Below are positions 1-64,000 of a stretch of 64,000 bases of DNA, piece after piece (the first letter of the stretch is position 1; every line of letters starts with the position of its first letter). The translations under genes and the position numbers were made by a program. The stretch lies in assembly GCF_009846865.1 (NCBI RefSeq), contig NZ_WUWN01000001.1, positions 1 to 64,000 on the forward strand, written 5' to 3'. The stretch is from Puerhibacterium puerhi. Lineage in GTDB: Bacteria > Actinomycetota > Actinomycetes > Actinomycetales > Cellulomonadaceae. Under the pieces are notes generated by a model, which ran no database searches, was not told where the DNA came from, and was given only the letters and a program-made list of their open reading frames with translations.

Positions 1-375
1 CGCGCGCGGCTCGTCATCGCCCTCGGGCTCGGGCGCCGCCGGCTCGTCCTCGTCGGGCGCGCCCGGCGCGACCCGCACGTCGACCGGGGCGTCGAGCTCG
101 GGGCCGTCCGCCTCGAGCGCCGCCCGGGCGGCGTCGACCGGCGCCACGCCCTCGAGCGTGAGCCGGCGCATGACGAGGAGCCGCGCGACGTCCTCGGGCG
201 TGTAGCGGCGGTGCGAGCCCGCGGTGCGCCCGGACGGGCCGAGGCCGTACCGCCGGTCCCACGTGCGCAAGGTGGCGGGCGCGACCCCCAGACGCCGGGC
301 GACAGCCGCGACGGCGAGGCCAGGGCTCGACGTGCGGGACCTGTCCTCGTCCTGGGCGGGCCGGGAGGAAGTCAT
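1..375 (-). CDS. MerR-type helix-turn-helix regulator, 3' end outside window
   Basis: The reading frame stays open for 125 codons to the left edge, so the C-terminus is missing. After a Ser/Arg-rich start, residues 20-43 form a winged-helix HTH of the MerR type (LAVAAVARRLGV, then ATLRTWDRRYGL), followed by the wing motif GSHRRYTPEDVARL near residues 53-66. Near residue 100 the chain becomes Asp/Glu/Pro-rich. MerR proteins bind DNA as dimers and use a C-terminal domain to sense a ligand; that domain is not visible, so no signal can be named. The gene diverges from whiB. No Shine-Dalgarno is seen; CAGAAT lies 6 nt before the ATG, as expected for a leaderless mRNA. Confidence 0.75.
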   Translation of the reverse strand, partial: MTSSRPAQDEDRSRTSSPGLAVAAVARRLGVAPATLRTWDRRYGLGPSGRTAGSHRRYTPEDVARLLVMRRLTLEGVAPVDAARAALEADGPELDAPVDVRVAPGAPDEDEPAAPEPEGDDEPRA

Positions 376-530
376 GGCTCGATTCTGCCGACGCCCTCCT
401 GGCCCCGCCACCGCGCCTCGCCTGGTGGCGCGGTTTTGGCCCTCGTAACGCGCCAACCTCGGACGACACAACCCCGAACCCGGTCAGAACTTGAGCACCG
501 AACATCTTGACGTCGAGAGAAAACCGGTAG

Positions 531-559
531 TTGAACAACTTCTGCACAACTTGTAGGTT
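531..559 (+). promoter_or_regulatory. whiB promoter, probably leaderless
   Basis: TTGAAC (531-536) and TAGGTT (554-559) are separated by 17 bp, a good sigma-A/HrdB-type pair. The expected transcription start falls at or next to the A of the whiB ATG at 567, so the mRNA would have no leader. An inverted repeat (GAACAAC 533-539, GTTGTTC 557-563) overlaps both promoter boxes and could be an operator. Confidence 0.65.
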
Positions 560-566
560 GTTCGCC

Positions 567-857
567 ATGACGGAGATCTCGAGGCTTCCTGGTCCGATGA
601 TGGAGCTCTGGGAGTGGCAGTACCAGGGTGCGTGCCGCGACGCGGACGACACCCTGTTCTTCCACCCGGAGGGCGAGCGAGGGTCCACCCGCCGCCGACG
701 CGCCGAGGCGGCCAAGGCGATCTGCCGCACCTGCCCGGTGATGATGCAGTGCCGCGAGCAGTCGCTGCGCGTGCGCGAGCCGTACGGCGTCTGGGGCGGC
801 CTGTCCGAGGACGAGCGGGCCGCGATCCTCGCCGGCACGGACCGCAAGACCGGCTGA
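567..857 (+). CDS. WhiB-family iron-sulfur transcription factor, WhiB3/WhiD-like
   Basis: This 96-residue protein has the four WhiB cluster cysteines: C23, then C53-x2-C56-x5-C62, followed by the turn motif PYGVWGGLSEDE (residues 72-83). The N-terminal pattern LPGP...W-x-W-x6-C and FFHPEGERG resembles WhiB3 of mycobacteria and WhiD of Streptomyces. WhiB proteins hold a [4Fe-4S] cluster, contact the domain 4 region of the principal sigma factor and respond to redox or nitric oxide; WhiD acts in spore maturation. The exact role here is inferred only. The ATG at 567 was chosen because family homology starts there and the promoter places the transcript start on it; an in-frame TTG at 531 lies inside the -35 box. 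Confidence 0.93.
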   Translation: MTEISRLPGPMMELWEWQYQGACRDADDTLFFHPEGERGSTRRRRAEAAKAICRTCPVMMQCREQSLRVREPYGVWGGLSEDERAAILAGTDRKTG

Positions 858-986
858 TCCCCGCGCCCGGTCGGCCCCGCAGCACGCGGCGCCGACCCGA
901 CGAACGATCCCGGCCGCACCGGCTGACGCAGCGTCGCGCCGCCGGCCCCGGTCTCCCCGTCCCGGGCACGACGGGATCTGGACGCG

Positions 987-1022
987 CGAAGGCCCCCGCA
1001 CCTCGAGGTGCGGGGGCCTTCG
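987..1022. terminator. bidirectional terminator between whiB and groES
   Basis: A perfect 36-bp palindrome (18-bp arms beginning CGAAGGCCCCCGCACCTC) lies between the converging whiB and groES genes. In RNA the centre must open to form a small loop. There is no T-tract on either side, as is common for high-GC actinobacterial terminators. Confidence 0.85.
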
Positions 1023-1072
1023 TCGTGCGGGGCCCGGTCGCGGGCCCCGTCGTCAGCGACCTGCCGGCAGGC

Positions 1073-1369
1073 TCAGTCGACGACGACGGCGAGGATGTCG
1101 CGGGCGGAGAGCACCAGGTACTCCTCGCCGGCGTACTTCACCTCGGTGCCGCCGTACTTGCTGTAGATGACCTTGTCACCGACCTTGACGTCGACCGGGA
1201 TGCGGGCGCCCTTGTCGTCGAAACGACCCTCGCCCACGGCCAGGACCTCGCCCTCCTGGGGCTTCTCCTTGGCGGTGTCCGGGATGACCAGGCCGGAAGC
1301 GGTCGTGGTCTCGGCCTCGACGGCCTTGACGACGATCCGGTCCTCGAGCGGCTTGATGGGGACCGACAC
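1073..1369 (-). CDS. groES: co-chaperonin GroES (Hsp10)
   Basis: This is a full-length 98-residue Hsp10. GroES caps the GroEL ring during ATP-driven protein folding in the cytoplasm. Residues 4-17 ([14 protein letters not shown]) form the first core strands, residues 18-33 the mobile loop with the GroEL-binding hydrophobic patch GLVIP (26-30), and the C-terminus ends [17 protein letters not shown]. The GTG start has a strong GGAGGT upstream. No groEL follows: the next gene downstream is whiB on the other strand. A CIRCE operator and promoter lie about 100 bp upstream, so HrcA repression and heat induction are expected. Confidence 0.97.
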
Positions 1370-1470
1370 GTCGGACCTCCTTGTTCGCTGTGACTGCGTG
1401 GATGGACTAGGTCGCGCCCGGAGGCTGGCCGTCGTCGCGGGTGCCGGCGCAGCGCGCGTGCGCTGCGACC

Positions 1471-1500
1471 AATCTAGGAGCGCCGTTAGCACTCTGACAA
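1471..1500 (-). promoter_or_regulatory. groES promoter
   Basis: On the minus strand TTGTCA (complement of 1495-1500) and TAGATT (complement of 1471-1476) are 18 bp apart. The start would lie near 1464, giving a leader of about 95 nt. The -35 box lies inside the CIRCE element. Confidence 0.7.
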
Positions 1501-1512
1501 GTCGAGTGCCAA
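1486..1512. promoter_or_regulatory. CIRCE operator (HrcA binding site)
   Basis: TTAGCACTC, a 9-nt spacer, then GAGTGCCAA. This matches the CIRCE consensus TTAGCACTC-N9-GAGTGCTAA with one substitution. It covers the groES -35 region, the usual position for HrcA to block transcription at normal temperature. Confidence 0.93.
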
Positions 1513-1569
1513 GGTCGGTAGTGATCGCGGCCGTCCGGGCCCGGGCGTGCCGTCTGGGACCATGGTCGG

Positions 1570-2844
1570 GTGGACGCCTCGACCCTGAGCAAGCTGCTCA
1601 GCCCGGACGGCTGGGCACTGCTCGGCTCGCTCCCCCCGTACGACGAGCAGCGTGCCATGGCGCTCGCCATGCGCCTGCGGGAGGCAGGCGTCGACCCCGA
1701 CCTGGCGGCCGCCGCGCTCACGCAGTCGCGCCTGCGGGCCAAGGCCCGCGCCAAGCTCGGCGGCTTCGCCGACGGCATGCTCTTCACGCCCGACGGCGTC
1801 GAGCAGGCCACCCGCCTGGTCGTCGCCGCGCTGCACGCCCGCCGGTACCTCGCGGCCGGCGTCACCCGGGTCGCGGACCTCACCAGCGGCATCGGCGCCG
1901 ACGCCCTCGCCTTCGCCGGCGTCGGCCTGCGTGTGCTCGCCACGGACGTCGACGAGATCACCGCGGCGATCGCGACCTTGAACCTGCGCCACTTCCCCGA
2001 GGCCGAGGTGCGCCACGGCGACGGGCTCGCCCTCGACCTCGCCGCCGAGGGGGTCGACGGCGTCTACGCCGACCCCGCCCGCCGCACCCGCGGCGGCAGG
2101 CGGCTGTTCGACCCGAGCGCCTACGCCCCGCCGCTCGACGCCGTCTGGGCGCTGCGCGACCAGGTCCCGGCGCTCGGCATCAAGGTCGGGCCCGGCATCG
2201 CGCACCAGGGCCTGCCCGCCGACGCCGAGACGCAGTGGGTGTCGGTGGACGGCGACGTCGTCGAGGCCGGGCTCTGGTTCGGGCCGCTCGCGCCGGCCGG
2301 TCCGGGCCGCTCGGCGCTCGTGCTGCGCACGGTGCCCGGCGACGACGGCGAGCCGCGGACGCTGACCCGCACGCTGCGCGCGCGTGGCGGCTCCGGTGGC
2401 GCCGCGCCCGGCGGGGACGACGACCTGGTGCCGGACGTCGGCGCGGTGGGCCACTACCTGTACGAGCCGGACGGCGCCGTCGTGCGCGCCGGCCTCGTGG
2501 CGCACGCCGCCGCCGAGCTGGGCGGGCGCCTCCTGGACCGCACGATCGCCTACGTCACCACCGACGCGCCGGCGCCCGCCGACGCCGTCGACCCGGCCAC
2601 CGGCCGCGCCCCGGTCGCCACCGGCTACCGCGTGCTCGACGTCATGCCGTTCGGCCTCAAGCGGCTCAAGGCGTACCTGCGCGAGCGGGGCGTCGGGCGC
2701 CTCACGATCAAGAAGCGCGGCACCGCGGTGACGCCCGAGCAGCTGCGCTCGCAGCTGTCGCTCAAGGGCGACGCCGAGGCGACGCTGGTGCTCACGCGCG
2801 TGGACGGCGCCCAGCAGGTGCTCGTCGTCGAGCCCCTCGGCTGA
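1570..2844 (+). CDS. class I SAM-dependent methyltransferase with THUMP-like domain
   Basis: The 424-residue protein has a Rossmann methyltransferase core: SAM-binding motif I is [16 protein letters not shown] (about residues 98-113), an acidic strand end LATDVDE follows, and a DPARR motif near residue 168 may be catalytic. The last 75 residues ([25 protein letters not shown]...[16 protein letters not shown]) match the THUMP-like domain that actinobacterial proteins of this class carry at the C-terminus. An RNA substrate is likely by analogy but unproven. No Shine-Dalgarno is visible; GACCAT lies 6 nt before the GTG start, suggesting a leaderless mRNA. It diverges from groES. Confidence 0.8.
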
Positions 2845-2949
2845 CGCCCGCCGCGCGGCGCGGCCCGCGCCGGTCCGGTGCCCGCCGTGCGCCGGGTCCG
2901 CTGCGCGCCCGGCACGCGCGCGGGCCCCGCGACGTGTGAGCATGAGCGC

Positions 2950-4104
2950 ATGGTGCTGGACTTCGCCCCCTCGCAGCGCTCCACGGTGGGCCTGGAGTGG
3001 GAGCTCGCCCTCGTCGACGCCGACTCGGGCGACATGCGGCAGGTGGGCCCCACCGTCGTCGAACGGCTCGCGACCCCGGACGGCTCGCCGCACCCCCGCG
3101 TGCACCCGGAGTTCCTGCGCAACACCGTCGAGCTGGTCAGCGGGGTGTGCACGACCGTGGCCGAGGCCGGCCGCGACCTCGAGCGCGCGGCGCAGGAGGT
3201 GCGCGGCGTCACCGACGCCATGCGCGTGGAGCTCATGTGCGCCGGCACCCACCCGTTCTCCCGGTGGGTCACCCAGAAGGTCACCGCCAAGCAGCGGTAC
3301 CAGACGATCATCGACCGCGCCCAGATGTGGGGCCGCCAGCTGCTCATCTACGGCGTGCACGTGCACGTCGGCGTCGAGGACCGCGACAAGGTGCTGCCGA
3401 TCGTGCGCAGCCTGCTGGTCTACTACCCGCACCTGCAGGCGCTCAGCGCGTCGTCGCCGTTCTTCGACGGCAGCGACACCGGCTACGCCTCGATGCGCGC
3501 GCTGCTGTTCCAGCAGCTGCCCACCGCCGGGCTGCCCTACCAGTTCGAGCGCTGGGACCAGCTCGAGCGGTACGTCGACGACATGGTGCGCACCGGCGTC
3601 ATCGACGGGTTCGACGAGGTGCGCTGGGACGTGCGGCCCTCGCCGCGGTTCGGCACCGTCGAGGTGCGCGTGTGCGACGGCGTCTCCAACCTCGCCGAGC
3701 TGCTGTCCCTCGCGGCGCTGACGCACTGCCTCGTCGAGCACCTGTCGACCATGATCGACGAGGGCCTCCCGCTGCCGACCATGCCCCAGTGGTACGTGCA
3801 GGAGAACAAGTGGCGCGCCGCCCGCTACGGCATGGACGCGATCATCATCCTCGACGACGATGGCAACGAGGAGCTCGTCACCGACGCCGTGCGGCGGCTG
3901 GTCGACGAGCTGGCGCCCGTCGCCGAGCGGCTCGGCTGCACCGGCGAGCTGCGCGGCGTGCTGGACATCATCGAGCGGGGGGCGTCCTACCAGCGCCAGC
4001 GCGCGGTCGCTGCCGCCCACGGCGGTGGGCAGGAGGGCCTGGAGGCGGTCGTCGCCCGGCTCGTCGAGGAGATGCGCGCCGGGCACCCCCTCCCGCCGAG
4101 ATAG
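2950..4104 (+). CDS. YbdK-type carboxylate-amine ligase (glutamate-cysteine ligase 2 family)
   Basis: At 384 residues the size matches the YbdK family, ATP-grasp-like enzymes related to glutamate-cysteine ligase. Landmarks are STVGLEWELALVD near the N-terminus, the stretch HPFSRWVTQKVT, YGVHVHVGVEDRDKV with metal/ATP-binding histidines, and the C-terminal WDVRPSPRFGTVEVRVCDG. E. coli YbdK has weak glutamate-cysteine ligase activity; actinobacteria normally use mycothiol, so the true substrate here is open. ATG 2950 was chosen because homology begins directly after it and GAGCAT lies 6 nt upstream; an in-frame ATG farther upstream (2878) would add an Arg/Pro-rich stretch unlike the family. The stop codon lies inside the first arm of a repeat block. 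Confidence 0.85.
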   Translation: MVLDFAPSQRSTVGLEWELALVDADSGDMRQVGPTVVERLATPDGSPHPRVHPEFLRNTVELVSGVCTTVAEAGRDLERAAQEVRGVTDAMRVELMCAGTHPFSRWVTQKVTAKQRYQTIIDRAQMWGRQLLIYGVHVHVGVEDRDKVLPIVRSLLVYYPHLQALSASSPFFDGSDTGYASMRALLFQQLPTAGLPYQFERWDQLERYVDDMVRTGVIDGFDEVRWDVRPSPRFGTVEVRVCDGVSNLAELLSLAALTHCLVEHLSTMIDEGLPLPTMPQWYVQENKWRAARYGMDAIIILDDDGNEELVTDAVRRLVDELAPVAERLGCTGELRGVLDIIERGASYQRQRAVAAAHGGGQEGLEAVVARLVEEMRAGHPLPPR

Positions 4105-4168
4105 AGAGGGGCCTCTCTATCTCGGCGCGAGGCCTCTCTATCTCGGCGCGAGGCATCTCTATCTCGGC
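4095..4168. repeat. 21-bp tandem repeat with an inverted copy between converging genes
   Basis: The first 15 bp (4095-4109, GCCGAGATAGAGAGG) are followed by three direct copies of the reverse complement, CCTCTCTATCTCGGC, at 4112, 4133 and 4154, spaced by GCGAGG to a 21-bp period. The third copy has one C-to-A change. The first arm contains the stop codon of the upstream ligase gene. Any of the three copies can pair with the single inverted arm, so the block can form alternative hairpins on both strands and probably ends transcription of both genes. Its AT-richer sequence differs from the neighbours. Confidence 0.9.
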
Positions 4169-4174
4169 AGCGTG

Positions 4175-5224
4175 TCAGAGGCTGACGGTCGTCAGCGGCA
4201 TCTGGGAGTCGACGCCGAAGTCCAGGCTCGACGGCGCCACGCCCGCGCGCACGACGGCGGAGCCCAGCGCGGCGATCATCGCGCCGTTGTCCGTGCAGTA
4301 GCGGATCGGCGGGATGCGCAGGTCGATCCCGGCCTCGGCGCACCGCTTGGCGGCGAGCTCGCGCAGCTGGCTGTTGGCGGAGAAGCCGCCGCCCACCACG
4401 AGGGTCTCGACCTCGTGCCGGCGGCACGCGGCGATCGTCTTGGCGGTCAGCACGTCGACCACGGCGGCGGCGAACGAGGCAGCGACGTCACCCACGGGCA
4501 CCTCGCGCCCGGAGTCGCGGCAGCTCTCGACCCACCGGGCCACGGCGGTCTTCAGGCCGGAGAACGAGAAGTCGTAGGCGTGCTTCTCCTGGTCCTTCGC
4601 CGCGGTCAGGCCGCGGGGGAACCGGATCGCCTCGGGGTCGCCCTCGCGCGCCAGGCGGTCGATGTGCGGGCCGCCCGGGTACGGCAGCCCGAGCAGGCGC
4701 CCGACCTTGTCGAACGCCTCCCCCGCCGCGTCGTCGAGCGTCGAGCCCAGCTCGGTGACCTTCGTGGCGACGTCGTCGACGAGCAGCAGCGAGGAGTGCC
4801 CGCCGGAGACGACCAGCGCCATGACACGCTCGGGGAACTCGCCGTCGACGAGCTGGTCGACGGCGGCGTGCCCGATGACGTGGTTGACGCCGTACAGCGG
4901 CTTGTTCAGGCCGACGGCGAGCGCCTTGGCGGCGGACGTGCCGATCGTCAGCGGGCCCACGAGGCCCGGACCCGCCGTGACGGCGATCGCGTCCACCTCG
5001 GACAGGTCGACGTCGGCCTGGCCGAGGGCCTTGCCGATCGTGGGGATCATCGCCTCGAGGTGGGCGCGGCTGGCGACCTCGGGGATGATGCCGCCGTAGC
5101 GGGCGTGCTCGTCCATCGAGCTCGCCGTCGCGTCCACGAGCAGCTCGTTCCCGCGCACCAGCGCGACGCCCGTCTCGTCGCAGGACGTCTCGATACCGAG
5201 GACGAGGGGGTCACCGGAAGCCAT
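4175..5224 (-). CDS. tsaD: tRNA t6A threonylcarbamoyltransferase subunit TsaD
   Basis: TsaD transfers the threonylcarbamoyl group to A37 of ANN-decoding tRNAs, working with TsaB and TsaE. The 349-residue protein has the ASKHA-fold start [14 protein letters not shown], metal-binding histidines in NHVIGH (H115, H119), the glycine-rich [24 protein letters not shown], and the late motif [14 protein letters not shown]. The ATG was chosen because the family start (PLVLGIETS) lies four residues later and GACAAT is 7 nt upstream; an in-frame ATG at 5233 is an alternative. Unlike in related genomes it is cut off from rimI/tsaB/tsaE by sseA and a gene on the opposite strand. Confidence 0.97.
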
Positions 5225-5231
5225 GCCCCCC

Positions 5232-5237
5232 ATTGTC
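5232..5237 (-). promoter_or_regulatory. tsaD -10 box, leaderless type
   Basis: GACAAT (minus strand) is followed by exactly 7 nt and the ATG at 5224. The identical hexamer precedes the pseudouridine synthase gene at 11232-11237 with 6 nt. No clear -35 box is visible. Confidence 0.45.
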
Positions 5238-5370
5238 CCCCACCAGCCCCGGTGCGGGGACGCCGGCCGGCGCACGCCGTCGGCGACAACGGCAGCCCGG
5301 GGCAACCGTTGTGGCGCACCTCACTGTTGAAGGTGGAATCACCCTCGCACGGCCCCGCGTTCCCGCAGAC

Positions 5371-5988
5371 ATGACCGAGACGATCTCCACCTCCGCGCTC
5401 GCCGTCGCCGACGACGTCGCGGACCTGCTCTTCCGCTCCGCCCGCACCACCATGCACTGGACCGACGCCGAGGTGACCGACGAGCAGATCGCCGCCGCCT
5501 GGGACCTGGCGAAGTTCGGCCCGACCGCGATGAACACGCTGCCGCTGCGCTTCCTCGTGGTCCGTTCCACCGAGGCGAAGCAGCGCCTGATCGCGCACAT
5601 GGCCGACGGCAACAAGGCGAAGGTCGAGGCCGCCCCGGTCTCCCTGGTCCTCGCCGCGGACCCCGCGTTCCACGAGCACCTGGACGTGCTGTTCCCGGTC
5701 TACCCGGGCATCAAGGACCAGCTCGCGCCGGCCGCCGAGACGCGCGAGGGCATGGCCCGCACCAACGCGCTGCTGCAGGCGGGCTACCTCATCCTGGCCC
5801 TGCGCGCCGTCGGCCTGGCCGCCGGCCCGATGAACGGCATGGACTTCGACGGCGTCGACGGCGAGTTCTTCGCCGAGTCGGGCTGGAAGTCGTTCCTGGT
5901 CGTCAACGTGGGTCAGGCCGAGGGCGACGGCACGCCGCACCCGCGCCTGCCGCGCCTGGCGTTCGAGCAGGTCGCCGAGGTCCTCTGA
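5371..5988 (+). CDS. malonic semialdehyde reductase-like nitroreductase (RutE/HadB family)
   Basis: This 205-residue FMN-dependent nitroreductase-fold protein matches the RutE/HadB branch. Motifs are LFRSARTTMHWTDAEVTDE, KFGPTAMNTLPLRF (residues 50-63, FMN phosphate contact), GYLILALRAVGLAAGPMNGMDFDGVD and the C-terminal FLVVNVGQAEG. RutE reduces malonic semialdehyde to 3-hydroxypropionate in pyrimidine breakdown, but no other rut gene is nearby, so a general quinone or nitro-compound reductase is also possible. The start was set at the ATG that begins homology. An imperfect inverted repeat (CACCT...AGGTG) lies about 35-50 bp upstream. It is oriented against the flanking leftward genes, so it was probably inserted into the t6A cluster. 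Confidence 0.82.
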   Translation: MTETISTSALAVADDVADLLFRSARTTMHWTDAEVTDEQIAAAWDLAKFGPTAMNTLPLRFLVVRSTEAKQRLIAHMADGNKAKVEAAPVSLVLAADPAFHEHLDVLFPVYPGIKDQLAPAAETREGMARTNALLQAGYLILALRAVGLAAGPMNGMDFDGVDGEFFAESGWKSFLVVNVGQAEGDGTPHPRLPRLAFEQVAEVL

Positions 5989-6020
5989 CCCCTCCCGCCC
6001 ACCCCACCGTCGTGGGTGCA

Positions 6021-6058
6021 GGACACGCCGTGCGGATCGCGATCCGCACGGCGTGTCC
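6021..6058. terminator. bidirectional terminator between nitroreductase and sseA
   Basis: A perfect 38-bp palindrome with arms starting GGACACGCCGTGCGGATCG. Flanking bases (ACCGTCGTGGGT and ACCCACCACGGT) extend the stem by 12 pairs with one mismatch, after short unpaired stretches. No T-tract. Confidence 0.85.
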
Positions 6059-6105
6059 CGTACCCACCACGGTCTGTGGCGGCCTGCGGGGTGGGTCTGG
6101 GGCGG

Positions 6106-6993
6106 TCAGGGGCGGGGGCCCGTCGCGGCCGGGCGCGACGGGTCGTTCGACCACTGCGACCACGAGCCCGGGTACAGCGCGGCGGTGACGCCGACCGCGG
6201 CGAGCGCGAGGACCTCGTGGCTGGCCGTGACGCCCGAGCCGCAGTAGACCCCGACCGGCCGCGGGTCGCCGGCCCGCACGCCGAGCGCGGCGAACCGCTC
6301 GCGCAGCGCCGCGGTGGGCAGGAAGGTCCCGTCCTGCCCCAGGTTGCCCGTCGTCGGCGCCGACAGCGCCCCGGGCACGTGGCCGGCCCGCGGGTCGACC
6401 GGCTCCACCTCGCCGCGGTAGCGCTCGGGCGCCCGCGCGTCGAGCAGCACGCCGTCGCCGGGCAGCTCCGCCGCCTCGTCGGCGTCGAGCACGGGCAGGT
6501 GGCCCGGGTGCACCACGACGTCGCCCGGCTCGGGCACCACCTCGCCCACCTCGAGCGGCAGCCCGCGGGCCACCCACGCGTCCAGGCCGCCGTCCAGCAG
6601 CCGGACGTCGGTCACCCCGAAGTAGCGCAGCAGCCACCACGCGCGGGCCGCCGACGTGCCGCCCACGGCGTCGTAGACCACGACGCGCGAGCCGGCCCGC
6701 ACGCCCCAGCGGCGGGCGGCGGCCTGCAGCTGGGCGCCGCTGGGCAGGGGGTGCCGGCCGGCCTCGGGCGAGGCCGGCGCGGCGAGCTCGGTCTCCAGGT
6801 CGACGTAGACGGCGCCCGGCAGGTGGCCCGCCAGGTAGCGCTCCTGCCCGTCGGTCCGGCCCAGCGCCCAGCGCACGTCGAGCAGCACGGGTGCGCCGTC
6901 CGCCGGGTCGACGCCGGTCAGGCGCAGGTCGGCGGCGAGCTCGTCCACGGTGACGAGGACGGCGGAGCGGTCCTCCGGCCGGGCGGCGGTCAC
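6106..6993 (-). CDS. sseA: 3-mercaptopyruvate/thiosulfate sulfurtransferase (two rhodanese domains)
   Basis: This 295-residue protein has an inactive N-terminal rhodanese domain (about 10-150, LLDVRWALGR...YLAGHLPGAVYVDLE) and an active C-terminal one (about 165-290). The active-site loop CGSGVTA starts at C251; this form is typical of 3-mercaptopyruvate sulfurtransferases such as E. coli SseA, whereas thiosulfate sulfurtransferases have CRKGVTA. It moves sulfur to thiols or cyanide. The GTG start overlaps the rimI stop by 4 bp (GTGA), so it is translationally coupled and is the last gene of the alr-tsaE-tsaB-rimI-sseA series. Confidence 0.9.
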   Translation of the reverse strand: MTAARPEDRSAVLVTVDELAADLRLTGVDPADGAPVLLDVRWALGRTDGQERYLAGHLPGAVYVDLETELAAPASPEAGRHPLPSGAQLQAAARRWGVRAGSRVVVYDAVGGTSAARAWWLLRYFGVTDVRLLDGGLDAWVARGLPLEVGEVVPEPGDVVVHPGHLPVLDADEAAELPGDGVLLDARAPERYRGEVEPVDPRAGHVPGALSAPTTGNLGQDGTFLPTAALRERFAALGVRAGDPRPVGVYCGSGVTASHEVLALAAVGVTAALYPGSWSQWSNDPSRPAATGPRP

Positions 6994-7535
6994 GCGGGCT
7001 CCCGCCCGGCGGCCGGCTCGAGCAGCAGGCGCATGGTGTAGGCGTCCTTGTCCTCGGGCTGGTAGTAGCGCCTGCGCACGCCGATCCGCTCGAACCCGAA
7101 GCCCTCGTACATCGCCAGCGCGGGCGCGTTGTCGACGCGCACCTCGAGCAGCACCGCGGCCGCGCCGAGCTCGACCGACCGCGCGATCAGGGCCTCCATC
7201 AACGCCCGCCCGACGCCGCGGCGCTGCCACGCCGGGTCGACACCGATCGTCATCACCTGGGTCACGTCACCGTCGAACCACAGGCCCGCGTAGCCGACGA
7301 CGGGCCGCTGCCCGACGGTCAGCGTGGGGTCGTCGGCGCGGTCGGCCTCGGCGACCACGTACCAGCGCCCGAGCGCGGCGAGCTCGTCGGCGAGCATGCC
7401 GTACGTCCACGCGCCCGCCCCGAACAACCGGCGCTCCAGCTCCAGCACGCGGTCGAAGTCGCTCGACCGCAGGTCCCGCAGCCGCACCTCGCCACCTTCT
7501 CCACCGTCCGTCGTCGCCATCGCCGGCTGCGCCAC
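6990..7535 (-). CDS. rimI: ribosomal-protein-alanine N-acetyltransferase RimI
   Basis: A 181-residue GNAT acetyltransferase. It begins VRLRDLRSSDFDRVLELERRLF, has VMTIGVDPAWQRRGVGRALMEAL (acetyl-CoA binding loop Q/RRGVG) and ends with NAPALAMYEGFGFERIGVRRRYY, the typical RimI C-terminus. RimI acetylates the N-terminal alanine of ribosomal protein S18 in E. coli; in actinobacteria it sits next to tsaB and tsaD as here. The GTG at 7535 has a GGAG 7 nt upstream and is preferred; an in-frame ATG at 7520 would shorten the protein by five residues. It lies 11 bp after tsaB. Confidence 0.92.
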   Translation of the reverse strand: MAQPAMATTDGGEGGEVRLRDLRSSDFDRVLELERRLFGAGAWTYGMLADELAALGRWYVVAEADRADDPTLTVGQRPVVGYAGLWFDGDVTQVMTIGVDPAWQRRGVGRALMEALIARSVELGAAAVLLEVRVDNAPALAMYEGFGFERIGVRRRYYQPEDKDAYTMRLLLEPAAGREPA

Positions 7536-7546
7536 GGCGTGCTCCG

Positions 7547-8284
7547 TCAGCCGGCCACGGCGCCCGTGGCGGGCACCACGCGCGGGCCGCCGGCCGGCAC
7601 GTGCACGTCCGGGCGGCGCAGGTACAGCGGCTCGGTGGGCAGCTCCTGCCCGGCGTCGCGGCGCTGCAGCGCCACGCGCGCGAGCACCGCCGGGTCCGGC
7701 AGCAGCGGCGCGTCCTCGTCCAGGTCGAGGACGTCGGCGTAGAGGGACGCGCCCTCGCCGACGACGGCGAGGCGCCCGGCGCTCGGCCGCTCGGCGAGCC
7801 CGGCGGCCACGTCGGCGGCCTTCGCCACGTCCGGCCCGGCCACCGCCTCCACCACGGGCACGCCGTGCGTGGACTCGTGGGACACGACGCGGTAGCGGGC
7901 CCAGTAGACCTCCTTGCGGCGCGCGTCCGCGGCGACGAGCACCTCGTCGTCGGGCGCCAGGCCGAGGTCGGCCACCGCCTGCACGGCGAGCGCGTCGAGG
8001 CTGGGCACGCCGAGCACGGGCACGCCGAGGGCCAGGGCGAGCGTGCGCGCGGTGACCAGCCCGGCGCGCAGGCCGGTGAACGGGGCCGGGCCGGTGCCGG
8101 CGACGACGGCCGTCAGCGCCGTGCGGTCGGTGCCGGCGTCGGCGAGGACGGCGGTGACCAGCGGCGCGAGCGACTCGGCGTGCCGGCGGCGCTCGTCCAC
8201 GCTGCGGGCCGCCAGGCGCTCGCCGGTCTCGGAGACCACGGCGACGGCGACGGCGGCGGAGGTGTCGATCGAGAGGACTGCCAC
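7547..8284 (-). CDS. tsaB: tRNA t6A accessory subunit TsaB
   Basis: A 245-residue member of the inactive TsaD-like family. It starts VLSIDTSAAVAVAVV (degenerate ATPase fold), has HAESLAPLV near residue 36, the TsaB signature GTGPAPFTGLRAGL and ALGVPVLGVPSLDALA, and lacks the metal-binding histidines of TsaD. TsaB dimerises with TsaD to form threonylcarbamoyl-tRNA. The C-terminus carries the PLYLRRPDV motif common in this family. The GTG start lies 10 bp after the tsaE stop codon; TAGGCT is 7 nt upstream and partly formed by that stop, so the gene may have its own leaderless promoter inside the operon. Confidence 0.95.
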   Translation of the reverse strand: MAVLSIDTSAAVAVAVVSETGERLAARSVDERRRHAESLAPLVTAVLADAGTDRTALTAVVAGTGPAPFTGLRAGLVTARTLALALGVPVLGVPSLDALAVQAVADLGLAPDDEVLVAADARRKEVYWARYRVVSHESTHGVPVVEAVAGPDVAKAADVAAGLAERPSAGRLAVVGEGASLYADVLDLDEDAPLLPDPAVLARVALQRRDAGQELPTEPLYLRRPDVHVPAGGPRVVPATGAVAG

Positions 8285-8291
8285 GGTGCCC

Positions 8292-8297
8292 AGCCTA
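8292..8297 (-). promoter_or_regulatory. possible tsaB -10 box overlapping the tsaE stop codon
   Basis: On the minus strand TAGGCT is followed by 7 nt and the tsaB GTG. Its first three bases are the TAG stop of tsaE. A good -10 match at leaderless spacing; no clear -35. Confidence 0.45.
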
Positions 8298-8846
8298 GTT
8301 CTCGGCGGAGGGGACGAGGCCGGCGACGAGACCGGCGAGGTCGACCGTCGCCCACCGCTCCCCGACGCCGCGCAGCGTCACGTGCCGCACCCCGGCGGAG
8401 GGGTCGTCCATGTCGACCTCACCGCCGTGCGGCCGCTCCAGGTCGATCTCGAGCCGGTCCTCCGTCAGCGCCTCGGCCAGGCCCCGGCCCCACTCGACCA
8501 CGGTGACGGACTCCTCCAGCGAGGAGTCGAGGTCCAGCGCGTCGAGCTCGCCGAGCGACCCGAGCCGGTAGGCGTCCACGTGCACGAGGCCCGGCCCGCG
8601 GGTGCCGTCCTCGCGGGGCAGCGGCTCGTGCTCGCGGGCCACGATGAAGGTGGGCGAGGCCACCTGGCCGCGCACGCCCAGCGCTGCCCCGAGCCCCTGC
8701 GTCAGGGTCGTCTTGCCGGCCCCGAGGTCGCCCGTGAGGATCACCAGGTCGCCGGCGCGCAGCACCCCGGCCAGGGCGGCGCCGAGCGCCTTCGTCGTGG
8801 CGGCGTCGGGCAGGTCCGCCCGCGCCTCGGTCGAGCTCACGACCAC
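8295..8846 (-). CDS. tsaE: tRNA t6A biosynthesis ATPase TsaE
   Basis: A 183-residue P-loop ATPase. Walker A is GDLGAGKTT (39-47), followed by TQGLGAALGVRGQVASPTFIVAREHE, a Walker-B-like LVHVDAYRLGS and VTVVEWG. TsaE drives turnover of the TsaBD complex. Two GTG codons compete: 8846, 7 nt behind a GGAGG, and 8840, whose GTGA overlaps the alr stop by 4 bp. I chose 8846 on spacing. Translation is probably coupled to alr. Confidence 0.93.
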   Translation of the reverse strand: MVVSSTEARADLPDAATTKALGAALAGVLRAGDLVILTGDLGAGKTTLTQGLGAALGVRGQVASPTFIVAREHEPLPREDGTRGPGLVHVDAYRLGSLGELDALDLDSSLEESVTVVEWGRGLAEALTEDRLEIDLERPHGGEVDMDDPSAGVRHVTLRGVGERWATVDLAGLVAGLVPSAEN

Positions 8847-10279
8847 GTCGCTTCCTCCCACTGCGTCGTCTGCGGCGCCGCGCCGCGGGGTGCCCCGCCG
8901 CCGGTGGCCGCCGGTTGCTGAGTCTGTGTCGCCGGTGCGGGCGTCGCCTGCGCCGGGCCGGTCGCGCCGTCCGGCTCCGTCCCGGCGGCGGGCGCGGCGT
9001 GCGGGCCGTCGTCCAGGACGTGCGCGCCCACGTAGGTGCGCGGCACCCGCGCGCCCAGCCGGGTCACGATCTCGTAGCTGATGGTGCCGGCGGCCTGCGC
9101 CCAGTCCTCGGCGCTGGGCACCGCCGACGCGTGCTCCAGCCCGTCGCTCTGGCCGAACAGCGTCACCACGTCGCCGGCCCGCTCGGTCGAGTACGGGCCG
9201 AGGTCGAGCACGACCTGGTCCATGCAGACACGGCCGGCGATGCGCACCACGCGGCCGCCGTCGTCGGCGGTGCCCCCGCCGGCCGGGCCCAGCCCCGCCG
9301 TCGCGGGACCGCCGACGTAGACGGGCCCGCCGACGCCGACCCGGCCGCCCGAAGCGTGGCGCGGGATGCCGTCGGCGTAGCCGAGCGGCACGACGCCGAG
9401 GGTCGTCTCCTGCGGCGTCGTGTACTGGTGCGAGTAGGACACGCCGTGGCCGGCGGGCACGCGCTTGACCGTGGCCAGCCGCGCCTGCAGGGTCATCGCG
9501 GGGCGCAGCCCGAAGTCGCCGGGGGCGCCGACCTGCGGCACCGGCGACAGCCCGAAGACCGCCAGGCCCGGACGCACGAGGTCGTACCGCAGCCGCGGCG
9601 CCGTCAGCGTCGCCGCCGAGGCCGCGATGTGCCGCAGCGCCACGGCGAGCCCGCCCGCCTCGGCGGCACGCACCGCGTCGTCGAAGGCGTCCGCCTGGGC
9701 GTCGAGCGAGGGGTGCCCCGGCTCGTCGGCGAACGCCAGGTGCGACCACACCCCCACGACCTCGACGAGGCCCTCGGCCTGCAGCGCCGCGGCGCGCGCG
9801 ACGGCGTCGGGCCAGTCCGCCGGGACGATGCCGTTGCGCCCCAGGCCGGAGTCGATCTTCAGGTGCACCCGCGCGGTGCGGCCGGTGGCGCGGGCAGCGT
9901 CCGCCACGGCGTCGAGCGCCCAGGCGGCCGCGACCGACACGTCGACGTCGGCGGCCAGCAGGTCCTCGAACGGGGCGCCGGGGGCGTGCAACCAGGTGAG
10001 CACGCGCGCCCGGTCGGGACCGATGCCGGCGGCGCGCAGGGCCAGAGCCTCGGCCGCCTGCGCGACGCCGAGCCACGTGGCGCCGCCCGCGAGCGCCGCC
10101 CGGGCCGAGGGCACGAGACCGTGGCCGTAGGCGTCGGCCTTCACCACGGCCATCACCGCGGCGCCTGCGGCGTGGCCGACCAGGGCGCGGACGTTGTCGC
10201 GCACGGCCTCCAGGTCGACGACGGCGTGCGCCGGGAAGTCGGCCGGGAACGCGGGGGGCGTCGGCGTCGCGGGGGTCAC
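8837..10279 (-). CDS. alr: alanine racemase
   Basis: This PLP enzyme interconverts L- and D-alanine for peptidoglycan. The PLP lysine is K47 in VVKADAYGHG and the second catalytic residue is Y282 in GHGVSYSHQY; RVCMDQ (351-355) is also present. At 480 residues it is about 100 longer than usual. The extra length is a Gly-rich insert near 312-342 and a low-complexity Ala/Thr/Gln/Pro tail after about residue 420. The tail has no counterpart in the fold and may be disordered. The GTG start has GAGAAT 7 nt upstream, so it may be leaderless; the preceding pseudouridine synthase gene ends 13 bp away. Confidence 0.95.
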   Translation of the reverse strand: MTPATPTPPAFPADFPAHAVVDLEAVRDNVRALVGHAAGAAVMAVVKADAYGHGLVPSARAALAGGATWLGVAQAAEALALRAAGIGPDRARVLTWLHAPGAPFEDLLAADVDVSVAAAWALDAVADAARATGRTARVHLKIDSGLGRNGIVPADWPDAVARAAALQAEGLVEVVGVWSHLAFADEPGHPSLDAQADAFDDAVRAAEAGGLAVALRHIAASAATLTAPRLRYDLVRPGLAVFGLSPVPQVGAPGDFGLRPAMTLQARLATVKRVPAGHGVSYSHQYTTPQETTLGVVPLGYADGIPRHASGGRVGVGGPVYVGGPATAGLGPAGGGTADDGGRVVRIAGRVCMDQVVLDLGPYSTERAGDVVTLFGQSDGLEHASAVPSAEDWAQAAGTISYEIVTRLGARVPRTYVGAHVLDDGPHAAPAAGTEPDGATGPAQATPAPATQTQQPAATGGGAPRGAAPQTTQWEEATWS

Positions 10280-10292
10280 GGCCCCGATTCTC

Positions 10293-11225
10293 TCACCGTC
10301 GCCACTCGCGCAGGGCGCGGCGGGACACGAAGCGCCGCGGCTCGCCGCTGCGCGGGTCGACGAACTCCAGGGAGCGGGCCAGCAGCTGCAGCGGCCGCTC
10401 GGGGTCGTCGGGGGCGTCGGGGCGCAGCACCGGCCAGAACGGGTCGTGCAGGATCGGCAGGCCGAGGGAGGCCATGTGCAGGCGCAGCTGGTGCGTCTTG
10501 CCGGTGTGCGGCTCGAGGCGGTACAGGCCCAGCCCGCGGCCCTCGTCGCGGGCCACGAGGTCGACCAGCGACTCCGCGTTCGGCTCGCCCGGCTCCTCGA
10601 GGGCGGGGGCGGTGCCGCGGTGCTTGACGATGCGGCTGCGCACCGTGGTCGGGAACGCGCGCGCCTCCGCGGGCAGCGGCGCGACCGCCTCGTAGACCTT
10701 GCGGACCTTGCGCCGGGCGAACAGCTCCTGGTAGGCGCCGCGCACCTGCGGGCGGACGGTGAGCACCAGCACGCCGGCCGTCGGCCGGTCGAGGCGGTGG
10801 GCCGGCGCGAGCTCGGGCAGGTCGAGCTCGCGGCGCAGGTGCACCAGCAGCGTCCGGGTCACCCAGCGCCCCCGCGGCATCGTCGCCACGAGGTGCGGCT
10901 TGTCCACCACGAGCAGGTCCCGGTCCCGGTGCAGCACCTCGATGTCGGCGAGCGCCGGGGCGGGCGGCTCGTCGGCGGGCGGGTCGCGGTACAGGAACAG
11001 GAACCCGCGCGGCTCGTACGGGGTGCGCTCGTCCACCGGCTCGCCGCGGCCCGTGACCACCTCCCCCGCGGCGACCTTCTCGCGCAGCCGATCGGCGTCG
11101 TCGGGGAAGCGCTCCAGCAGGTAGGCGACCGCGGTGCCCCACCGCGCCACCGAGGCCGGGTCGTGCGGCAGCACCAGCCGCGTCGGGTTGAGCCCGTCGC
11201 GCACGGGCAGGGGGTGGAAGGGCAC
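10293..11225 (-). CDS. RluA-family RNA pseudouridine synthase
   Basis: The 310-residue protein has the RluA catalytic motif HRLDRPTAGV with catalytic D146, preceded by LLVVDKPHLVATMP and followed by ARRKVRKVYEAV and HTGKTHQLRLHMASLGLPILHD. It converts uridine to pseudouridine in rRNA or tRNA; the target base cannot be read from sequence. The N-terminal 90 residues (GLNPTRLVLPHDPASVARWGTA) are typical of the actinobacterial subgroup and are not a clear S4 domain. The GTG start is preceded by GACAAT with a 6-nt gap and no Shine-Dalgarno. It diverges from the peroxidase gene across a repeat array. Confidence 0.88.
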   Translation of the reverse strand: MPFHPLPVRDGLNPTRLVLPHDPASVARWGTAVAYLLERFPDDADRLREKVAAGEVVTGRGEPVDERTPYEPRGFLFLYRDPPADEPPAPALADIEVLHRDRDLLVVDKPHLVATMPRGRWVTRTLLVHLRRELDLPELAPAHRLDRPTAGVLVLTVRPQVRGAYQELFARRKVRKVYEAVAPLPAEARAFPTTVRSRIVKHRGTAPALEEPGEPNAESLVDLVARDEGRGLGLYRLEPHTGKTHQLRLHMASLGLPILHDPFWPVLRPDAPDDPERPLQLLARSLEFVDPRSGEPRRFVSRRALREWRR

Positions 11226-11260
11226 CGGCCCATTGTCCCCGCCGGCCGGTCCCCCGGTCG

Positions 11261-11320
11261 TCCCCGCCCGTCCCTGCCCGTCCCTGCCCGTCCCTGCCCG
11301 TCCCTACCCGTCCCTGCCCG
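11261..11320. repeat. six tandem copies of a 10-bp unit between divergent genes
   Basis: Unit TCCCTGCCCG, six copies end to end; copy 1 has C and copy 5 has A at single positions, the rest are identical. The array lies between the divergent pseudouridine synthase and glutathione peroxidase promoters. The period of 10 bp is close to one helical turn, so the copies face the same side of the DNA. Confidence 0.9.
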
Positions 11321-11382
11321 TCGTCCCGGCCCCCACCCGCCGGGTCTGTCGCCCCGGCACCCGGACGGGCAGGATGGGGGCC

Positions 11383-11868
11383 ATGGGCGACCTCTACGAC
11401 ATCCCGTTCGAGCGCATGGACGGCACCACCACCACGCTCGCCGAGCACCGCGGGGATGTCGTCCTCGTGGTCAACGTGGCCTCCCGCTGCGGGCTGACGC
11501 CGCAGTACGCCGCCCTCGAGGCCCTCCAGGAGAAGTACGCCGACCAGGGCTTCACCGTGATCGGCTTCCCGAGCAACCAGTTCCTCCAGGAGCTGAGCAC
11601 CGACGAGAAGATCGCCGAGTTCTGCTCGACGACGTACGGCGTGACCTTCCCCGTGGTGTCGAAGGTGCGCGTCAACGGCCGGCACGCCCACCCGCTGTAC
11701 GAGGAGCTGAAGAAGACGCCGGACGCGAGCGGGCACTCGGGCCGCATCCGGTGGAACTTCGAGAAGTTCCTCGTGCTGCCCGGTGGGCAGGTGCGCCGGT
11801 TCGCGCCGACGACGGTGCCGGACGACCCGGCGATCCTCGCCGAGATCGAGGCGCACCTGCCGCGCTGA
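11383..11868 (+). CDS. glutathione peroxidase-family thiol peroxidase
   Basis: A 161-residue GPX-fold enzyme with peroxidatic C36 in NVASRCGLTPQY, then GFPSNQF (61-67) and WNFEKFLV. A second cysteine, C81 in EFCSTTYGVTFP, is where thioredoxin-dependent members keep the resolving cysteine. In many relatives the NQF motif is preceded by Cys; here it is Ser. It reduces hydroperoxides; with no glutathione in most actinobacteria the reductant is more likely thioredoxin or mycoredoxin (inference). ATG 11383 was preferred to the in-frame ATG at 11374 on length and because CAGGAT lies 7 nt upstream. Confidence 0.92.
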   Translation: MGDLYDIPFERMDGTTTTLAEHRGDVVLVVNVASRCGLTPQYAALEALQEKYADQGFTVIGFPSNQFLQELSTDEKIAEFCSTTYGVTFPVVSKVRVNGRHAHPLYEELKKTPDASGHSGRIRWNFEKFLVLPGGQVRRFAPTTVPDDPAILAEIEAHLPR

Positions 11869-11943
11869 TCCCGACCGCGGGCGCAGCGGCACCGCCGCGC
11901 CCGCGGCACCCGTGCAGGGGGATTCCTCTCCGCAGGAGCCGCG

Positions 11944-13482
11944 ATGTCCCCGTCCTCCCCGTCCTCCCAGACCTCCGCCGGCGCCTCCGCGGGCACGACC
12001 GCGCCGCCCGACGCCCGCCGCTGGTGGGTGCTCGCCACCGTCGCGCTCGCCCAGCTCATGGTCGTGCTCGACGTGACGATCGTGAACATCGCCCTGCCGT
12101 CCGCGCAGGCCGACCTGGGCTTCTCCGACAACGACCGCCAGTGGGTCGTCACCGCGTACGCGCTCGCGTTCGGCAGCCTGCTGCTGCTCGGCGGCCGCCT
12201 GTCCGACCTGGTCGGCCGGCGCCGCACGTTCCTGGTCGGCCTCGTCGGCTTCGCCGGCGCCTCGGCGCTCGGCGGCGCGGCCCAGGGCTTCGGCATGCTG
12301 GTGGGCGCCCGCGCCGTGCAGGGCGCGTTCGGCGCCGTGCTCGCGCCGTCCGCGCTGTCGGTGCTGACGACGACCTTCACCGTGCCGCGGGAGCGCTCGC
12401 GCGCGTTCGGCGTCTTCGGCGGGATCGCTGGGGCGGGGGGCGCGATCGGCCTGCTGCTGGGCGGCTTCCTCACCGAGCACCTCACCTGGCGCTGGACGCT
12501 GTACGTCAACCTGGTCTTCGCGGCGCTGGCCATCGTGGGGGCGACGGCGTTCCTGCACCGCAGCCGCGGCGAGGCGCAGCGGCTCGACGTCGCGGGCGCC
12601 GTGCTCGGCGGCGGCGGCCTGCTCGCGCTGGTGTACGGCTTCTCCCGGGCCGAGCCCGAGGGGTGGGGCTCGCCGTGGACGTGGGGCCCGCTGGCCGTGT
12701 CCGTGGTGCTCCTCGTGGGGTTCGTGGTGCGGCAGCGTCGCGCCGGGCCGGGCGCGCTGCTGCCGCTGCCCGTGGTGCTCGACCGCAACCGCGGCGCCGC
12801 GTTCCTGGCCATCCTCGCCGCCGGGGCCGGCATGTTCGGCGCGTTCCTCTTCGGCACGTACTACCTGCAGACCCAGCTCGGCTACAGCCCCTGGACGACC
12901 GGGCTGGCGTTCCTGCCGCAGATCCTCGTGCTCGTCGCCGCCGCGCAGCTGTGCACCAACGTGCTGCTGCCCCGGCTCGGGCCCAAGCTGCTGGTGCCGG
13001 TCGGGCTGGCGGTGGCCGGCACGGGCCTGCTGCTGCTCGGCCTGCTCGACTCCGGCAGCGGCTACGCGACGCACGTGCTGCCCGGCCTGCTGGTCATGGG
13101 TGCGGGCATGGGCACCGCCATGCCCGCGTCGATCCAGACCGCGACCCTCGGCGTCGACCCCGACCACGCCGGCGTCGCCTCGGCGGTGGTGCCCACCGCC
13201 CAGCAGGTGGGCGGCGCCGTCGGCACCGCGGTGCTCAACACCCTCGCCGCGTCGGTGGCCACGGGCTACCTCACCACCCACGCCACCACCCGGCCCCCTG
13301 CGCCGGCGGTGCTGCGGCAGGCGGCGCTGGAGAGCTACACGGCGGCCTTCTGGGCCGGCGCCCTCGTCTTCGGCGTCGGCGCGGTCGTCACCGCGCTGGT
13401 GTTCCGCCGCCGGGGCGCCATCCCCGCCGGGACCCCCGCCTCCGTCGGACGCGCGGCGGGCCGCGCCCCGGCCGGCGCCTGA
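11944..13482 (+). CDS. MFS drug efflux transporter, DHA2 (EmrB/QacA) family, 14 TM
   Basis: This 512-residue protein has about 14 hydrophobic segments, the DHA2 number. After a 25-residue Ser-rich cytoplasmic tail comes TM1 with LDVTIVNIALPSAQADLGF (motif D1), then QWVVTAYALAFGSLLLLGGRLSDLVGRRR (motif A between TM2 and TM3) and a TM5 stretch with GGIAGAGGAIGLLLGGFLTEHLTWRW (motif C, antiporter signature). It likely exports drugs or other amphipaths using the proton gradient; the substrate is unknown. AGGAG lies about 6 nt before the ATG, so unlike its neighbours it has a normal leader. It converges with nnr, whose stop codon is only 8 bp away. Confidence 0.9.
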   Translation: MSPSSPSSQTSAGASAGTTAPPDARRWWVLATVALAQLMVVLDVTIVNIALPSAQADLGFSDNDRQWVVTAYALAFGSLLLLGGRLSDLVGRRRTFLVGLVGFAGASALGGAAQGFGMLVGARAVQGAFGAVLAPSALSVLTTTFTVPRERSRAFGVFGGIAGAGGAIGLLLGGFLTEHLTWRWTLYVNLVFAALAIVGATAFLHRSRGEAQRLDVAGAVLGGGGLLALVYGFSRAEPEGWGSPWTWGPLAVSVVLLVGFVVRQRRAGPGALLPLPVVLDRNRGAAFLAILAAGAGMFGAFLFGTYYLQTQLGYSPWTTGLAFLPQILVLVAAAQLCTNVLLPRLGPKLLVPVGLAVAGTGLLLLGLLDSGSGYATHVLPGLLVMGAGMGTAMPASIQTATLGVDPDHAGVASAVVPTAQQVGGAVGTAVLNTLAASVATGYLTTHATTRPPAPAVLRQAALESYTAAFWAGALVFGVGAVVTALVFRRRGAIPAGTPASVGRAAGRAPAGA

Positions 13483-13490
13483 GGACCGGC

Positions 13491-15077
13491 TCAGCGCAGC
13501 GCCAGCAGCCCCGCCACCGTGGCCGGCAGCGCCCCGGCCACGTCGAGCGCGGCGACCGGCCCGCCCGGGTTCGCCCGCTCGGCGGCGCGGCCGTGCACCA
13601 GCGCTGCCGCGGCGGCGACCTCGGCGGCCCGCTCCGGGTGCGCCACCACCTCGGTCGAGCGCGCGGCGAGCATCGTGCCGAGCAGGCCGGCGAGCACGTC
13701 GCCAGCGCCCGCCGTGGCCAGCCAGCCCGGCGCGTCCGCCTGGGCGTACGCCCCGCCCGGCCCGACGACGACCGTGGCGCCGCCCTTGAGCAGCACGGTG
13801 GCCCCGGTCAGCTCGTGCGCCCGACGCGCCCAGCGCAGCGGCTCGGCGTCGACGTCCGTCCGCTCGACGGTCTCGCCCGCCGCGCGCAGCAGCGTCGCGA
13901 GCTCGCCGGCGTGCGGGGTGAGCACCACCCACGGCGGGCACGGCGCGTCGAGCAGCCCGAGCGCGCCGGCGTCGACGACGGCCGGCACCGGCCCGTGGCC
14001 GTCCCCGCCCCCCGTCGCGGCCGCGAGCGCCGCGCGGGCCCGCTCGCGCTGGCCGTCGTCCGGCCCCTCGGCCGGCAGGCCGGGGCCCAGCACCCACGCC
14101 TGCACGCGCCCGGCCGCGGTGACGACCTCGGGCCGCGCGGCCACCACCGCCCGGCCCACCGGCTCGGGCCCCAGGTAGCGGACCATGCCGGCGCCGGCAC
14201 GCACCGCGGCGGTGCTCGCCAGCACCGCCGCGCCCGGGTACGTGGCGGTGCCCGCGACCACGCCCACGACGCCGCGCGTGTACTTGTGGTCGGTCGGGCC
14301 GGGCACGGGCCAGGCGCGGGCGACGTCCGCGTCCTCGAGGCGCACGACGGCGGGCCGCGCCGCGGCGCCGGGGGCGGGCAGCCCCAGCCCGAGGTCGACG
14401 ACGGCGCCGCGGCCCGTCAGGTGCGTCGCGGGGGGCAGGAGCAGGCCGGGCTTGGCCGCGCCGAACGTCACCGTGCGGCCGGCGGGCAGCACCGGGCCGG
14501 GCACGGCGCCGTCGTCGACGCCGATGCCGGACGGGGCGTCGACGGCCACGACCCACGGCGCCGCCCCGGCGTCCGCGAGGCGGTCGCGCAGGGCGGCGAC
14601 CAGCTCGGCCGCCAGCCCCCGCAGGGGGCCCGTGGCGCCGATCCCGACGAGGCCGTCGAGCACGACGTCGGCGGCCGCGACGTCGTCGAGCACCGCGTCC
14701 CAGCGCTCGCGCCCCGCGGGCTCGTGCAGCGCGACCACCCGCCCGCCGGCGCGCCGCAGCGCGGCGAGGCCGCCGGCGTGGGCGCGGGGGTCGACGAGGA
14801 GGGCGGTGACCGCCATCCCGCGCAGCGCCAGGTACGCCCCCGCGTGCAGCGCGTCGCCGCCGTTGTTGCCGGCGCCGACGAGCAGCACCGCGCGGGCGCC
14901 GCGGACCGGCCCGTCGGCCAGCTCGCCGTCGATCCCCGGCGCCGCGCGGCGGCGGGCGACGTCGCGGACGGTGACCACGGCCAGCGCGAAGGCAGCACGT
15001 TCCATGAGGGGTGCGCCCGCGTCGAGCAGCGGCCGCTCGGCGGCGCGCACGGCGCCGGACTCCCAGGCCTCGATCAT
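13491..15077 (-). CDS. nnr: bifunctional NAD(P)HX epimerase / ADP-dependent dehydratase
   Basis: A 528-residue fusion that repairs hydrated NADH and NADPH. The N-terminal YjeF_N (NnrE) domain spans about 1-220 with VGAGNNGGDALHAG (67-80) and VVAVDAPSGIGVDDG. The C-terminal ribokinase-like NnrD domain spans about 235-525 with YTRGVVGVVAGTATYPGAAVL, VLTPHAGELATLL, LLKGGATVVVGP and the catalytic-loop motif TAGAGDVLAGLLG. The ATG 15077 starts the family homology (MIEAWESGAVRAAERPL); CACAGT lies 7 nt upstream. In actinobacteria it usually follows acpS; here the LLM gene and an insertion sequence lie between. Confidence 0.95.
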   Translation of the reverse strand: MIEAWESGAVRAAERPLLDAGAPLMERAAFALAVVTVRDVARRRAAPGIDGELADGPVRGARAVLLVGAGNNGGDALHAGAYLALRGMAVTALLVDPRAHAGGLAALRRAGGRVVALHEPAGRERWDAVLDDVAAADVVLDGLVGIGATGPLRGLAAELVAALRDRLADAGAAPWVVAVDAPSGIGVDDGAVPGPVLPAGRTVTFGAAKPGLLLPPATHLTGRGAVVDLGLGLPAPGAAARPAVVRLEDADVARAWPVPGPTDHKYTRGVVGVVAGTATYPGAAVLASTAAVRAGAGMVRYLGPEPVGRAVVAARPEVVTAAGRVQAWVLGPGLPAEGPDDGQRERARAALAAATGGGDGHGPVPAVVDAGALGLLDAPCPPWVVLTPHAGELATLLRAAGETVERTDVDAEPLRWARRAHELTGATVLLKGGATVVVGPGGAYAQADAPGWLATAGAGDVLAGLLGTMLAARSTEVVAHPERAAEVAAAAALVHGRAAERANPGGPVAALDVAGALPATVAGLLALR

Positions 15078-15130
15078 GGGCACCACTGTGGCAGGCGGCG
15101 AGTGGCCGGGCACGCGATGACGTGCGGGCA

Positions 15131-15136
15131 TACGCT
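15131..15136 (+). promoter_or_regulatory. -10 box of the LLM oxidoreductase gene, leaderless type
   Basis: TACGCT matches TAnnnT; 6 nt later comes the ATG at 15143. No recognisable -35 box and no Shine-Dalgarno. Confidence 0.55.
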
Positions 15137-15142
15137 GCGCGC

Positions 15143-16195
15143 ATGCGATTCGGACTCTTCATCCCCCAGGGATGGCGCTTCGACCTGACCGACGTCGAGC
15201 CGGCGGACCACTGGAAGACGATGCTGTCTCTCCTCCACTACGCGGACAACGCGGCGGCCGGCGAGGCCGTCCCGGGCGGCCCCTTCGCGTGGGAGTCGGT
15301 CTGGGTCTACGACCACTTCCACACCACGCCGGTCCACAGCACCGAGGCCACCCACGAGGCGTGGACGCTGATGGCGGCGTTCGCGGCGGCGTCGCAGCGC
15401 GTGCGCCTCGGCCAGATGTGCACCTGCATGTCCTACCGGGAGCCCACCTACCTGGCGAAGGTCGCCGCGACGGTCGACCACGTCTCGGGCGGGCGCGTCG
15501 AGATGGGCATCGGCGGCGGCTGGTACGAGCACGAGTGGCGCGCGTACGGCTACGGCTTCCCGTCCGCGGGCGAGCGCCTGCGCGCGCTCGACGAGGGCGT
15601 GCAGATCATGGCCAGCATGTGGCGCACCGGCTCCTCCGGCACGTTCGAGGGCCAGCGCTACCAGGTCGACGGCGCGCTGTGCTACCCGCAGCCGCTGCAG
15701 CAGCTGCCCGTCGGAGCCGACGGCGCGGACGTGCCGAGCATCCCGCTGTGGATCGCCGGCGGCGGCGAGAAGAAGACGCTGCGCATCGCCGCGCAGCACG
15801 CCCAGTACACCAACTTCGACGGCTCGCCCGAGGGCTTCGCGCACAAGTCGGAGGTCCTGGCCCAGCACTGCAAGGACGTGGGCCGCGACTTCGACGAGAT
15901 CACCCGCTCGGCGAACTACAACGTCGTGATCGGCGAGAACCAGGCCGAGATCGACGACCGGCTCGCCTGGATCGACGCGCACTACCGCAAGCACACCCCC
16001 GAGCACGCCGAGGGACAGATCGAGTCGTGGCGCAGCGGCCCGCTGGTCGGCACGCCGGAGCAGATCACCGAGACGCTGCAGGGCCTGAAGGACCAGGGCC
16101 TCGGCTACACGATCACCTACTTCCCGAACGCCGCGGCCGACCGGGACCAGATCGAGCTCTTCCAGCGCCAGGTCATCCCCGAGCTCCAGGACTGA
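15143..16195 (+). CDS. LLM-class F420-dependent oxidoreductase
   Basis: A 350-residue luciferase-like TIM-barrel protein. It begins MRFGLFIPQGWRFDLTDVEP, has SVWVYDHFHT, the barrel motif RVRLGQMCTCMSYREPTYLAKVAATVDHVSGGRVEMGIGGGWYEHEW (written here as a family landmark around residues 90-135) and PLWIAGGGEKKTLRIAA near 205-222. These are hallmarks of actinobacterial F420-dependent LLM proteins; the substrate is unknown. It diverges from nnr over 65 bp. Confidence 0.85.
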   Translation: MRFGLFIPQGWRFDLTDVEPADHWKTMLSLLHYADNAAAGEAVPGGPFAWESVWVYDHFHTTPVHSTEATHEAWTLMAAFAAASQRVRLGQMCTCMSYREPTYLAKVAATVDHVSGGRVEMGIGGGWYEHEWRAYGYGFPSAGERLRALDEGVQIMASMWRTGSSGTFEGQRYQVDGALCYPQPLQQLPVGADGADVPSIPLWIAGGGEKKTLRIAAQHAQYTNFDGSPEGFAHKSEVLAQHCKDVGRDFDEITRSANYNVVIGENQAEIDDRLAWIDAHYRKHTPEHAEGQIESWRSGPLVGTPEQITETLQGLKDQGLGYTITYFPNAAADRDQIELFQRQVIPELQD

Positions 16196-16207
16196 CCGCC
16201 TGCACCG

Positions 16208-16251
16208 ACGGCGACGGCCCGGGACGCGAGCGCGTCCCGGGCCGTCGCCGT
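16208..16251 (+). terminator. terminator after the LLM gene
   Basis: A near-perfect hairpin with 21-base arms (ACGGCGACGGCCCGGGACGC and its complement) and a very short centre, starting 13 bp after the stop codon. No T-tract. Confidence 0.8.
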
Positions 16252-16339
16252 CCCTGGAGGGGTCGGGCACCGTCCGCGAGAGCCGAGGGAGCGCAGCGAC
16301 CGGATCATTCGAGCCGACGGCGCCCAGCCCGGTCAGCGG

Positions 16340-16345
16340 CCTAGC
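16340..16345. repeat. left target-site duplication of the IS481-family element
   Basis: CCTAGC flanks the element directly, matching the copy at 17406-17411. It fits the NCTAGN target preference known for IS481. Its TAG (read on the minus strand) is the stop codon of the transposase. Confidence 0.9.
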
Positions 16346-17312
16346 TGTACTGACCCGGGACGTTGTTGACGCGGTCGATGGGTCGTTGGCCGCCGATGCC
16401 GGTGTGGGGCCGTTCTAGGTTGTAGTGGCTGAGCCAGCCGGGCAAGGCTGCGGTGCGTTGGTCGTTGGAGGTCCATACGCGGGCGTAGGCCCATTCGGTG
16501 GCCAGCGTGCGGTTGAGGCGCTCGGCCTTGCCGTTGGTCCAGGGGCAGTGCGGCTTGATGAACTTCAGCCGGATGCCCAGGGCGGTGGCGGTGTCAGCGA
16601 AGGCGCGCGAGGACCGGTAGTTCTTGGCGTTGTCGCTCAGGACGCGTTCGACGGTGATGCCGTGGGTGGCGTAGAACGCCGCGGCACGGGTCAGGAACCC
16701 GGCGCAGGTGGTGCCCTTCTCGTCGAGGTGGATCTCGGCGTAGGCCAGGCGGGAGTGGTCGTCGATCGCGGTGTGCACATAGTCGTAGCCGATGCCGCGG
16801 CCGCGGACCTGTTCGCTGCGCCCGTGGGCGCGCCAGCCGCCGCCGGCAGGGATGCGGCCGAGCTTCTTGACGTCGATGTGCACCAGTGCCCCGGGATAGG
16901 GGTGCTCGTAGCGGGCCGCCGAGCGGCGTGAGGCCCGGACCGGCGCCCCGGTGAGCGGGTCGCACTCGCGCAGCAGCGGGGTGTGGTGGCGGGCCAAGAC
17001 CCGCCCCACGGTCGAGGCCGGTATCCCCACCCGGCGGGCCAGGTCCACCGGTCCGCGGCGGGCCAGGTGACGCCAGATGCGGATGCGGGTCTCGGTACAC
17101 GCCGGCGTGCGGTGCGGACACGTACGCGGTCGTGAGGGCCGGTCGACCAGCCCCGCCCGACCCTGCTGCTGATAGCGGCGCCACCACCGCCAAGCCGTGG
17201 TGCGCGAGACGCCCATCTCCGCCGCGACGTGCGCGACCGGGCGCCCCGCGGCGATCCGACCGACCATGACCAGTCTCCCGGCAGGCGTCAGCCGGGCATT
17301 AGCGTGGGACAC
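16341..17312 (-). CDS. IS481-family transposase
   Basis: A 323-residue DDE transposase. Residues 8-60 form an HTH (AGRLVMVGRIAAGRPVAHVA, VSRTTAWRWWRRY), and a second HTH-like part follows to about 110. The catalytic triad is D147 (VHIDVKK), D227 (LSDNAKN) and E264 (NGKAERLNR), with 36 residues between the last two. The GTG start has GGAGG at ideal spacing. There is no frameshift, so the enzyme looks intact. The reading frame runs off the left end of the element and stops at TAG in the duplicated target. The SD lies within a hairpin arm. Confidence 0.95.
   Translation of the reverse strand: MSHANARLTPAGRLVMVGRIAAGRPVAHVAAEMGVSRTTAWRWWRRYQQQGRAGLVDRPSRPRTCPHRTPACTETRIRIWRHLARRGPVDLARRVGIPASTVGRVLARHHTPLLRECDPLTGAPVRASRRSAARYEHPYPGALVHIDVKKLGRIPAGGGWRAHGRSEQVRGRGIGYDYVHTAIDDHSRLAYAEIHLDEKGTTCAGFLTRAAAFYATHGITVERVLSDNAKNYRSSRAFADTATALGIRLKFIKPHCPWTNGKAERLNRTLATEWAYARVWTSNDQRTAALPGWLSHYNLERPHTGIGGQRPIDRVNNVPGQYS
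16346..16371. repeat. IS481 terminal inverted repeat, left
   Basis: TGTACTGACCC, then a variable GGGAC block, then GTTGTTGACG. It pairs with 17380-17405. Confidence 0.92.
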
Positions 17313-17375
17313 AAGAGACCTCCGTGCTCGAGTGAGAAGCCGTCAGACAGCTCCCACCCGACACGGAGGTCTCTT
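17313..17375 (-). promoter_or_regulatory. hairpin that hides the transposase ribosome-binding site
   Basis: Two 14-base arms, 17313-17326 and 17362-17375, are perfectly complementary and enclose 35 nt. On the transposase mRNA the 3' arm is CACGGAGGTCTCTT, holding the GGAGG of the transposase and ending next to its GTG. Transcripts entering from acpS contain both arms and would fold; a transcript starting inside the loop would not. Similar fold-back protection is known in IS10 and IS50. Confidence 0.7.
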
Positions 17376-17379
17376 CCTA

Positions 17380-17405
17380 CGTCAACAACCTGGTGGGTCA
17401 GTACA
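17380..17405. repeat. IS481 terminal inverted repeat, right
   Basis: Reverse complement reads TGTACTGACCC, ACCAG, GTTGTTGACG. The TTGACG part faces the transposase and could serve as its -35 box. Confidence 0.92.
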
Positions 17406-17411
17406 CCTAGC
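17406..17411. repeat. right target-site duplication of the IS481-family element
   Basis: CCTAGC. On the minus strand this copy contains the TAG stop codon of acpS. Confidence 0.9.
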
Positions 17412-17757
17412 CCTCCGCCACCACCATCGCCGACGCGATCCCCGCGTCGTGCGAGATCGACAGGTGCCACCGCGTCACCCCGAGCTCCTCCGCCCGCGCC
17501 TGCACCGTGCCGCGCAGCTCCACGCGCGGCGGCCCCCCGAGCACGCGGTGCACGGTCGCGTCGTGCCAGCGCAGGTCGCCGGGCGCGCCGAGGGCCTTGG
17601 CGATGGCCTCCTTGGCGGCGAACCGCGCCGCCAGGGACGACGCCGGCAGGTCGCGCTCCTCGGGCGTGAAGAGCCGCTCGCGCAGCCGCGGCGTGCGCTC
17701 CAGGGTCGCCATGAACCGCTCGACGTCCACCACGTCGATGCCCACGCCCACGATCAC
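17407..17757 (-). CDS. acpS: holo-[acyl-carrier-protein] synthase
   Basis: AcpS transfers the 4'-phosphopantetheine arm of CoA to acyl carrier protein. The 116-residue protein has the two Mg-binding motifs: [14 protein letters not shown] (D8) and [17 protein letters not shown] (residues about 51-67), then the C-terminal [18 protein letters not shown]. The GTG start overlaps the upstream MazG-like stop by 4 bp (GTGA), so the pair is coupled. The IS481 element is inserted exactly at its TAG stop codon; the right target copy keeps the stop, so the protein is unchanged, but native downstream sequence is displaced by 1 kb. Confidence 0.95.
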
Positions 17758-18194
17758 GCGCGCGCCCCCTCCGGCTCGCCGTCGCGCCGCTCGACGCCGT
17801 CCCGCCGCTCGGCCGCGTCCTTCGGCTGGAGGAGGTCCTGCGGCTCGACGAGGTGGCGCCAGCGGAACCACTTGCGCTCCAGCTCGGCGTCGAGGTCGAC
17901 GCCGAACCGCCGCGCCACGAGCAGCAGCTGGGCCAGCACGTCGGCCACCTCGGCGCGGAACGCGGCGTCGGCGTCGTCTGCCGGTCGCCGCGAGCGCCCG
18001 GAGCGGGCCAGGTACGCCTGCACGAGCTCGCCCATCTCCTCGGACAGCTTGAGCACCAGCCAGTCGTCGGTGCGTTCCACGTCGAACCGGCGCTCGTAGA
18101 CCCGGGAGATGACCTCCAGCTCGTCGGCGAGGTCGGCCAGCCGGGTGCCGCCGGCCGGGACGCCCGGGCGGGCGGGCGGGTTCGCGTCGCTCAT
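17754..18194 (-). CDS. MazG-like nucleotide pyrophosphohydrolase
   Basis: A 146-residue all-alpha NTP-PPase. Motif E-E-x2-E appears in [15 protein letters not shown] (E52-E53...E56) and the second acidic helix is [22 protein letters not shown] (E84, D87). These residues bind Mg and the triphosphate. Relatives remove non-canonical NTPs; the substrate here is unknown. The C-terminal 30 residues ([13 protein letters not shown]) are charged and probably disordered. GAGGAT lies 7 nt before the ATG, and GGGAGG is 11 nt away, so either a leaderless or a normal start is possible. It precedes acpS with a 4-bp overlap. Confidence 0.8.
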
Positions 18195-18216
18195 GGGCCC
18201 GATCCTCCCAGACGAC

Positions 18217-18252
18217 GGCGGGGCGGCGAGGTCAGTGCCTCGCCGCCCCGCC
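18217..18252 (-). terminator. glmS terminator
   Basis: A 15-bp perfect stem (GGCGGGGCGGCGAGG and its complement) with the loop TCAGTG, 36 bp beyond the glmS stop. No T-tract. Confidence 0.8.
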
Positions 18253-18288
18253 GGTGGCCGTCGGCCCGCGGTCAGCGGGCCCGGCGCG

Positions 18289-20193
18289 TCACTCCACGGT
18301 GACCGACTTGGCCAGGTTGCGCGGCTGGTCGACGTCGAGGCCCTTGGCGGTGGCCAGGGACATCGCGAAGATCTGCAGCGGCACCACGGCCAGCAGCGGC
18401 TGGATCAGCGTCGGCACCTGCGGGATCCAGAAGATCTCGTCGGCGTACCGGCGCACCTCGTCGTCGCCGTCCTCGGCGATGACCAGGGTCCGGGCGCCGC
18501 GGGCGCGGATCTCCTGGATGTTCGACACCACCTTCGAGTGCAGCGAGTCGCGGCCGCGCGGGGACGGCACGACGACGAACACCGGCTGCCCCTCGTCGAT
18601 CAGCGCGATCGGCCCGTGCTTGAGCTCGCCCGCGGCGAAGCCCTCGGCGTGGATGTACGCCAGCTCCTTGAGCTTGAGCGCGCCCTCGAGCGCCACGGGG
18701 TAGCCCACGTGGCGGCCCAGGAACAGCACCGAGGTGGCGTCCTGCATCGACCGGGCCGTGGCGCGCACGTACTCGCCGCGCTCGATGACCGTCTGGATCT
18801 TGGCCGGCACGTCGCGCAGCTCGCCGAGCAGGTAGGCGACCTCGTCGGCGAACTTGTTGCCGCGCAGCTGGGCCAGGTACAGCCCGAGCAGGTAGGCGGC
18901 GGTGATCTGCGACAGGAACGCCTTGGTCGAGGCGACGGCGATCTCCGGGCCGGCGTGCGTGTACAGCACGGCGTCCGACTCGCGCGGGATCGTCGAGCCC
19001 TGGGTGTTGACGATCGACAGCACCTTCGCGCCCTGCTCGCGGGCGTGGCGCACGGCCATGAGCGTGTCCATGGTCTCGCCGGACTGCGAGATCGCGACGA
19101 CGAGGGTCTTCTCGTTGAGGATCGGGTCGCGGTAGCGGAACTCGTGGGCCAGCTCAACCTCGACCGGGATGCGGCACCAGTGCTCGATGGCGTACTTGGC
19201 GACGTGGCCGGCGTACGCGGCGGTGCCGCAGGCGATGACGATGATCTTGTCGACGGCGCGCAGCACCGCCTCGTCGATGCGGATCTCGTCGAGCGTGAGC
19301 CGGCCGTCCACGTCGGTGCGGCCCAGCAGGGTGTCCGCCACGGCGTGCGGCTGGTCGTGGATCTCCTTGTCCATGAACGACTCGAAGCCGCTCTTCTCGG
19401 CGGCGGCCGCGTCCCAGTCGACGGTGAAGCGCTTGGCCTCGGCGGGCTTGTTCCGGAAGTCCACGACGTCGACGGACGTCGGCGTGATGGTGACGATCTG
19501 GTCCTGGCCGAGCTCGAGCGCCTCCTTGGTGAAGGCGATGAACGCCGCGACGTCGGAGCCGAGGAAGTTCTCGCCCTCGCCCAGGCCCACGACCAGCGGG
19601 GAGTCGTGCCGGGCGCCCACGACCTTCAGCGGGTCGTCGGCGTGCACGGCCAGCAGCGTGAAGGTGCCCTCGAGGCGGCGCGCCGTGGCGGCCATGGCCT
19701 CGGTGAGGTCGCCGGCGCGGCGGTACTCGCGCGCCAGGAGCTGGGCGGCGACCTCGGTGTCGGTCTCGCTGCGGAAGAAGACGCCCTCGGCGAGCAGCTC
19801 CTTCTTCAGCTGGGCGAAGTTCTCGATGATGCCGTTGTGGATGACGGCGAGCCGGTCGCCGTCGGCCAGGTGCGGGTGCGCGTTGACGTCCGTGGGGCCA
19901 CCGTGGGTGGCCCAGCGCGTGTGCCCGATCGCGGCCGTGGCCTGCGGCATGGGGTGCGCCTCGATCTCGCCGACGAGGTTGCCCAGCTTGCCCGACTTCT
20001 TGGCGAACGCCACGTCGTCGCGCCCCGGGCCGACGAGCGCGACGCCGGCCGAGTCGTACCCGCGGTACTCCAGCCGGCGCAGGCCCTCCAGCGCCACCTC
20101 CAGGGGGTGCCCCGAGGGCACGGGGGTGGTCTCAGCGGTCGCGGGCTGACCTGCCGCCAGCCCGAGACCCGTGTACCCGACGATTCCGCACAT
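18289..20193 (-). CDS. glmS: glutamine-fructose-6-phosphate aminotransferase
   Basis: GlmS makes glucosamine-6-phosphate from fructose-6-phosphate and glutamine, the first step towards UDP-GlcNAc for peptidoglycan. The N-terminal glutaminase starts MCGIVGYTG with nucleophile C2 and contains GHTRWATHGGP and HNGIIENF. Two SIS domains follow (about 305-450 and 475-625) with VIACGTAAYAG, AISQSGETMDTLMA and the C-terminal LAKSVTVE. An insert of about 15 residues (AAGQPATAETTPVPS) after residue 12 is unusual. Start MCGIVG is invariant. TAGACT lies 7 nt upstream. No glmS ribozyme-like sequence can fit in the 118 bp to the next gene's start, and a leaderless mRNA rules one out. glmM is encoded 3.7 kb away on the same strand. 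Confidence 0.97.
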   Translation of the reverse strand: MCGIVGYTGLGLAAGQPATAETTPVPSGHPLEVALEGLRRLEYRGYDSAGVALVGPGRDDVAFAKKSGKLGNLVGEIEAHPMPQATAAIGHTRWATHGGPTDVNAHPHLADGDRLAVIHNGIIENFAQLKKELLAEGVFFRSETDTEVAAQLLAREYRRAGDLTEAMAATARRLEGTFTLLAVHADDPLKVVGARHDSPLVVGLGEGENFLGSDVAAFIAFTKEALELGQDQIVTITPTSVDVVDFRNKPAEAKRFTVDWDAAAAEKSGFESFMDKEIHDQPHAVADTLLGRTDVDGRLTLDEIRIDEAVLRAVDKIIVIACGTAAYAGHVAKYAIEHWCRIPVEVELAHEFRYRDPILNEKTLVVAISQSGETMDTLMAVRHAREQGAKVLSIVNTQGSTIPRESDAVLYTHAGPEIAVASTKAFLSQITAAYLLGLYLAQLRGNKFADEVAYLLGELRDVPAKIQTVIERGEYVRATARSMQDATSVLFLGRHVGYPVALEGALKLKELAYIHAEGFAAGELKHGPIALIDEGQPVFVVVPSPRGRDSLHSKVVSNIQEIRARGARTLVIAEDGDDEVRRYADEIFWIPQVPTLIQPLLAVVPLQIFAMSLATAKGLDVDQPRNLAKSVTVE

Positions 20194-20200
20194 GCCGGGG

Positions 20201-20206
20201 AGTCTA
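20201..20206 (-). promoter_or_regulatory. glmS -10 box, leaderless type
   Basis: TAGACT on the minus strand, 7 nt before the invariant MCGIVG start codon. This is one of the firmest cases in the window because the start codon cannot be elsewhere. Confidence 0.65.
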
Positions 20207-20299
20207 GTGGCGCCCGATGACGGTGCCTTCCCCCACCCGTGGGGCCGACGGGGTGACTTCCGTCGCTCGCCCGGACGGGTGAGCGGGGCCCGGGGCCCC

Positions 20300-20305
20300 T
20301 ACCGT
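20300..20305 (+). promoter_or_regulatory. -10 box of the DUF72 gene, leaderless type
   Basis: TACCGT, then 6 nt, then the GTG at 20312. No Shine-Dalgarno. Confidence 0.5.
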
Positions 20306-20311
20306 CGGGGC

Positions 20312-21205
20312 GTGCAACCGTCAGTCCGCGTCGGCCTGTCGGGGTGGCGCTACGCCTCCTGGCGCGGCCGCTTCTACCCCGCCGGCCTGCCCCAGCGCCT
20401 CGAGCTGGCCCACGTCGCCGCGACGTTCCCGACCGTCGAGCTCAACGGGTCCTTCTACTCGACGCAGCGCCCCAGCTCCTACCTGGCGTGGCGCGAGCAG
20501 ACGCCGCCCGGGTTCACGTTCGCGGTCAAGGGCGGCCGGTTCGTCACGCACATGAAGCGCATGCGGGGCGTGCGCGTGCCGCTGGCGAACTTCTTCGCCA
20601 GCGGGGTGCTGGCCCTCGGCGACCGGCTCGGCCCGGTGCTGTGGCAGCTGCCGGAGCGCGAGCGGCTCGACCTGGACGTCCTGGCCGAGTTCCTCGGCCT
20701 GCTGCCGGCCTCGACCGCCGCGGCCGGGCGGCTGGCCGAGGAGCACGACGACCGGCTGCGGGCCGAGCCGTGGACCGACACCGACGCCGACCGCCCGCTG
20801 CGGCACGCACTGGAGGCACGGCACGAGTCGTTCACCGACCCGGCGGCGCTGCGGCTGCTGCGCGAGCACGACGTCGCCCTGGTGGTCTCGGACGGCGCCG
20901 GCCGCTGGCCGGTGCTCGACCACGTCACCTCCGCGCTGGTCTACGTGCGGCTGCACGGTCCCGTCGAGCCGCTGTACGCCACCGCGTACGACCCGCCGCT
21001 GCTCGACGCCTGGGCCGCGCGGGTGCGCGCGTGGCACGACGCGGGCCACGACGTCGTCGTCTACCTCGACAACGACGGCGACGCGCACGCGCCGCGGGAC
21101 GCGCTCGGGCTGGCCGAGCGCCTCGCCGACCTCGCCGTGCCGGCGCCGGGCGACCCGGTCGCCGTCCCGGCCCGCGGCCGCGCCCGACGGCCCCCTGCGG
21201 CGTGA
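20312..21205 (+). CDS. DUF72-domain protein
   Basis: A 297-residue TIM-barrel-like DUF72 protein. It begins [25 protein letters not shown], followed by [46 protein letters not shown] and the C-terminal YVRLHGP...[15 protein letters not shown]. These are the conserved DUF72 blocks. The fold resembles an endonuclease IV-type barrel, but the function is unknown. The GTG was chosen because homology starts within four residues and TACCGT sits at leaderless spacing. It diverges from glmS; coaA follows 59 bp later. Confidence 0.85.
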
Positions 21206-21264
21206 CGGCGCCCGGCCCGGGTCCCACGTCGGGGCACGCTCCCGGGCTGCGGCAGAATCGGTCC

Positions 21265-22284
21265 GTGGCCGCCCTCTCCGAAGACGCGTCCGGCGCCGCG
21301 CCGTCCGCGTCCAGCACCGCCTCGTCCGGCTCCCCGCTCGTGCACCCGCAGCCCGTGTCGCCCTACGTCGACCTCGACCGGGCCGCCTGGAGCCGCCTGT
21401 CGGAGTCCACGCCGCTGCCCCTGACCGACGCCGACGTCGAGCGGCTGCGGGGCCTCGGCGACCCGATCGACCTCGCGGAGGTCGACGCCGTCTACCGGCC
21501 GCTGTCGCGCCTGCTCAACCTGTACGTCAACGCCACCACCGGGCTGCACCGGGCCACCTCGACGTTCCTGCGCGAGGCCGCGCCGCGCACGCCGTACGTC
21601 ATCGGGGTCGCCGGCTCGGTCGCCGTCGGCAAGTCGACGACGGCGCGCATCCTGCGCGAGATGCTGGCCCGCTGGCCGGAGACCCCGCACGTCGAGCTGG
21701 TCACCACCGACGGGTTCCTGTACCCCAACGCGGAGCTGCGCCGCCGCGGCCTGCTGGAGCGCAAGGGCTTCCCCGAGTCGTACGACCGCCGGGCGCTGGT
21801 GCGGTTCGTCTCGCGCGTCAAGGCCGGCCAGGAGGAGGTGCGTGCACCGGTCTACTCGCACGTCACCTACGACATCGTGCCGGGCGCCGAGGTCGTCGTG
21901 CGCCGGCCGGACGTGCTCATCGTCGAGGGGCTCAACGTGCTGCAGCCCGCGCGGCCGAGCGCCACGGACGAGCCGACGGTCGCCGTCAGCGACTTCTTCG
22001 ACTTCTCGATCTACGTCGACGCGCGCACCCGCAACATCCGGCAGTGGTACGTCGACCGGTTCCTCAAGCTGCGCCAGACGGCGTTCTCCCGGCCGGAGTC
22101 GTACTTCCGCCGCTACGCCGACCTGTCCGACGTCGAGGCCACCGAGAAGGCGCTGTCGATCTGGGAGTCGATCAACGCCCCGAACCTCGAGCACAACATC
22201 CTGCCCACCCGCGGCCGGGCCACGCTGGTGCTGACCAAGGGCACCGACCACGCGGTGCAGCGGGTGCGGCTGCGCAAGCTCTGA
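21265..22284 (+). CDS. coaA: pantothenate kinase, type I
   Basis: CoaA phosphorylates pantothenate, the first and controlling step of CoA synthesis. The 339-residue protein has Walker [10 protein letters not shown] (117-125), [30 protein letters not shown] and [11 protein letters not shown], and ends with [24 protein letters not shown]. The first 30 residues are a Ser/Ala-rich extension not found in E. coli CoaA. The GTG start has CAGAAT 6 nt upstream. CoA is the substrate of acpS, which is encoded 3.5 kb away. Confidence 0.96.
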
Positions 22285-22335
22285 CGGCGGCCCGCCGCGT
22301 CCGGGCCGCGACGCCGGAGCGCCGGGCGCCGGGCC

Positions 22336-23022
22336 TCAGGCGGCGACGTCGCGCGCGGCCGGCTGCGGCGCCGCGGCGTGGGCGACGGCCGCCTGCGCGT
22401 CCTGCGCGGCCTGGCGGCGCGTGACCCGGCGCACCACCAGGTCCAGCACGACGCCGAGCAGCACGCCCACGGCGACCCCGACGACCATCGCGAGCAGCGG
22501 GTGGTGCTCGAGCCACGCGCCCGCGGCGACGCCGATGAGCATCGAGTAGACCGCCCACATGGCGGCGGCGATGGCGGAGAAGATCATGAACCGGCGGCGG
22601 GGGTACCCGACCGCGCCGGCGGACATGTTGACCGCCACGCGCCCGATGGGCACGTAGCGCGCCGCGATGATGAACGACGCCCCGCGGCGGGCCAGCGCCT
22701 GGCGGGCGAACGACACGGCCTCGCGACCGCGCCGGGTGCGCAGCACGCGGATGCGGTCCGTGCCCACCGTCTTGCCGATCTGGTAGGCGATCTGGTCGCC
22801 GAGCCACGCCCCCACGGCCGCGGTCACGAGGATGCCGGGCAGCCAGGGCTCCCCCGCCGACCGCGCGGCGACGGCCAGGGTGATGATCACCGACTCGCTG
22901 GGCAGCGGCGGGAAGAAGCCGTCGATGGTGGCCAGCGCCGTCATCACGGGGTAGACCCAGCCGGACCCGGCGAGCTGGAGGATCCAGCCCTGCAGCTGGT
23001 CCAAGAACGTCGTCAGATCCAT
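22336..23022 (-). CDS. DedA-family membrane protein
   Basis: A 228-residue membrane protein with about five hydrophobic stretches. Typical DedA parts are IDGFFPPLPSESVIITLAV (re-entrant loop), LGDQIAYQIGKTVG, ARYVPIGRVAVNMSAGAVG and a last helix region AMVVGVAVGVLLGVVLDLV. DedA proteins are thought to recycle undecaprenyl phosphate or other lipids across the membrane; the cargo here is unknown. GAGGG lies 6 nt before the ATG, so it has a normal leader. It converges with coaA across 51 bp without an obvious strong terminator. Confidence 0.88.
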   Translation of the reverse strand: MDLTTFLDQLQGWILQLAGSGWVYPVMTALATIDGFFPPLPSESVIITLAVAARSAGEPWLPGILVTAAVGAWLGDQIAYQIGKTVGTDRIRVLRTRRGREAVSFARQALARRGASFIIAARYVPIGRVAVNMSAGAVGYPRRRFMIFSAIAAAMWAVYSMLIGVAAGAWLEHHPLLAMVVGVAVGVLLGVVLDLVVRRVTRRQAAQDAQAAVAHAAAPQPAARDVAA

Positions 23023-23086
23023 GGCGGTCCCTCGTGTCGGTCGGGCGTCCGCGCCCGGTCGGCCGGCACCGGCCGGTGCCGACACC

Positions 23087-23092
23087 AGCCTA
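23087..23092 (-). promoter_or_regulatory. possible -10 box of the dedA-type gene
   Basis: TAGGCT on the minus strand, giving a leader of about 60 nt. Right after it lies the palindrome GGCACCGGCCGGTGCC (23065-23080). The rest of the 169-bp gap to def shows nothing definite. Confidence 0.35.
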
Positions 23093-23191
23093 GGTTCCGC
23101 ACCGGGCCCCGATCATCGGTGATTGCCCGGGGATCCCCCTGATCCTTCGAACCTTCACCCGGAGTTCACCGGCGGGCGTCGGCCACCGCCG

Positions 23192-23881
23192 TCAGCCCAG
23201 CGGGAAGCCGAGAGCGGCGGCCGCCGGCGCCGGGTCGGGGGACGCCGCCCAGTACCGCAGGAGGTTCTCGGTGGACGTGAGCGACCGCGGCTCGGCGTGG
23301 TCGAGGTACAGCTCGCCGCGCAGGTGGTCGGTCTCGTGCTGCACGATCCGGGCGGGCCAGCCGACCAGCACCTCGTCGACCGGCGCACCCGTGACGTCCT
23401 GTCCGGTCAGGCGCACGCCACGGTGCCGGGCCACGACCGCCTGCCAGCCCGCCACCGACAGGCAGCCCTCGAAGAACGGCGCGCGCTCGGGCCCGCCGGG
23501 CCCGTCCACCGGCGCGTAGTCAGGGTTGACCAGCACGCGGAACGGCAGCGGCGTGCGCTCGCGCGGGTCGTCGGGCGCGCCGCGGTCCTCGACGACGGCG
23601 ATCGCGAGGCCGATGCCGACCTGCGGCGCCGCCAGGCCCACGCCGGGCGCGGCGTGCATGGTGCGCCGCATGACCTCGACCAGCCGCGGCAGCACGTCGC
23701 CGAGCTGGCCGGTGTACGGGGCGGCCGGCGTGCGCAGCACCGGGTCGCCGGCCTGGACGATCGGCAGCACGCCGTCGCCCACCGTGTCCAGCAGCGCCGC
23801 GACGGCGTCACGCAGCTCCGGGTCGGGGGCACCCCACCGGGCGGCCCCGCCCGTCCCGGGCGCCGGCACCGCGCCCGTCAC
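23192..23881 (-). CDS. def: peptide deformylase
   Basis: It removes the N-formyl group from new proteins. The three motifs are complete in the 229-residue protein: [10 protein letters not shown] (80-89), EGCLSV (138-143) and QHETDH (181-186); C140, H182 and H186 bind the metal. The N-terminus is about 30 residues longer than in E. coli ([19 protein letters not shown]), as in other actinobacterial deformylases. The GTG start overlaps the glmM stop by 4 bp (GTGA), so it is coupled to glmM. Confidence 0.95.
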
Positions 23882-25242
23882 AGGGCGAGCCGGTCGCGCA
23901 CGACGGCGGCGAGCGTCTCGGCCACCCCGTCGGCCTGCGTCTGCGTGGCCGCCTCGACCATGACCCGCACGACGGGCTCGGTGCCCGACGGGCGCAGCAG
24001 CACCCGGCCGGTCTCCCCGAGCAGCGCCTCGGCGTCCTCGACCGCCGCGAGCACGCCCTCGTCGCTCCCGGCGCGGGCCTTGTCGACCCCCCGGACGTTC
24101 ACCAGCGTCTGCGGCAGGCGCGGGATCTCGCCGGCGAGGTCGGCCAGGCGCTTGCCCGAGCGCTTCACCTCGGCCGCGAGGTGCAGCGCGGTCAGGACGC
24201 CGTCGCCGGTGGTCGCGTGCTCGGCGAGGATGATGTGGCCGGACTGCTCGCCGCCGAGGCTGTAGCCGTGCGCGCGCATCTCCTCGAGCACGTACCGGTC
24301 GCCCACCGCCGTCTGCAGCGTGGCGATGCCGGCGTCCTTCATCGCGAGCAGCAGCCCGAGGTTGCTCATCACCGTCACGACGAGCGTGTCCTGCTCCAGC
24401 TCGCCGCGCGCCTGGAGCGACCGCGCGAGGATGCCCAGGATCTGGTCGCCGTCGACGAGCACGCCGCCGTGGTCCACGGCCAGGCAGCGGTCCGCGTCGC
24501 CGTCGAACGCCACGCCGAAGTCGGCCTCGGCGGCCACGACCACCGCCTGCAGCTGCTCGGGGTGCGTCGAGCCGGCCTTCTCGTTGATGTTGCGGCCGTC
24601 GGGGCTGGCGTTGATGACGACGACGTCGGCGCCGGCCAGGCGCAGCGCCTCCGGACCCACCTGGCTGGCGGCACCGTTGGCGGCGTCGACGGCGATCCGC
24701 AGGCCCTCCAGCGGCCGGTGGTCGGGCGTGGTGCCGATGCTCGCGGTGAGGTGGGCGACGTACTGCTGCTGGGCGATGCCCGTGTCGACGCGCACGCGGC
24801 CGACGGCGGCGCCGGTGGGCCGCTCCCACTCCTCGCCCAGGCGGGCGGCGATCTTGTCCTCGATCGCGTCGTCGAGCTTCAGGCCGCCGCGCTGGAAGAA
24901 CTTGATGCCGTTGTCCGGCATCGGGTTGTGGGAGGCCGAGATCATGACCCCGAGGTCGGCGTCCATCGCGCCCACCAGGTAGGCGAGCGCCGGGGTGGGC
25001 AGCACGCCGAGGTCGACGACGTCGACGCCCGCGCTCGCCAGCCCGGCCGTGACCGCCGCGCCGAGGAACTCCCCGGACGCACGAGGGTCCCGGCCCACGA
25101 CCGCCCGCGGCCGGCGGCCGGTGAACTCGGGCGACGAGCCCAGCTCGTGCGCTGCCGCGCTGCCCAGGTCCAGGGCGAGCTCGGCGGTGACGTCCCGGTT
25201 GGCGAGGCCGCGCACCCCGTCGGTGCCGAACAGTCGAGCCAT
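23878..25242 (-). CDS. glmM: phosphoglucosamine mutase
   Basis: GlmM converts glucosamine-6-phosphate to glucosamine-1-phosphate after GlmS. The 454-residue protein starts [15 protein letters not shown] and has the phosphoserine loop ISASHNP with S104, metal-binding FDGDADRC, the sugar loop GGEQSGHII and the C-terminal phosphate-binding [23 protein letters not shown] precedes the ATG at good spacing, and TACGAT about 30 nt upstream may be the -10. def follows with a 4-bp overlap. Confidence 0.97.
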
Positions 25243-25288
25243 GGATCCTCCTCGTGATGAAAACCTGTCCGATCGTAGACGCCCTGCC

Positions 25289-25363
25289 GCGCGCCCCCCG
25301 CTCCGGGCGGGGGGGCGCGCAAACGGCGGCGGCCCCGCCGGACGATGTCCGACGGGGCCGCCG
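25289..25363 (-). terminator. tandem terminators after rpsI
   Basis: The nearer hairpin (25327-25363) pairs CGGCGGCCCCG with CGGGGCCGCCG around an inner CCGGAC/GTCCG stem. The second (25289-25320) pairs GCGCGCCCCCCG with its complement, which has one extra G. Neither has a T-tract. Confidence 0.75.
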
Positions 25364-25389
25364 TGCGCTCTCGCAGGAGCGGTCCGCGA

Positions 25390-25875
25390 TCAGCGCTTGC
25401 TGTACTGCGGGGCCTTGCGGGCCTTCTTGAGACCGGCCTTCTTGCGCTCGACGACGCGGGCGTCGCGAGTGAGGAAGCCGGCCTTCTTCAGCGCGGGGCG
25501 GTTGGCCTCGCGGTCGATCTCGTTGAGCGCGCGGGCGATGCCCAGGCGCAGCGCGCCGGCCTGGCCGGACGAGCCGCCGCCGTCGATGCGGGCGATGACG
25601 TCGAAGCGCCCCTCGACCTCGACCAGCTTCAGCGGGGAGTTGACCAGCTGCTGGTGCACCTTGTTCGGGAAGTAGTCCTCGAGGGTGCGGCCGTTGATCT
25701 TCCACTGGCCGGTGCCGGGCACGAGGCGCACGCGCGCCACGGCCTCCTTGCGGCGGCCCAGGGCCTGGCCCGGGGCGGTGATGGACTGGCCGCGGTCGGC
25801 GACGGGCGCCGCGGTCTCGGTCGTGTAGGTGCTGGGGACGTTCTCCAGCTCGGTGTCCACGGTGGTCTCTGCCAC
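25390..25875 (-). CDS. rpsI: 30S ribosomal protein S9
   Basis: A 161-residue S9. The N-terminal 30 residues ([22 protein letters not shown]) are an actinobacterial extension. The core has [46 protein letters not shown] and the invariant C-terminus RKAPQYSKR, whose last Lys-Arg contacts P-site tRNA. GTG start. It lies 34 bp after rplM and shares its promoter. Confidence 0.97.
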
Positions 25876-25909
25876 GTCAGAATCCTTCGTTCAGCTCGGC
25901 GGCAGCGGC

Positions 25910-26359
25910 TCAGGCCTGCTGCGCCACCTGGGTGATCTCGAACGGCTTGGGCTGCTGGGCGGCGTGCGGGTGCTCCGAGCCGCGGTAGACCTTCAGCTTC
26001 GACAGCTGCTGACGGCCGAGGCTGGTCTTGGGGAGCATGCCGCGCACGGCCTTCTCCACGGCGCGCTCGGGGTTCTTCTCGAACAGCTCGCCGTAGGCGA
26101 CGGAACGCAGACCACCCGGGTAGCCGGAGTGGCGGTACGCCATCTTCGAGGTCCGCTTGTTGCCGGACAGGGCGACCTTGTCGGCGTTGATGACGACGAC
26201 GAAGTCGCCGCCGTCGACGTGCGGGGCGAAGGTCGGCTTGTGCTTCCCGCGCAGGAGCGTGGCGACCTGGCTGGCCAGGCGGCCCAGGACGACGTCGGTC
26301 GCGTCGACGACGTACCAGTCGCGCTGGACGTCGCCGGGCTTCGGGGTGTACGTACGCAC
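25910..26359 (-). CDS. rplM: 50S ribosomal protein L13
   Basis: A 149-residue L13, an early assembly protein of the 50S subunit. It begins [20 protein letters not shown] and contains [40 protein letters not shown] and [20 protein letters not shown]. The GTG start was chosen because L13 normally begins at RTYTPK; AAAGG is upstream. It heads the rplM-rpsI operon, with a leader of about 157 nt from a strong promoter. Confidence 0.97.
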
Positions 26360-26522
26360 GGTTCGTAACCTTTTCGTGTTGGGTCGTCGGGCGAGAAGCG
26401 GCGCCCGATGAGTCAGGTGTTGTGCGCGGGATGCTCCGGGTGACGTCCTGGCCGTGCGTCGACATCGGCGAGTGGGCGCACCGTCGACGCGGGACGTCGG
26501 AGCGAGAGCACAACGACTCATC

Positions 26523-26552
26523 AGTCTAGGGGGCGGCCCTGGCCAGGGTCAA
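26523..26552 (-). promoter_or_regulatory. rplM-rpsI promoter
   Basis: TTGACC (complement of 26547-26552), 18 bp, TAGACT (complement of 26523-26528). This is one of the best promoter matches in the window. The start is expected near 26516, leaving a 157-nt leader that could hold an L13 autoregulatory structure; I do not recognise one. Confidence 0.75.
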
Positions 26553-26614
26553 AGCGACGCCGCTCACGCCGCAGCGCGGGTGCGACGCGGGCGGCGCGGG
26601 TGCACGGTGGTGCC

Positions 26615-27055
26615 ATGACCGAGGAGACCCCAGCCACCAGGCCCGACCCGGAGCTCGTCGCCGAGGGCGACACGAACCAGCTGGCGAACGACGACACCCT
26701 GATGCCCTACCCCGGGCGCGAGGAGCCGCTCGACCAGGGCTACTCCCCGCCCGAGCGCGACACCACCGGCCGCTGGGGCGAGACCGAGTGGGAGCAGGCG
26801 CACGACGAGCCGATGGACCGGCGCCTCGCCGCCGAGGAGCCCGAGGTGTGGGAGCCGGACGCGCCGCGCCCGGACACCACGCGCGCCGGGCGCATCGCGG
26901 CCGACCCGGACGCCGAGGAGGACCTCGGGAGCGGCGAGGGCGGCTCCCGCACCAACTCCGTGTACGGCGAGGACGTCGGCATCGACGGTGCGGCGGCGTC
27001 GGCCGAGGAGGCCGCCGTGCACTGGACCAAGGAGCCGGGCGAGCCCACGGACTGA
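26615..27055 (+). CDS. DUF5709-domain protein
   Basis: An acidic, hydrophilic protein of 146 residues. Conserved blocks are NDDTLMPYPGREEPLDQGYSPPERD, WGETEWEQAHDEPMDRRLAAEEPEVW and the C-terminal EDVGIDGAAASAEEAAVHW, which identify the actinobacterial DUF5709 family. Its function is unknown and it is probably largely disordered. CACGGT lies 6 nt before the ATG at 26615; an in-frame GTG at 26600 is less likely. It converges with truA. Confidence 0.75.
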   Translation: MTEETPATRPDPELVAEGDTNQLANDDTLMPYPGREEPLDQGYSPPERDTTGRWGETEWEQAHDEPMDRRLAAEEPEVWEPDAPRPDTTRAGRIAADPDAEEDLGSGEGGSRTNSVYGEDVGIDGAAASAEEAAVHWTKEPGEPTD

Positions 27056-27086
27056 GCCCCGCGCACGACCTCCGGCCCGGCGCCGC

Positions 27087-28082
27087 TCACCGCGTGGGCA
27101 GCGCCGGGTCGGCGACCTCCTCGTCCATCCGCAGCGCCCTGACCCGCTCCGCGCGGGCGGCGAGCTCGTCGTCGGCCGGGTAGACGACCTCCTCGAGCAC
27201 GAGGCCCAGCGCGGGCACGACGGCGGCGTTGGCCTCGCGCCGGCGCGAGGCGAGCACCTCGGCGGGCCAGCGCACGTCGCGCCGCCCCTCCCCCACGGCC
27301 AGCGACGCCCCCACGAGCGCCCGCACCATGTTGTGGCAGAACGCGTCGGCCACCACGCTGGCGACGACCAGTCCCGCGTCCGGGCCGTCGTCGGGCCGCT
27401 GCCAGGACATGTGCTGCAGCTCCCGGATGGTCGTGGCCCCGGGCCGCGGCTTGCAGAAGGCCGCGAAGTCCCGCAGGCCCAGCAGCGGCTGGACGGCCGC
27501 GTGCATCGCCTCCTCGTCCAGCGGCCGCCTCGCCCACAGCACGTGCGTGCGCCGCAGCGGGTCGCGCAGGCGCGGCGTGTCCGCGACGCGGTAGGTGTAC
27601 CGCCGGTAGAGCGCGGAGAAGCGGGCGTCGAAGCCCGTCGGCGCGAGCGTGGCGCGGTGCACGACGACGTCGGGCGGCAGGACGCCGGCCAGACGCGTCA
27701 CGAGCGACTCGCCGGGTCCGCGGTCCGAGCGGCCCGGCAGCGCCTCCCACCGCTCGACCGGCACGTCGACGTGCGCCACCTGCCCGCGGGCGTGCACGCC
27801 CGAGTCGGTCCGCCCCGCGACGGTGAGCCGGGGCGCCGGCAGGCCGAGCGCCCGGGTGCGCAGCACCCGCTCGAGCCCCTCCTCCAGCGCCCCCTGCACC
27901 GTCCGCAGCCGGGGCTGGCGCGCCCAGCCCGCGAAGTGGGTGCCGTCGTACGCGAGGTCGAGGCGCACCCGCACGGTGGGCACGGTGGGCACGGTGGGCA
28001 CGGCCGGTACTGCCGGGACGTCCGGGCGGTCGGGCGCCGGCGCGGGCTCCGGGGCGGGGGTCGGCTCGGTCGTGGGCGTCAC
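27087..28082 (-). CDS. truA: tRNA pseudouridine(38-40) synthase TruA
   Basis: TruA modifies U38-U40 in the tRNA anticodon arm. The core starts RVRLDLAYDGTHFAGWARQP; the catalytic aspartate is in AGRTDSGVHARGQVAHVD, followed by FDARFSALYRRYTYRV, HNMVRALVGASLAVGEG. The 331-residue protein has an unusual N-terminal Pro/Ala/Val/Thr tail of about 35 residues made of VPA/VPT repeats. The first GTG has GAGAAT 6 nt upstream, which supports the long form; an internal GTG at the start of the core cannot be excluded. It follows rplQ/rpoA in related genomes, here with the ROK gene between. Confidence 0.93.
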   Translation of the reverse strand: MTPTTEPTPAPEPAPAPDRPDVPAVPAVPTVPTVPTVRVRLDLAYDGTHFAGWARQPRLRTVQGALEEGLERVLRTRALGLPAPRLTVAGRTDSGVHARGQVAHVDVPVERWEALPGRSDRGPGESLVTRLAGVLPPDVVVHRATLAPTGFDARFSALYRRYTYRVADTPRLRDPLRRTHVLWARRPLDEEAMHAAVQPLLGLRDFAAFCKPRPGATTIRELQHMSWQRPDDGPDAGLVVASVVADAFCHNMVRALVGASLAVGEGRRDVRWPAEVLASRRREANAAVVPALGLVLEEVVYPADDELAARAERVRALRMDEEVADPALPTR

Positions 28083-28178
28083 CGGACCATTCTCGCCGGA
28101 CCTCGCCCGGGCCGGCGCACAGGGCCGGTTCACGGGGCCGGAGGCGGGACCGGGTGCGGGCCCGGCCATCATGGGGGC

Positions 28179-28937
28179 ATGCCCGACATCCTCACCCTCT
28201 CCGTCGACTGCGGCGGCGGCGGCATCAAGGCGAACGTGCTGGACGACGCCGGCACGGCGCACGCGGCGCCCGTGCGCGTGCCCACGCCCTACCCCCTGCC
28301 GCCCTCGCTGCTCGTCGACACCGTGGCGAAGATCGCCGCCGGCCTGCCCGTCGCGCACCGCGTCACGGTCGGCATGCCGGGCATGATCCGCCACGGCGTC
28401 GTCGTCCACACCCCGCACTACATCACCCGGTCGGGGCCGCGCTCGCGCGTGGAGCCGGAGCTGCTCGAGGCGTGGTCGAGCTTCGACATGCAGGCCGCCG
28501 TGAGCGAGCGCCTGGGCATGCCGGCGCTGGTGCTCAACGACGCCGAGGTGCACGGGGCCGGGGTCATCGCCGGGTCGGGCTTCGAGCTCGTGCTCACCCT
28601 CGGCACGGGCCTCGGGTCGGCGCTGTTCGACGGCGGCCTGCTGTCGCCGCACCTCGAGTGGTCGCACGCGCCCGTGCGCCGCGGCGCGACGTACGACCAG
28701 TACGTCGGCGAGCCGGAGCGCCGGCGCCTCGGCGACGGGCTGTGGTCGCGCCGCGTGGTCGCGATGGTCGACGGCCTGCGGCCCGTGTTCCGCTGGGACC
28801 GGCTCTACCTCGGCGGCGGCAACTCCCGCCGCATCACGCCGGCCGCGCTGGCCCGGCTCGGCGACGACGTCGTCATCGTGCCGAACTCCGCCGCCCTCGT
28901 CGGCGGCGCGCGCGCCTGGGACCTGCCGCAGGGCTGA
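28179..28937 (+). CDS. ROK-family protein, polyphosphate glucokinase-like
   Basis: A 252-residue ASKHA-fold protein. The first phosphate loop is SVDCGGGGIKANVLD, the catalytic Asp is in VLNDAEVHGAG (N118-D119 region) and the second phosphate loop is LTLGTGLGSALFDGGLL, followed by EWSHAP in place of the usual sugar-binding ExGH. The closest match by eye is polyphosphate/ATP glucokinase, whose first loop normally reads DIGGTGIKG; the Thr is Gly here. It has no zinc motif and no DNA-binding domain, so it is not a ROK repressor. CATCAT lies 6 nt before the ATG. Confidence 0.75.
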   Translation: MPDILTLSVDCGGGGIKANVLDDAGTAHAAPVRVPTPYPLPPSLLVDTVAKIAAGLPVAHRVTVGMPGMIRHGVVVHTPHYITRSGPRSRVEPELLEAWSSFDMQAAVSERLGMPALVLNDAEVHGAGVIAGSGFELVLTLGTGLGSALFDGGLLSPHLEWSHAPVRRGATYDQYVGEPERRRLGDGLWSRRVVAMVDGLRPVFRWDRLYLGGGNSRRITPAALARLGDDVVIVPNSAALVGGARAWDLPQG

Positions 28938-28984
28938 GGCGCCGGCGGCCGCGCACCCGGCGGCAGCGCGGCCCGACGCACGAA

Positions 28985-29017
28985 GAGGGCCCCGCACCGG
29001 CGTGGTGCGGGGCCCTC
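28985..29017. terminator. bidirectional terminator between the ROK gene and rplQ
   Basis: A 14-bp perfect stem (GAGGGCCCCGCACC and complement) with loop GGCGT between converging genes. No T-tract. Confidence 0.85.
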
Positions 29018-29057
29018 GTGCGCGGTCCGGGGCGGGGCCCCGGGAGCGGAGGGAGGC

Positions 29058-29603
29058 TCAGGCCTCCTTCTTCTCCTCGGTGTCCGCGGCGCCCTCGGCG
29101 GCGGCGTCGGCCGGGGCCTCGGTGGCCTCCGCCTCGGCCGGAGCCTCGGTCGTCTCCACGGTCTCCTCGGCGGCGGGCTTCTCGGCCTTGGCGGCCTTCT
29201 CGGTGGCCTTGGTGGCCTCCTTGACGACGGCCTGCTTGGGGCTCACCGGCTCGGTGACGAGCTCGATGACGGCCATGGGGGCGTTGTCGCCCTTGCGGTT
29301 GCCGACCTTGGTGATGCGCGTGTAGCCACCGTTGCGCTCGGCCATGGCCGGGGCGATCTCGGTGAACAGCGTGTGCACCACGCCCTTGTCGCGCACGACC
29401 GTCAGGACGCGACGACGCGCGTGCAGGTCGCCGCGCTTGGCGAACGTGATGAGGCGCTCGGCCAGGGGGCGCAGGCGCTTCGCCTTCGTCTCGGTCGTCG
29501 TGATGCGGCCGTGCTCGAAGAGCGCCGTGGACAGGTTCGCGAGGATCAGACGCTCGTGAGCCGGGCCACCGCCGAGCCGCGGACCCTTGGTGGGGGTAGG
29601 CAT
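29058..29603 (-). CDS. rplQ: 50S ribosomal protein L17
   Basis: The L17 core is residues 1-120: [63 protein letters not shown] and the end of the core [11 protein letters not shown] further 60 residues form an Ala/Glu/Lys/Thr-rich tail ([16 protein letters not shown]), an extension seen in many actinobacterial L17 proteins and probably disordered. It is the last gene of the alpha cluster, 61 bp after rpoA. Confidence 0.97.
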
Positions 29604-29664
29604 TTCTGGTTCTCCTTGAGGGTGGTTCCGCGCCGCGCGGCGCTACGCCGCGGCGGCGGGGACG

Positions 29665-30681
29665 TCAGTACGGCTGCTCGTCGGTGTACGCGGTCTCGTC
29701 GTCGCCACCGTCGTAGTAGCCGGCGGCCGAAGCGTCGTAGTCGACCGGCGAGTCCTTGAGGGACAGGCCGAGCTCGGCGAGCTTCTCCTTGACCTCGGTG
29801 ATCGACTTCGCGCCGAAGTTGCGGATGTCGAGCAGGTCCGCCTCGCTGCGCGCGACCAGCTCACCCACGGAGTGGATGCCCTCGCGCTTGAGGCAGTTGT
29901 ACGAACGGATGGTGAGGTTGAGCTCCTCGATCGGCAGCGCCAGGTCCGCGGCCAGCGCGGAGTCCGTCGGCGACGGGCCGATCTCGATGCCCTCGGCCTC
30001 GGTGTTCAGCTCGCGGGCGAGGCCGAACAGCTCGACGAGCGTCTTGCCGGCGGAAGCGAGCGCGTCGCGCGGCGAGATCGCCGGCTTCGCCTCGACGTCG
30101 ACGATCAGCTTGTCGAAGTCCGTGCGCTGCTCGACACGGGTGGCCTCGACCTTGTAGGTGACCTTGAGGACCGGCGAGTAGATCGAGTCGACGGGGATGC
30201 GCCCGATCTCGGCGTCCGCCGACTTGTTCTGCGCGGCGGACACGTAGCCACGGCCACGCTCGACGGTCAGCTCGATCTCGAGCCGGCCCTTGTCGTTCAG
30301 CGTGGCGATGTGCAGGTCGGGGTTGTGCACCTCGACGCCCGCCGGCGGGACGATGTCCGCGGCAGTGACGGCACCGGCACCCTGCTTGCGCAGGTACATC
30401 ACGACGGGCTCGTCGTTCTCCGAGGAGACGACGAGGTTCTTGATGTTGAGGATGATCTCGGTGACGTCCTCCTTGACCCCCGGCACGGTGGAGAACTCGT
30501 GGAGCACCCCGTCGATGCGGATGGAGGTCACGGCCGCGCCCGGGATGGACGACAGCAGGGTGCGGCGGAGCGAGTTGCCGAGCGTGTACCCGAAGCCAGG
30601 CTCCAGGGGCTCGATGGCAAAGCGCGAACGGTGCTCCGAGATGACCTCTTCGGTCAGGGTGGGGCGCTGTGCGATCAGCAC
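29665..30681 (-). CDS. rpoA: RNA polymerase alpha subunit
   Basis: A full-length 338-residue alpha subunit. The N-terminal domain (1-230) has [29 protein letters not shown], which dimerises and seeds assembly, and the C-terminal domain (about 250-315) has [20 protein letters not shown] and [20 protein letters not shown], which binds UP elements and activators. An acidic tail ([17 protein letters not shown]) follows. GTG start with AAAGGA upstream. The 194-bp gap to rpsK, where rpsD is normally found, is filled with hairpins. Confidence 0.98.
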
Positions 30682-30745
30682 GGTGGTTTGTCCTTTCAGT
30701 GTGCGTCCGCCATATGACGCATCACGGATCCGCGATCACTCGCGT

Positions 30746-30867
30746 CCCGGGCGGGACTCCGTCCGTCCGCCCGGGCAGGGTTCCGGTCGGCCGGGCCGCG
30801 GGAGCGCCGGGGAGGCCTCGTCAGCGACGAGACGCTCCCGCGACGGGCCCCCGGCCCGGCCGACCGG
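30746..30867 (-). terminator. two large hairpins in the rpsK-rpoA gap
   Basis: The larger (30783-30867) has a 15-bp perfect outer stem (CCGGTCGGCCGGGCC and complement) and a 9-bp inner stem (GCGGGAGCG/CGCTCCCGC). The smaller (30746-30775) pairs CCCGGGCGG with its complement. They may slow or end transcription or mark an RNA processing site before rpoA. Confidence 0.65.
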
Positions 30868-30875
30868 CAGTGCGG

Positions 30876-31283
30876 TCAGACCCGGCGACGCTTCGGGGGC
30901 CGGACACCGTTGTGGGCCTGGGGCGTCACGTCCTGGATCGAGCCGACCTCGAGGCCGGTCGCCTGCAGGGAGCGGATCGCGGTCTCGCGACCGGAACCCG
31001 GGCCCTTGACGAAGACGTCGACCTTCTTGACACCGTGCTCCTGGGCGCGGCGGGCGGCCGCCTCGGCGGCCAGCTGCGCGGCGAACGGCGTCGACTTGCG
31101 CGAGCCCTTGAAGCCGACGTGGCCGGCCGAGGCCCACGAGATCACGGCGCCCGACGGGTCCGTGATCGAGACGATCGTGTTGTTGAAGGTGCTCTTGATG
31201 TGCGCCTGGCCGAGCGGGACGTTCTTCTTGTCCTTGCGACGCGGCTTGCGCGTGCCGGAGGCGGCACGAGTCTTGGGAGGCAT
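30876..31283 (-). CDS. rpsK: 30S ribosomal protein S11
   Basis: A 135-residue S11 of the platform of the 30S subunit. Motifs are [43 protein letters not shown] (in blocks from residue 28), RTPFAAQ-like [25 protein letters not shown] and the C-terminus [21 protein letters not shown] start with GGAGG-like upstream in the rpsM gap. No rpsD follows. Confidence 0.97.
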
Positions 31284-31353
31284 GTGTGGTGATCTCCTGG
31301 TCTGAGGTCGTCGGACCGGCGGCGGGCGTCAGCCCGCTACGCGGCTGCTGACG

Positions 31354-31728
31354 TCAGCGGGCCTTCTTCTTGCCCGCGACGGTGCGCTTCGGGCCCTTGC
31401 GGGTGCGCGCGTTGGTCTTGGTGCGCTGACCGCGCACCGGCAGGCCCCGGCGGTGACGCAGACCCTGGTAGGTGCCGATCTCGACCTTGCGGCGGATGTC
31501 GGCCGCCACCTCGCGGCGGAGGTCACCCTCGAGCTTGAAGTTGCCCTCGAGGTAGTCGCGCAGCGCGACGAGCTCGGCGTCGCCGAGGTCGCGGACGCGC
31601 ACGTCCGGGCTGATCCCGGTCGCGGCCAGCGTCTGCTGGGCGCGGGTACGGCCGACGCCGTAGATGTAGGTGAGCGCAACCTCGAGCCGCTTCTCGCGGG
31701 GGAGGTCGACGCCGACAAGACGTGCCAT
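31354..31728 (-). CDS. rpsM: 30S ribosomal protein S13
   Basis: A 124-residue S13. It begins [25 protein letters not shown] and has [45 protein letters not shown] (in blocks from residue 87) and a basic tail ending KKKAR that reaches the P-site tRNA. S13 bridges the 30S head to L5 of the 50S. It lies 178 bp after rpmJ and 70 bp before rpsK. Confidence 0.97.
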
Positions 31729-31870
31729 GTGCCTTCCGGCTCCTGAACTTCGTCCGGAGGTCTGCCGCACCGCCCTCCCCGCGAGGTCCGCGGGCCCCGG
31801 CCTCCGGACCGGGGGTTCCCCTGGCCCGCACGCGCGGCGTGCGGACGAGGTTCGTGGTGGTGCGCTGGGG

Positions 31871-31893
31871 GTGACGGCGAGCGCTGCCGTCAC
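31871..31893 (-). terminator. small hairpin after rpmJ
   Basis: GTGACGGC pairs with GCCGTCAC around GAGCGCT, 14 bp beyond the rpmJ stop. Probably a weak attenuator or processing site. Confidence 0.4.
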
Positions 31894-31906
31894 CGGTGAG
31901 CTGCGA

Positions 31907-32020
31907 TCAGCCCTGGCGCTGCTTGTGGCGCAGGTTCTCGCAGATCACCATGACGCGACCGTGCCGGCGGATCACCTTGCACTTGTCGCAGATCTTCTTG
32001 ACGCTCGGCTTGACCTTCAT
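31907..32020 (-). CDS. rpmJ: 50S ribosomal protein L36
   Basis: A 37-residue L36, too short for most gene finders. It reads [19 protein letters not shown] and continues with a zinc knuckle (C11, C14, C27 and the late H32) and ends HKQRQG. This is the zinc-binding form. It sits between infA and rpsM as in most actinobacteria. Confidence 0.95.
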
Positions 32021-32097
32021 CAGTGTTCCTCCGCCCCGCCGTTGTCCGGGCGCGCCCGGGCCGCGACGGCGGCAGTGTCGATCGGGTGGGGGATGGA

Positions 32098-32319
32098 CTA
32101 CTTGTAGCGGTAGACGATCCGGCCGCGGGACAGGTCGTACGGGCTCAGCTCGACCACCACCCGGTCCTCGGGAAGGATCCGGATGTAGTGCTGCCGCATC
32201 TTGCCCGAGATGTGAGCGAGAACCTTGTGACCGTTCGCCAGCTCCACGCGGAACATCGCGTTCGGCAGGGCCTCGACCACGCTGCCCTCGATCTCGATGA
32301 CACCGTCCTTCTTTGCCAT
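32098..32319 (-). CDS. infA: translation initiation factor IF-1
   Basis: A 73-residue OB-fold protein, [18 protein letters not shown] onwards, with [20 protein letters not shown] and [22 protein letters not shown]-1 binds the A site of the 30S subunit during initiation. Full length with the invariant start. AGCGGAGGACATG places a Shine-Dalgarno just before the ATG. A separate promoter in the 312-bp upstream gap is likely. Confidence 0.98.
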
Positions 32320-32631
32320 GTCCTCCGCTAACTCTCGTCGATTGACTTCGTCCGACTGCTCCCGCGTCTCACCGGCGCGCGCGGCACGCGGCCGAGCGCA
32401 CGATCGACGGGACACGGGTGTCGCGTGCTGCCGCCCGACCACCAACCGCGCCCGCCGGCACCCCGAGCGGTGGCTCGGGAGCGCGGCCGGCTCCGGGGAG
32501 GAGCGCGAACGGACTACACCCAACGGAGCAGCCTACCCGACGCACCAACGAACGGAAAGCCGCGCCGGTGTGCACCGCCTCACCGCGGGCGGGTGCGCGC
32601 GGCGCCCGGCGGACGCCGCGGGGGACGCCGC
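32320..32631 (-). other. gap between map and infA, candidate infA promoter
   Basis: No gene is visible. The best promoter sign is TAGGCT (minus strand, 32530-32535), with TTTCCG 17 bp upstream as a poor -35; the leader would be about 200 nt. A small hairpin CCCGAG/CTCGGG lies at 32462-32479. Nothing else stands out. Confidence 0.4.
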
Positions 32632-33513
32632 TCAGTCGAGGACGACGACGTCGACGCCGAGCGCGCCCAGCCGCTCCGCGCCGCCGTCGCGGGCGGTGAG
32701 CACGCTGATGCCGCCCTCGAGGATCGCCACGGAGTGCTCCCAGTGGGCGGCGCGCGAGCCGTCGGTGGTGACCACGGTCCAGCCGTCCTCCAGCTCGCGC
32801 GTGGCCCCGCTCCCCCGCGTGATCATCGGCTCGACGCACAGGCACATGCCCGGCCGCAGCCGCATCCCGCGGTCCGAGGTGCGGTAGTTGAGCACGTCCG
32901 GCGGCTGGTGCATCGCCGTGCCGATGCCGTGCCCCACGTACTCCTCGACGATGCCGAGCTCGGCACCGCCCGCCGCGCCGGCGAGCTCCACCGCCGTCTC
33001 GACGGCGGTGCCCACGTCGCCGAGGCGCTGGCCCGTGGCCAGGGCGGCGATGCCCGCCCACATCGCGGCCTCCGTCGCGCGCACGAGCGCGTCGTCGGCA
33101 GGGTCGCCGCCGGCCGCCCCACCCGCCGCGCCCGGCGCGAGGGGCCCGTCGGCGCCGAGCACGAACGACGTGGCCGAGTCGCCGTGCCACCCGTCGACCA
33201 CCGCGCCGGCGTCGACGGAGACGACGTCGCCCACGGCGAGCACCCGGGACCCGGGGATGCCGTGGATCACCTCGTCGTTGACCGAGGTGCAGATCGTCGC
33301 GGGGAACCCCTCGTAGCCGAGGAAGTTCGACGTCGCCCCGGCGTCAGCGATGACCGCGGCGGCGACGGCGTCGAGGTCGGCCGTCGTCGTCCCGGGGCGC
33401 GCGGCCGCGCGCACGGCCGCGAGCACGTCCGCGACGACGAGCCCGGCGCGTCGCATGACGCGCACCTGCTCGAGCGTCTTGTACTCGACGCGCTCGCGAC
33501 CGAACAGCGCCAC
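32632..33513 (-). CDS. map: type I methionine aminopeptidase
   Basis: It removes the initiator methionine after deformylation. All ligands are present in the 293-residue protein: H84 (VIHGIP), D101 and D112 (SVDAGAVVDGWHGDSA), H195 (VGHGIG), E228 (CVEPM) and E259 (HWEHSVAI). A Gly/Ala-rich insert near 120-143 (ADGPLAPGAAGGAAGGDPA) is unusual and probably a surface loop. The GTG start lies 3 bp after the adk stop, so it is translated with adk. def, which acts just before it on nascent chains, is encoded 9 kb away. Confidence 0.95.
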   Translation of the reverse strand: MALFGRERVEYKTLEQVRVMRRAGLVVADVLAAVRAAARPGTTTADLDAVAAAVIADAGATSNFLGYEGFPATICTSVNDEVIHGIPGSRVLAVGDVVSVDAGAVVDGWHGDSATSFVLGADGPLAPGAAGGAAGGDPADDALVRATEAAMWAGIAALATGQRLGDVGTAVETAVELAGAAGGAELGIVEEYVGHGIGTAMHQPPDVLNYRTSDRGMRLRPGMCLCVEPMITRGSGATRELEDGWTVVTTDGSRAAHWEHSVAILEGGISVLTARDGGAERLGALGVDVVVLD

Positions 33514-33516
33514 GTG

Positions 33517-34173
33517 TCAGCCGATCTGCGCGGCGAGGCCGGCGACGATGCGGTCGGTGACCTCCGCGACCTCGCCGATGCCGTCGACCTGCACCAGCAG
33601 GCCGCGCTCGGCGTAGGCGCTGGTGAGCGGGGCGGTCTGCTCCGCGTAGATGTCGAGGCGGCGGGCGATCGCCTCCTCGGTGTCGTCCTCGCGGCCCTCG
33701 AGCTGGGCGCGCTTGGCGATGCGGGCCAGGAGCTCGTCGCGGTCGGCGGTCAGCTCGATGACGCCGTCGAGCTGCCAGCCGAGGTCGGCCAGGATCCCGT
33801 CGAGCGCACCGACCTGGTGGGCGTTGCGCGGGTAGCCGTCGAGGATGAAGCCCTGCGCGGCGTCGGGCTCGCCGAGCCGGTCGCGCACCATGGAGTCCGT
33901 GACCTCGTCGGGCACGAGCTCGCCGGCGTTGGTGTACTGCTGCGCCAGGCGGCCCAGCTCGGTGCCGCCCTTGATGTTGGCGCGGAAGATGTCGCCGGTC
34001 GAGATCGCCGGGATGCCGAACACCTCGGCGAGGCGCGCGGCCTGCGTGCCCTTGCCCGCACCCTGCGGGCCCATGATGATCAGCCGCGTGACGCGGCCCT
34101 CGGGCCCCGGGACGGGGTGCAGGTCGTGGCGCGACGGGACGGTGGTGCCCGTCGTCTCGGTGCTCTCGGTCAA
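33517..34173 (-). CDS. adk: adenylate kinase
   Basis: Adk balances AMP, ADP and ATP. The core starts RLIIMGPQGAGKGTQAARL, then ISTGDIFRANI, GFILDGYPRNAHQV and ARRLDIYAEQTAPL; the LID is the short, zinc-free kind usual in actinobacteria. The only sensible start upstream of the P-loop is TTG at 34173, which overlaps the secY stop (TTGA) and adds about 28 residues (TESTETTGTTVPSRHDLHP...) before the core. The codon before TRLII is GTC, not a start codon; ATG M34 lies inside strand 1 and would delete it. Confidence 0.93.
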   Translation of the reverse strand: MTESTETTGTTVPSRHDLHPVPGPEGRVTRLIIMGPQGAGKGTQAARLAEVFGIPAISTGDIFRANIKGGTELGRLAQQYTNAGELVPDEVTDSMVRDRLGEPDAAQGFILDGYPRNAHQVGALDGILADLGWQLDGVIELTADRDELLARIAKRAQLEGREDDTEEAIARRLDIYAEQTAPLTSAYAERGLLVQVDGIGEVAEVTDRIVAGLAAQIG

Positions 34174-35468
34174 CGGAGGAACCCTTCGTAGTGACGCTGC
34201 TGCAGCTGGGAGTCGATCTGCTTGACCGTCTCCAGGCCCACGCCGACGATGATGAGGATCGAGCTGCCGCCGAACGGCAGGTTGTTCGCCAGGCCGAGCC
34301 AGACGACCATCAGCGTCGGGATGAGCGCGATGACCGCGAGGTAGAGCGACCCGGCCGACGTGATGCGGGTGATCACGTAGTCGAGGTACTCGGCGGTCGG
34401 GCGGCCGGCGCGGATGCCCGGGATGAAGCCGCCGTACTTCTTCATGTTGTCCGCGACCTCGTCCGGGTTGAACGTGATCGACGTGTAGAAGAAGCAGAAG
34501 AACAGGATCAGGACGACGTACAGGACGATGTAGAGCGGCGCGTCCTGGGCGGCGAGGTTGCGGGAGATCCACTGGACCCAGCCCGCGGTCTGGTCGCCGA
34601 ACTGCGCGATCAGGGTCGGGATGGCCAGGATCGACGCCGCGAAGATCACGGGGATCACGCCGGCCATGTTGATCTTGATCGGGATGTAGGTGCTCGTGCC
34701 GCCGTACATCCGCCGCCCCACCATGCGCTTGGCGTACTGCACGGGGATGCGGCGCTGGGACTGCTCCACGAAGACGACCAGGCCGATCACGAGCACCACG
34801 ACCGCGACGAGGATGATCGTGTTGCGGATGCCGTCGGAGCCGCCGGCGACCGACCACAGGCCCGTCGGGAAGCTCGCGGCGATGGACGTGAAGATCAGCA
34901 GGGACATGCCGTTGCCCACGCCACGCTCGGTGATGAGCTCGCCCAGCCACATGATCAGGCCGGTGCCGGCGGTCATCGTGATCACCATGAGGAGCATCGT
35001 GACGATGGAGTCGTCGGCGAGGACGTCGAGCGTGCAGCCCTGGAACAGCAGCCCCTGGCGCGCCGTGGTGATGACCGTCGTCGACTGCAGGATCGCCAGC
35101 GCGATGGTCAGGTAGCGCGTGTACTGGGTCAGCTTCGCCTGGCCGGCCTGGCCCTCCTTGTGCAGGGCCTCGAAGCGCGGGATCACCACACGCAGCAGCT
35201 GCACGATGATGCTCGCCGTGATGTACGGCATGATCCCGAGGGCGAAGATCGACAGCTGCAGGAGCGCGCCGCCGCTGAAGGTGTTCACCAGGCCCAGCAG
35301 CGAGGTCCCGCCCGCCGTCTGGTCGATGCACTGGCGGACGTTGCCGTAGTCCACCCCAGGCGTCGGGATGAAGGACCCCACGCGGAAGACCGCCATGATC
35401 GCGATCGTGAACAGCAGCTTGCGCCGCAGGTCAGGCGTCCGGAAAGCCCGGGCGAATGCGCTGAGCAC
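34170..35468 (-). CDS. secY: preprotein translocase subunit SecY
   Basis: The 432-residue channel protein has ten hydrophobic segments. Landmarks are SAFARAFRTPDLRRKLLFTIAIMAVFRVGSFIPTPGVD (in parts), GIMPYITASIIVQLL (plug/lateral gate region), ITERGVGNGMSLLIF and RAGRPTAEYLDYVI. With SecE (62.6 kb) and SecG it forms the export pore. GTG start with GGAGG 5 nt upstream. A -10 box TAGAAT about 165 bp upstream and a terminator after rplO suggest that secY-adk-map starts its own transcript. Confidence 0.97.
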   Translation of the reverse strand: MLSAFARAFRTPDLRRKLLFTIAIMAVFRVGSFIPTPGVDYGNVRQCIDQTAGGTSLLGLVNTFSGGALLQLSIFALGIMPYITASIIVQLLRVVIPRFEALHKEGQAGQAKLTQYTRYLTIALAILQSTTVITTARQGLLFQGCTLDVLADDSIVTMLLMVITMTAGTGLIMWLGELITERGVGNGMSLLIFTSIAASFPTGLWSVAGGSDGIRNTIILVAVVVLVIGLVVFVEQSQRRIPVQYAKRMVGRRMYGGTSTYIPIKINMAGVIPVIFAASILAIPTLIAQFGDQTAGWVQWISRNLAAQDAPLYIVLYVVLILFFCFFYTSITFNPDEVADNMKKYGGFIPGIRAGRPTAEYLDYVITRITSAGSLYLAVIALIPTLMVVWLGLANNLPFGGSSILIIVGVGLETVKQIDSQLQQRHYEGFLR

Positions 35469-35632
35469 CTATCCTCCTGGCCCGCCGTGGCGGGTTGTCG
35501 TGTCGCCGGCTCGCCGGCGAGCTGTGGCGCCGCGGGCCCGGGCCTTCGCCCGTCCCCCCGACACCGCTTCGGACGCGGTCGTCCCGGGCGTTCCCGGCGG
35601 CCCCGCGAGCACGCGCGGCCGGACCGCATCGG

Positions 35633-35638
35633 ATTCTA
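35633..35638 (-). promoter_or_regulatory. secY -10 box
   Basis: TAGAAT on the minus strand; leader about 158 nt. No convincing -35. It lies between the rplO terminator and secY, which supports a new transcript here. Confidence 0.5.
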
Positions 35639-35682
35639 CGTGCCGCGACCCCGTGTGGCCGACACGTTCGCTCCGTGAATGC

Positions 35683-35722
35683 ACGCAGGGCCGGCGGCGC
35701 TGCTGCGCCACCGGCCCTGCGT
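35683..35722 (-). terminator. hairpin after rplO
   Basis: ACGCAGGGCCGG pairs with its complement, with a further GGCGC/GCGCC pairing inside, 8 bp beyond the rplO stop. No T-tract. Confidence 0.75.
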
Positions 35723-35729
35723 GGGGTTC

Positions 35730-36224
35730 TCAGTCCTCGGAGACCGAACCGCCGGCCGCCAGGATCTTGTCCTTGGCGGAGCCGGACAGCGCGTCGACCG
35801 CGACGTCCAGCTTGACGGTGATCTCCCCCGTGCCGAGCACCTTCACCGGCTGACCCTTGCGGACCGCGCCCTTGGCGACGAGGTCGGCGACGGTGACGGA
35901 GCCACCCTCGGGGTACAGCGCGGCGAGCTTGTCCAGGTTCACGACCTGGTACTCGACGCGGAACGGGTTCTTGAACCCGCGCAGCTTCGGCAGGCGCATG
36001 TGCAGAGGCATCTGCCCGCCCTCGAAGCCCGCGGACACCTGGTAGCGAGCCTTCGTACCCTTGGTACCGCGGCCCGCCGTCTTGCCCTTCGACGCCTCAC
36101 CACGACCCACGCGGGTCTTGGCGGTCTTGGCGCCGGGGGCAGGACGCAGGTGGTGGACCTTCAGCGGCTTGACCGAGGTGGTCTCCTCGGTCTCGGCCGC
36201 CTGCGACTTCTTGGCCTCGGCCAT
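35730..36224 (-). CDS. rplO: 50S ribosomal protein L15
   Basis: A 164-residue L15. After a 20-residue N-terminal extension it reads [39 protein letters not shown] (in the conserved glycine/lysine-rich loop), then [19 protein letters not shown] and [13 protein letters not shown]. The ATG is used here; an in-frame GTG at 36230 overlaps the rpmD stop (GTGA) and is equally possible. Last gene before the hairpin that precedes secY. Confidence 0.96.
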
Positions 36225-36226
36225 GC

Positions 36227-36409
36227 TCACTCGACCTCCTCGACGGTGACGAGGTGCGCCACCGTGGCGACCATGCCGCGGATCTCCGGGCGGTCCTCCT
36301 TCACGGCGGTGTCGCCGATCCGCTTGAGGCCCAGGGTCCGCAGGGTGTCGCGCTGGTTCTGCTTGCCGCCGATGGCGGACTTCGTCTGGGTCACCTTGAG
36401 ACGAGCCAT
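36227..36409 (-). CDS. rpmD: 50S ribosomal protein L30
   Basis: A 60-residue L30: [31 protein letters not shown] (in the family pattern) and [17 protein letters not shown]. Its ATG overlaps the rpsE stop by one base (TGATG), so translation is coupled. The small size is normal for bacterial L30. Confidence 0.96.
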
Positions 36410-37071
36410 CACGCACCCACCTTCGCCTCGTCGGACGCGGCGTCCTTCGCGGCGAGGCCGGCGGCCTGCGCGCGCAGGAGCGCGGCCGGGGCCACGTCCT
36501 CGAGCGCGAGACCACGACGCGCGGCCACGGCGGCCGGCTCCTCGAGACCCTTCAGGGCCGCGACGGTCGCGTGCACGATGTTGATCGAGTTCGACGAACC
36601 CAGCGACTTGCTCAGCACGTCGTGGATGCCGGCGCACTCGAGCACGGCGCGGACCGGACCACCGGCGATCACACCGGTACCCGGCGACGCCGGACGCAGG
36701 AACACGACGCCGGCAGCGGCCTCGCCCTGCACCGGGTGCGGGATGGTGCCCTGGATGCGCGGGACGCGGAAGAAGTTCTTCTTCGCCTCCTCGACACCCT
36801 TGGCGATCGCCGCGGGCACCTCCTTGGCCTTGCCGTAGCCGACGCCCACGGTGCCGTTGCCGTCGCCCACCACGACCAGCGCGGTGAAGCTGAAGCGGCG
36901 GCCGCCCTTGACGACCTTGGCGACGCGGTTGATCGTCACGACGCGCTCGAGGAAGTCGCTCTTCGCCTCGCGACGGTCGTTGCGGCGGTCGTCGCGGCGC
37001 GAGCCGCGGCGGCCGTCGTTGCTGTTCTCGTTGGCGCCCTGGGGGGCGCCGGTGCGCTGCCCTGCAGCCAT
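36409..37071 (-). CDS. rpsE: 30S ribosomal protein S5
   Basis: A 220-residue S5. Residues 1-38 are a Gly/Asn/Arg-rich extension. The S5 domain starts at [23 protein letters not shown], and the second domain has [35 protein letters not shown] (in blocks). S5 helps ensure decoding accuracy; the spectinomycin-contact loop [10 protein letters not shown] is normal. An Ala-rich tail of about 20 residues follows the core. Confidence 0.97.
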
Positions 37072-37102
37072 CAGAGGTTCCTCATCTTCCGTGCGTAGGT
37101 CG

Positions 37103-37474
37103 TCACAGCGTCAGACCGCCTTCGCGTGCGCCGTCGGCGACCGCGGCCACGCGGCCGTGGTACTTGTTGCCGCCGCGGTCGAAGACCACGGACTCGACGC
37201 CGGCCGCCTTGGCACGCGCGGCGACGAGCTCGCCGACCTTGCGGGCCTTCGCGGTCTTGTCGGCGTCGAGGGCACGCAGGTCGGCCTCGAGCGTCGAGGC
37301 GGACGCGACGGTCTTGCCGACCGTGTCGTCGACCACCTGCGCCACCATGTGGCGGTTCGAGCGGGTCACGACCAGGCGGGGGCGAGCCGGCGTACCGGTG
37401 ATCTTCTTGCGCAGGCGCAGGTGCCGGCGCTGACGCGCGACCGCCTTGCCCTTGCCCAGGATCTTGAGAGCCAT
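37103..37474 (-). CDS. rplR: 50S ribosomal protein L18
   Basis: A 123-residue L18 that binds 5S rRNA. It starts [24 protein letters not shown], with [20 protein letters not shown] and [26 protein letters not shown]. The ATG overlaps the rplF stop (TGATG); a GTG one codon earlier is an alternative. Confidence 0.97.
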
Positions 37475-38010
37475 CACTTACCAGCCTTTCCGACCTTGCG
37501 GCGGACGACCTCGCCGGCGTAGCGCACACCCTTGCCCTTGTAGGGCTCGGGCTTGCGGATCTTGCGGATGTTCGCTGCGACCTCGCCGACCTGCTGCTTG
37601 TCGATGCCGGAGACCGAGAACTTCGTCGGGCTCTCGACGGCGAACGAGATGCCCTCGGGCGCCGAGACGACGACCGGGTGGCTGAAGCCGAGCGCGAACT
37701 CGAGGTCCGAGCCCTTGGCCGTGACGCGGTAACCGGTACCGACGATCTCGAGCTTCTTCTCGTAGCCCTGCGTGACACCGGTGATGATGTTCGCGAGCAG
37801 CGTGCGGGTCAGGCCGTGCAGCGCACGGGACTGCCGCTCGTCGTCAGGACGCGACACCACGAGGGCACCGTCCTCCTGAGCGACCGCGATGGGGGCGGGC
37901 ACCGTGTGCTCCAGGGTCCCCTTGGGGCCCTTGACGGTCACGAGCGCACCGCTGATGGTGACGTCCACGCCGGCCGGGACCGGGACGGGGAGCTTGCCGA
38001 TTCGAGACAT
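37474..38010 (-). CDS. rplF: 50S ribosomal protein L6
   Basis: A 178-residue L6 near the factor-binding site. [20 protein letters not shown] begins the first half; the second half has [28 protein letters not shown] and the signature [25 protein letters not shown] (in blocks). The end is normal. It overlaps rplR by one base. Confidence 0.97.
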
Positions 38011-38030
38011 GGCTTGTATCTCCCTTCCGA

Positions 38031-38429
38031 TTACCAGACGTAGGCGAGGACTTCGCCGCCGACGCCCTTGGCCTGGGCCTGCCGGTCGGTCAGGAGACCG
38101 GAGGACGTCGAGAGGATGGCGACGCCGAGACCGCCGAGCACCTTCGGCAGCTCGGTCGACTTGGCGTACTTGCGCAGGCCGGGCTTCGACACGCGGCGGA
38201 TGCCCGAGAGGGCGCGCTCGCGGTTGGGCCCGTACTTCAGCGTGATGGTGAGGGTCTTGCCCACCTTGGCGTCCTCGACGCTGTGGCCGGCGATGTAGCC
38301 CTCGGCCTGAAGGATCTCCGCGATGTGGAGCTTCAGCTTCGAGGACGGCATCGACACGGTGTCGTGGTGCGCCGAGTTCGCGTTCCGCAGACGCGTCAGC
38401 ATGTCTGCGATGGGGTCGGTCATCGTCAT
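38031..38429 (-). CDS. rpsH: 30S ribosomal protein S8
   Basis: A 132-residue S8, a central-domain 16S rRNA binder and a classic autoregulator of the spc operon. Motifs: [36 protein letters not shown], and the C-terminal [33 protein letters not shown] (in blocks). The ATG at 38429 is used; another two codons later is possible. An 88-bp gap with a strong hairpin precedes it. Confidence 0.97.
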
Positions 38430-38460
38430 GTCGGGCTCTTGCCCTTCCTCGTCGTGGTTT

Positions 38461-38500
38461 CCGGGCGGCGCACCAGGCACGTGCCTGGGGTCCCGCCCGG
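38461..38500 (-). promoter_or_regulatory. 40-nt hairpin between rpsN and rpsH
   Basis: Arms 38461-38480 and 38481-38500 pair at 16 of 20 positions: CCGGGCGG/CCGCCCGG outside, CCAGGCAC/GTGCCTGG inside, with a 4 x 4 internal loop. It lies in the rpsH leader, where S8 regulates translation in other bacteria; an S8 target is possible but unproven. Confidence 0.5.
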
Positions 38501-38517
38501 ACCTACGACGTCGTTGG

Positions 38518-38703
38518 TTACCAGCTGCTCTTGGTCACGCCGGGGAGCTCGCCGCGGTGGGCCATCTCCCGCACGCAGATCCGGCACAGGCCGAACTTGC
38601 GGTACACGGAGTGCGGGCGGCCGCACCGCTGGCACCGGGTGTAGGCGCGCACCGCGAACTTGGGCTTCGCGGCCGCCTTGTTGATCAGGGCCTTCTTCGC
38701 CAT
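38518..38703 (-). CDS. rpsZ: 30S ribosomal protein S14, zinc type
   Basis: A 61-residue type-Z S14. The zinc ribbon is C24-x2-C27 and C40-x2-C43 ([35 protein letters not shown]). The short zinc form differs from the 100-residue zinc-free form that many genomes keep elsewhere for zinc starvation. It starts one base after the rplE stop. Confidence 0.97.
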
Positions 38704-38704
38704 G

Positions 38705-39280
38705 TCAGTTCTCCTCCTTGAAGGGGAAGCCGAGACGGCGGAGCAGGGAACGGCCCTCGTCGTCCGTGGTCGCGCTCGTCACGACGGTGATGTCCATGCC
38801 GCGGACACGGTCGATCTTGTCCTGGTCGATCTCGTGGAACATCGACTGCTCGGTGAGACCGAAGGTGTAGTTGCCGTGGCCGTCGAACTGCTTGGCCGAC
38901 AGGCCGCGGAAGTCGCGGATGCGCGGCAGCGCGATCGACAGCAGGCGGTCGAGGAACTCCCACATGCGGTCGCCACGGAGCGTGACGTGGGCGCCGATCG
39001 GCATGCCCTCGCGCAGCTTGAACTGGGCGATGGACTTGCGGGCGCGGGTCACCTGCGGCTTCTGGCCGGTGATGGCCGTCAGGTCGCGGATGGCGCCCTC
39101 GATCAGCTTCGAGTCCTTCGCCGCGTCACCGACACCCATGTTGACGACGATCTTGGTGAGACCGGCGACCTGGCTGACGTTGGCGTGGCCGAACTCCTCG
39201 CGCAGGCCCGGCAGGATCTCCTCGCGGTACTTCTGCTTGAGGCGCGGCAGGGCCGGGGCCTCGAGAGTCGTCTCGGTCAT
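38705..39280 (-). CDS. rplE: 50S ribosomal protein L5
   Basis: A 191-residue L5 that binds 5S rRNA and bridges to S13. [89 protein letters not shown] (in blocks) and [28 protein letters not shown] overlaps the rplX stop by one base. Confidence 0.97.
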
Positions 39281-39621
39281 CAGATGTCCTTCCCGGAACG
39301 CTTGGCGACGCGCACGCGGACGGTGCGGGTACGGCCGTCACGCTCGACCTGCTCGGTGCGGTAGCCGACGCGGGTGCCCTTCTTGGTCTCCGGGTCGACG
39401 AGCATGACGTTGGAGACGTGGATCGGGGCCTCGACGGTCTCGATGCCGCCGGTGCGGGTGCCGCGGGCGGTCTGGCCGGCCTTGACGTGCTTGGTGACGC
39501 GCTGGACGCCCTCCACCACGACGCGGTCGGAGTCCTTGAGGACCTCGAGCACGCGGCCGGTCTTGCCCTTGTCGCGACCGGCGATGACGATCACCTGGTC
39601 GCCCTTCTTGATCTTCGCCAT
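39280..39621 (-). CDS. rplX: 50S ribosomal protein L24
   Basis: A 113-residue L24, an assembly initiator. The KOW motif is [23 protein letters not shown], followed by [15 protein letters not shown] and [30 protein letters not shown] (in blocks). It starts 2 bp after rplN. Confidence 0.97.
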
Positions 39622-39623
39622 GG

Positions 39624-39992
39624 TCAGATCACCTCCGGGGCCAGCGAGACGATCTTCATGAACCGCTTGTCGCGCAGCTCACGGCCGACCGGGCCGAAGA
39701 TTCGGGTACCACGAGGGTCGCCGTCGTTGCGAAGGATGACGGCGGCGTTCTCGTCGAACTTGATGTAGGAACCGTCCGGACGACGGCGCTCCTTGGCGGT
39801 CCGGACGACGACGGCCTTGACCACGTCGCCCTTCTTCACGTTGCCGCCCGGGATCGCATCCTTGACGGTGGCGACGATGACGTCGCCGATACCGGCGTAG
39901 CGACGGCCGGAACCACCGAGAACGCGGATGCAGAGGATCTCCTTGGCACCCGTGTTGTCGGCGACCCGAAGTCGCGACTCCTGCTGGATCAT
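39624..39992 (-). CDS. rplN: 50S ribosomal protein L14
   Basis: A 122-residue L14. [56 protein letters not shown], and the C-terminal [28 protein letters not shown] (in blocks). L14 lies at the intersubunit face. GGAGATC precedes the ATG. It is the first gene of the spc cluster; the hairpins upstream suggest a transcript boundary, although only a weak -10 (AACTAT near 40050) is visible. Confidence 0.97.
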
Positions 39993-40069
39993 CGATTGAT
40001 CTCCTGTCGTCGAGCCGGTTCTCGCCGGGAGGTCCCGGGCGAGCCTTGCCGAACGGATAGTTGCGGTGT

Positions 40070-40131
40070 GGCCGTGGCGGGCCGCATACGTGTGTCACGG
40101 CCCGCCACGGCCGACGAGGGCTAGGCCCTCG
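40070..40131 (-). terminator. tandem hairpins at the S10/spc boundary
   Basis: Directly after rpsQ come CGAGGGC/GCCCTCG with loop TAG (40115-40131), then a 15-bp perfect stem GGCCGTGGCGGGCCG (40070-40084) with 40098-40112. No T-tract. The position equals the operon border between S10 and spc in E. coli. Confidence 0.7.
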
Positions 40132-40134
40132 GGG

Positions 40135-40419
40135 TCACTTGGCCTTCTCGAGGATCTCCACCAGGCGCCACCGCTTGGTCGCGGACAGCGGGCGGGTCTC
40201 CATGATCACGACCAGGTCGCCGATGCCGGCGGTGTTCTGCTCGTCGTGCGCCTTGACCTTGTTGGTGCGACGCATGACCTTGCCGTAGAGCGGGTGCTTC
40301 ACCCGGTCCTCGACCTCGACCACGATGGTCTTGTCCATCTTGTCGCTCACCACGTAGCCGCGGCGGACCTTGCGGATGCCCCGCTCGGGGGCCACCTTCT
40401 CGGTCGTCTCGTTGCTCAT
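40135..40419 (-). CDS. rpsQ: 30S ribosomal protein S17
   Basis: A 94-residue S17. The OB-fold core is [49 protein letters not shown] (in blocks), ending [28 protein letters not shown]. The ATG has GTGAGG 5 nt upstream; a GTG five codons earlier that overlaps the rpmC end is an alternative. Confidence 0.96.
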
Positions 40420-40426
40420 CGGTGCC

Positions 40427-40663
40427 TCACTCACTCACGCTCGGGGCCGTGCGGATGCCGAGCTCGCGCTCGCGCAGGATCGTGTAGATCCGGGCGATGT
40501 CGCGCTTGACCGCCTTGATCCGACCGTGCGACTCCAGCTGGCCGGTGGCCGACTGGAAGCGGAGGTTGAAGAGCTCCTCCTTGGCCTTCTTCAGCTCGGC
40601 GACGAGCTTCTCGTCGTCGAAGCCGTCCAGGTCGGCGGGCGCCAGGCCCTTCGTTCCGATCAT
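40427..40663 (-). CDS. rpmC: 50S ribosomal protein L29
   Basis: A 78-residue L29 at the polypeptide exit tunnel. [38 protein letters not shown] (in blocks) and [21 protein letters not shown] overlaps the rplP stop by one base. Confidence 0.96.
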
Positions 40664-41082
40664 CAGATCGCACCACCCTCGCGCACCACGAAACGGCACT
40701 TCATCGGGAGCTTGTGCATCGCACGGCGCATGGCCTCGCGAGCCAGCGGCTCCGGGACGCCGGCCAGCTCGAAGACGATGCGGCCGGGCTTGACGTTGGC
40801 GACCCACCACTCGGGCGAGCCCTTGCCGGAACCCATGCGGGTCTCGGCGGGCTTCTTGGTCAGGGGGCGGTCCGGGTAGATGTTGATCCAGACCTTGCCG
40901 CCACGCTTGATGTGGCGGGTCATCGCGATACGAGCAGCCTCGATCTGGCGGTTCGTGACGTAGGCCGGCTCGAGAGCCTGGATGCCGAAGTCGCCGAACG
41001 CGATCGTGGTACCACCCTTGGCCGCGCCGGAACGCGAGGGGTGGTGCTGCTTGCGGTGCTTGAGCCTGCGGGGGATCAGCAT
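40663..41082 (-). CDS. rplP: 50S ribosomal protein L16
   Basis: A 139-residue L16 near the A-site tRNA elbow. It begins [23 protein letters not shown], with [40 protein letters not shown] (in blocks) and [18 protein letters not shown]. It starts 2 bp after the rpsC stop. Confidence 0.97.
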
Positions 41083-41084
41083 GC

Positions 41085-41912
41085 TCAGGCCTCCGTTCCG
41101 GTCTCGGTGGCCGCAGCCGCCTCGGCCGGGGCCTGCTGGGCAGGAGCCTCGGCGGCCGGCTGGGCCTGACGCTCGTTGCGACGGCCACCACCGCGACGCT
41201 CGCCACGCTCGCCGCGCGGGCCACCACGGCCCTGGCGCGGGGCGGCCGCGGCCTGCTGCGCGGCGAACTCCTTCTCGGTGATGTCGCCCTTGTAGATCCA
41301 CACCTTCACGCCGATGCGGCCGAAGGTGGTGCGGGCCTCGTAGAAGCCGAAGTCGATGTTCGCGCGGAGCGTGTGCAGCGGCACACGGCCCTCGCGGTAG
41401 AACTCCGACCGGCTCATCTCGGCGCCGCCGAGGCGGCCCGAGACCTGCACGCGGATGCCCTTGGCGCCGGCGCGCTGCGCGGACTGGATGCCCTTGCGCA
41501 TGGCGCGGCGGAAGGAGACGCGGCTCGCCAGCTGCTCGGCGATGCCCTGCGCGACGAGCTGCGCGTCGATCTCCGCGTTCTTGACCTCGAGGATGTTGAG
41601 CTGGACCTGCTTGCCCGTGAGCTTCTCGAGCTCGCCGCGGATGCGCTCGGCCTCGGCGCCGCGGCGGCCGATGACGATGCCCGGGCGGGCCGTGTGGATG
41701 TCCACGCGGACGCGGTCGCGGGTGCGCTCGATCTCGACCTTGGAGATGCCGGCGCGCTCGAGACCGGTGCTCATGAGCTTGCGGATCTGCACGTCCTCAC
41801 GGACGTAGTCGCGGTACCGCTGGCCGGGCTTCGTGCTGTCGGCGAACCAGCGCGACCGGTGGTCGGTGGTGATGCCGAGGCGGTACCCGTGCGGGTGAAC
41901 CTTCTGCCCCAC
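41085..41912 (-). CDS. rpsC: 30S ribosomal protein S3
   Basis: A 275-residue S3. [22 protein letters not shown] starts the protein; the KH domain has [23 protein letters not shown], and the C-terminal domain [33 protein letters not shown] (in blocks). The last 55 residues are an Ala/Arg/Gly/Glu-rich tail ([19 protein letters not shown]) beyond the usual end, probably disordered and RNA-binding. GTG start overlapping the rplV stop by one base. Confidence 0.97.
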
Positions 41913-42283
41913 TATCGGGCCCCTTCCTTCTGAGCGTTCTTGGGCGCGACCACCACGGTGATGTGGCTGGTGCGCTTGAGGATCCGCGCCGCACGACCCT
42001 GCGCACGGGGACGGAAACGCTTGAGGGTCGGGCCCTCGTCGACGAACGCGGCGGCGACGACGAGCTCGGACTCGTCGAAGCGCTCGCTCGCACGGTCGGC
42101 CTTCACCCGGGCGTTGGCGATCGCGCTCTCCACGACCTTGCGGACGGGCTCGCTCGCCGCCTGCGGCGCGAACTTCAGCACCGCGACGGCCTCGCCGGCC
42201 TGCTTGCCACGGATGAGGTCCACGACGCGCCGGGCCTTCTGGGGCGTGACACGGACGAACCGCGCCTGCGCCTTGGCTTCCAT
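41912..42283 (-). CDS. rplV: 50S ribosomal protein L22
   Basis: A 123-residue L22 that lines the exit tunnel. [37 protein letters not shown] and the beta-hairpin tip region [29 protein letters not shown] (in blocks), the loop in which macrolide-resistance changes occur in other species; it looks normal. Confidence 0.97.
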
Positions 42284-42353
42284 TGCTGTCCTGCTTCCTT
42301 TTCTCAGACAGTCCGGGTCAACGCTGCTGTGCTCGCGGGGATTCCCCCACGGC

Positions 42354-42635
42354 TCAGCGGCGACGACCCTTCTTGTCGTCCTTCACGTGGCCGCGGAAGG
42401 TCCGCGTGGGAGCGAACTCGCCGAGCTTGTGGCCGACCATCGACTCGGTGACGAACACCGGCGTGTGCTTGCGACCGTCGTGCACGGCGAACGTGTGACC
42501 GAGGAAGTCGGGCGTGATGACCGACCGACGGGACCAGGTCTTGATGACGTTCTTGGTCCCCTTCTCGTTCTGAGCGTCCACCTTCTTCTGCAGGTGGTCG
42601 TCGACGAAGGGGCCCTTCTTCAGGCTACGAGGCAT
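42354..42635 (-). CDS. rpsS: 30S ribosomal protein S19
   Basis: A 93-residue S19 of the 30S head. [70 protein letters not shown] (in blocks). Full length; 70 bp precede rplV. Confidence 0.97.
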
Positions 42636-42649
42636 GTTTCAGGCTCCTA

Positions 42650-43486
<837 letters not shown>

Positions 43487-43517
43487 GGGATTCAGTCCTC
43501 GATCTGCTCAGTCCGGC

Positions 43518-43814
43518 TCAGCGACCGCCGAAGATGTCGATCGTGCCCTCGCGGAGGGTGACGATCGCCCGCTTCGTGTCCTTGCGCTTGCCCAGGCCGA
43601 AACGCGTGCGACGCGTCTTGCCCTTGCGGTTGATCGTGTTCACCGAGTCGACCTTGACGCCGAAGATCTGCTCGACCGCGACCTTGATCTCGGTCTTGTT
43701 GGCGCGCGGGTCCACGACGAAGGTGTACTTGCCCTCGTCGAGCAGGCCGTAGCTCTTCTCGGAGACGACCGGCGCGATCACGACGTCGCGCGGGTCCTTC
43801 GTCACGGCGGTCAC
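43518..43814 (-). CDS. rplW: 50S ribosomal protein L23
   Basis: A 98-residue L23, docking site for trigger factor and SRP at the tunnel exit. [47 protein letters not shown] (in blocks), [22 protein letters not shown]. The GTG start overlaps the rplD stop by 4 bp (GTGA). Confidence 0.97.
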
Positions 43815-44503
43815 TTGGCGGCCTCCTCGGTGGTCGCAGCCTCGGACTCCGTCGCGACGGCCTTCGCGCCCTTCGCGGGGCCGGCGAGGAACGCGGCGAG
43901 CGCGCCCTCCGTGAAGACGACGTCGTCGGAGACGAGCACGTCGTAGGTGTTGAGCTGGTCGGCGGCGAGCAGGTGCACGGACGGCACGTTGCGCAGCGAC
44001 AGGATCGCCAGCTCGTCGGAGCGCTCGGTCACCACGAGGACGTGGCGACGGTCGGTGAGCGCCGACAGGGTCTTGAGCGCGGTCTTGGTCGACGGCTTGC
44101 CGTCGACGCCGAAGCCGGCGACGACGTGCACGCGGCCGGCGCGGGCGCGGTCGGACAGGGCGCCACGCAGGGCGGCGGCCTTCATCTTCTTCGGGGTGCG
44201 CTGGTCGTACGAGCGCGGCTGCGGGCCGTGGACGGTGCCACCGCCGGCGAACTGCGGGGCGCGGATCGAGCCCTGACGGGCGCGGCCGGTGCCCTTCTGC
44301 TTGTACGGCTTCTTGCCACCGCCCGCGACGTCGCCGCGGGTCTTGGTGGCGTGCGTGCCCTGGCGGGCGGCGGCGCGCTGGGCGACGACGACCTGGTGGA
44401 TCAGCGGGACGTTCGTGACGACGTCGAACACCTCGGCGGGGAGCTCGGCGGTGCCGGCCTTCTTGCCGGAGGCGTCGAGAACGTCGACGGTCAGAGCGGT
44501 CAT
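43811..44503 (-). CDS. rplD: 50S ribosomal protein L4
   Basis: A 230-residue L4. The tunnel loop is [47 protein letters not shown] (in blocks), and [23 protein letters not shown] lies in the globular domain. In E. coli L4 autoregulates the S10 operon. A short Ala/Glu/Thr-rich tail ends the protein. Confidence 0.97.
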
Positions 44504-44510
44504 CAGTTGC

Positions 44511-45164
44511 TCACGCTCCCTTCGCGGCGGTCTTCACGACGACGACGCCGCCCTTGGGGCCGGGCACAGCGCCCTTGACGAGCAGCAGGCCCTTCTCGGC
44601 GTCGACCGCGTGGACGGTCAGGTTCTGGGTGGTCTGACGGGCGGCGCCCATCCGACCGGCCATGCGCAGGCCCTTGAACACGCGCGACGGCGTCGAGGCG
44701 CCACCGATCGAGCCCGGCTTGCGGTGGTTGCGGTGCGCACCGTGGGAGGCGCCGACGCCGGCGAAGCCGTGACGCTTCATGACACCGGCCGTGCCCTTGC
44801 CCTTGGTGGTGCCGACGACGTCGACCGTCGCGCCGGCCTCGAAGGCGGCAGCGGTGATCTCCTGGCCGACCGAGTACTCGGCGGCGTCGGCGGTGCGGAT
44901 CTCGGCCACGTGGCGGCGCGGCGTCACGCCGGCCTTCTCGAAGTGGCCCTTGAGCGGCTTGGTGACCTTGCGCGGGTCGATCTGGCCGGCGGCCAGCTGG
45001 ACGGCGGCGTAGCCGTCCGTCTCCGGCGTGCGGACCTGGGTCACCACGTTGGTGTCCACGGCCACGACGGTGACGGGCACGAGCTTGCCGGCCTCGTCCC
45101 AGACCTGGGTCATGCCCAGCTTGCGGCCGAGCAGCGCGGTCACGTTCTTGTGCAGGTTGCTCAT
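44511..45164 (-). CDS. rplC: 50S ribosomal protein L3
   Basis: A 217-residue L3 reaching the peptidyl-transferase centre. [33 protein letters not shown] (in blocks), [37 protein letters not shown] (the long loop) and [37 protein letters not shown]. Full length, 16 bp after rpsJ. Confidence 0.97.
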
Positions 45165-45180
45165 CTCGATGTCACCCGCC

Positions 45181-45489
45181 TCAGAGCTTGATCTCGATGT
45201 TCACGTCCGCCGGCAGGTCGATGCGCATGAGCGAGTCGACGGCCTTCGGCGTGGGGTCGATGATGTCGATGAGCCGCTTGTGCGTGCGCATCTCGAAGTG
45301 CTCGCGGCTGTCCTTGTACTTGTGAGGCGACCGGATCACGACGAAGACGTTCTTCTCCGTCGGGAGCGGCACCGGGCCCACAACAGTCGCACCCGCGCGA
45401 GTGACCGTGTCGACGATCTTGCGCGCGGAGCTGTCGATGACCTCGTGGTCATAGGACTTGAGCCGGATGCGGATCTTCTGTCCCGCCAT
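45181..45489 (-). CDS. rpsJ: 30S ribosomal protein S10 (NusE)
   Basis: A 102-residue S10, [19 protein letters not shown] onwards, with [40 protein letters not shown] (in blocks) and [11 protein letters not shown]. Besides its 30S role it binds NusB/NusG as NusE, linking transcription and translation. First gene of the S10 cluster; a 538-bp gap separates it from tuf. Confidence 0.97.
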
Positions 45490-46027
45490 GGCGTCGTCTG
45501 ACTCTCTCTCTCGAACCGCTACTGTCCGACCCCCGCGCTCGGGCGTGTCGCCATGCGGGACCGGGATCCCGGCGCACTTCCCTGGCGGGAGGCCGTTGGT
45601 GAGTGATCCACCCGGGGGCGGACCACGACGTCTGTCGGCCTGTCGAGACAGGTGTCTCGCGGGGGCGCTCACGCGCGTCGACAGCCGGCAACCCCGCGAA
45701 CCCCTCCATCCGGAGGGGGACCGCTCCAGCCCCGTCCCGGCTCCCCCATCGGGGTCCGGACGTGCTGCGGTGCAACACACTGTTCGACACGAGAAAGAAC
45801 GCGCCCGTGACAGGCAACCGTGCCATCTTGCCACAGCGCCCCGCGGAACTCCAACCCGGGCCCGCTGTGACCTGCCCCTCCCCCGCCGGCGGTGCGGGCG
45901 GCACAGGCGGCACAGACGCACCGAGGCCCGGGCCCCCTCGCGGGGACCCGGGCCTCGGGTGCAGCCGTCACCGGCCGGAGCCGGCGCGCCTGGTGGAGCT
46001 CAGCGCCCCAAGGTCATCGAGCGATGG
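45490..46027. other. gap between tuf and rpsJ: tuf terminator and rpsJ leader
   Basis: No gene is visible. At 45921-45958 a hairpin pairs CCGAGGCCCGGG with CCCGGGCCTCGG, with an inner CCCC/GGGG stem; this is the tuf terminator. The S10 promoter must lie between about 45530 and 45900, but I see no clear -35/-10 pair; TTGCCT (minus strand near 45813) is the best -35 candidate. The leader may hold an L4- or S10-responsive structure that I do not recognise. Confidence 0.6.
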
Positions 46028-47224
<1,197 letters not shown>

Positions 47225-47281
47225 TGGGGTCCTCCTGGGACTTGGGTAGATGTTCCCGAACGTTGCGAGTGTCGGCCAAAG

Positions 47282-47287
47282 AGCCTA
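47282..47287 (-). promoter_or_regulatory. candidate tuf -10 box
   Basis: TAGGCT on the minus strand in the fusA-tuf gap; leader about 52 nt. The -35 is poor (GAAACC at 17 bp). Confidence 0.4.
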
Positions 47288-47351
47288 ACACCGCGGGGCG
47301 TTGCGGTTTCCTACAGGTTGATGGTTGTGCGGGTCGTCGACCTGTGGGGAC

Positions 47352-49454
<2,103 letters not shown>

Positions 49455-49553
49455 GGTTGGTTACCCCTTGGTCGTGGTGGTGATCGGAGGGCCGGAGACC
49501 TCGTCCGCGCTTCTGCGAGCAGAAGGTCGGCGGCCGGCTCCGGATCCGCCGAC

Positions 49554-49576
49554 GGCCCCGGGGATCACCCGGGGCC
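49554..49576 (-). terminator. hairpin between rpsG and fusA
   Basis: GGCCCCGGG pairs with CCCGGGGCC around GATCA, 10 bp past the rpsG stop. Likely partial termination or a processing site inside the str operon. Confidence 0.5.
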
Positions 49577-49585
49577 GGCGTGCGG

Positions 49586-50056
49586 TTACCAGCGGTAGTG
49601 AGCGAACGCGCGGTTCGACTCGGCCATCTTGTGCATGTCCTCGCGGCGCTTGACCGCGGCACCGAGGCCGTTGGAGGCGTCGAGGATCTCGTTCATGAGA
49701 CGCTCGGTCATCGTCTTCTCGCGGCGGGCGCGGGAGAAGTCGGTGAGCCAGCGCAGCGCCAGCGTCGTCGAGCGCGTGGGGCGGACCTCGACCGGCACCT
49801 GGTAGGTCGCACCACCGACGCGGCGGGAGCGGACCTCGAGCGCCGGGCGGACGTTCTCGAGCGCACGCTTGAGGACGACGACCGGGTCCTGGTCGGTCTT
49901 CGCCCGGACGCCCTCGAGGGCGCCGTAGACGATCGCCTCGGCGGTGGACTTCTTGCCGTCGAGCAGGACCTTGTTGATCAGCTGCGTGACGACCGGGGAC
50001 CCGTAGACCGGGTCGGCGATGATCGGCCGCTTGGGGGCCGGACCCTTACGAGGCAT
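49586..50056 (-). CDS. rpsG: 30S ribosomal protein S7
   Basis: A 156-residue S7 that organises the 30S head. [39 protein letters not shown] (in blocks), [43 protein letters not shown] at the end. ATG overlaps the rpsL stop by one base (TGATG). Confidence 0.97.
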
Positions 50057-50430
50057 CAGGCCTTCTCCTTCTTGGCGCCGTAGCGGCTGCGAGCCTGCTT
50101 GCGGTTCTTCACGCCCTGCGTGTCGAGCGCGCCGCGCACGATCTTGTAGCGGACGCCGGGAAGGTCCTTCACACGGCCGCCGCGCACGAGCACGATCGAG
50201 TGCTCCTGCAGGTTGTGGCCGACACCGGGGATGTACGCCGTGACCTCGATCTGCGAGGACAGCTTCACGCGCGCGACCTTGCGGAGCGCGGAGTTCGGCT
50301 TCTTGGGGGTGGTGGTGTACACGCGGGTGCACACGCCGCGCCGCTGCGGGGAACCCTTGAGGGCGGGAGTCTTCGACTTCCCGGCCTTCGAGGTCCGGCC
50401 CTTGCGGACGAGCTGCTGGATCGTAGGCAC
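50056..50430 (-). CDS. rpsL: 30S ribosomal protein S12
   Basis: A 124-residue S12 of the decoding centre. [38 protein letters not shown] with K43, and [17 protein letters not shown] with K88. Both lysines are the streptomycin-sensitive wild type. GTG start. It heads the rpsL-rpsG-fusA-(tuf) operon; its promoter is about 280 bp upstream. Confidence 0.98.
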
Positions 50431-50711
50431 TACGTCTCCGTCGTCTTCTCGAGCTCACGGAGGCCGGCCGGCCCCCGTCGGTGGTACTTCTGAGGCTGTG
50501 CGTGCCGATCGCATGCGGCACGCAGTCCACGCGGGGGGACCGCTGCGCCACTTACCACCGGCTCGATGGCCCGGACCTCTCCCCCGCGGCGGTCCGCAGC
50601 ACGGACGACACCGGGAAGGGGTCTCGGGGCGCCCGGGCACTCACATCGCGGTGTCGTGGCGCCGGCGCGAGGGCCGGCTCCGGGCGCGCGACGGCCAGGG
50701 CACTGCGTACG

Positions 50712-50741
50712 AGGATACCGCCCGGCCGCCCGGCGGGTCAA
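50712..50741 (-). promoter_or_regulatory. rpsL-rpsG-fusA promoter
   Basis: TTGACC (complement of 50736-50741), 18 bp, TATCCT (complement of 50712-50717). Transcript start near 50705. Confidence 0.75.
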
Positions 50742-50785
50742 AAGGCCGCCGGTGTGACCTGCGCGGCCACGGGCCCCGGGACGCG

Positions 50786-50867
50786 CCGAGGCGCCCCCGT
50801 CGTCGACGGGGGCGCCTCGGGTGCGACGGCTGGGCCGCGGCCGCCGGCCGGTCGGTGACCGGCCGGC
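50786..50867 (-). terminator. tandem terminators after rpoC
   Basis: GCCGGCCGGTC/GACCGGCCGGC with loop GGT at 50843-50867, 7 bp past the stop, then a 17-base inverted repeat CCGAGGCGCCCCCGTCG at 50786-50820. No T-tracts. Confidence 0.8.
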
Positions 50868-50873
50868 GAGCCG

Positions 50874-54755
<3,882 letters not shown>

Positions 54756-54803
54756 GATGTCCTACTTCCTCAAAGCTCTTTGGATGTCCGGGGCGAAGTT
54801 CGG

Positions 54804-58316
<3,513 letters not shown>

Positions 58317-58480
58317 GAGGGGTCCTTCCCTGCAGTTCGATGGCACGCTGTACGCTTCGCGTGCCGGACCCGGCGCCGTCGCTGCTTCCGGGAGCCTCGC
58401 CGCGACCGCAGGGTCGCGTCGCAGGAGCTGTTCTCGGGGCAGTGAGGGGGCGTGGAGGGCACACGCGAGCGCAAAGCGCT

Positions 58481-58509
58481 AGCATACCCGGCTCGACCAA
58501 GGATGTCCA
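58481..58509 (-). promoter_or_regulatory. rpoB-rpoC promoter
   Basis: TGGACA (complement of 58504-58509), 17 bp, TATGCT (complement of 58481-58486). Start near 58474. Confidence 0.7.
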
Positions 58510-58721
58510 CCACGCGCGGGCGCGCCGACGGACGCCTGGCCAGGGCCGGTCTCTCGGTGATCCTCCCCTCTCGGGGTGGGTCGGAACCGGGTGGTGCGAG
58601 GCGTTGTCTCGGTGGCCGCCATATGCCGCCCAAGAACAGCGGTGCCGGCCAGTCTACGGCGCGGCGCCCGACGGCGTCGAGGTGACGTCGGACACGCGGC
58701 CGGACCGGACCGGCGGGGACG

Positions 58722-58763
58722 CGCGAGGCCCGCACCCACCAGGTGGCGGGTGCGGGCCTCGCG
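58722..58763 (-). terminator. rplL terminator
   Basis: CGCGAGGCCCGCACCC pairs with its complement, with extra CACC/GGTG pairing inside; 27 bp past the rplL stop. With the rpoB promoter it separates rplJL from rpoBC. Confidence 0.8.
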
Positions 58764-58790
58764 TGCGGGTCGCGGCTCAGGCCGCGATCG

Positions 58791-59183
58791 TCACTTCAGG
58801 GTGACGGTGGCGCCGGCGCCCTCGAGGGCAGCCTTGGCCTTCTCCGCCGCCTCCTTGTTGACGTTCTCCAGGACCGGCTTCGGGGCGCCGTCCACGAGGT
58901 CCTTGGCCTCCTTCAGGCCGAGGGACGTGAGCGCGCGCACCTCCTTGATGACCTGGATCTTCTTGTCGCCGGCGGCCTCGAGGATGACGTCGAACTCGTC
59001 CTTCTCCTCCTCGGCCGGGGCCTCGCCACCGGCGCCACCCGCGGCGGGGGCGACGGCGACGGCGGCCGGGGCGGCCGCGGTGACCTCGAAGACCTCCTCG
59101 AAGGCCTTCACGAACTCGGACAGCTCGATCAGGGTCAGACCCTTGAACTGCTCGATGAGCTCCTCGGTGCTGAGCTTCGCCAT
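58791..59183 (-). CDS. rplL: 50S ribosomal protein L7/L12
   Basis: A 130-residue stalk protein that recruits EF-Tu and EF-G. N-terminal dimerisation domain [29 protein letters not shown], an Ala/Gly/Pro hinge (about 38-58) and C-terminal domain [42 protein letters not shown] (in blocks). It lies 130 bp after rplJ. Confidence 0.98.
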
Positions 59184-59206
59184 GATGGCGTTCCTTTCAA
59201 TCTGTG

Positions 59207-59225
59207 CCCGCCGGCGGCCGGCGGG
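59207..59225 (-). terminator. hairpin between rplJ and rplL
   Basis: CCCGCCGG pairs with CCGGCGGG around CGG, about 24 nt before the rplL ATG. It may be an attenuator or processing site that sets the L10:L12 ratio (inference). Confidence 0.4.
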
Positions 59226-59313
59226 TCGATCACGCTTCTGGGCGTCTCGCTGTCAGAAGCAACGGGGTGGTGATGTGCGCGCGTGCGCCCGGTCCGGCTG
59301 AGCCGGGTCCGGG

Positions 59314-59838
59314 TCACGCGGCGGCCGACTCCTGCTTCTGACGCAGGGCATCGATGACGCGAGCGGCCTGGGCGGTGTTCGCGGTGAAGACGTAGGCAGC
59401 CTGGTAGAGCTTGGCCTTCATCGCGCCGGCCGCCTTGGCCAGCAGCACCTCGCGGGACTCGAGGTCCGCGAGCTTGGTGACCTCTGCAGCGGTCAGGGCG
59501 CGTCCCTCGAGGACACCGCCCTTGATGACCAGAGCAGGGTTCGCCTTGGCGAAGTCACGCAGACCCTTCGCGGCCTCGACCGGGTCGCCGGTCACGAAGG
59601 CGATCGCGGACGGGCCCTTCAGCTCGGCGTCGAGACCCTCGACACCGGCCTCCTTGGCCGCGATCTGCGTCAGCGTGTTCTTCACCACGGCGTAGCTTGC
59701 GTTGCCGCCGAGCGACCGACGCAGCTCCTTGAGCTGCTTGACGGTGAGCCCGCGGTACTCGGTCAGCACGGCCGCGTTCGACGCGCGGAACTTCTCCGCG
59801 ACCTCCGCGACGGCGGCTGCCTTGTCCGGCCTCGCCAT
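59314..59838 (-). CDS. rplJ: 50S ribosomal protein L10
   Basis: A 174-residue L10, base of the L12 stalk. [42 protein letters not shown] (in blocks), [33 protein letters not shown]; the C-terminal helix [21 protein letters not shown] binds L12 dimers. ATG with GGAAGGATT upstream. Preceded by a leader of about 215 nt. Confidence 0.97.
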
Positions 59839-60065
59839 GGCAATCCTTCCGGTGGTGGTGCCACCGGCTCCCGAGGGAGGAAGGCCCGGGAACGAGGAAG
59901 AGCCCCGGCGCAGGCGCACGGGGCTCGCAGCGCCGCGGGCGAGCCGCGACGAAGGTTCCGGTGTCACCTGCGCAGGTCCCCGCTCGTTCGCGAGACTTCG
60001 GTCCTCCGCCTCCCTGAGCGGGCAGCGTCGGACGACCGGCGGTCTTGGGTTACGGGAACACTCTA
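59839..60065 (-). promoter_or_regulatory. rplJ leader with -10 box, probable L10 leader
   Basis: TAGAGT (complement of 60060-60065) is a good -10 and gives a leader of about 215 nt. L10-L12 bind such leaders to repress rplJL in many bacteria. The leader can form several stems, for example CCGGTGGCACC near 59850. I cannot confirm the conserved L10-binding kink-turn by eye. Together with the rplA terminator this accounts for the whole 369-bp gap. Confidence 0.5.
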
Positions 60066-60142
60066 CACGACGCCGGGAGGCGCCCGTCGCCGCCTCGGCG
60101 CCACGTGCGTCACACCCGGCCGCCGCCGAGCTCCGCACCCGG

Positions 60143-60192
60143 ACGCCGAAGGGCCCGGCGCCCCGCGCTGCGGCGGGGTGCCGGGCCCTTCG
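60143..60192 (-). terminator. rplA terminator
   Basis: A 22-base stem, GCCGAAGGGCCCGGC then GCCCCGC against its complement with one G-T pair, 16 bp past the rplA stop. No T-tract. Confidence 0.85.
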
Positions 60193-60207
60193 GCGAGGGA
60201 GCGCGGC

Positions 60208-60924
60208 TCAGGCCGCGGACTCCTCCAGGAGCTTGGTCGTGCGCGACGGGTCGACCGGGATGCCCGGGCCCATCGTCGTCGCGATCGTCGCCTTGATGAG
60301 GTAGCGGCCCTTCGACGCGGACGGCTTGAGGCGCAGGACCTCCTCGAGCGCGGCCGCGTAGTTCTCCACCAGCTGCTCGGTGCTGAAGGACACCTTGCCG
60401 ATGATGAAGTGCAGGTTCGCGTGCTTGTCGACGCGGAACTCGATCTTGCCGCCCTTGATGTCGGACACGGCCTTGGCCACGTCCATGGTCACGGTGCCGG
60501 TCTTCGGGTTCGGCATGAGGCCGCGGGGGCCGAGCACCTTGCCGAGCCGGCCGACCTTGCCCATGAGGTCGGGCGTCGCGACGGCGGCGTCGAAGTCGGT
60601 GAACCCGCCGGCCACCTGGTCGATGAGCTCGTCGCCGCCGACGATGTCGGCGCCGGCCGCGCGGGCCTCCTCGGCCTTCGCGGCGTTCGCGAAGACCAGG
60701 ACGCGGGCGGTCTTGCCGGTGCCGTGCGGCAGGTTGACGGTGCCGCGGACCATCTGGTCCGCCTTGCGCGGGTCGACGCCGAGACGGAACGCGACCTCGA
60801 CGGTCGCGTCGTACTTGGTGGTCGACGTCTCCTGGGCCAGGCGGATGGCCTCGAGCGGCGCGTAGAGGGCGTCGCGGTCGATCTTCTCGGCCGCGGCGCG
60901 GTAGGCCTTGCCGTGCTTCGCCAT
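60208..60924 (-). CDS. rplA: 50S ribosomal protein L1
   Basis: A 238-residue L1 of the E-site stalk. [56 protein letters not shown] (in blocks), [34 protein letters not shown] with AGAAGCC upstream. L1 autoregulates rplKA translation in E. coli. Confidence 0.97.
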
Positions 60925-61016
60925 GATGGCTTCTCCTTCGTGTGGTCGTCGCGGGCCCGGGGGCCCTGCCACGCCCCGGCGCCGGTCGGCACCGGGTGTT
61001 CTCGGTGGACGGGCGC

Positions 61017-61073
61017 GGCGCCCGGGCCCGCGGGGGCCGGGCGCCCGCCCGGGGCCGGCGGTCGGTGACCGCC
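61017..61073 (-). terminator. two hairpins between rplK and rplA
   Basis: GGCGGTC/GACCGCC with loop GGT (61057-61073), then GGCGCCCGG/CCGGGCGCC around a GC-rich core (61017-61045). They fill a 173-bp gap that is short or absent in many bacteria. Confidence 0.55.
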
Positions 61074-61097
61074 GGGGGGATCAGGTGCCGACGCCCG

Positions 61098-61529
61098 TCA
61101 GAGCTCGGTGTTGATGCCCATGGAGCGGGCGGTGCCGGCGACGATCTTCATCGCGGCGTCGATGTCGTTCGCGTTGAGGTCCTCGAGCTTCGTCTGGGCG
61201 ATCTCGCGGACCTGGTCGGCGGTGAGCGTCGCGACCTTGACCGTGTGCGGGGTCGCCGAGCCCTTGGCCACGCCGGCGGCCTTCTTGATGAGCTCCGCGG
61301 CCGGCGGCGTCTTCGTGATGAAGGTGAAGGAACGGTCCTCGTAGACCGTGATCTCCACCGGGATCACGTTGCCGCGCTGCGACTCGGTGGCCGCGTTGTA
61401 GGCCTTGCAGAACTCCATGATGTTCACGCCGTGCTGACCGAGCGCGGGGCCGATCGGCGGGGCCGGGGTGGCCGCGCCGGCGTTGATCTGGAGCTTGATG
61501 AGCCCCGCGACCTTCTTCTTGGGAGGCAT
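61098..61529 (-). CDS. rplK: 50S ribosomal protein L11
   Basis: A 143-residue L11 of the GTPase centre. [47 protein letters not shown] (in blocks) and the C-terminal RNA-binding domain with [37 protein letters not shown]. The proline pair in [11 protein letters not shown] is the thiostrepton-sensitive form. Confidence 0.97.
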
Positions 61530-61626
61530 GGGAGATCCGTGCTTTCTGTGTCGTGGGCCGACGCCGTGGGCGATGACCCGGTTGCATGCTGCCGTGGGCG
61601 GCTCGCGCCGCCCGCGCCCGGGGGCG

Positions 61627-62433
61627 TCAGATCTTGGCGACCTGGTTGAACGACAGCTCGACCGGGGTCTCCCGGCCGAAGATGGAGACGAGGACCTTGA
61701 GCTTCTGGGCCTCGACGTTGATCTCGGAGATCGTGGCGGGCAGCGTGTCGAACGGGCCGTCGGTGACGGTGACCGACTCGCCGACCTCGAAGTCGACCTC
61801 GACGGCGGCCTTGGCGGCGGCGGCCTGCTGGGCGGGCTTGCCGGCCTCCTTCGGCGCCTCGAGCACGGGCGCGAGCATCGAGACGACCTCGTCCTGGGTC
61901 AGCGGCACCGGCTGGTGCGTGTGACCCACGAAGCCGGTGACGCCGGGCGTGTGCCGCACGGCGCCCCACGACTCGTCGGTGAGCTCCATGCGCACGAGGA
62001 CGTAGCCCGGGATCCGCACGCGCCGCACGAGCTTCTTCTGCGCGTTCTTGATCTCGGTCACCTCCTCCATGGGGACCTCGACCTGGAAGATGTAGTCCTC
62101 CATGTTCAGGCTCTGGATGCGGTTCTCCAGGTTCGCCTTCACACGGTTCTCGTAGCCGGCGTACGAGTGGATGACGTACCAGTCGCCCTCCTGCATGCGC
62201 AGGGTGCGCTTGAACTCCTCGAGCGGGTCGACGATGACGTCGCCGTCGGCGTCCTCGGGACGCTCGTCGGCCGTCTCGTCCGCGTCGGCCGTCTCGTCCG
62301 CGTCGGCCGTCTCGTCCGCGTCGGCCGGCGTCTGCTCGGTCGCGTCGGCGGGCACGTCGAGGTCCGCCACGGCGTCCTCGCCGGGCTCGAGGGCGTCGAC
62401 GTTCTCCGTCTGGTCCAGAGGCTCCTGGGACAC
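61627..62433 (-). CDS. nusG: transcription elongation factor NusG
   Basis: A 268-residue NusG. The NGN domain starts near residue 80 with [24 protein letters not shown] and contains [36 protein letters not shown] (in blocks); the KOW domain near 205-260 has [23 protein letters not shown] and [17 protein letters not shown]. The first 75 residues are an acidic extension ([15 protein letters not shown]), including three DETADA repeats. GTG start. Binds RNA polymerase and couples to S10. Confidence 0.97.
62266..62327. repeat. 18-bp tandem repeat inside nusG
   Basis: Three exact copies of GTCGGCCGTCTCGTCCGC plus 8 bases of a fourth. On the coding strand it encodes a repeated six-residue acidic unit (ADETAD). 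Confidence 0.92.
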
Positions 62434-62488
62434 GAACGAACCTGCTTTCCGAGAAGTCGGGATGGTTGTGCTGCTGACCGTGCGGTGC

Positions 62489-62734
62489 TCAGCCGAACAG
62501 GGCCAGGACGCCCCGCCCGATGACGTAGTCGAGCACCGACACGAAGATCATGACCACGACGACGAACACCAGCACGACGGCGGTGTAGGTCATCAGCTCG
62601 GAGCGCGTCGGGGAGACGACCTTCTTGAGCTCCGCGACCACCTGGCGCACGAACAGCGCGATGCGTGCGAACAGGCCCTTGCGACTCTTCTCGTCGCGCG
62701 CGGTGCCGCCTGCCTGGACGGTCGACTCGCTCAC
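62489..62734 (-). CDS. secE: preprotein translocase subunit SecE
   Basis: An 81-residue single-span SecE. A hydrophilic N-terminus ([19 protein letters not shown]) is followed by an amphipathic helix [27 protein letters not shown], then one membrane segment [20 protein letters not shown]. It clamps SecY. GTG start without a clear Shine-Dalgarno. It lies between the tRNA-Trp and nusG genes. Confidence 0.96.
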
Positions 62735-62861
62735 TTGCCCAACCCCGTTTCGCGACAGCCGCCCCGCACCGCCTGTCGGCGACGCGGCACGGCACGGACT
62801 CCTGGCGTTCCGGGGACACCGGTCAGGGCCCCGCTGCGCGCGGCCCCGCGGGGGATCACGC

Positions 62862-62937
62862 TGGCAGGGTAGACAGGACTCGAACCTGCAACCTGCGGTT
62901 TTGGAGACCGCTGCGCTACCAATTGCGCCACTACCCT
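62862..62937 (-). tRNA. tRNA-Trp (anticodon CCA)
   Basis: Read on the minus strand it starts AGGGTAG and pairs with CTACCCT. The D arm is GCGC-AATTGGTA-GCGC, the anticodon stem GCGGT/ACCGC holds loop CTCCAAA with anticodon CCA, and the T arm is GCAGG-TTCGAGT-CCTGT. The 3' CCA is encoded. In actinobacteria tRNA-Trp commonly precedes secE. Two TTGAC boxes (63005-63010 and 63019-63024, minus strand) lie upstream, but no clear -10 follows. Confidence 0.97.
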
Positions 62938-63245
62938 TCGTGCTCGACGACCCCGTCCGGTCACCGCACCGAGCACAGCCCGGGGCGCGTTCCAGCGTGG
63001 CGGTCGTCAACCACCGAGGGTCAACTGTACGCGAACCGGCGGCGTGGGTCGAACCGCGCCTCGTCGCCGGCGCCGTCGGGCCGGTGGACGCCCCGGTGGA
63101 CGCCCCGGTGGACGCCCCGGTGGACGCGCCGGTTCGGGGGCTCGGTGGGGGCCCGTGCGGCCGTCCGGCGTCAACCGTCCGGTGGACGCCGGGTCCCGCC
63201 GTCCGGGCCTCACGCGGTCGGCGGCGCGGCGGCCAGGCTGGCCGC
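62938..63245. other. gap between tRNA-Trp and the ABC gene, with a 12-bp repeat
   Basis: No gene is visible. Two TTGAC boxes for the tRNA lie at 63005-63024. The tandem array CCGGTGGACGCC (four copies, 63081-63128) is followed by a fifth copy at 63179-63190. CAGGCT at 63234-63239 is the likely -10 of the ABC gene, 6 nt before its ATG. Confidence 0.7.
63081..63128. repeat. four tandem copies of a 12-bp unit
   Basis: Unit CCGGTGGACGCC; the last copy ends in G. A separate exact copy lies 50 bp downstream at 63179-63190. Confidence 0.9.
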
Positions 63246-64000
63246 ATGACGACGACGACACCGGCCCCCTCCCCCGGCGCCGGCCCGGCACCGGCCACCC
63301 CGCCGCCCTCCCCGCCGCCCTCCCCGCCGGCCTCCCCGCCGGCCGCGGCGGTCCGCGTGCGCGGGCTGCGCAAGACGTACGGCGACAAGCGCGCCGTGGA
63401 CGGCCTCGACCTGGACATCGCCCGCGGCGAGATCGTGGCCGTGCTCGGGCCCAACGGCGCGGGCAAGACCACCACCGTGGAGGTCCTCGAGGGCTTCCGC
63501 GACCGCGACGGCGGCGAGGTGTCCGTGCTCGGCGCCGACCCGGCCCGCGCCGGGCGCGCCTGGCGCGCCCGCATCGGTGTGGTCGCGCAGGACTCGCGCG
63601 ACCAGGCCGAGCTCACCGTGGCCGAGTCGGTGCGGCACACCGCGCGGTACTACCCGGCGCCCCGCGACCCCGACGAGGTCGTCGCGGCCGTCGGCCTGGC
63701 CGACAAGGCCCGCGCCCGCGTGCGCGGGCTGTCGGGCGGCCAGCGCCGCCGGCTCGACGTCGCCCTCGGCATCGTCGGGCGCCCCGAGCTGCTGTTCCTC
63801 GACGAGCCGACCACCGGGTTCGACCCGCAGGCCCGCCGGGTGTTCTGGGACCTCGTGCGGTCCCTGCGCGCGGACGGCACCACGGTCCTGCTGACCACGC
63901 ACGACCTCGACGAGGCCGCGCACCTGGCCGACCGCGTCGTCGTCGTGCGCGACGGGCGCGTCGTGGCCGAGGGCACGCCCGAGACGCTCGGCGGCCCCGA
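63246..64000 (+). CDS. ABC transporter ATP-binding protein, 3' end outside window
   Basis: 251 codons are visible and the frame is open at the edge. Residues 8-35 are a Pro/Ser/Ala-rich tail with a repeating PPPS pattern, not part of the domain. The ATPase has Walker A GPNGAGKTTT (68-77), Q-loop VVAQDSRDQ, signature LSGGQRRRL (162-170), Walker B LLFLDEPTT (182-190), D-loop and switch LLTTHDLDEA. This layout fits the DrrA/NatA type of ABC-2 exporter, whose membrane partner would lie just to the right. Substrate unknown. CAGGCT lies 6 nt before the ATG. Confidence 0.9.
   Translation, partial: MTTTTPAPSPGAGPAPATPPPSPPPSPPASPPAAAVRVRGLRKTYGDKRAVDGLDLDIARGEIVAVLGPNGAGKTTTVEVLEGFRDRDGGEVSVLGADPARAGRAWRARIGVVAQDSRDQAELTVAESVRHTARYYPAPRDPDEVVAAVGLADKARARVRGLSGGQRRRLDVALGIVGRPELLFLDEPTTGFDPQARRVFWDLVRSLRADGTTVLLTTHDLDEAAHLADRVVVVRDGRVVAEGTPETLGGP

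Follow-up and report, generated by a model that had tools for sequence, protein, structure and literature searches.

Members of the IS481 family are about 1 kb long and carry one ORF between terminal inverted repeats with TGT...ACA tips. A mobile element can leave the end of its reading frame to the DNA it enters: the large ORF of IS870 of Agrobacterium vitis obtains its stop codon only when the element enters a CTAG target, the same trick as that described below for an IS481 element, in another transposase family (IS5). Among IS481-type transposases the lack of an own stop has been in print since 2008 (PMC2516522, 2008; PMC4803752, 2016; PMC6794481, 2019), and the papers of 2008 and 2019 name NCTAGN as the stop supplier; what is said here of these sources concerns parts of their text. 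ISLxc2 and ISLxx4 of Leifsonia xyli resemble the present element in that the transposase stop lies within the host NCTAGN site, an arrangement called already described for the family with citation of Tauch 1998 (Tn5564) and a nomenclature letter, but ISLxc2 differs in having a further in-frame stop near its own start, and the parts consulted do not take up the stop codons of host genes (PMC2516522). In TnRErm46/ISRe46 of Rhodococcus equi, CTAG likewise gives the transposase its TAG on the right and, for some insertions (parB), the target gene its TAG on the left, the function of such target genes being said to be uninterrupted; unlike the present element, which is a bare insertion sequence, TnRErm46 is a transposon of 6.9 kb that carries passenger genes (PMC6794481). 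ISRme5 of Cupriavidus metallidurans also has no stop codon, which is said not to be unique in the IS481 family, and its copies of 333, 463, 321 and 321 aa indicate that the frame is not always ended at once by the target (PMC4803752). The NCTAGN target of IS481, plus one CCTAAC insertion, is recorded in PMC3053399.

A target-provided stop in IS481 is not new. The coupling of target choice and frame end, put forward in an earlier reading of the present locus (the sequence-only reading), had been described in the passages of 2008, 2016 and 2019 (PMC2516522, PMC4803752, PMC6794481). The present site is a clean further example, and the additions are counts and a comparison with background CTAG sites.

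The element and its borrowed stop

The window, a 64,000-nucleotide stretch of Puerhibacterium puerhi DNA, contains the following features.

16346-17405, minus strand: IS481-family insertion sequence, 1,060 bp, tips TGTACTGACCC / GGGTCAGTACA, read directly
16340-16345, no strand: left target duplication, CCTAGC on the plus strand, read directly
17406-17411, no strand: right target duplication, CCTAGC on the plus strand, read directly
16341-17312, minus strand: IS481 transposase ORF, GTG start, stop included, NF033577 305.4 bits
16341-16343, minus strand: transposase TAG stop, inside the left target duplication

On the plus strand the junctions read CAGCGG CCTAGC TGTACTGACCC on the left and GGGTCAGTACA CCTAGC CCTCCG on the right; on the minus strand the 6-bp duplication is GCTAGG. 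The ends are inverted repeats of each other, though imperfect ones (I1, 82% complementary over 34 nt, some flank bases counted in), and in size, single ORF, inverted repeats and tips (TGTACTGACCC...GGGTCAGTACA) the element agrees with the IS481 family. The 6-bp NCTAGN duplication given for the family in parts of PMC2516522 and PMC6794481 is here CCTAGC on both sides. The transposase matches the NCBIfam profile NF033577 (transpos_IS481) at 305.4 bits against a cut-off of 224, and its Pfam matches, those to the integrase core included, are rve_3, rve, HTH_28 and LZ_Tnp_IS481. No other full-length copy of the 1,060-bp element is present in the P. puerhi genome. Direct rereading of the sequence bore out the sequence-only description of the site in each particular, the coordinates 16340-17411 given there taking in both duplications.

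The transposase ends in the codons TAC AGC TAG, of which the element gives TAC and the A of AGC and the target gives GC TAG. The TAG (16343-16341) stands in frame in the left duplication, two bases past the element, and the transposase frame has no stop inside 16346-17405, both as had been claimed. With the right tip in the phase ...TAC A, any NYTARN target is read as ANY TAR: the first codon with target bases in it becomes ANC or ANT, and the next, the second beyond the tip, TAG or TAA. Since any such target brings TAG or TAA into frame, the transposase can do without a stop of its own. Orientation is irrelevant to the supply of the stop because CTAG reads the same on both strands, and CTAA on one strand is TTAG on the other.

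A side observation concerns the tips of the window copy when set head to tail. Whether abutted or separated by 3 or 6 bases, as in a circle, they would lead the transposase frame into the TGA of the left tip (TGTACTGA) or into a retained TAG.

acpS at the insertion site

Three further features describe the gene entered and the DNA that once lay behind it.

17407-17757, minus strand: acpS (holo-ACP synthase), placed with an approximate start inside a longer mechanical ORF, C-terminus like that of relatives
17407-17409, minus strand: acpS TAG stop, inside the right target duplication
16207-16252, no strand: 21-bp hairpin between acpS and the convergent gene, fold -53.3 kcal/mol, z -7.30

The 3' end of acpS reads GAG GGC TAG, and its stop (17409-17407) is provided by the right duplication, again in agreement with the sequence-only reading. 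Truncation of acpS by the insertion was considered and rejected: the protein matches NF000832 to the last profile position (2-116 of 116), and its C-terminus is normal beside those of relatives, 12 of 15 of which end exactly one residue after a shared ...AE motif (15 relatives with printed ends out of 24 loci, 9 having given none). The stop codon of these 15 is TGA in 14 and TAG in one, and the site thus appears, from these comparisons, to be an unusual TAG stop in the P. puerhi lineage. In a genome of the same genus (G297), the nearest relative, acpS is 98% identical, ends AER-TGA and has other DNA behind it; an orthologous empty site with the original CTAG was not seen there.

Simple insertion of an IS481-family element almost certainly gave rise to the locus, the NCTAGN target being by chance the acpS stop. 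Through the 6-bp duplication an intact CTAG stands on either side of the element, and acpS retains its TAG from the copy on its own side, in whichever orientation the element lies. The hairpin at 16207-16252, now across the element from acpS, is terminator-like but lacks a T run, and the terminator scan gave no match at it.

Where insertions land

A related element is present in Microbacterium lacticum in 40 copies. Two of these were set aside because their left flank is also that of another copy, and 33 of the other 38 have matching duplications and form the clean set. The background was taken from 400 kb of M. lacticum, which has 67 CTAG sites although its composition would lead one to expect 1,071. 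Of the 67, 16 fall on predicted stops, 38 are intergenic and 13 lie within genes, in DNA of which 91% of bases are coding by an in-house, unvalidated codon-usage script that made the gene calls for the whole site census. In the genome of the window 462,934 sampled bases have 93 CTAG sites against 1,034 expected, 20 on stops, 39 between genes and 34 inside. The view that CTAG is rare in GC-rich coding DNA yet occurs at TAG stops is borne out by the M. lacticum counts.

Nine of the 33 clean insertions lie on predicted stops, 16 between genes and eight inside predicted genes. The last figure is far below that for random placement by base (p = 4e-20), and is in line with the background (8/33 versus 13/67, p = 0.61), as is the share on stops (9/33 versus 16/67, Fisher p = 0.81). 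Because the insertions match the CTAG background, CTAG targeting alone spares genes, and stops are hit because CTAG survives there. Landing on stop codons accordingly reflects where CTAG persists in GC-rich genomes, seldom inside genes and more often between genes and at TAG stops, and not recognition of stop codons. The proposal that a CTAG target lets the element insert at gene ends without breaking the gene therefore stands in part: acpS keeps its stop, but there is no stop preference beyond CTAG and eight of 33 insertions lie inside predicted genes.

Two other accounts of this distribution must be weighed. Genes could be spared by selection after insertion instead of by CTAG placement, insertions in essential genes being invisible in surviving genomes and 25 of the 33 clean insertions lying outside predicted genes. 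This is improbable, since CTAG sites that carry no insertion are distributed alike (54 of 67 lie outside genes) and no further filtering is needed, although selection in the longer term may act on where CTAG survives. It is more unlikely still that stops are sought as such, through recognition of stop codons, gene ends or termination by the transposase or a partner; the nine insertions on predicted stops, like that at acpS, would agree with it, but uninserted CTAG sites lie on stops as often, the in-gene shares are alike, and the nine are evenly divided as to strand, the gene lying on the transposase strand in four and on the opposite strand in five. Stop-codon seeking beyond CTAG is not supported, and placement by CTAG remains the preferred account.

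Five of the nine M. lacticum genes with an insertion on the stop have a clear Pfam match: helicases at L150 and L162, an MFS protein at L156 and transposases at L152 and L169. The match is marginal at L171 and below the cut-off at L139, and L154 and L159 have no Pfam match. The copies at L152 (2991-4004) and L169 (3114-4004) thus sit on the stop of another transposase gene. At L152 the TAG of that IS481-type gene looks by eye like its own borrowed target, and one element's duplication would then have served as the target for another.

Five of the 38 M. lacticum copies have unequal flanking hexamers (L147, L148, L160, L165 and L173), and the flanks of L142, L143, L144 and L160 are partly common. 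These irregularities point to recombination among copies or to artefacts at contig ends.

Borrowed and internal stops among relatives

All 40 M. lacticum copies stop in the right-hand target in the same register, 38 at TAG and two at TAA; given this constancy, the borrowed stop of the window copy is more than chance. For a wider survey 208 loci were collected. One scan of genome contigs gave 77 and a 296-genome sample of the phylum 89, to which were added the 40 M. lacticum copies, the window copy and the other IS481 copy in the same genome, a distant one (L113, G000:C34:19497-20420), which has CCTAGG duplications and a borrowed TAG. The transposase was located in 206, and both tips were then searched; removal of 33 duplicates of M. 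lacticum copies left 173 to be sorted, L182, L227 and L193 by hand. In this sample, which leans to the kin of the query and to copy-rich genomes, the stop is borrowed, at +2, in 111 loci and internal in 26; a further 23 are too distant to sort, 10 are broken and three have unclear ends. Clustering at about 93% identity gave 73 clusters, 37 of them borrowed, 26 internal, seven broken and three unclear.

The habit extends to plasmids and to Pseudomonadota. Of 11 plasmid-borne elements, chosen among 40 listed of 284 records, 10 borrow their stop, eight as found by script and two, L269 (IS5564) and L272, as read by eye after the script had missed their ends. The borrowers include elements of Variovorax, Cupriavidus, Burkholderia (ISBcen26), Sinorhizobium, Rhizorhabdus, Phyllobacterium and Rhizobium (ISRel2); IS1121 of the same set has an internal TGA.

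The sequence-only reading had proposed a count of transposase frames that end in the target TAG, and had named a majority of internal stops or insertions away from CTAG as outcomes that would tell against it. The idea survives this count, internal stops being the minority (26 of 173). All 94 borrowed-stop copies with identical duplications have a target that supplies the stop, with a core of CTAG in 89, CTAA in three and TTAG in two; the known preference of IS481 for CTAG is likewise supported by these copies. The notion that the window copy is an accident, an element that normally has its own stop having lost it here by mutation, is scarcely credible: internal-stop relatives do exist and a few of their kin (L065, L078) have by eye lost the stop and read into the flank, but the nine-row clade with the window copy has borrowed stops only, the +2 phase is the same in 111 loci, and those internal-stop elements that were examined have another phase at their end, one that a CTAG target would fail to close.

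In L065 and L078 it is an internal TGA that was lost, and the frame runs on because its phase differs from the one that CTAG closes.

Exceptions occur on both sides. L015 has a complete transposase of the borrowed-stop type and GCTATC on the right, and its frame runs on for 266 nt (the left flank is off the contig); in L192 one extra base between the tip and GCTAG causes the TAG to be missed. Internal-stop copies with identical duplications still have CTAG in 11 of 12, the remaining one having GGTAGC. Targets other than YTAR were seen in none of 94 borrowed-stop and in two of 14 internal-stop copies (L197, GGTAGC; L061, GCTACA; p = 0.016), a contrast noticed afterwards that serves as a lead only, L061 and L063 having been read by eye with the duplication shifted one base. 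The coupling between borrowed stop and CTAG target is thus strong, though short of absolute. What had been proposed as a coupling of target choice to the end of the frame holds for the 111 borrowing loci, but relatives with an internal stop still insert at CTAG, and the two traits are therefore separable. By inference, it is selection that has held the lack of a stop and the choice of CTAG together.

In Corynebacterium pacaense the frames of all four copies (L058, L059, L060 and L062) break at the same place, at about residue 267 of the query. Either a broken copy has spread in trans or there is a programmed frameshift.

The order of the two states was considered on a quick tree of 71 transposases, built with no mixture model and with the last 15 residues of each row left out. 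The two stop states need five changes on it, and starred branches make four or more of these unavoidable; long-branch warnings apply to L257, to L246 with L252 and to L199 with L233, and one state change involves L199/L233. When the tree is rooted on six plasmid-borne Pseudomonadota rows, a root of the author's choice, every early branch has a borrowed stop and internal stops arise only within, which suggests that the borrowed stop is the older (ancestral) state.

A hairpin over the transposase start

The transposase lies 94 nt behind acpS in the same direction, and its leader contains a predicted structure.

17313-17375, minus strand: leader hairpin (I9), arms 17362-17375 and 17313-17326, each 14 bp and perfectly matched

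The Shine-Dalgarno sequence GGAGG lies in the 3' arm, just before the GTG start. The leader RNA folds at -49.3 kcal/mol (z -6.59), and none of 200 shuffles was as stable. Folding covered 56 non-redundant leaders (6 excluded, 5 with no start found), and in 51 of these the best fold pairs four or all five bases of the Shine-Dalgarno sequence, the automatic start being too early in some (e.g. L113, L177). At another step of the leader analysis 8 of 77 were dropped. The hairpin covers the ATG itself in five of seven Pseudomonadota leaders folded.

Pairing was also scored in a fixed register, anchored on GGAGG and CC[TC]CC, between the five bases after GGAGG and the five before CCTCC; 45 of the 56 leaders could be used and 11 were left out. 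All five pairs form in 39 leaders, four in 4 and one in 2 (L188 and L246). The leaders comprise 17 distinct arm combinations, in which 74 pairs out of 85 are formed; redealing the arms gave a mean of 55.7, and none of 20,000 permutations, which ignore relatedness, was as high. RNAalifold found no pairs in a plain MAFFT alignment of the 56 leaders, since the loops are of unequal length and the arms do not align in register. A start-hiding hairpin with covarying arms is therefore predicted in most of the IS481 relatives sampled. An Rfam search of 16200-17800 gave six matches at E up to 1, all far below gathering scores, and a scan of 16150-18250 found no sigma-70-like promoters or T-run terminators.

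Hairpins that hide the start over the ribosome binding site are known from the transposase mRNAs of IS10, IS50 and IS200. The window leader is like these in having a predicted structure over the ribosome binding site, conserved as structure. The IS200 structure is described in part of PMC3196728; no account of an IS481 leader hairpin was found in the open-licence literature searched.

A transcript from acpS would contain both arms of the hairpin and would be poorly translated, and the 16207-16252 hairpin, formerly behind acpS, now lies beyond the element. The leader hairpin could in this way shield the element from transcription out of the gene ahead of it, whereas a transcript of the element's own might begin in the loop, past the 5' arm, and escape. 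Alternatively, it might simply keep the transposase low whatever the transcript. A broader proposal, tentative and rather doubtful, is that IS481 is built to sit silently behind host genes, with the borrowed stop, the spared host stop and the insulating hairpin as one way of life and the stop-less frame older than internal stops.

Implications

Annotators can miscall gene ends at such sites or think that a host gene has been hit. C-termini that vary by one residue from copy to copy make sense once the stop is known to be part of the target. If the hairpin does insulate, it would account for the quietness of such elements right behind expressed genes. By the counts, a target of four bases is in itself enough to direct a transposon away from coding DNA in GC-rich genomes, with no recognition of genes.
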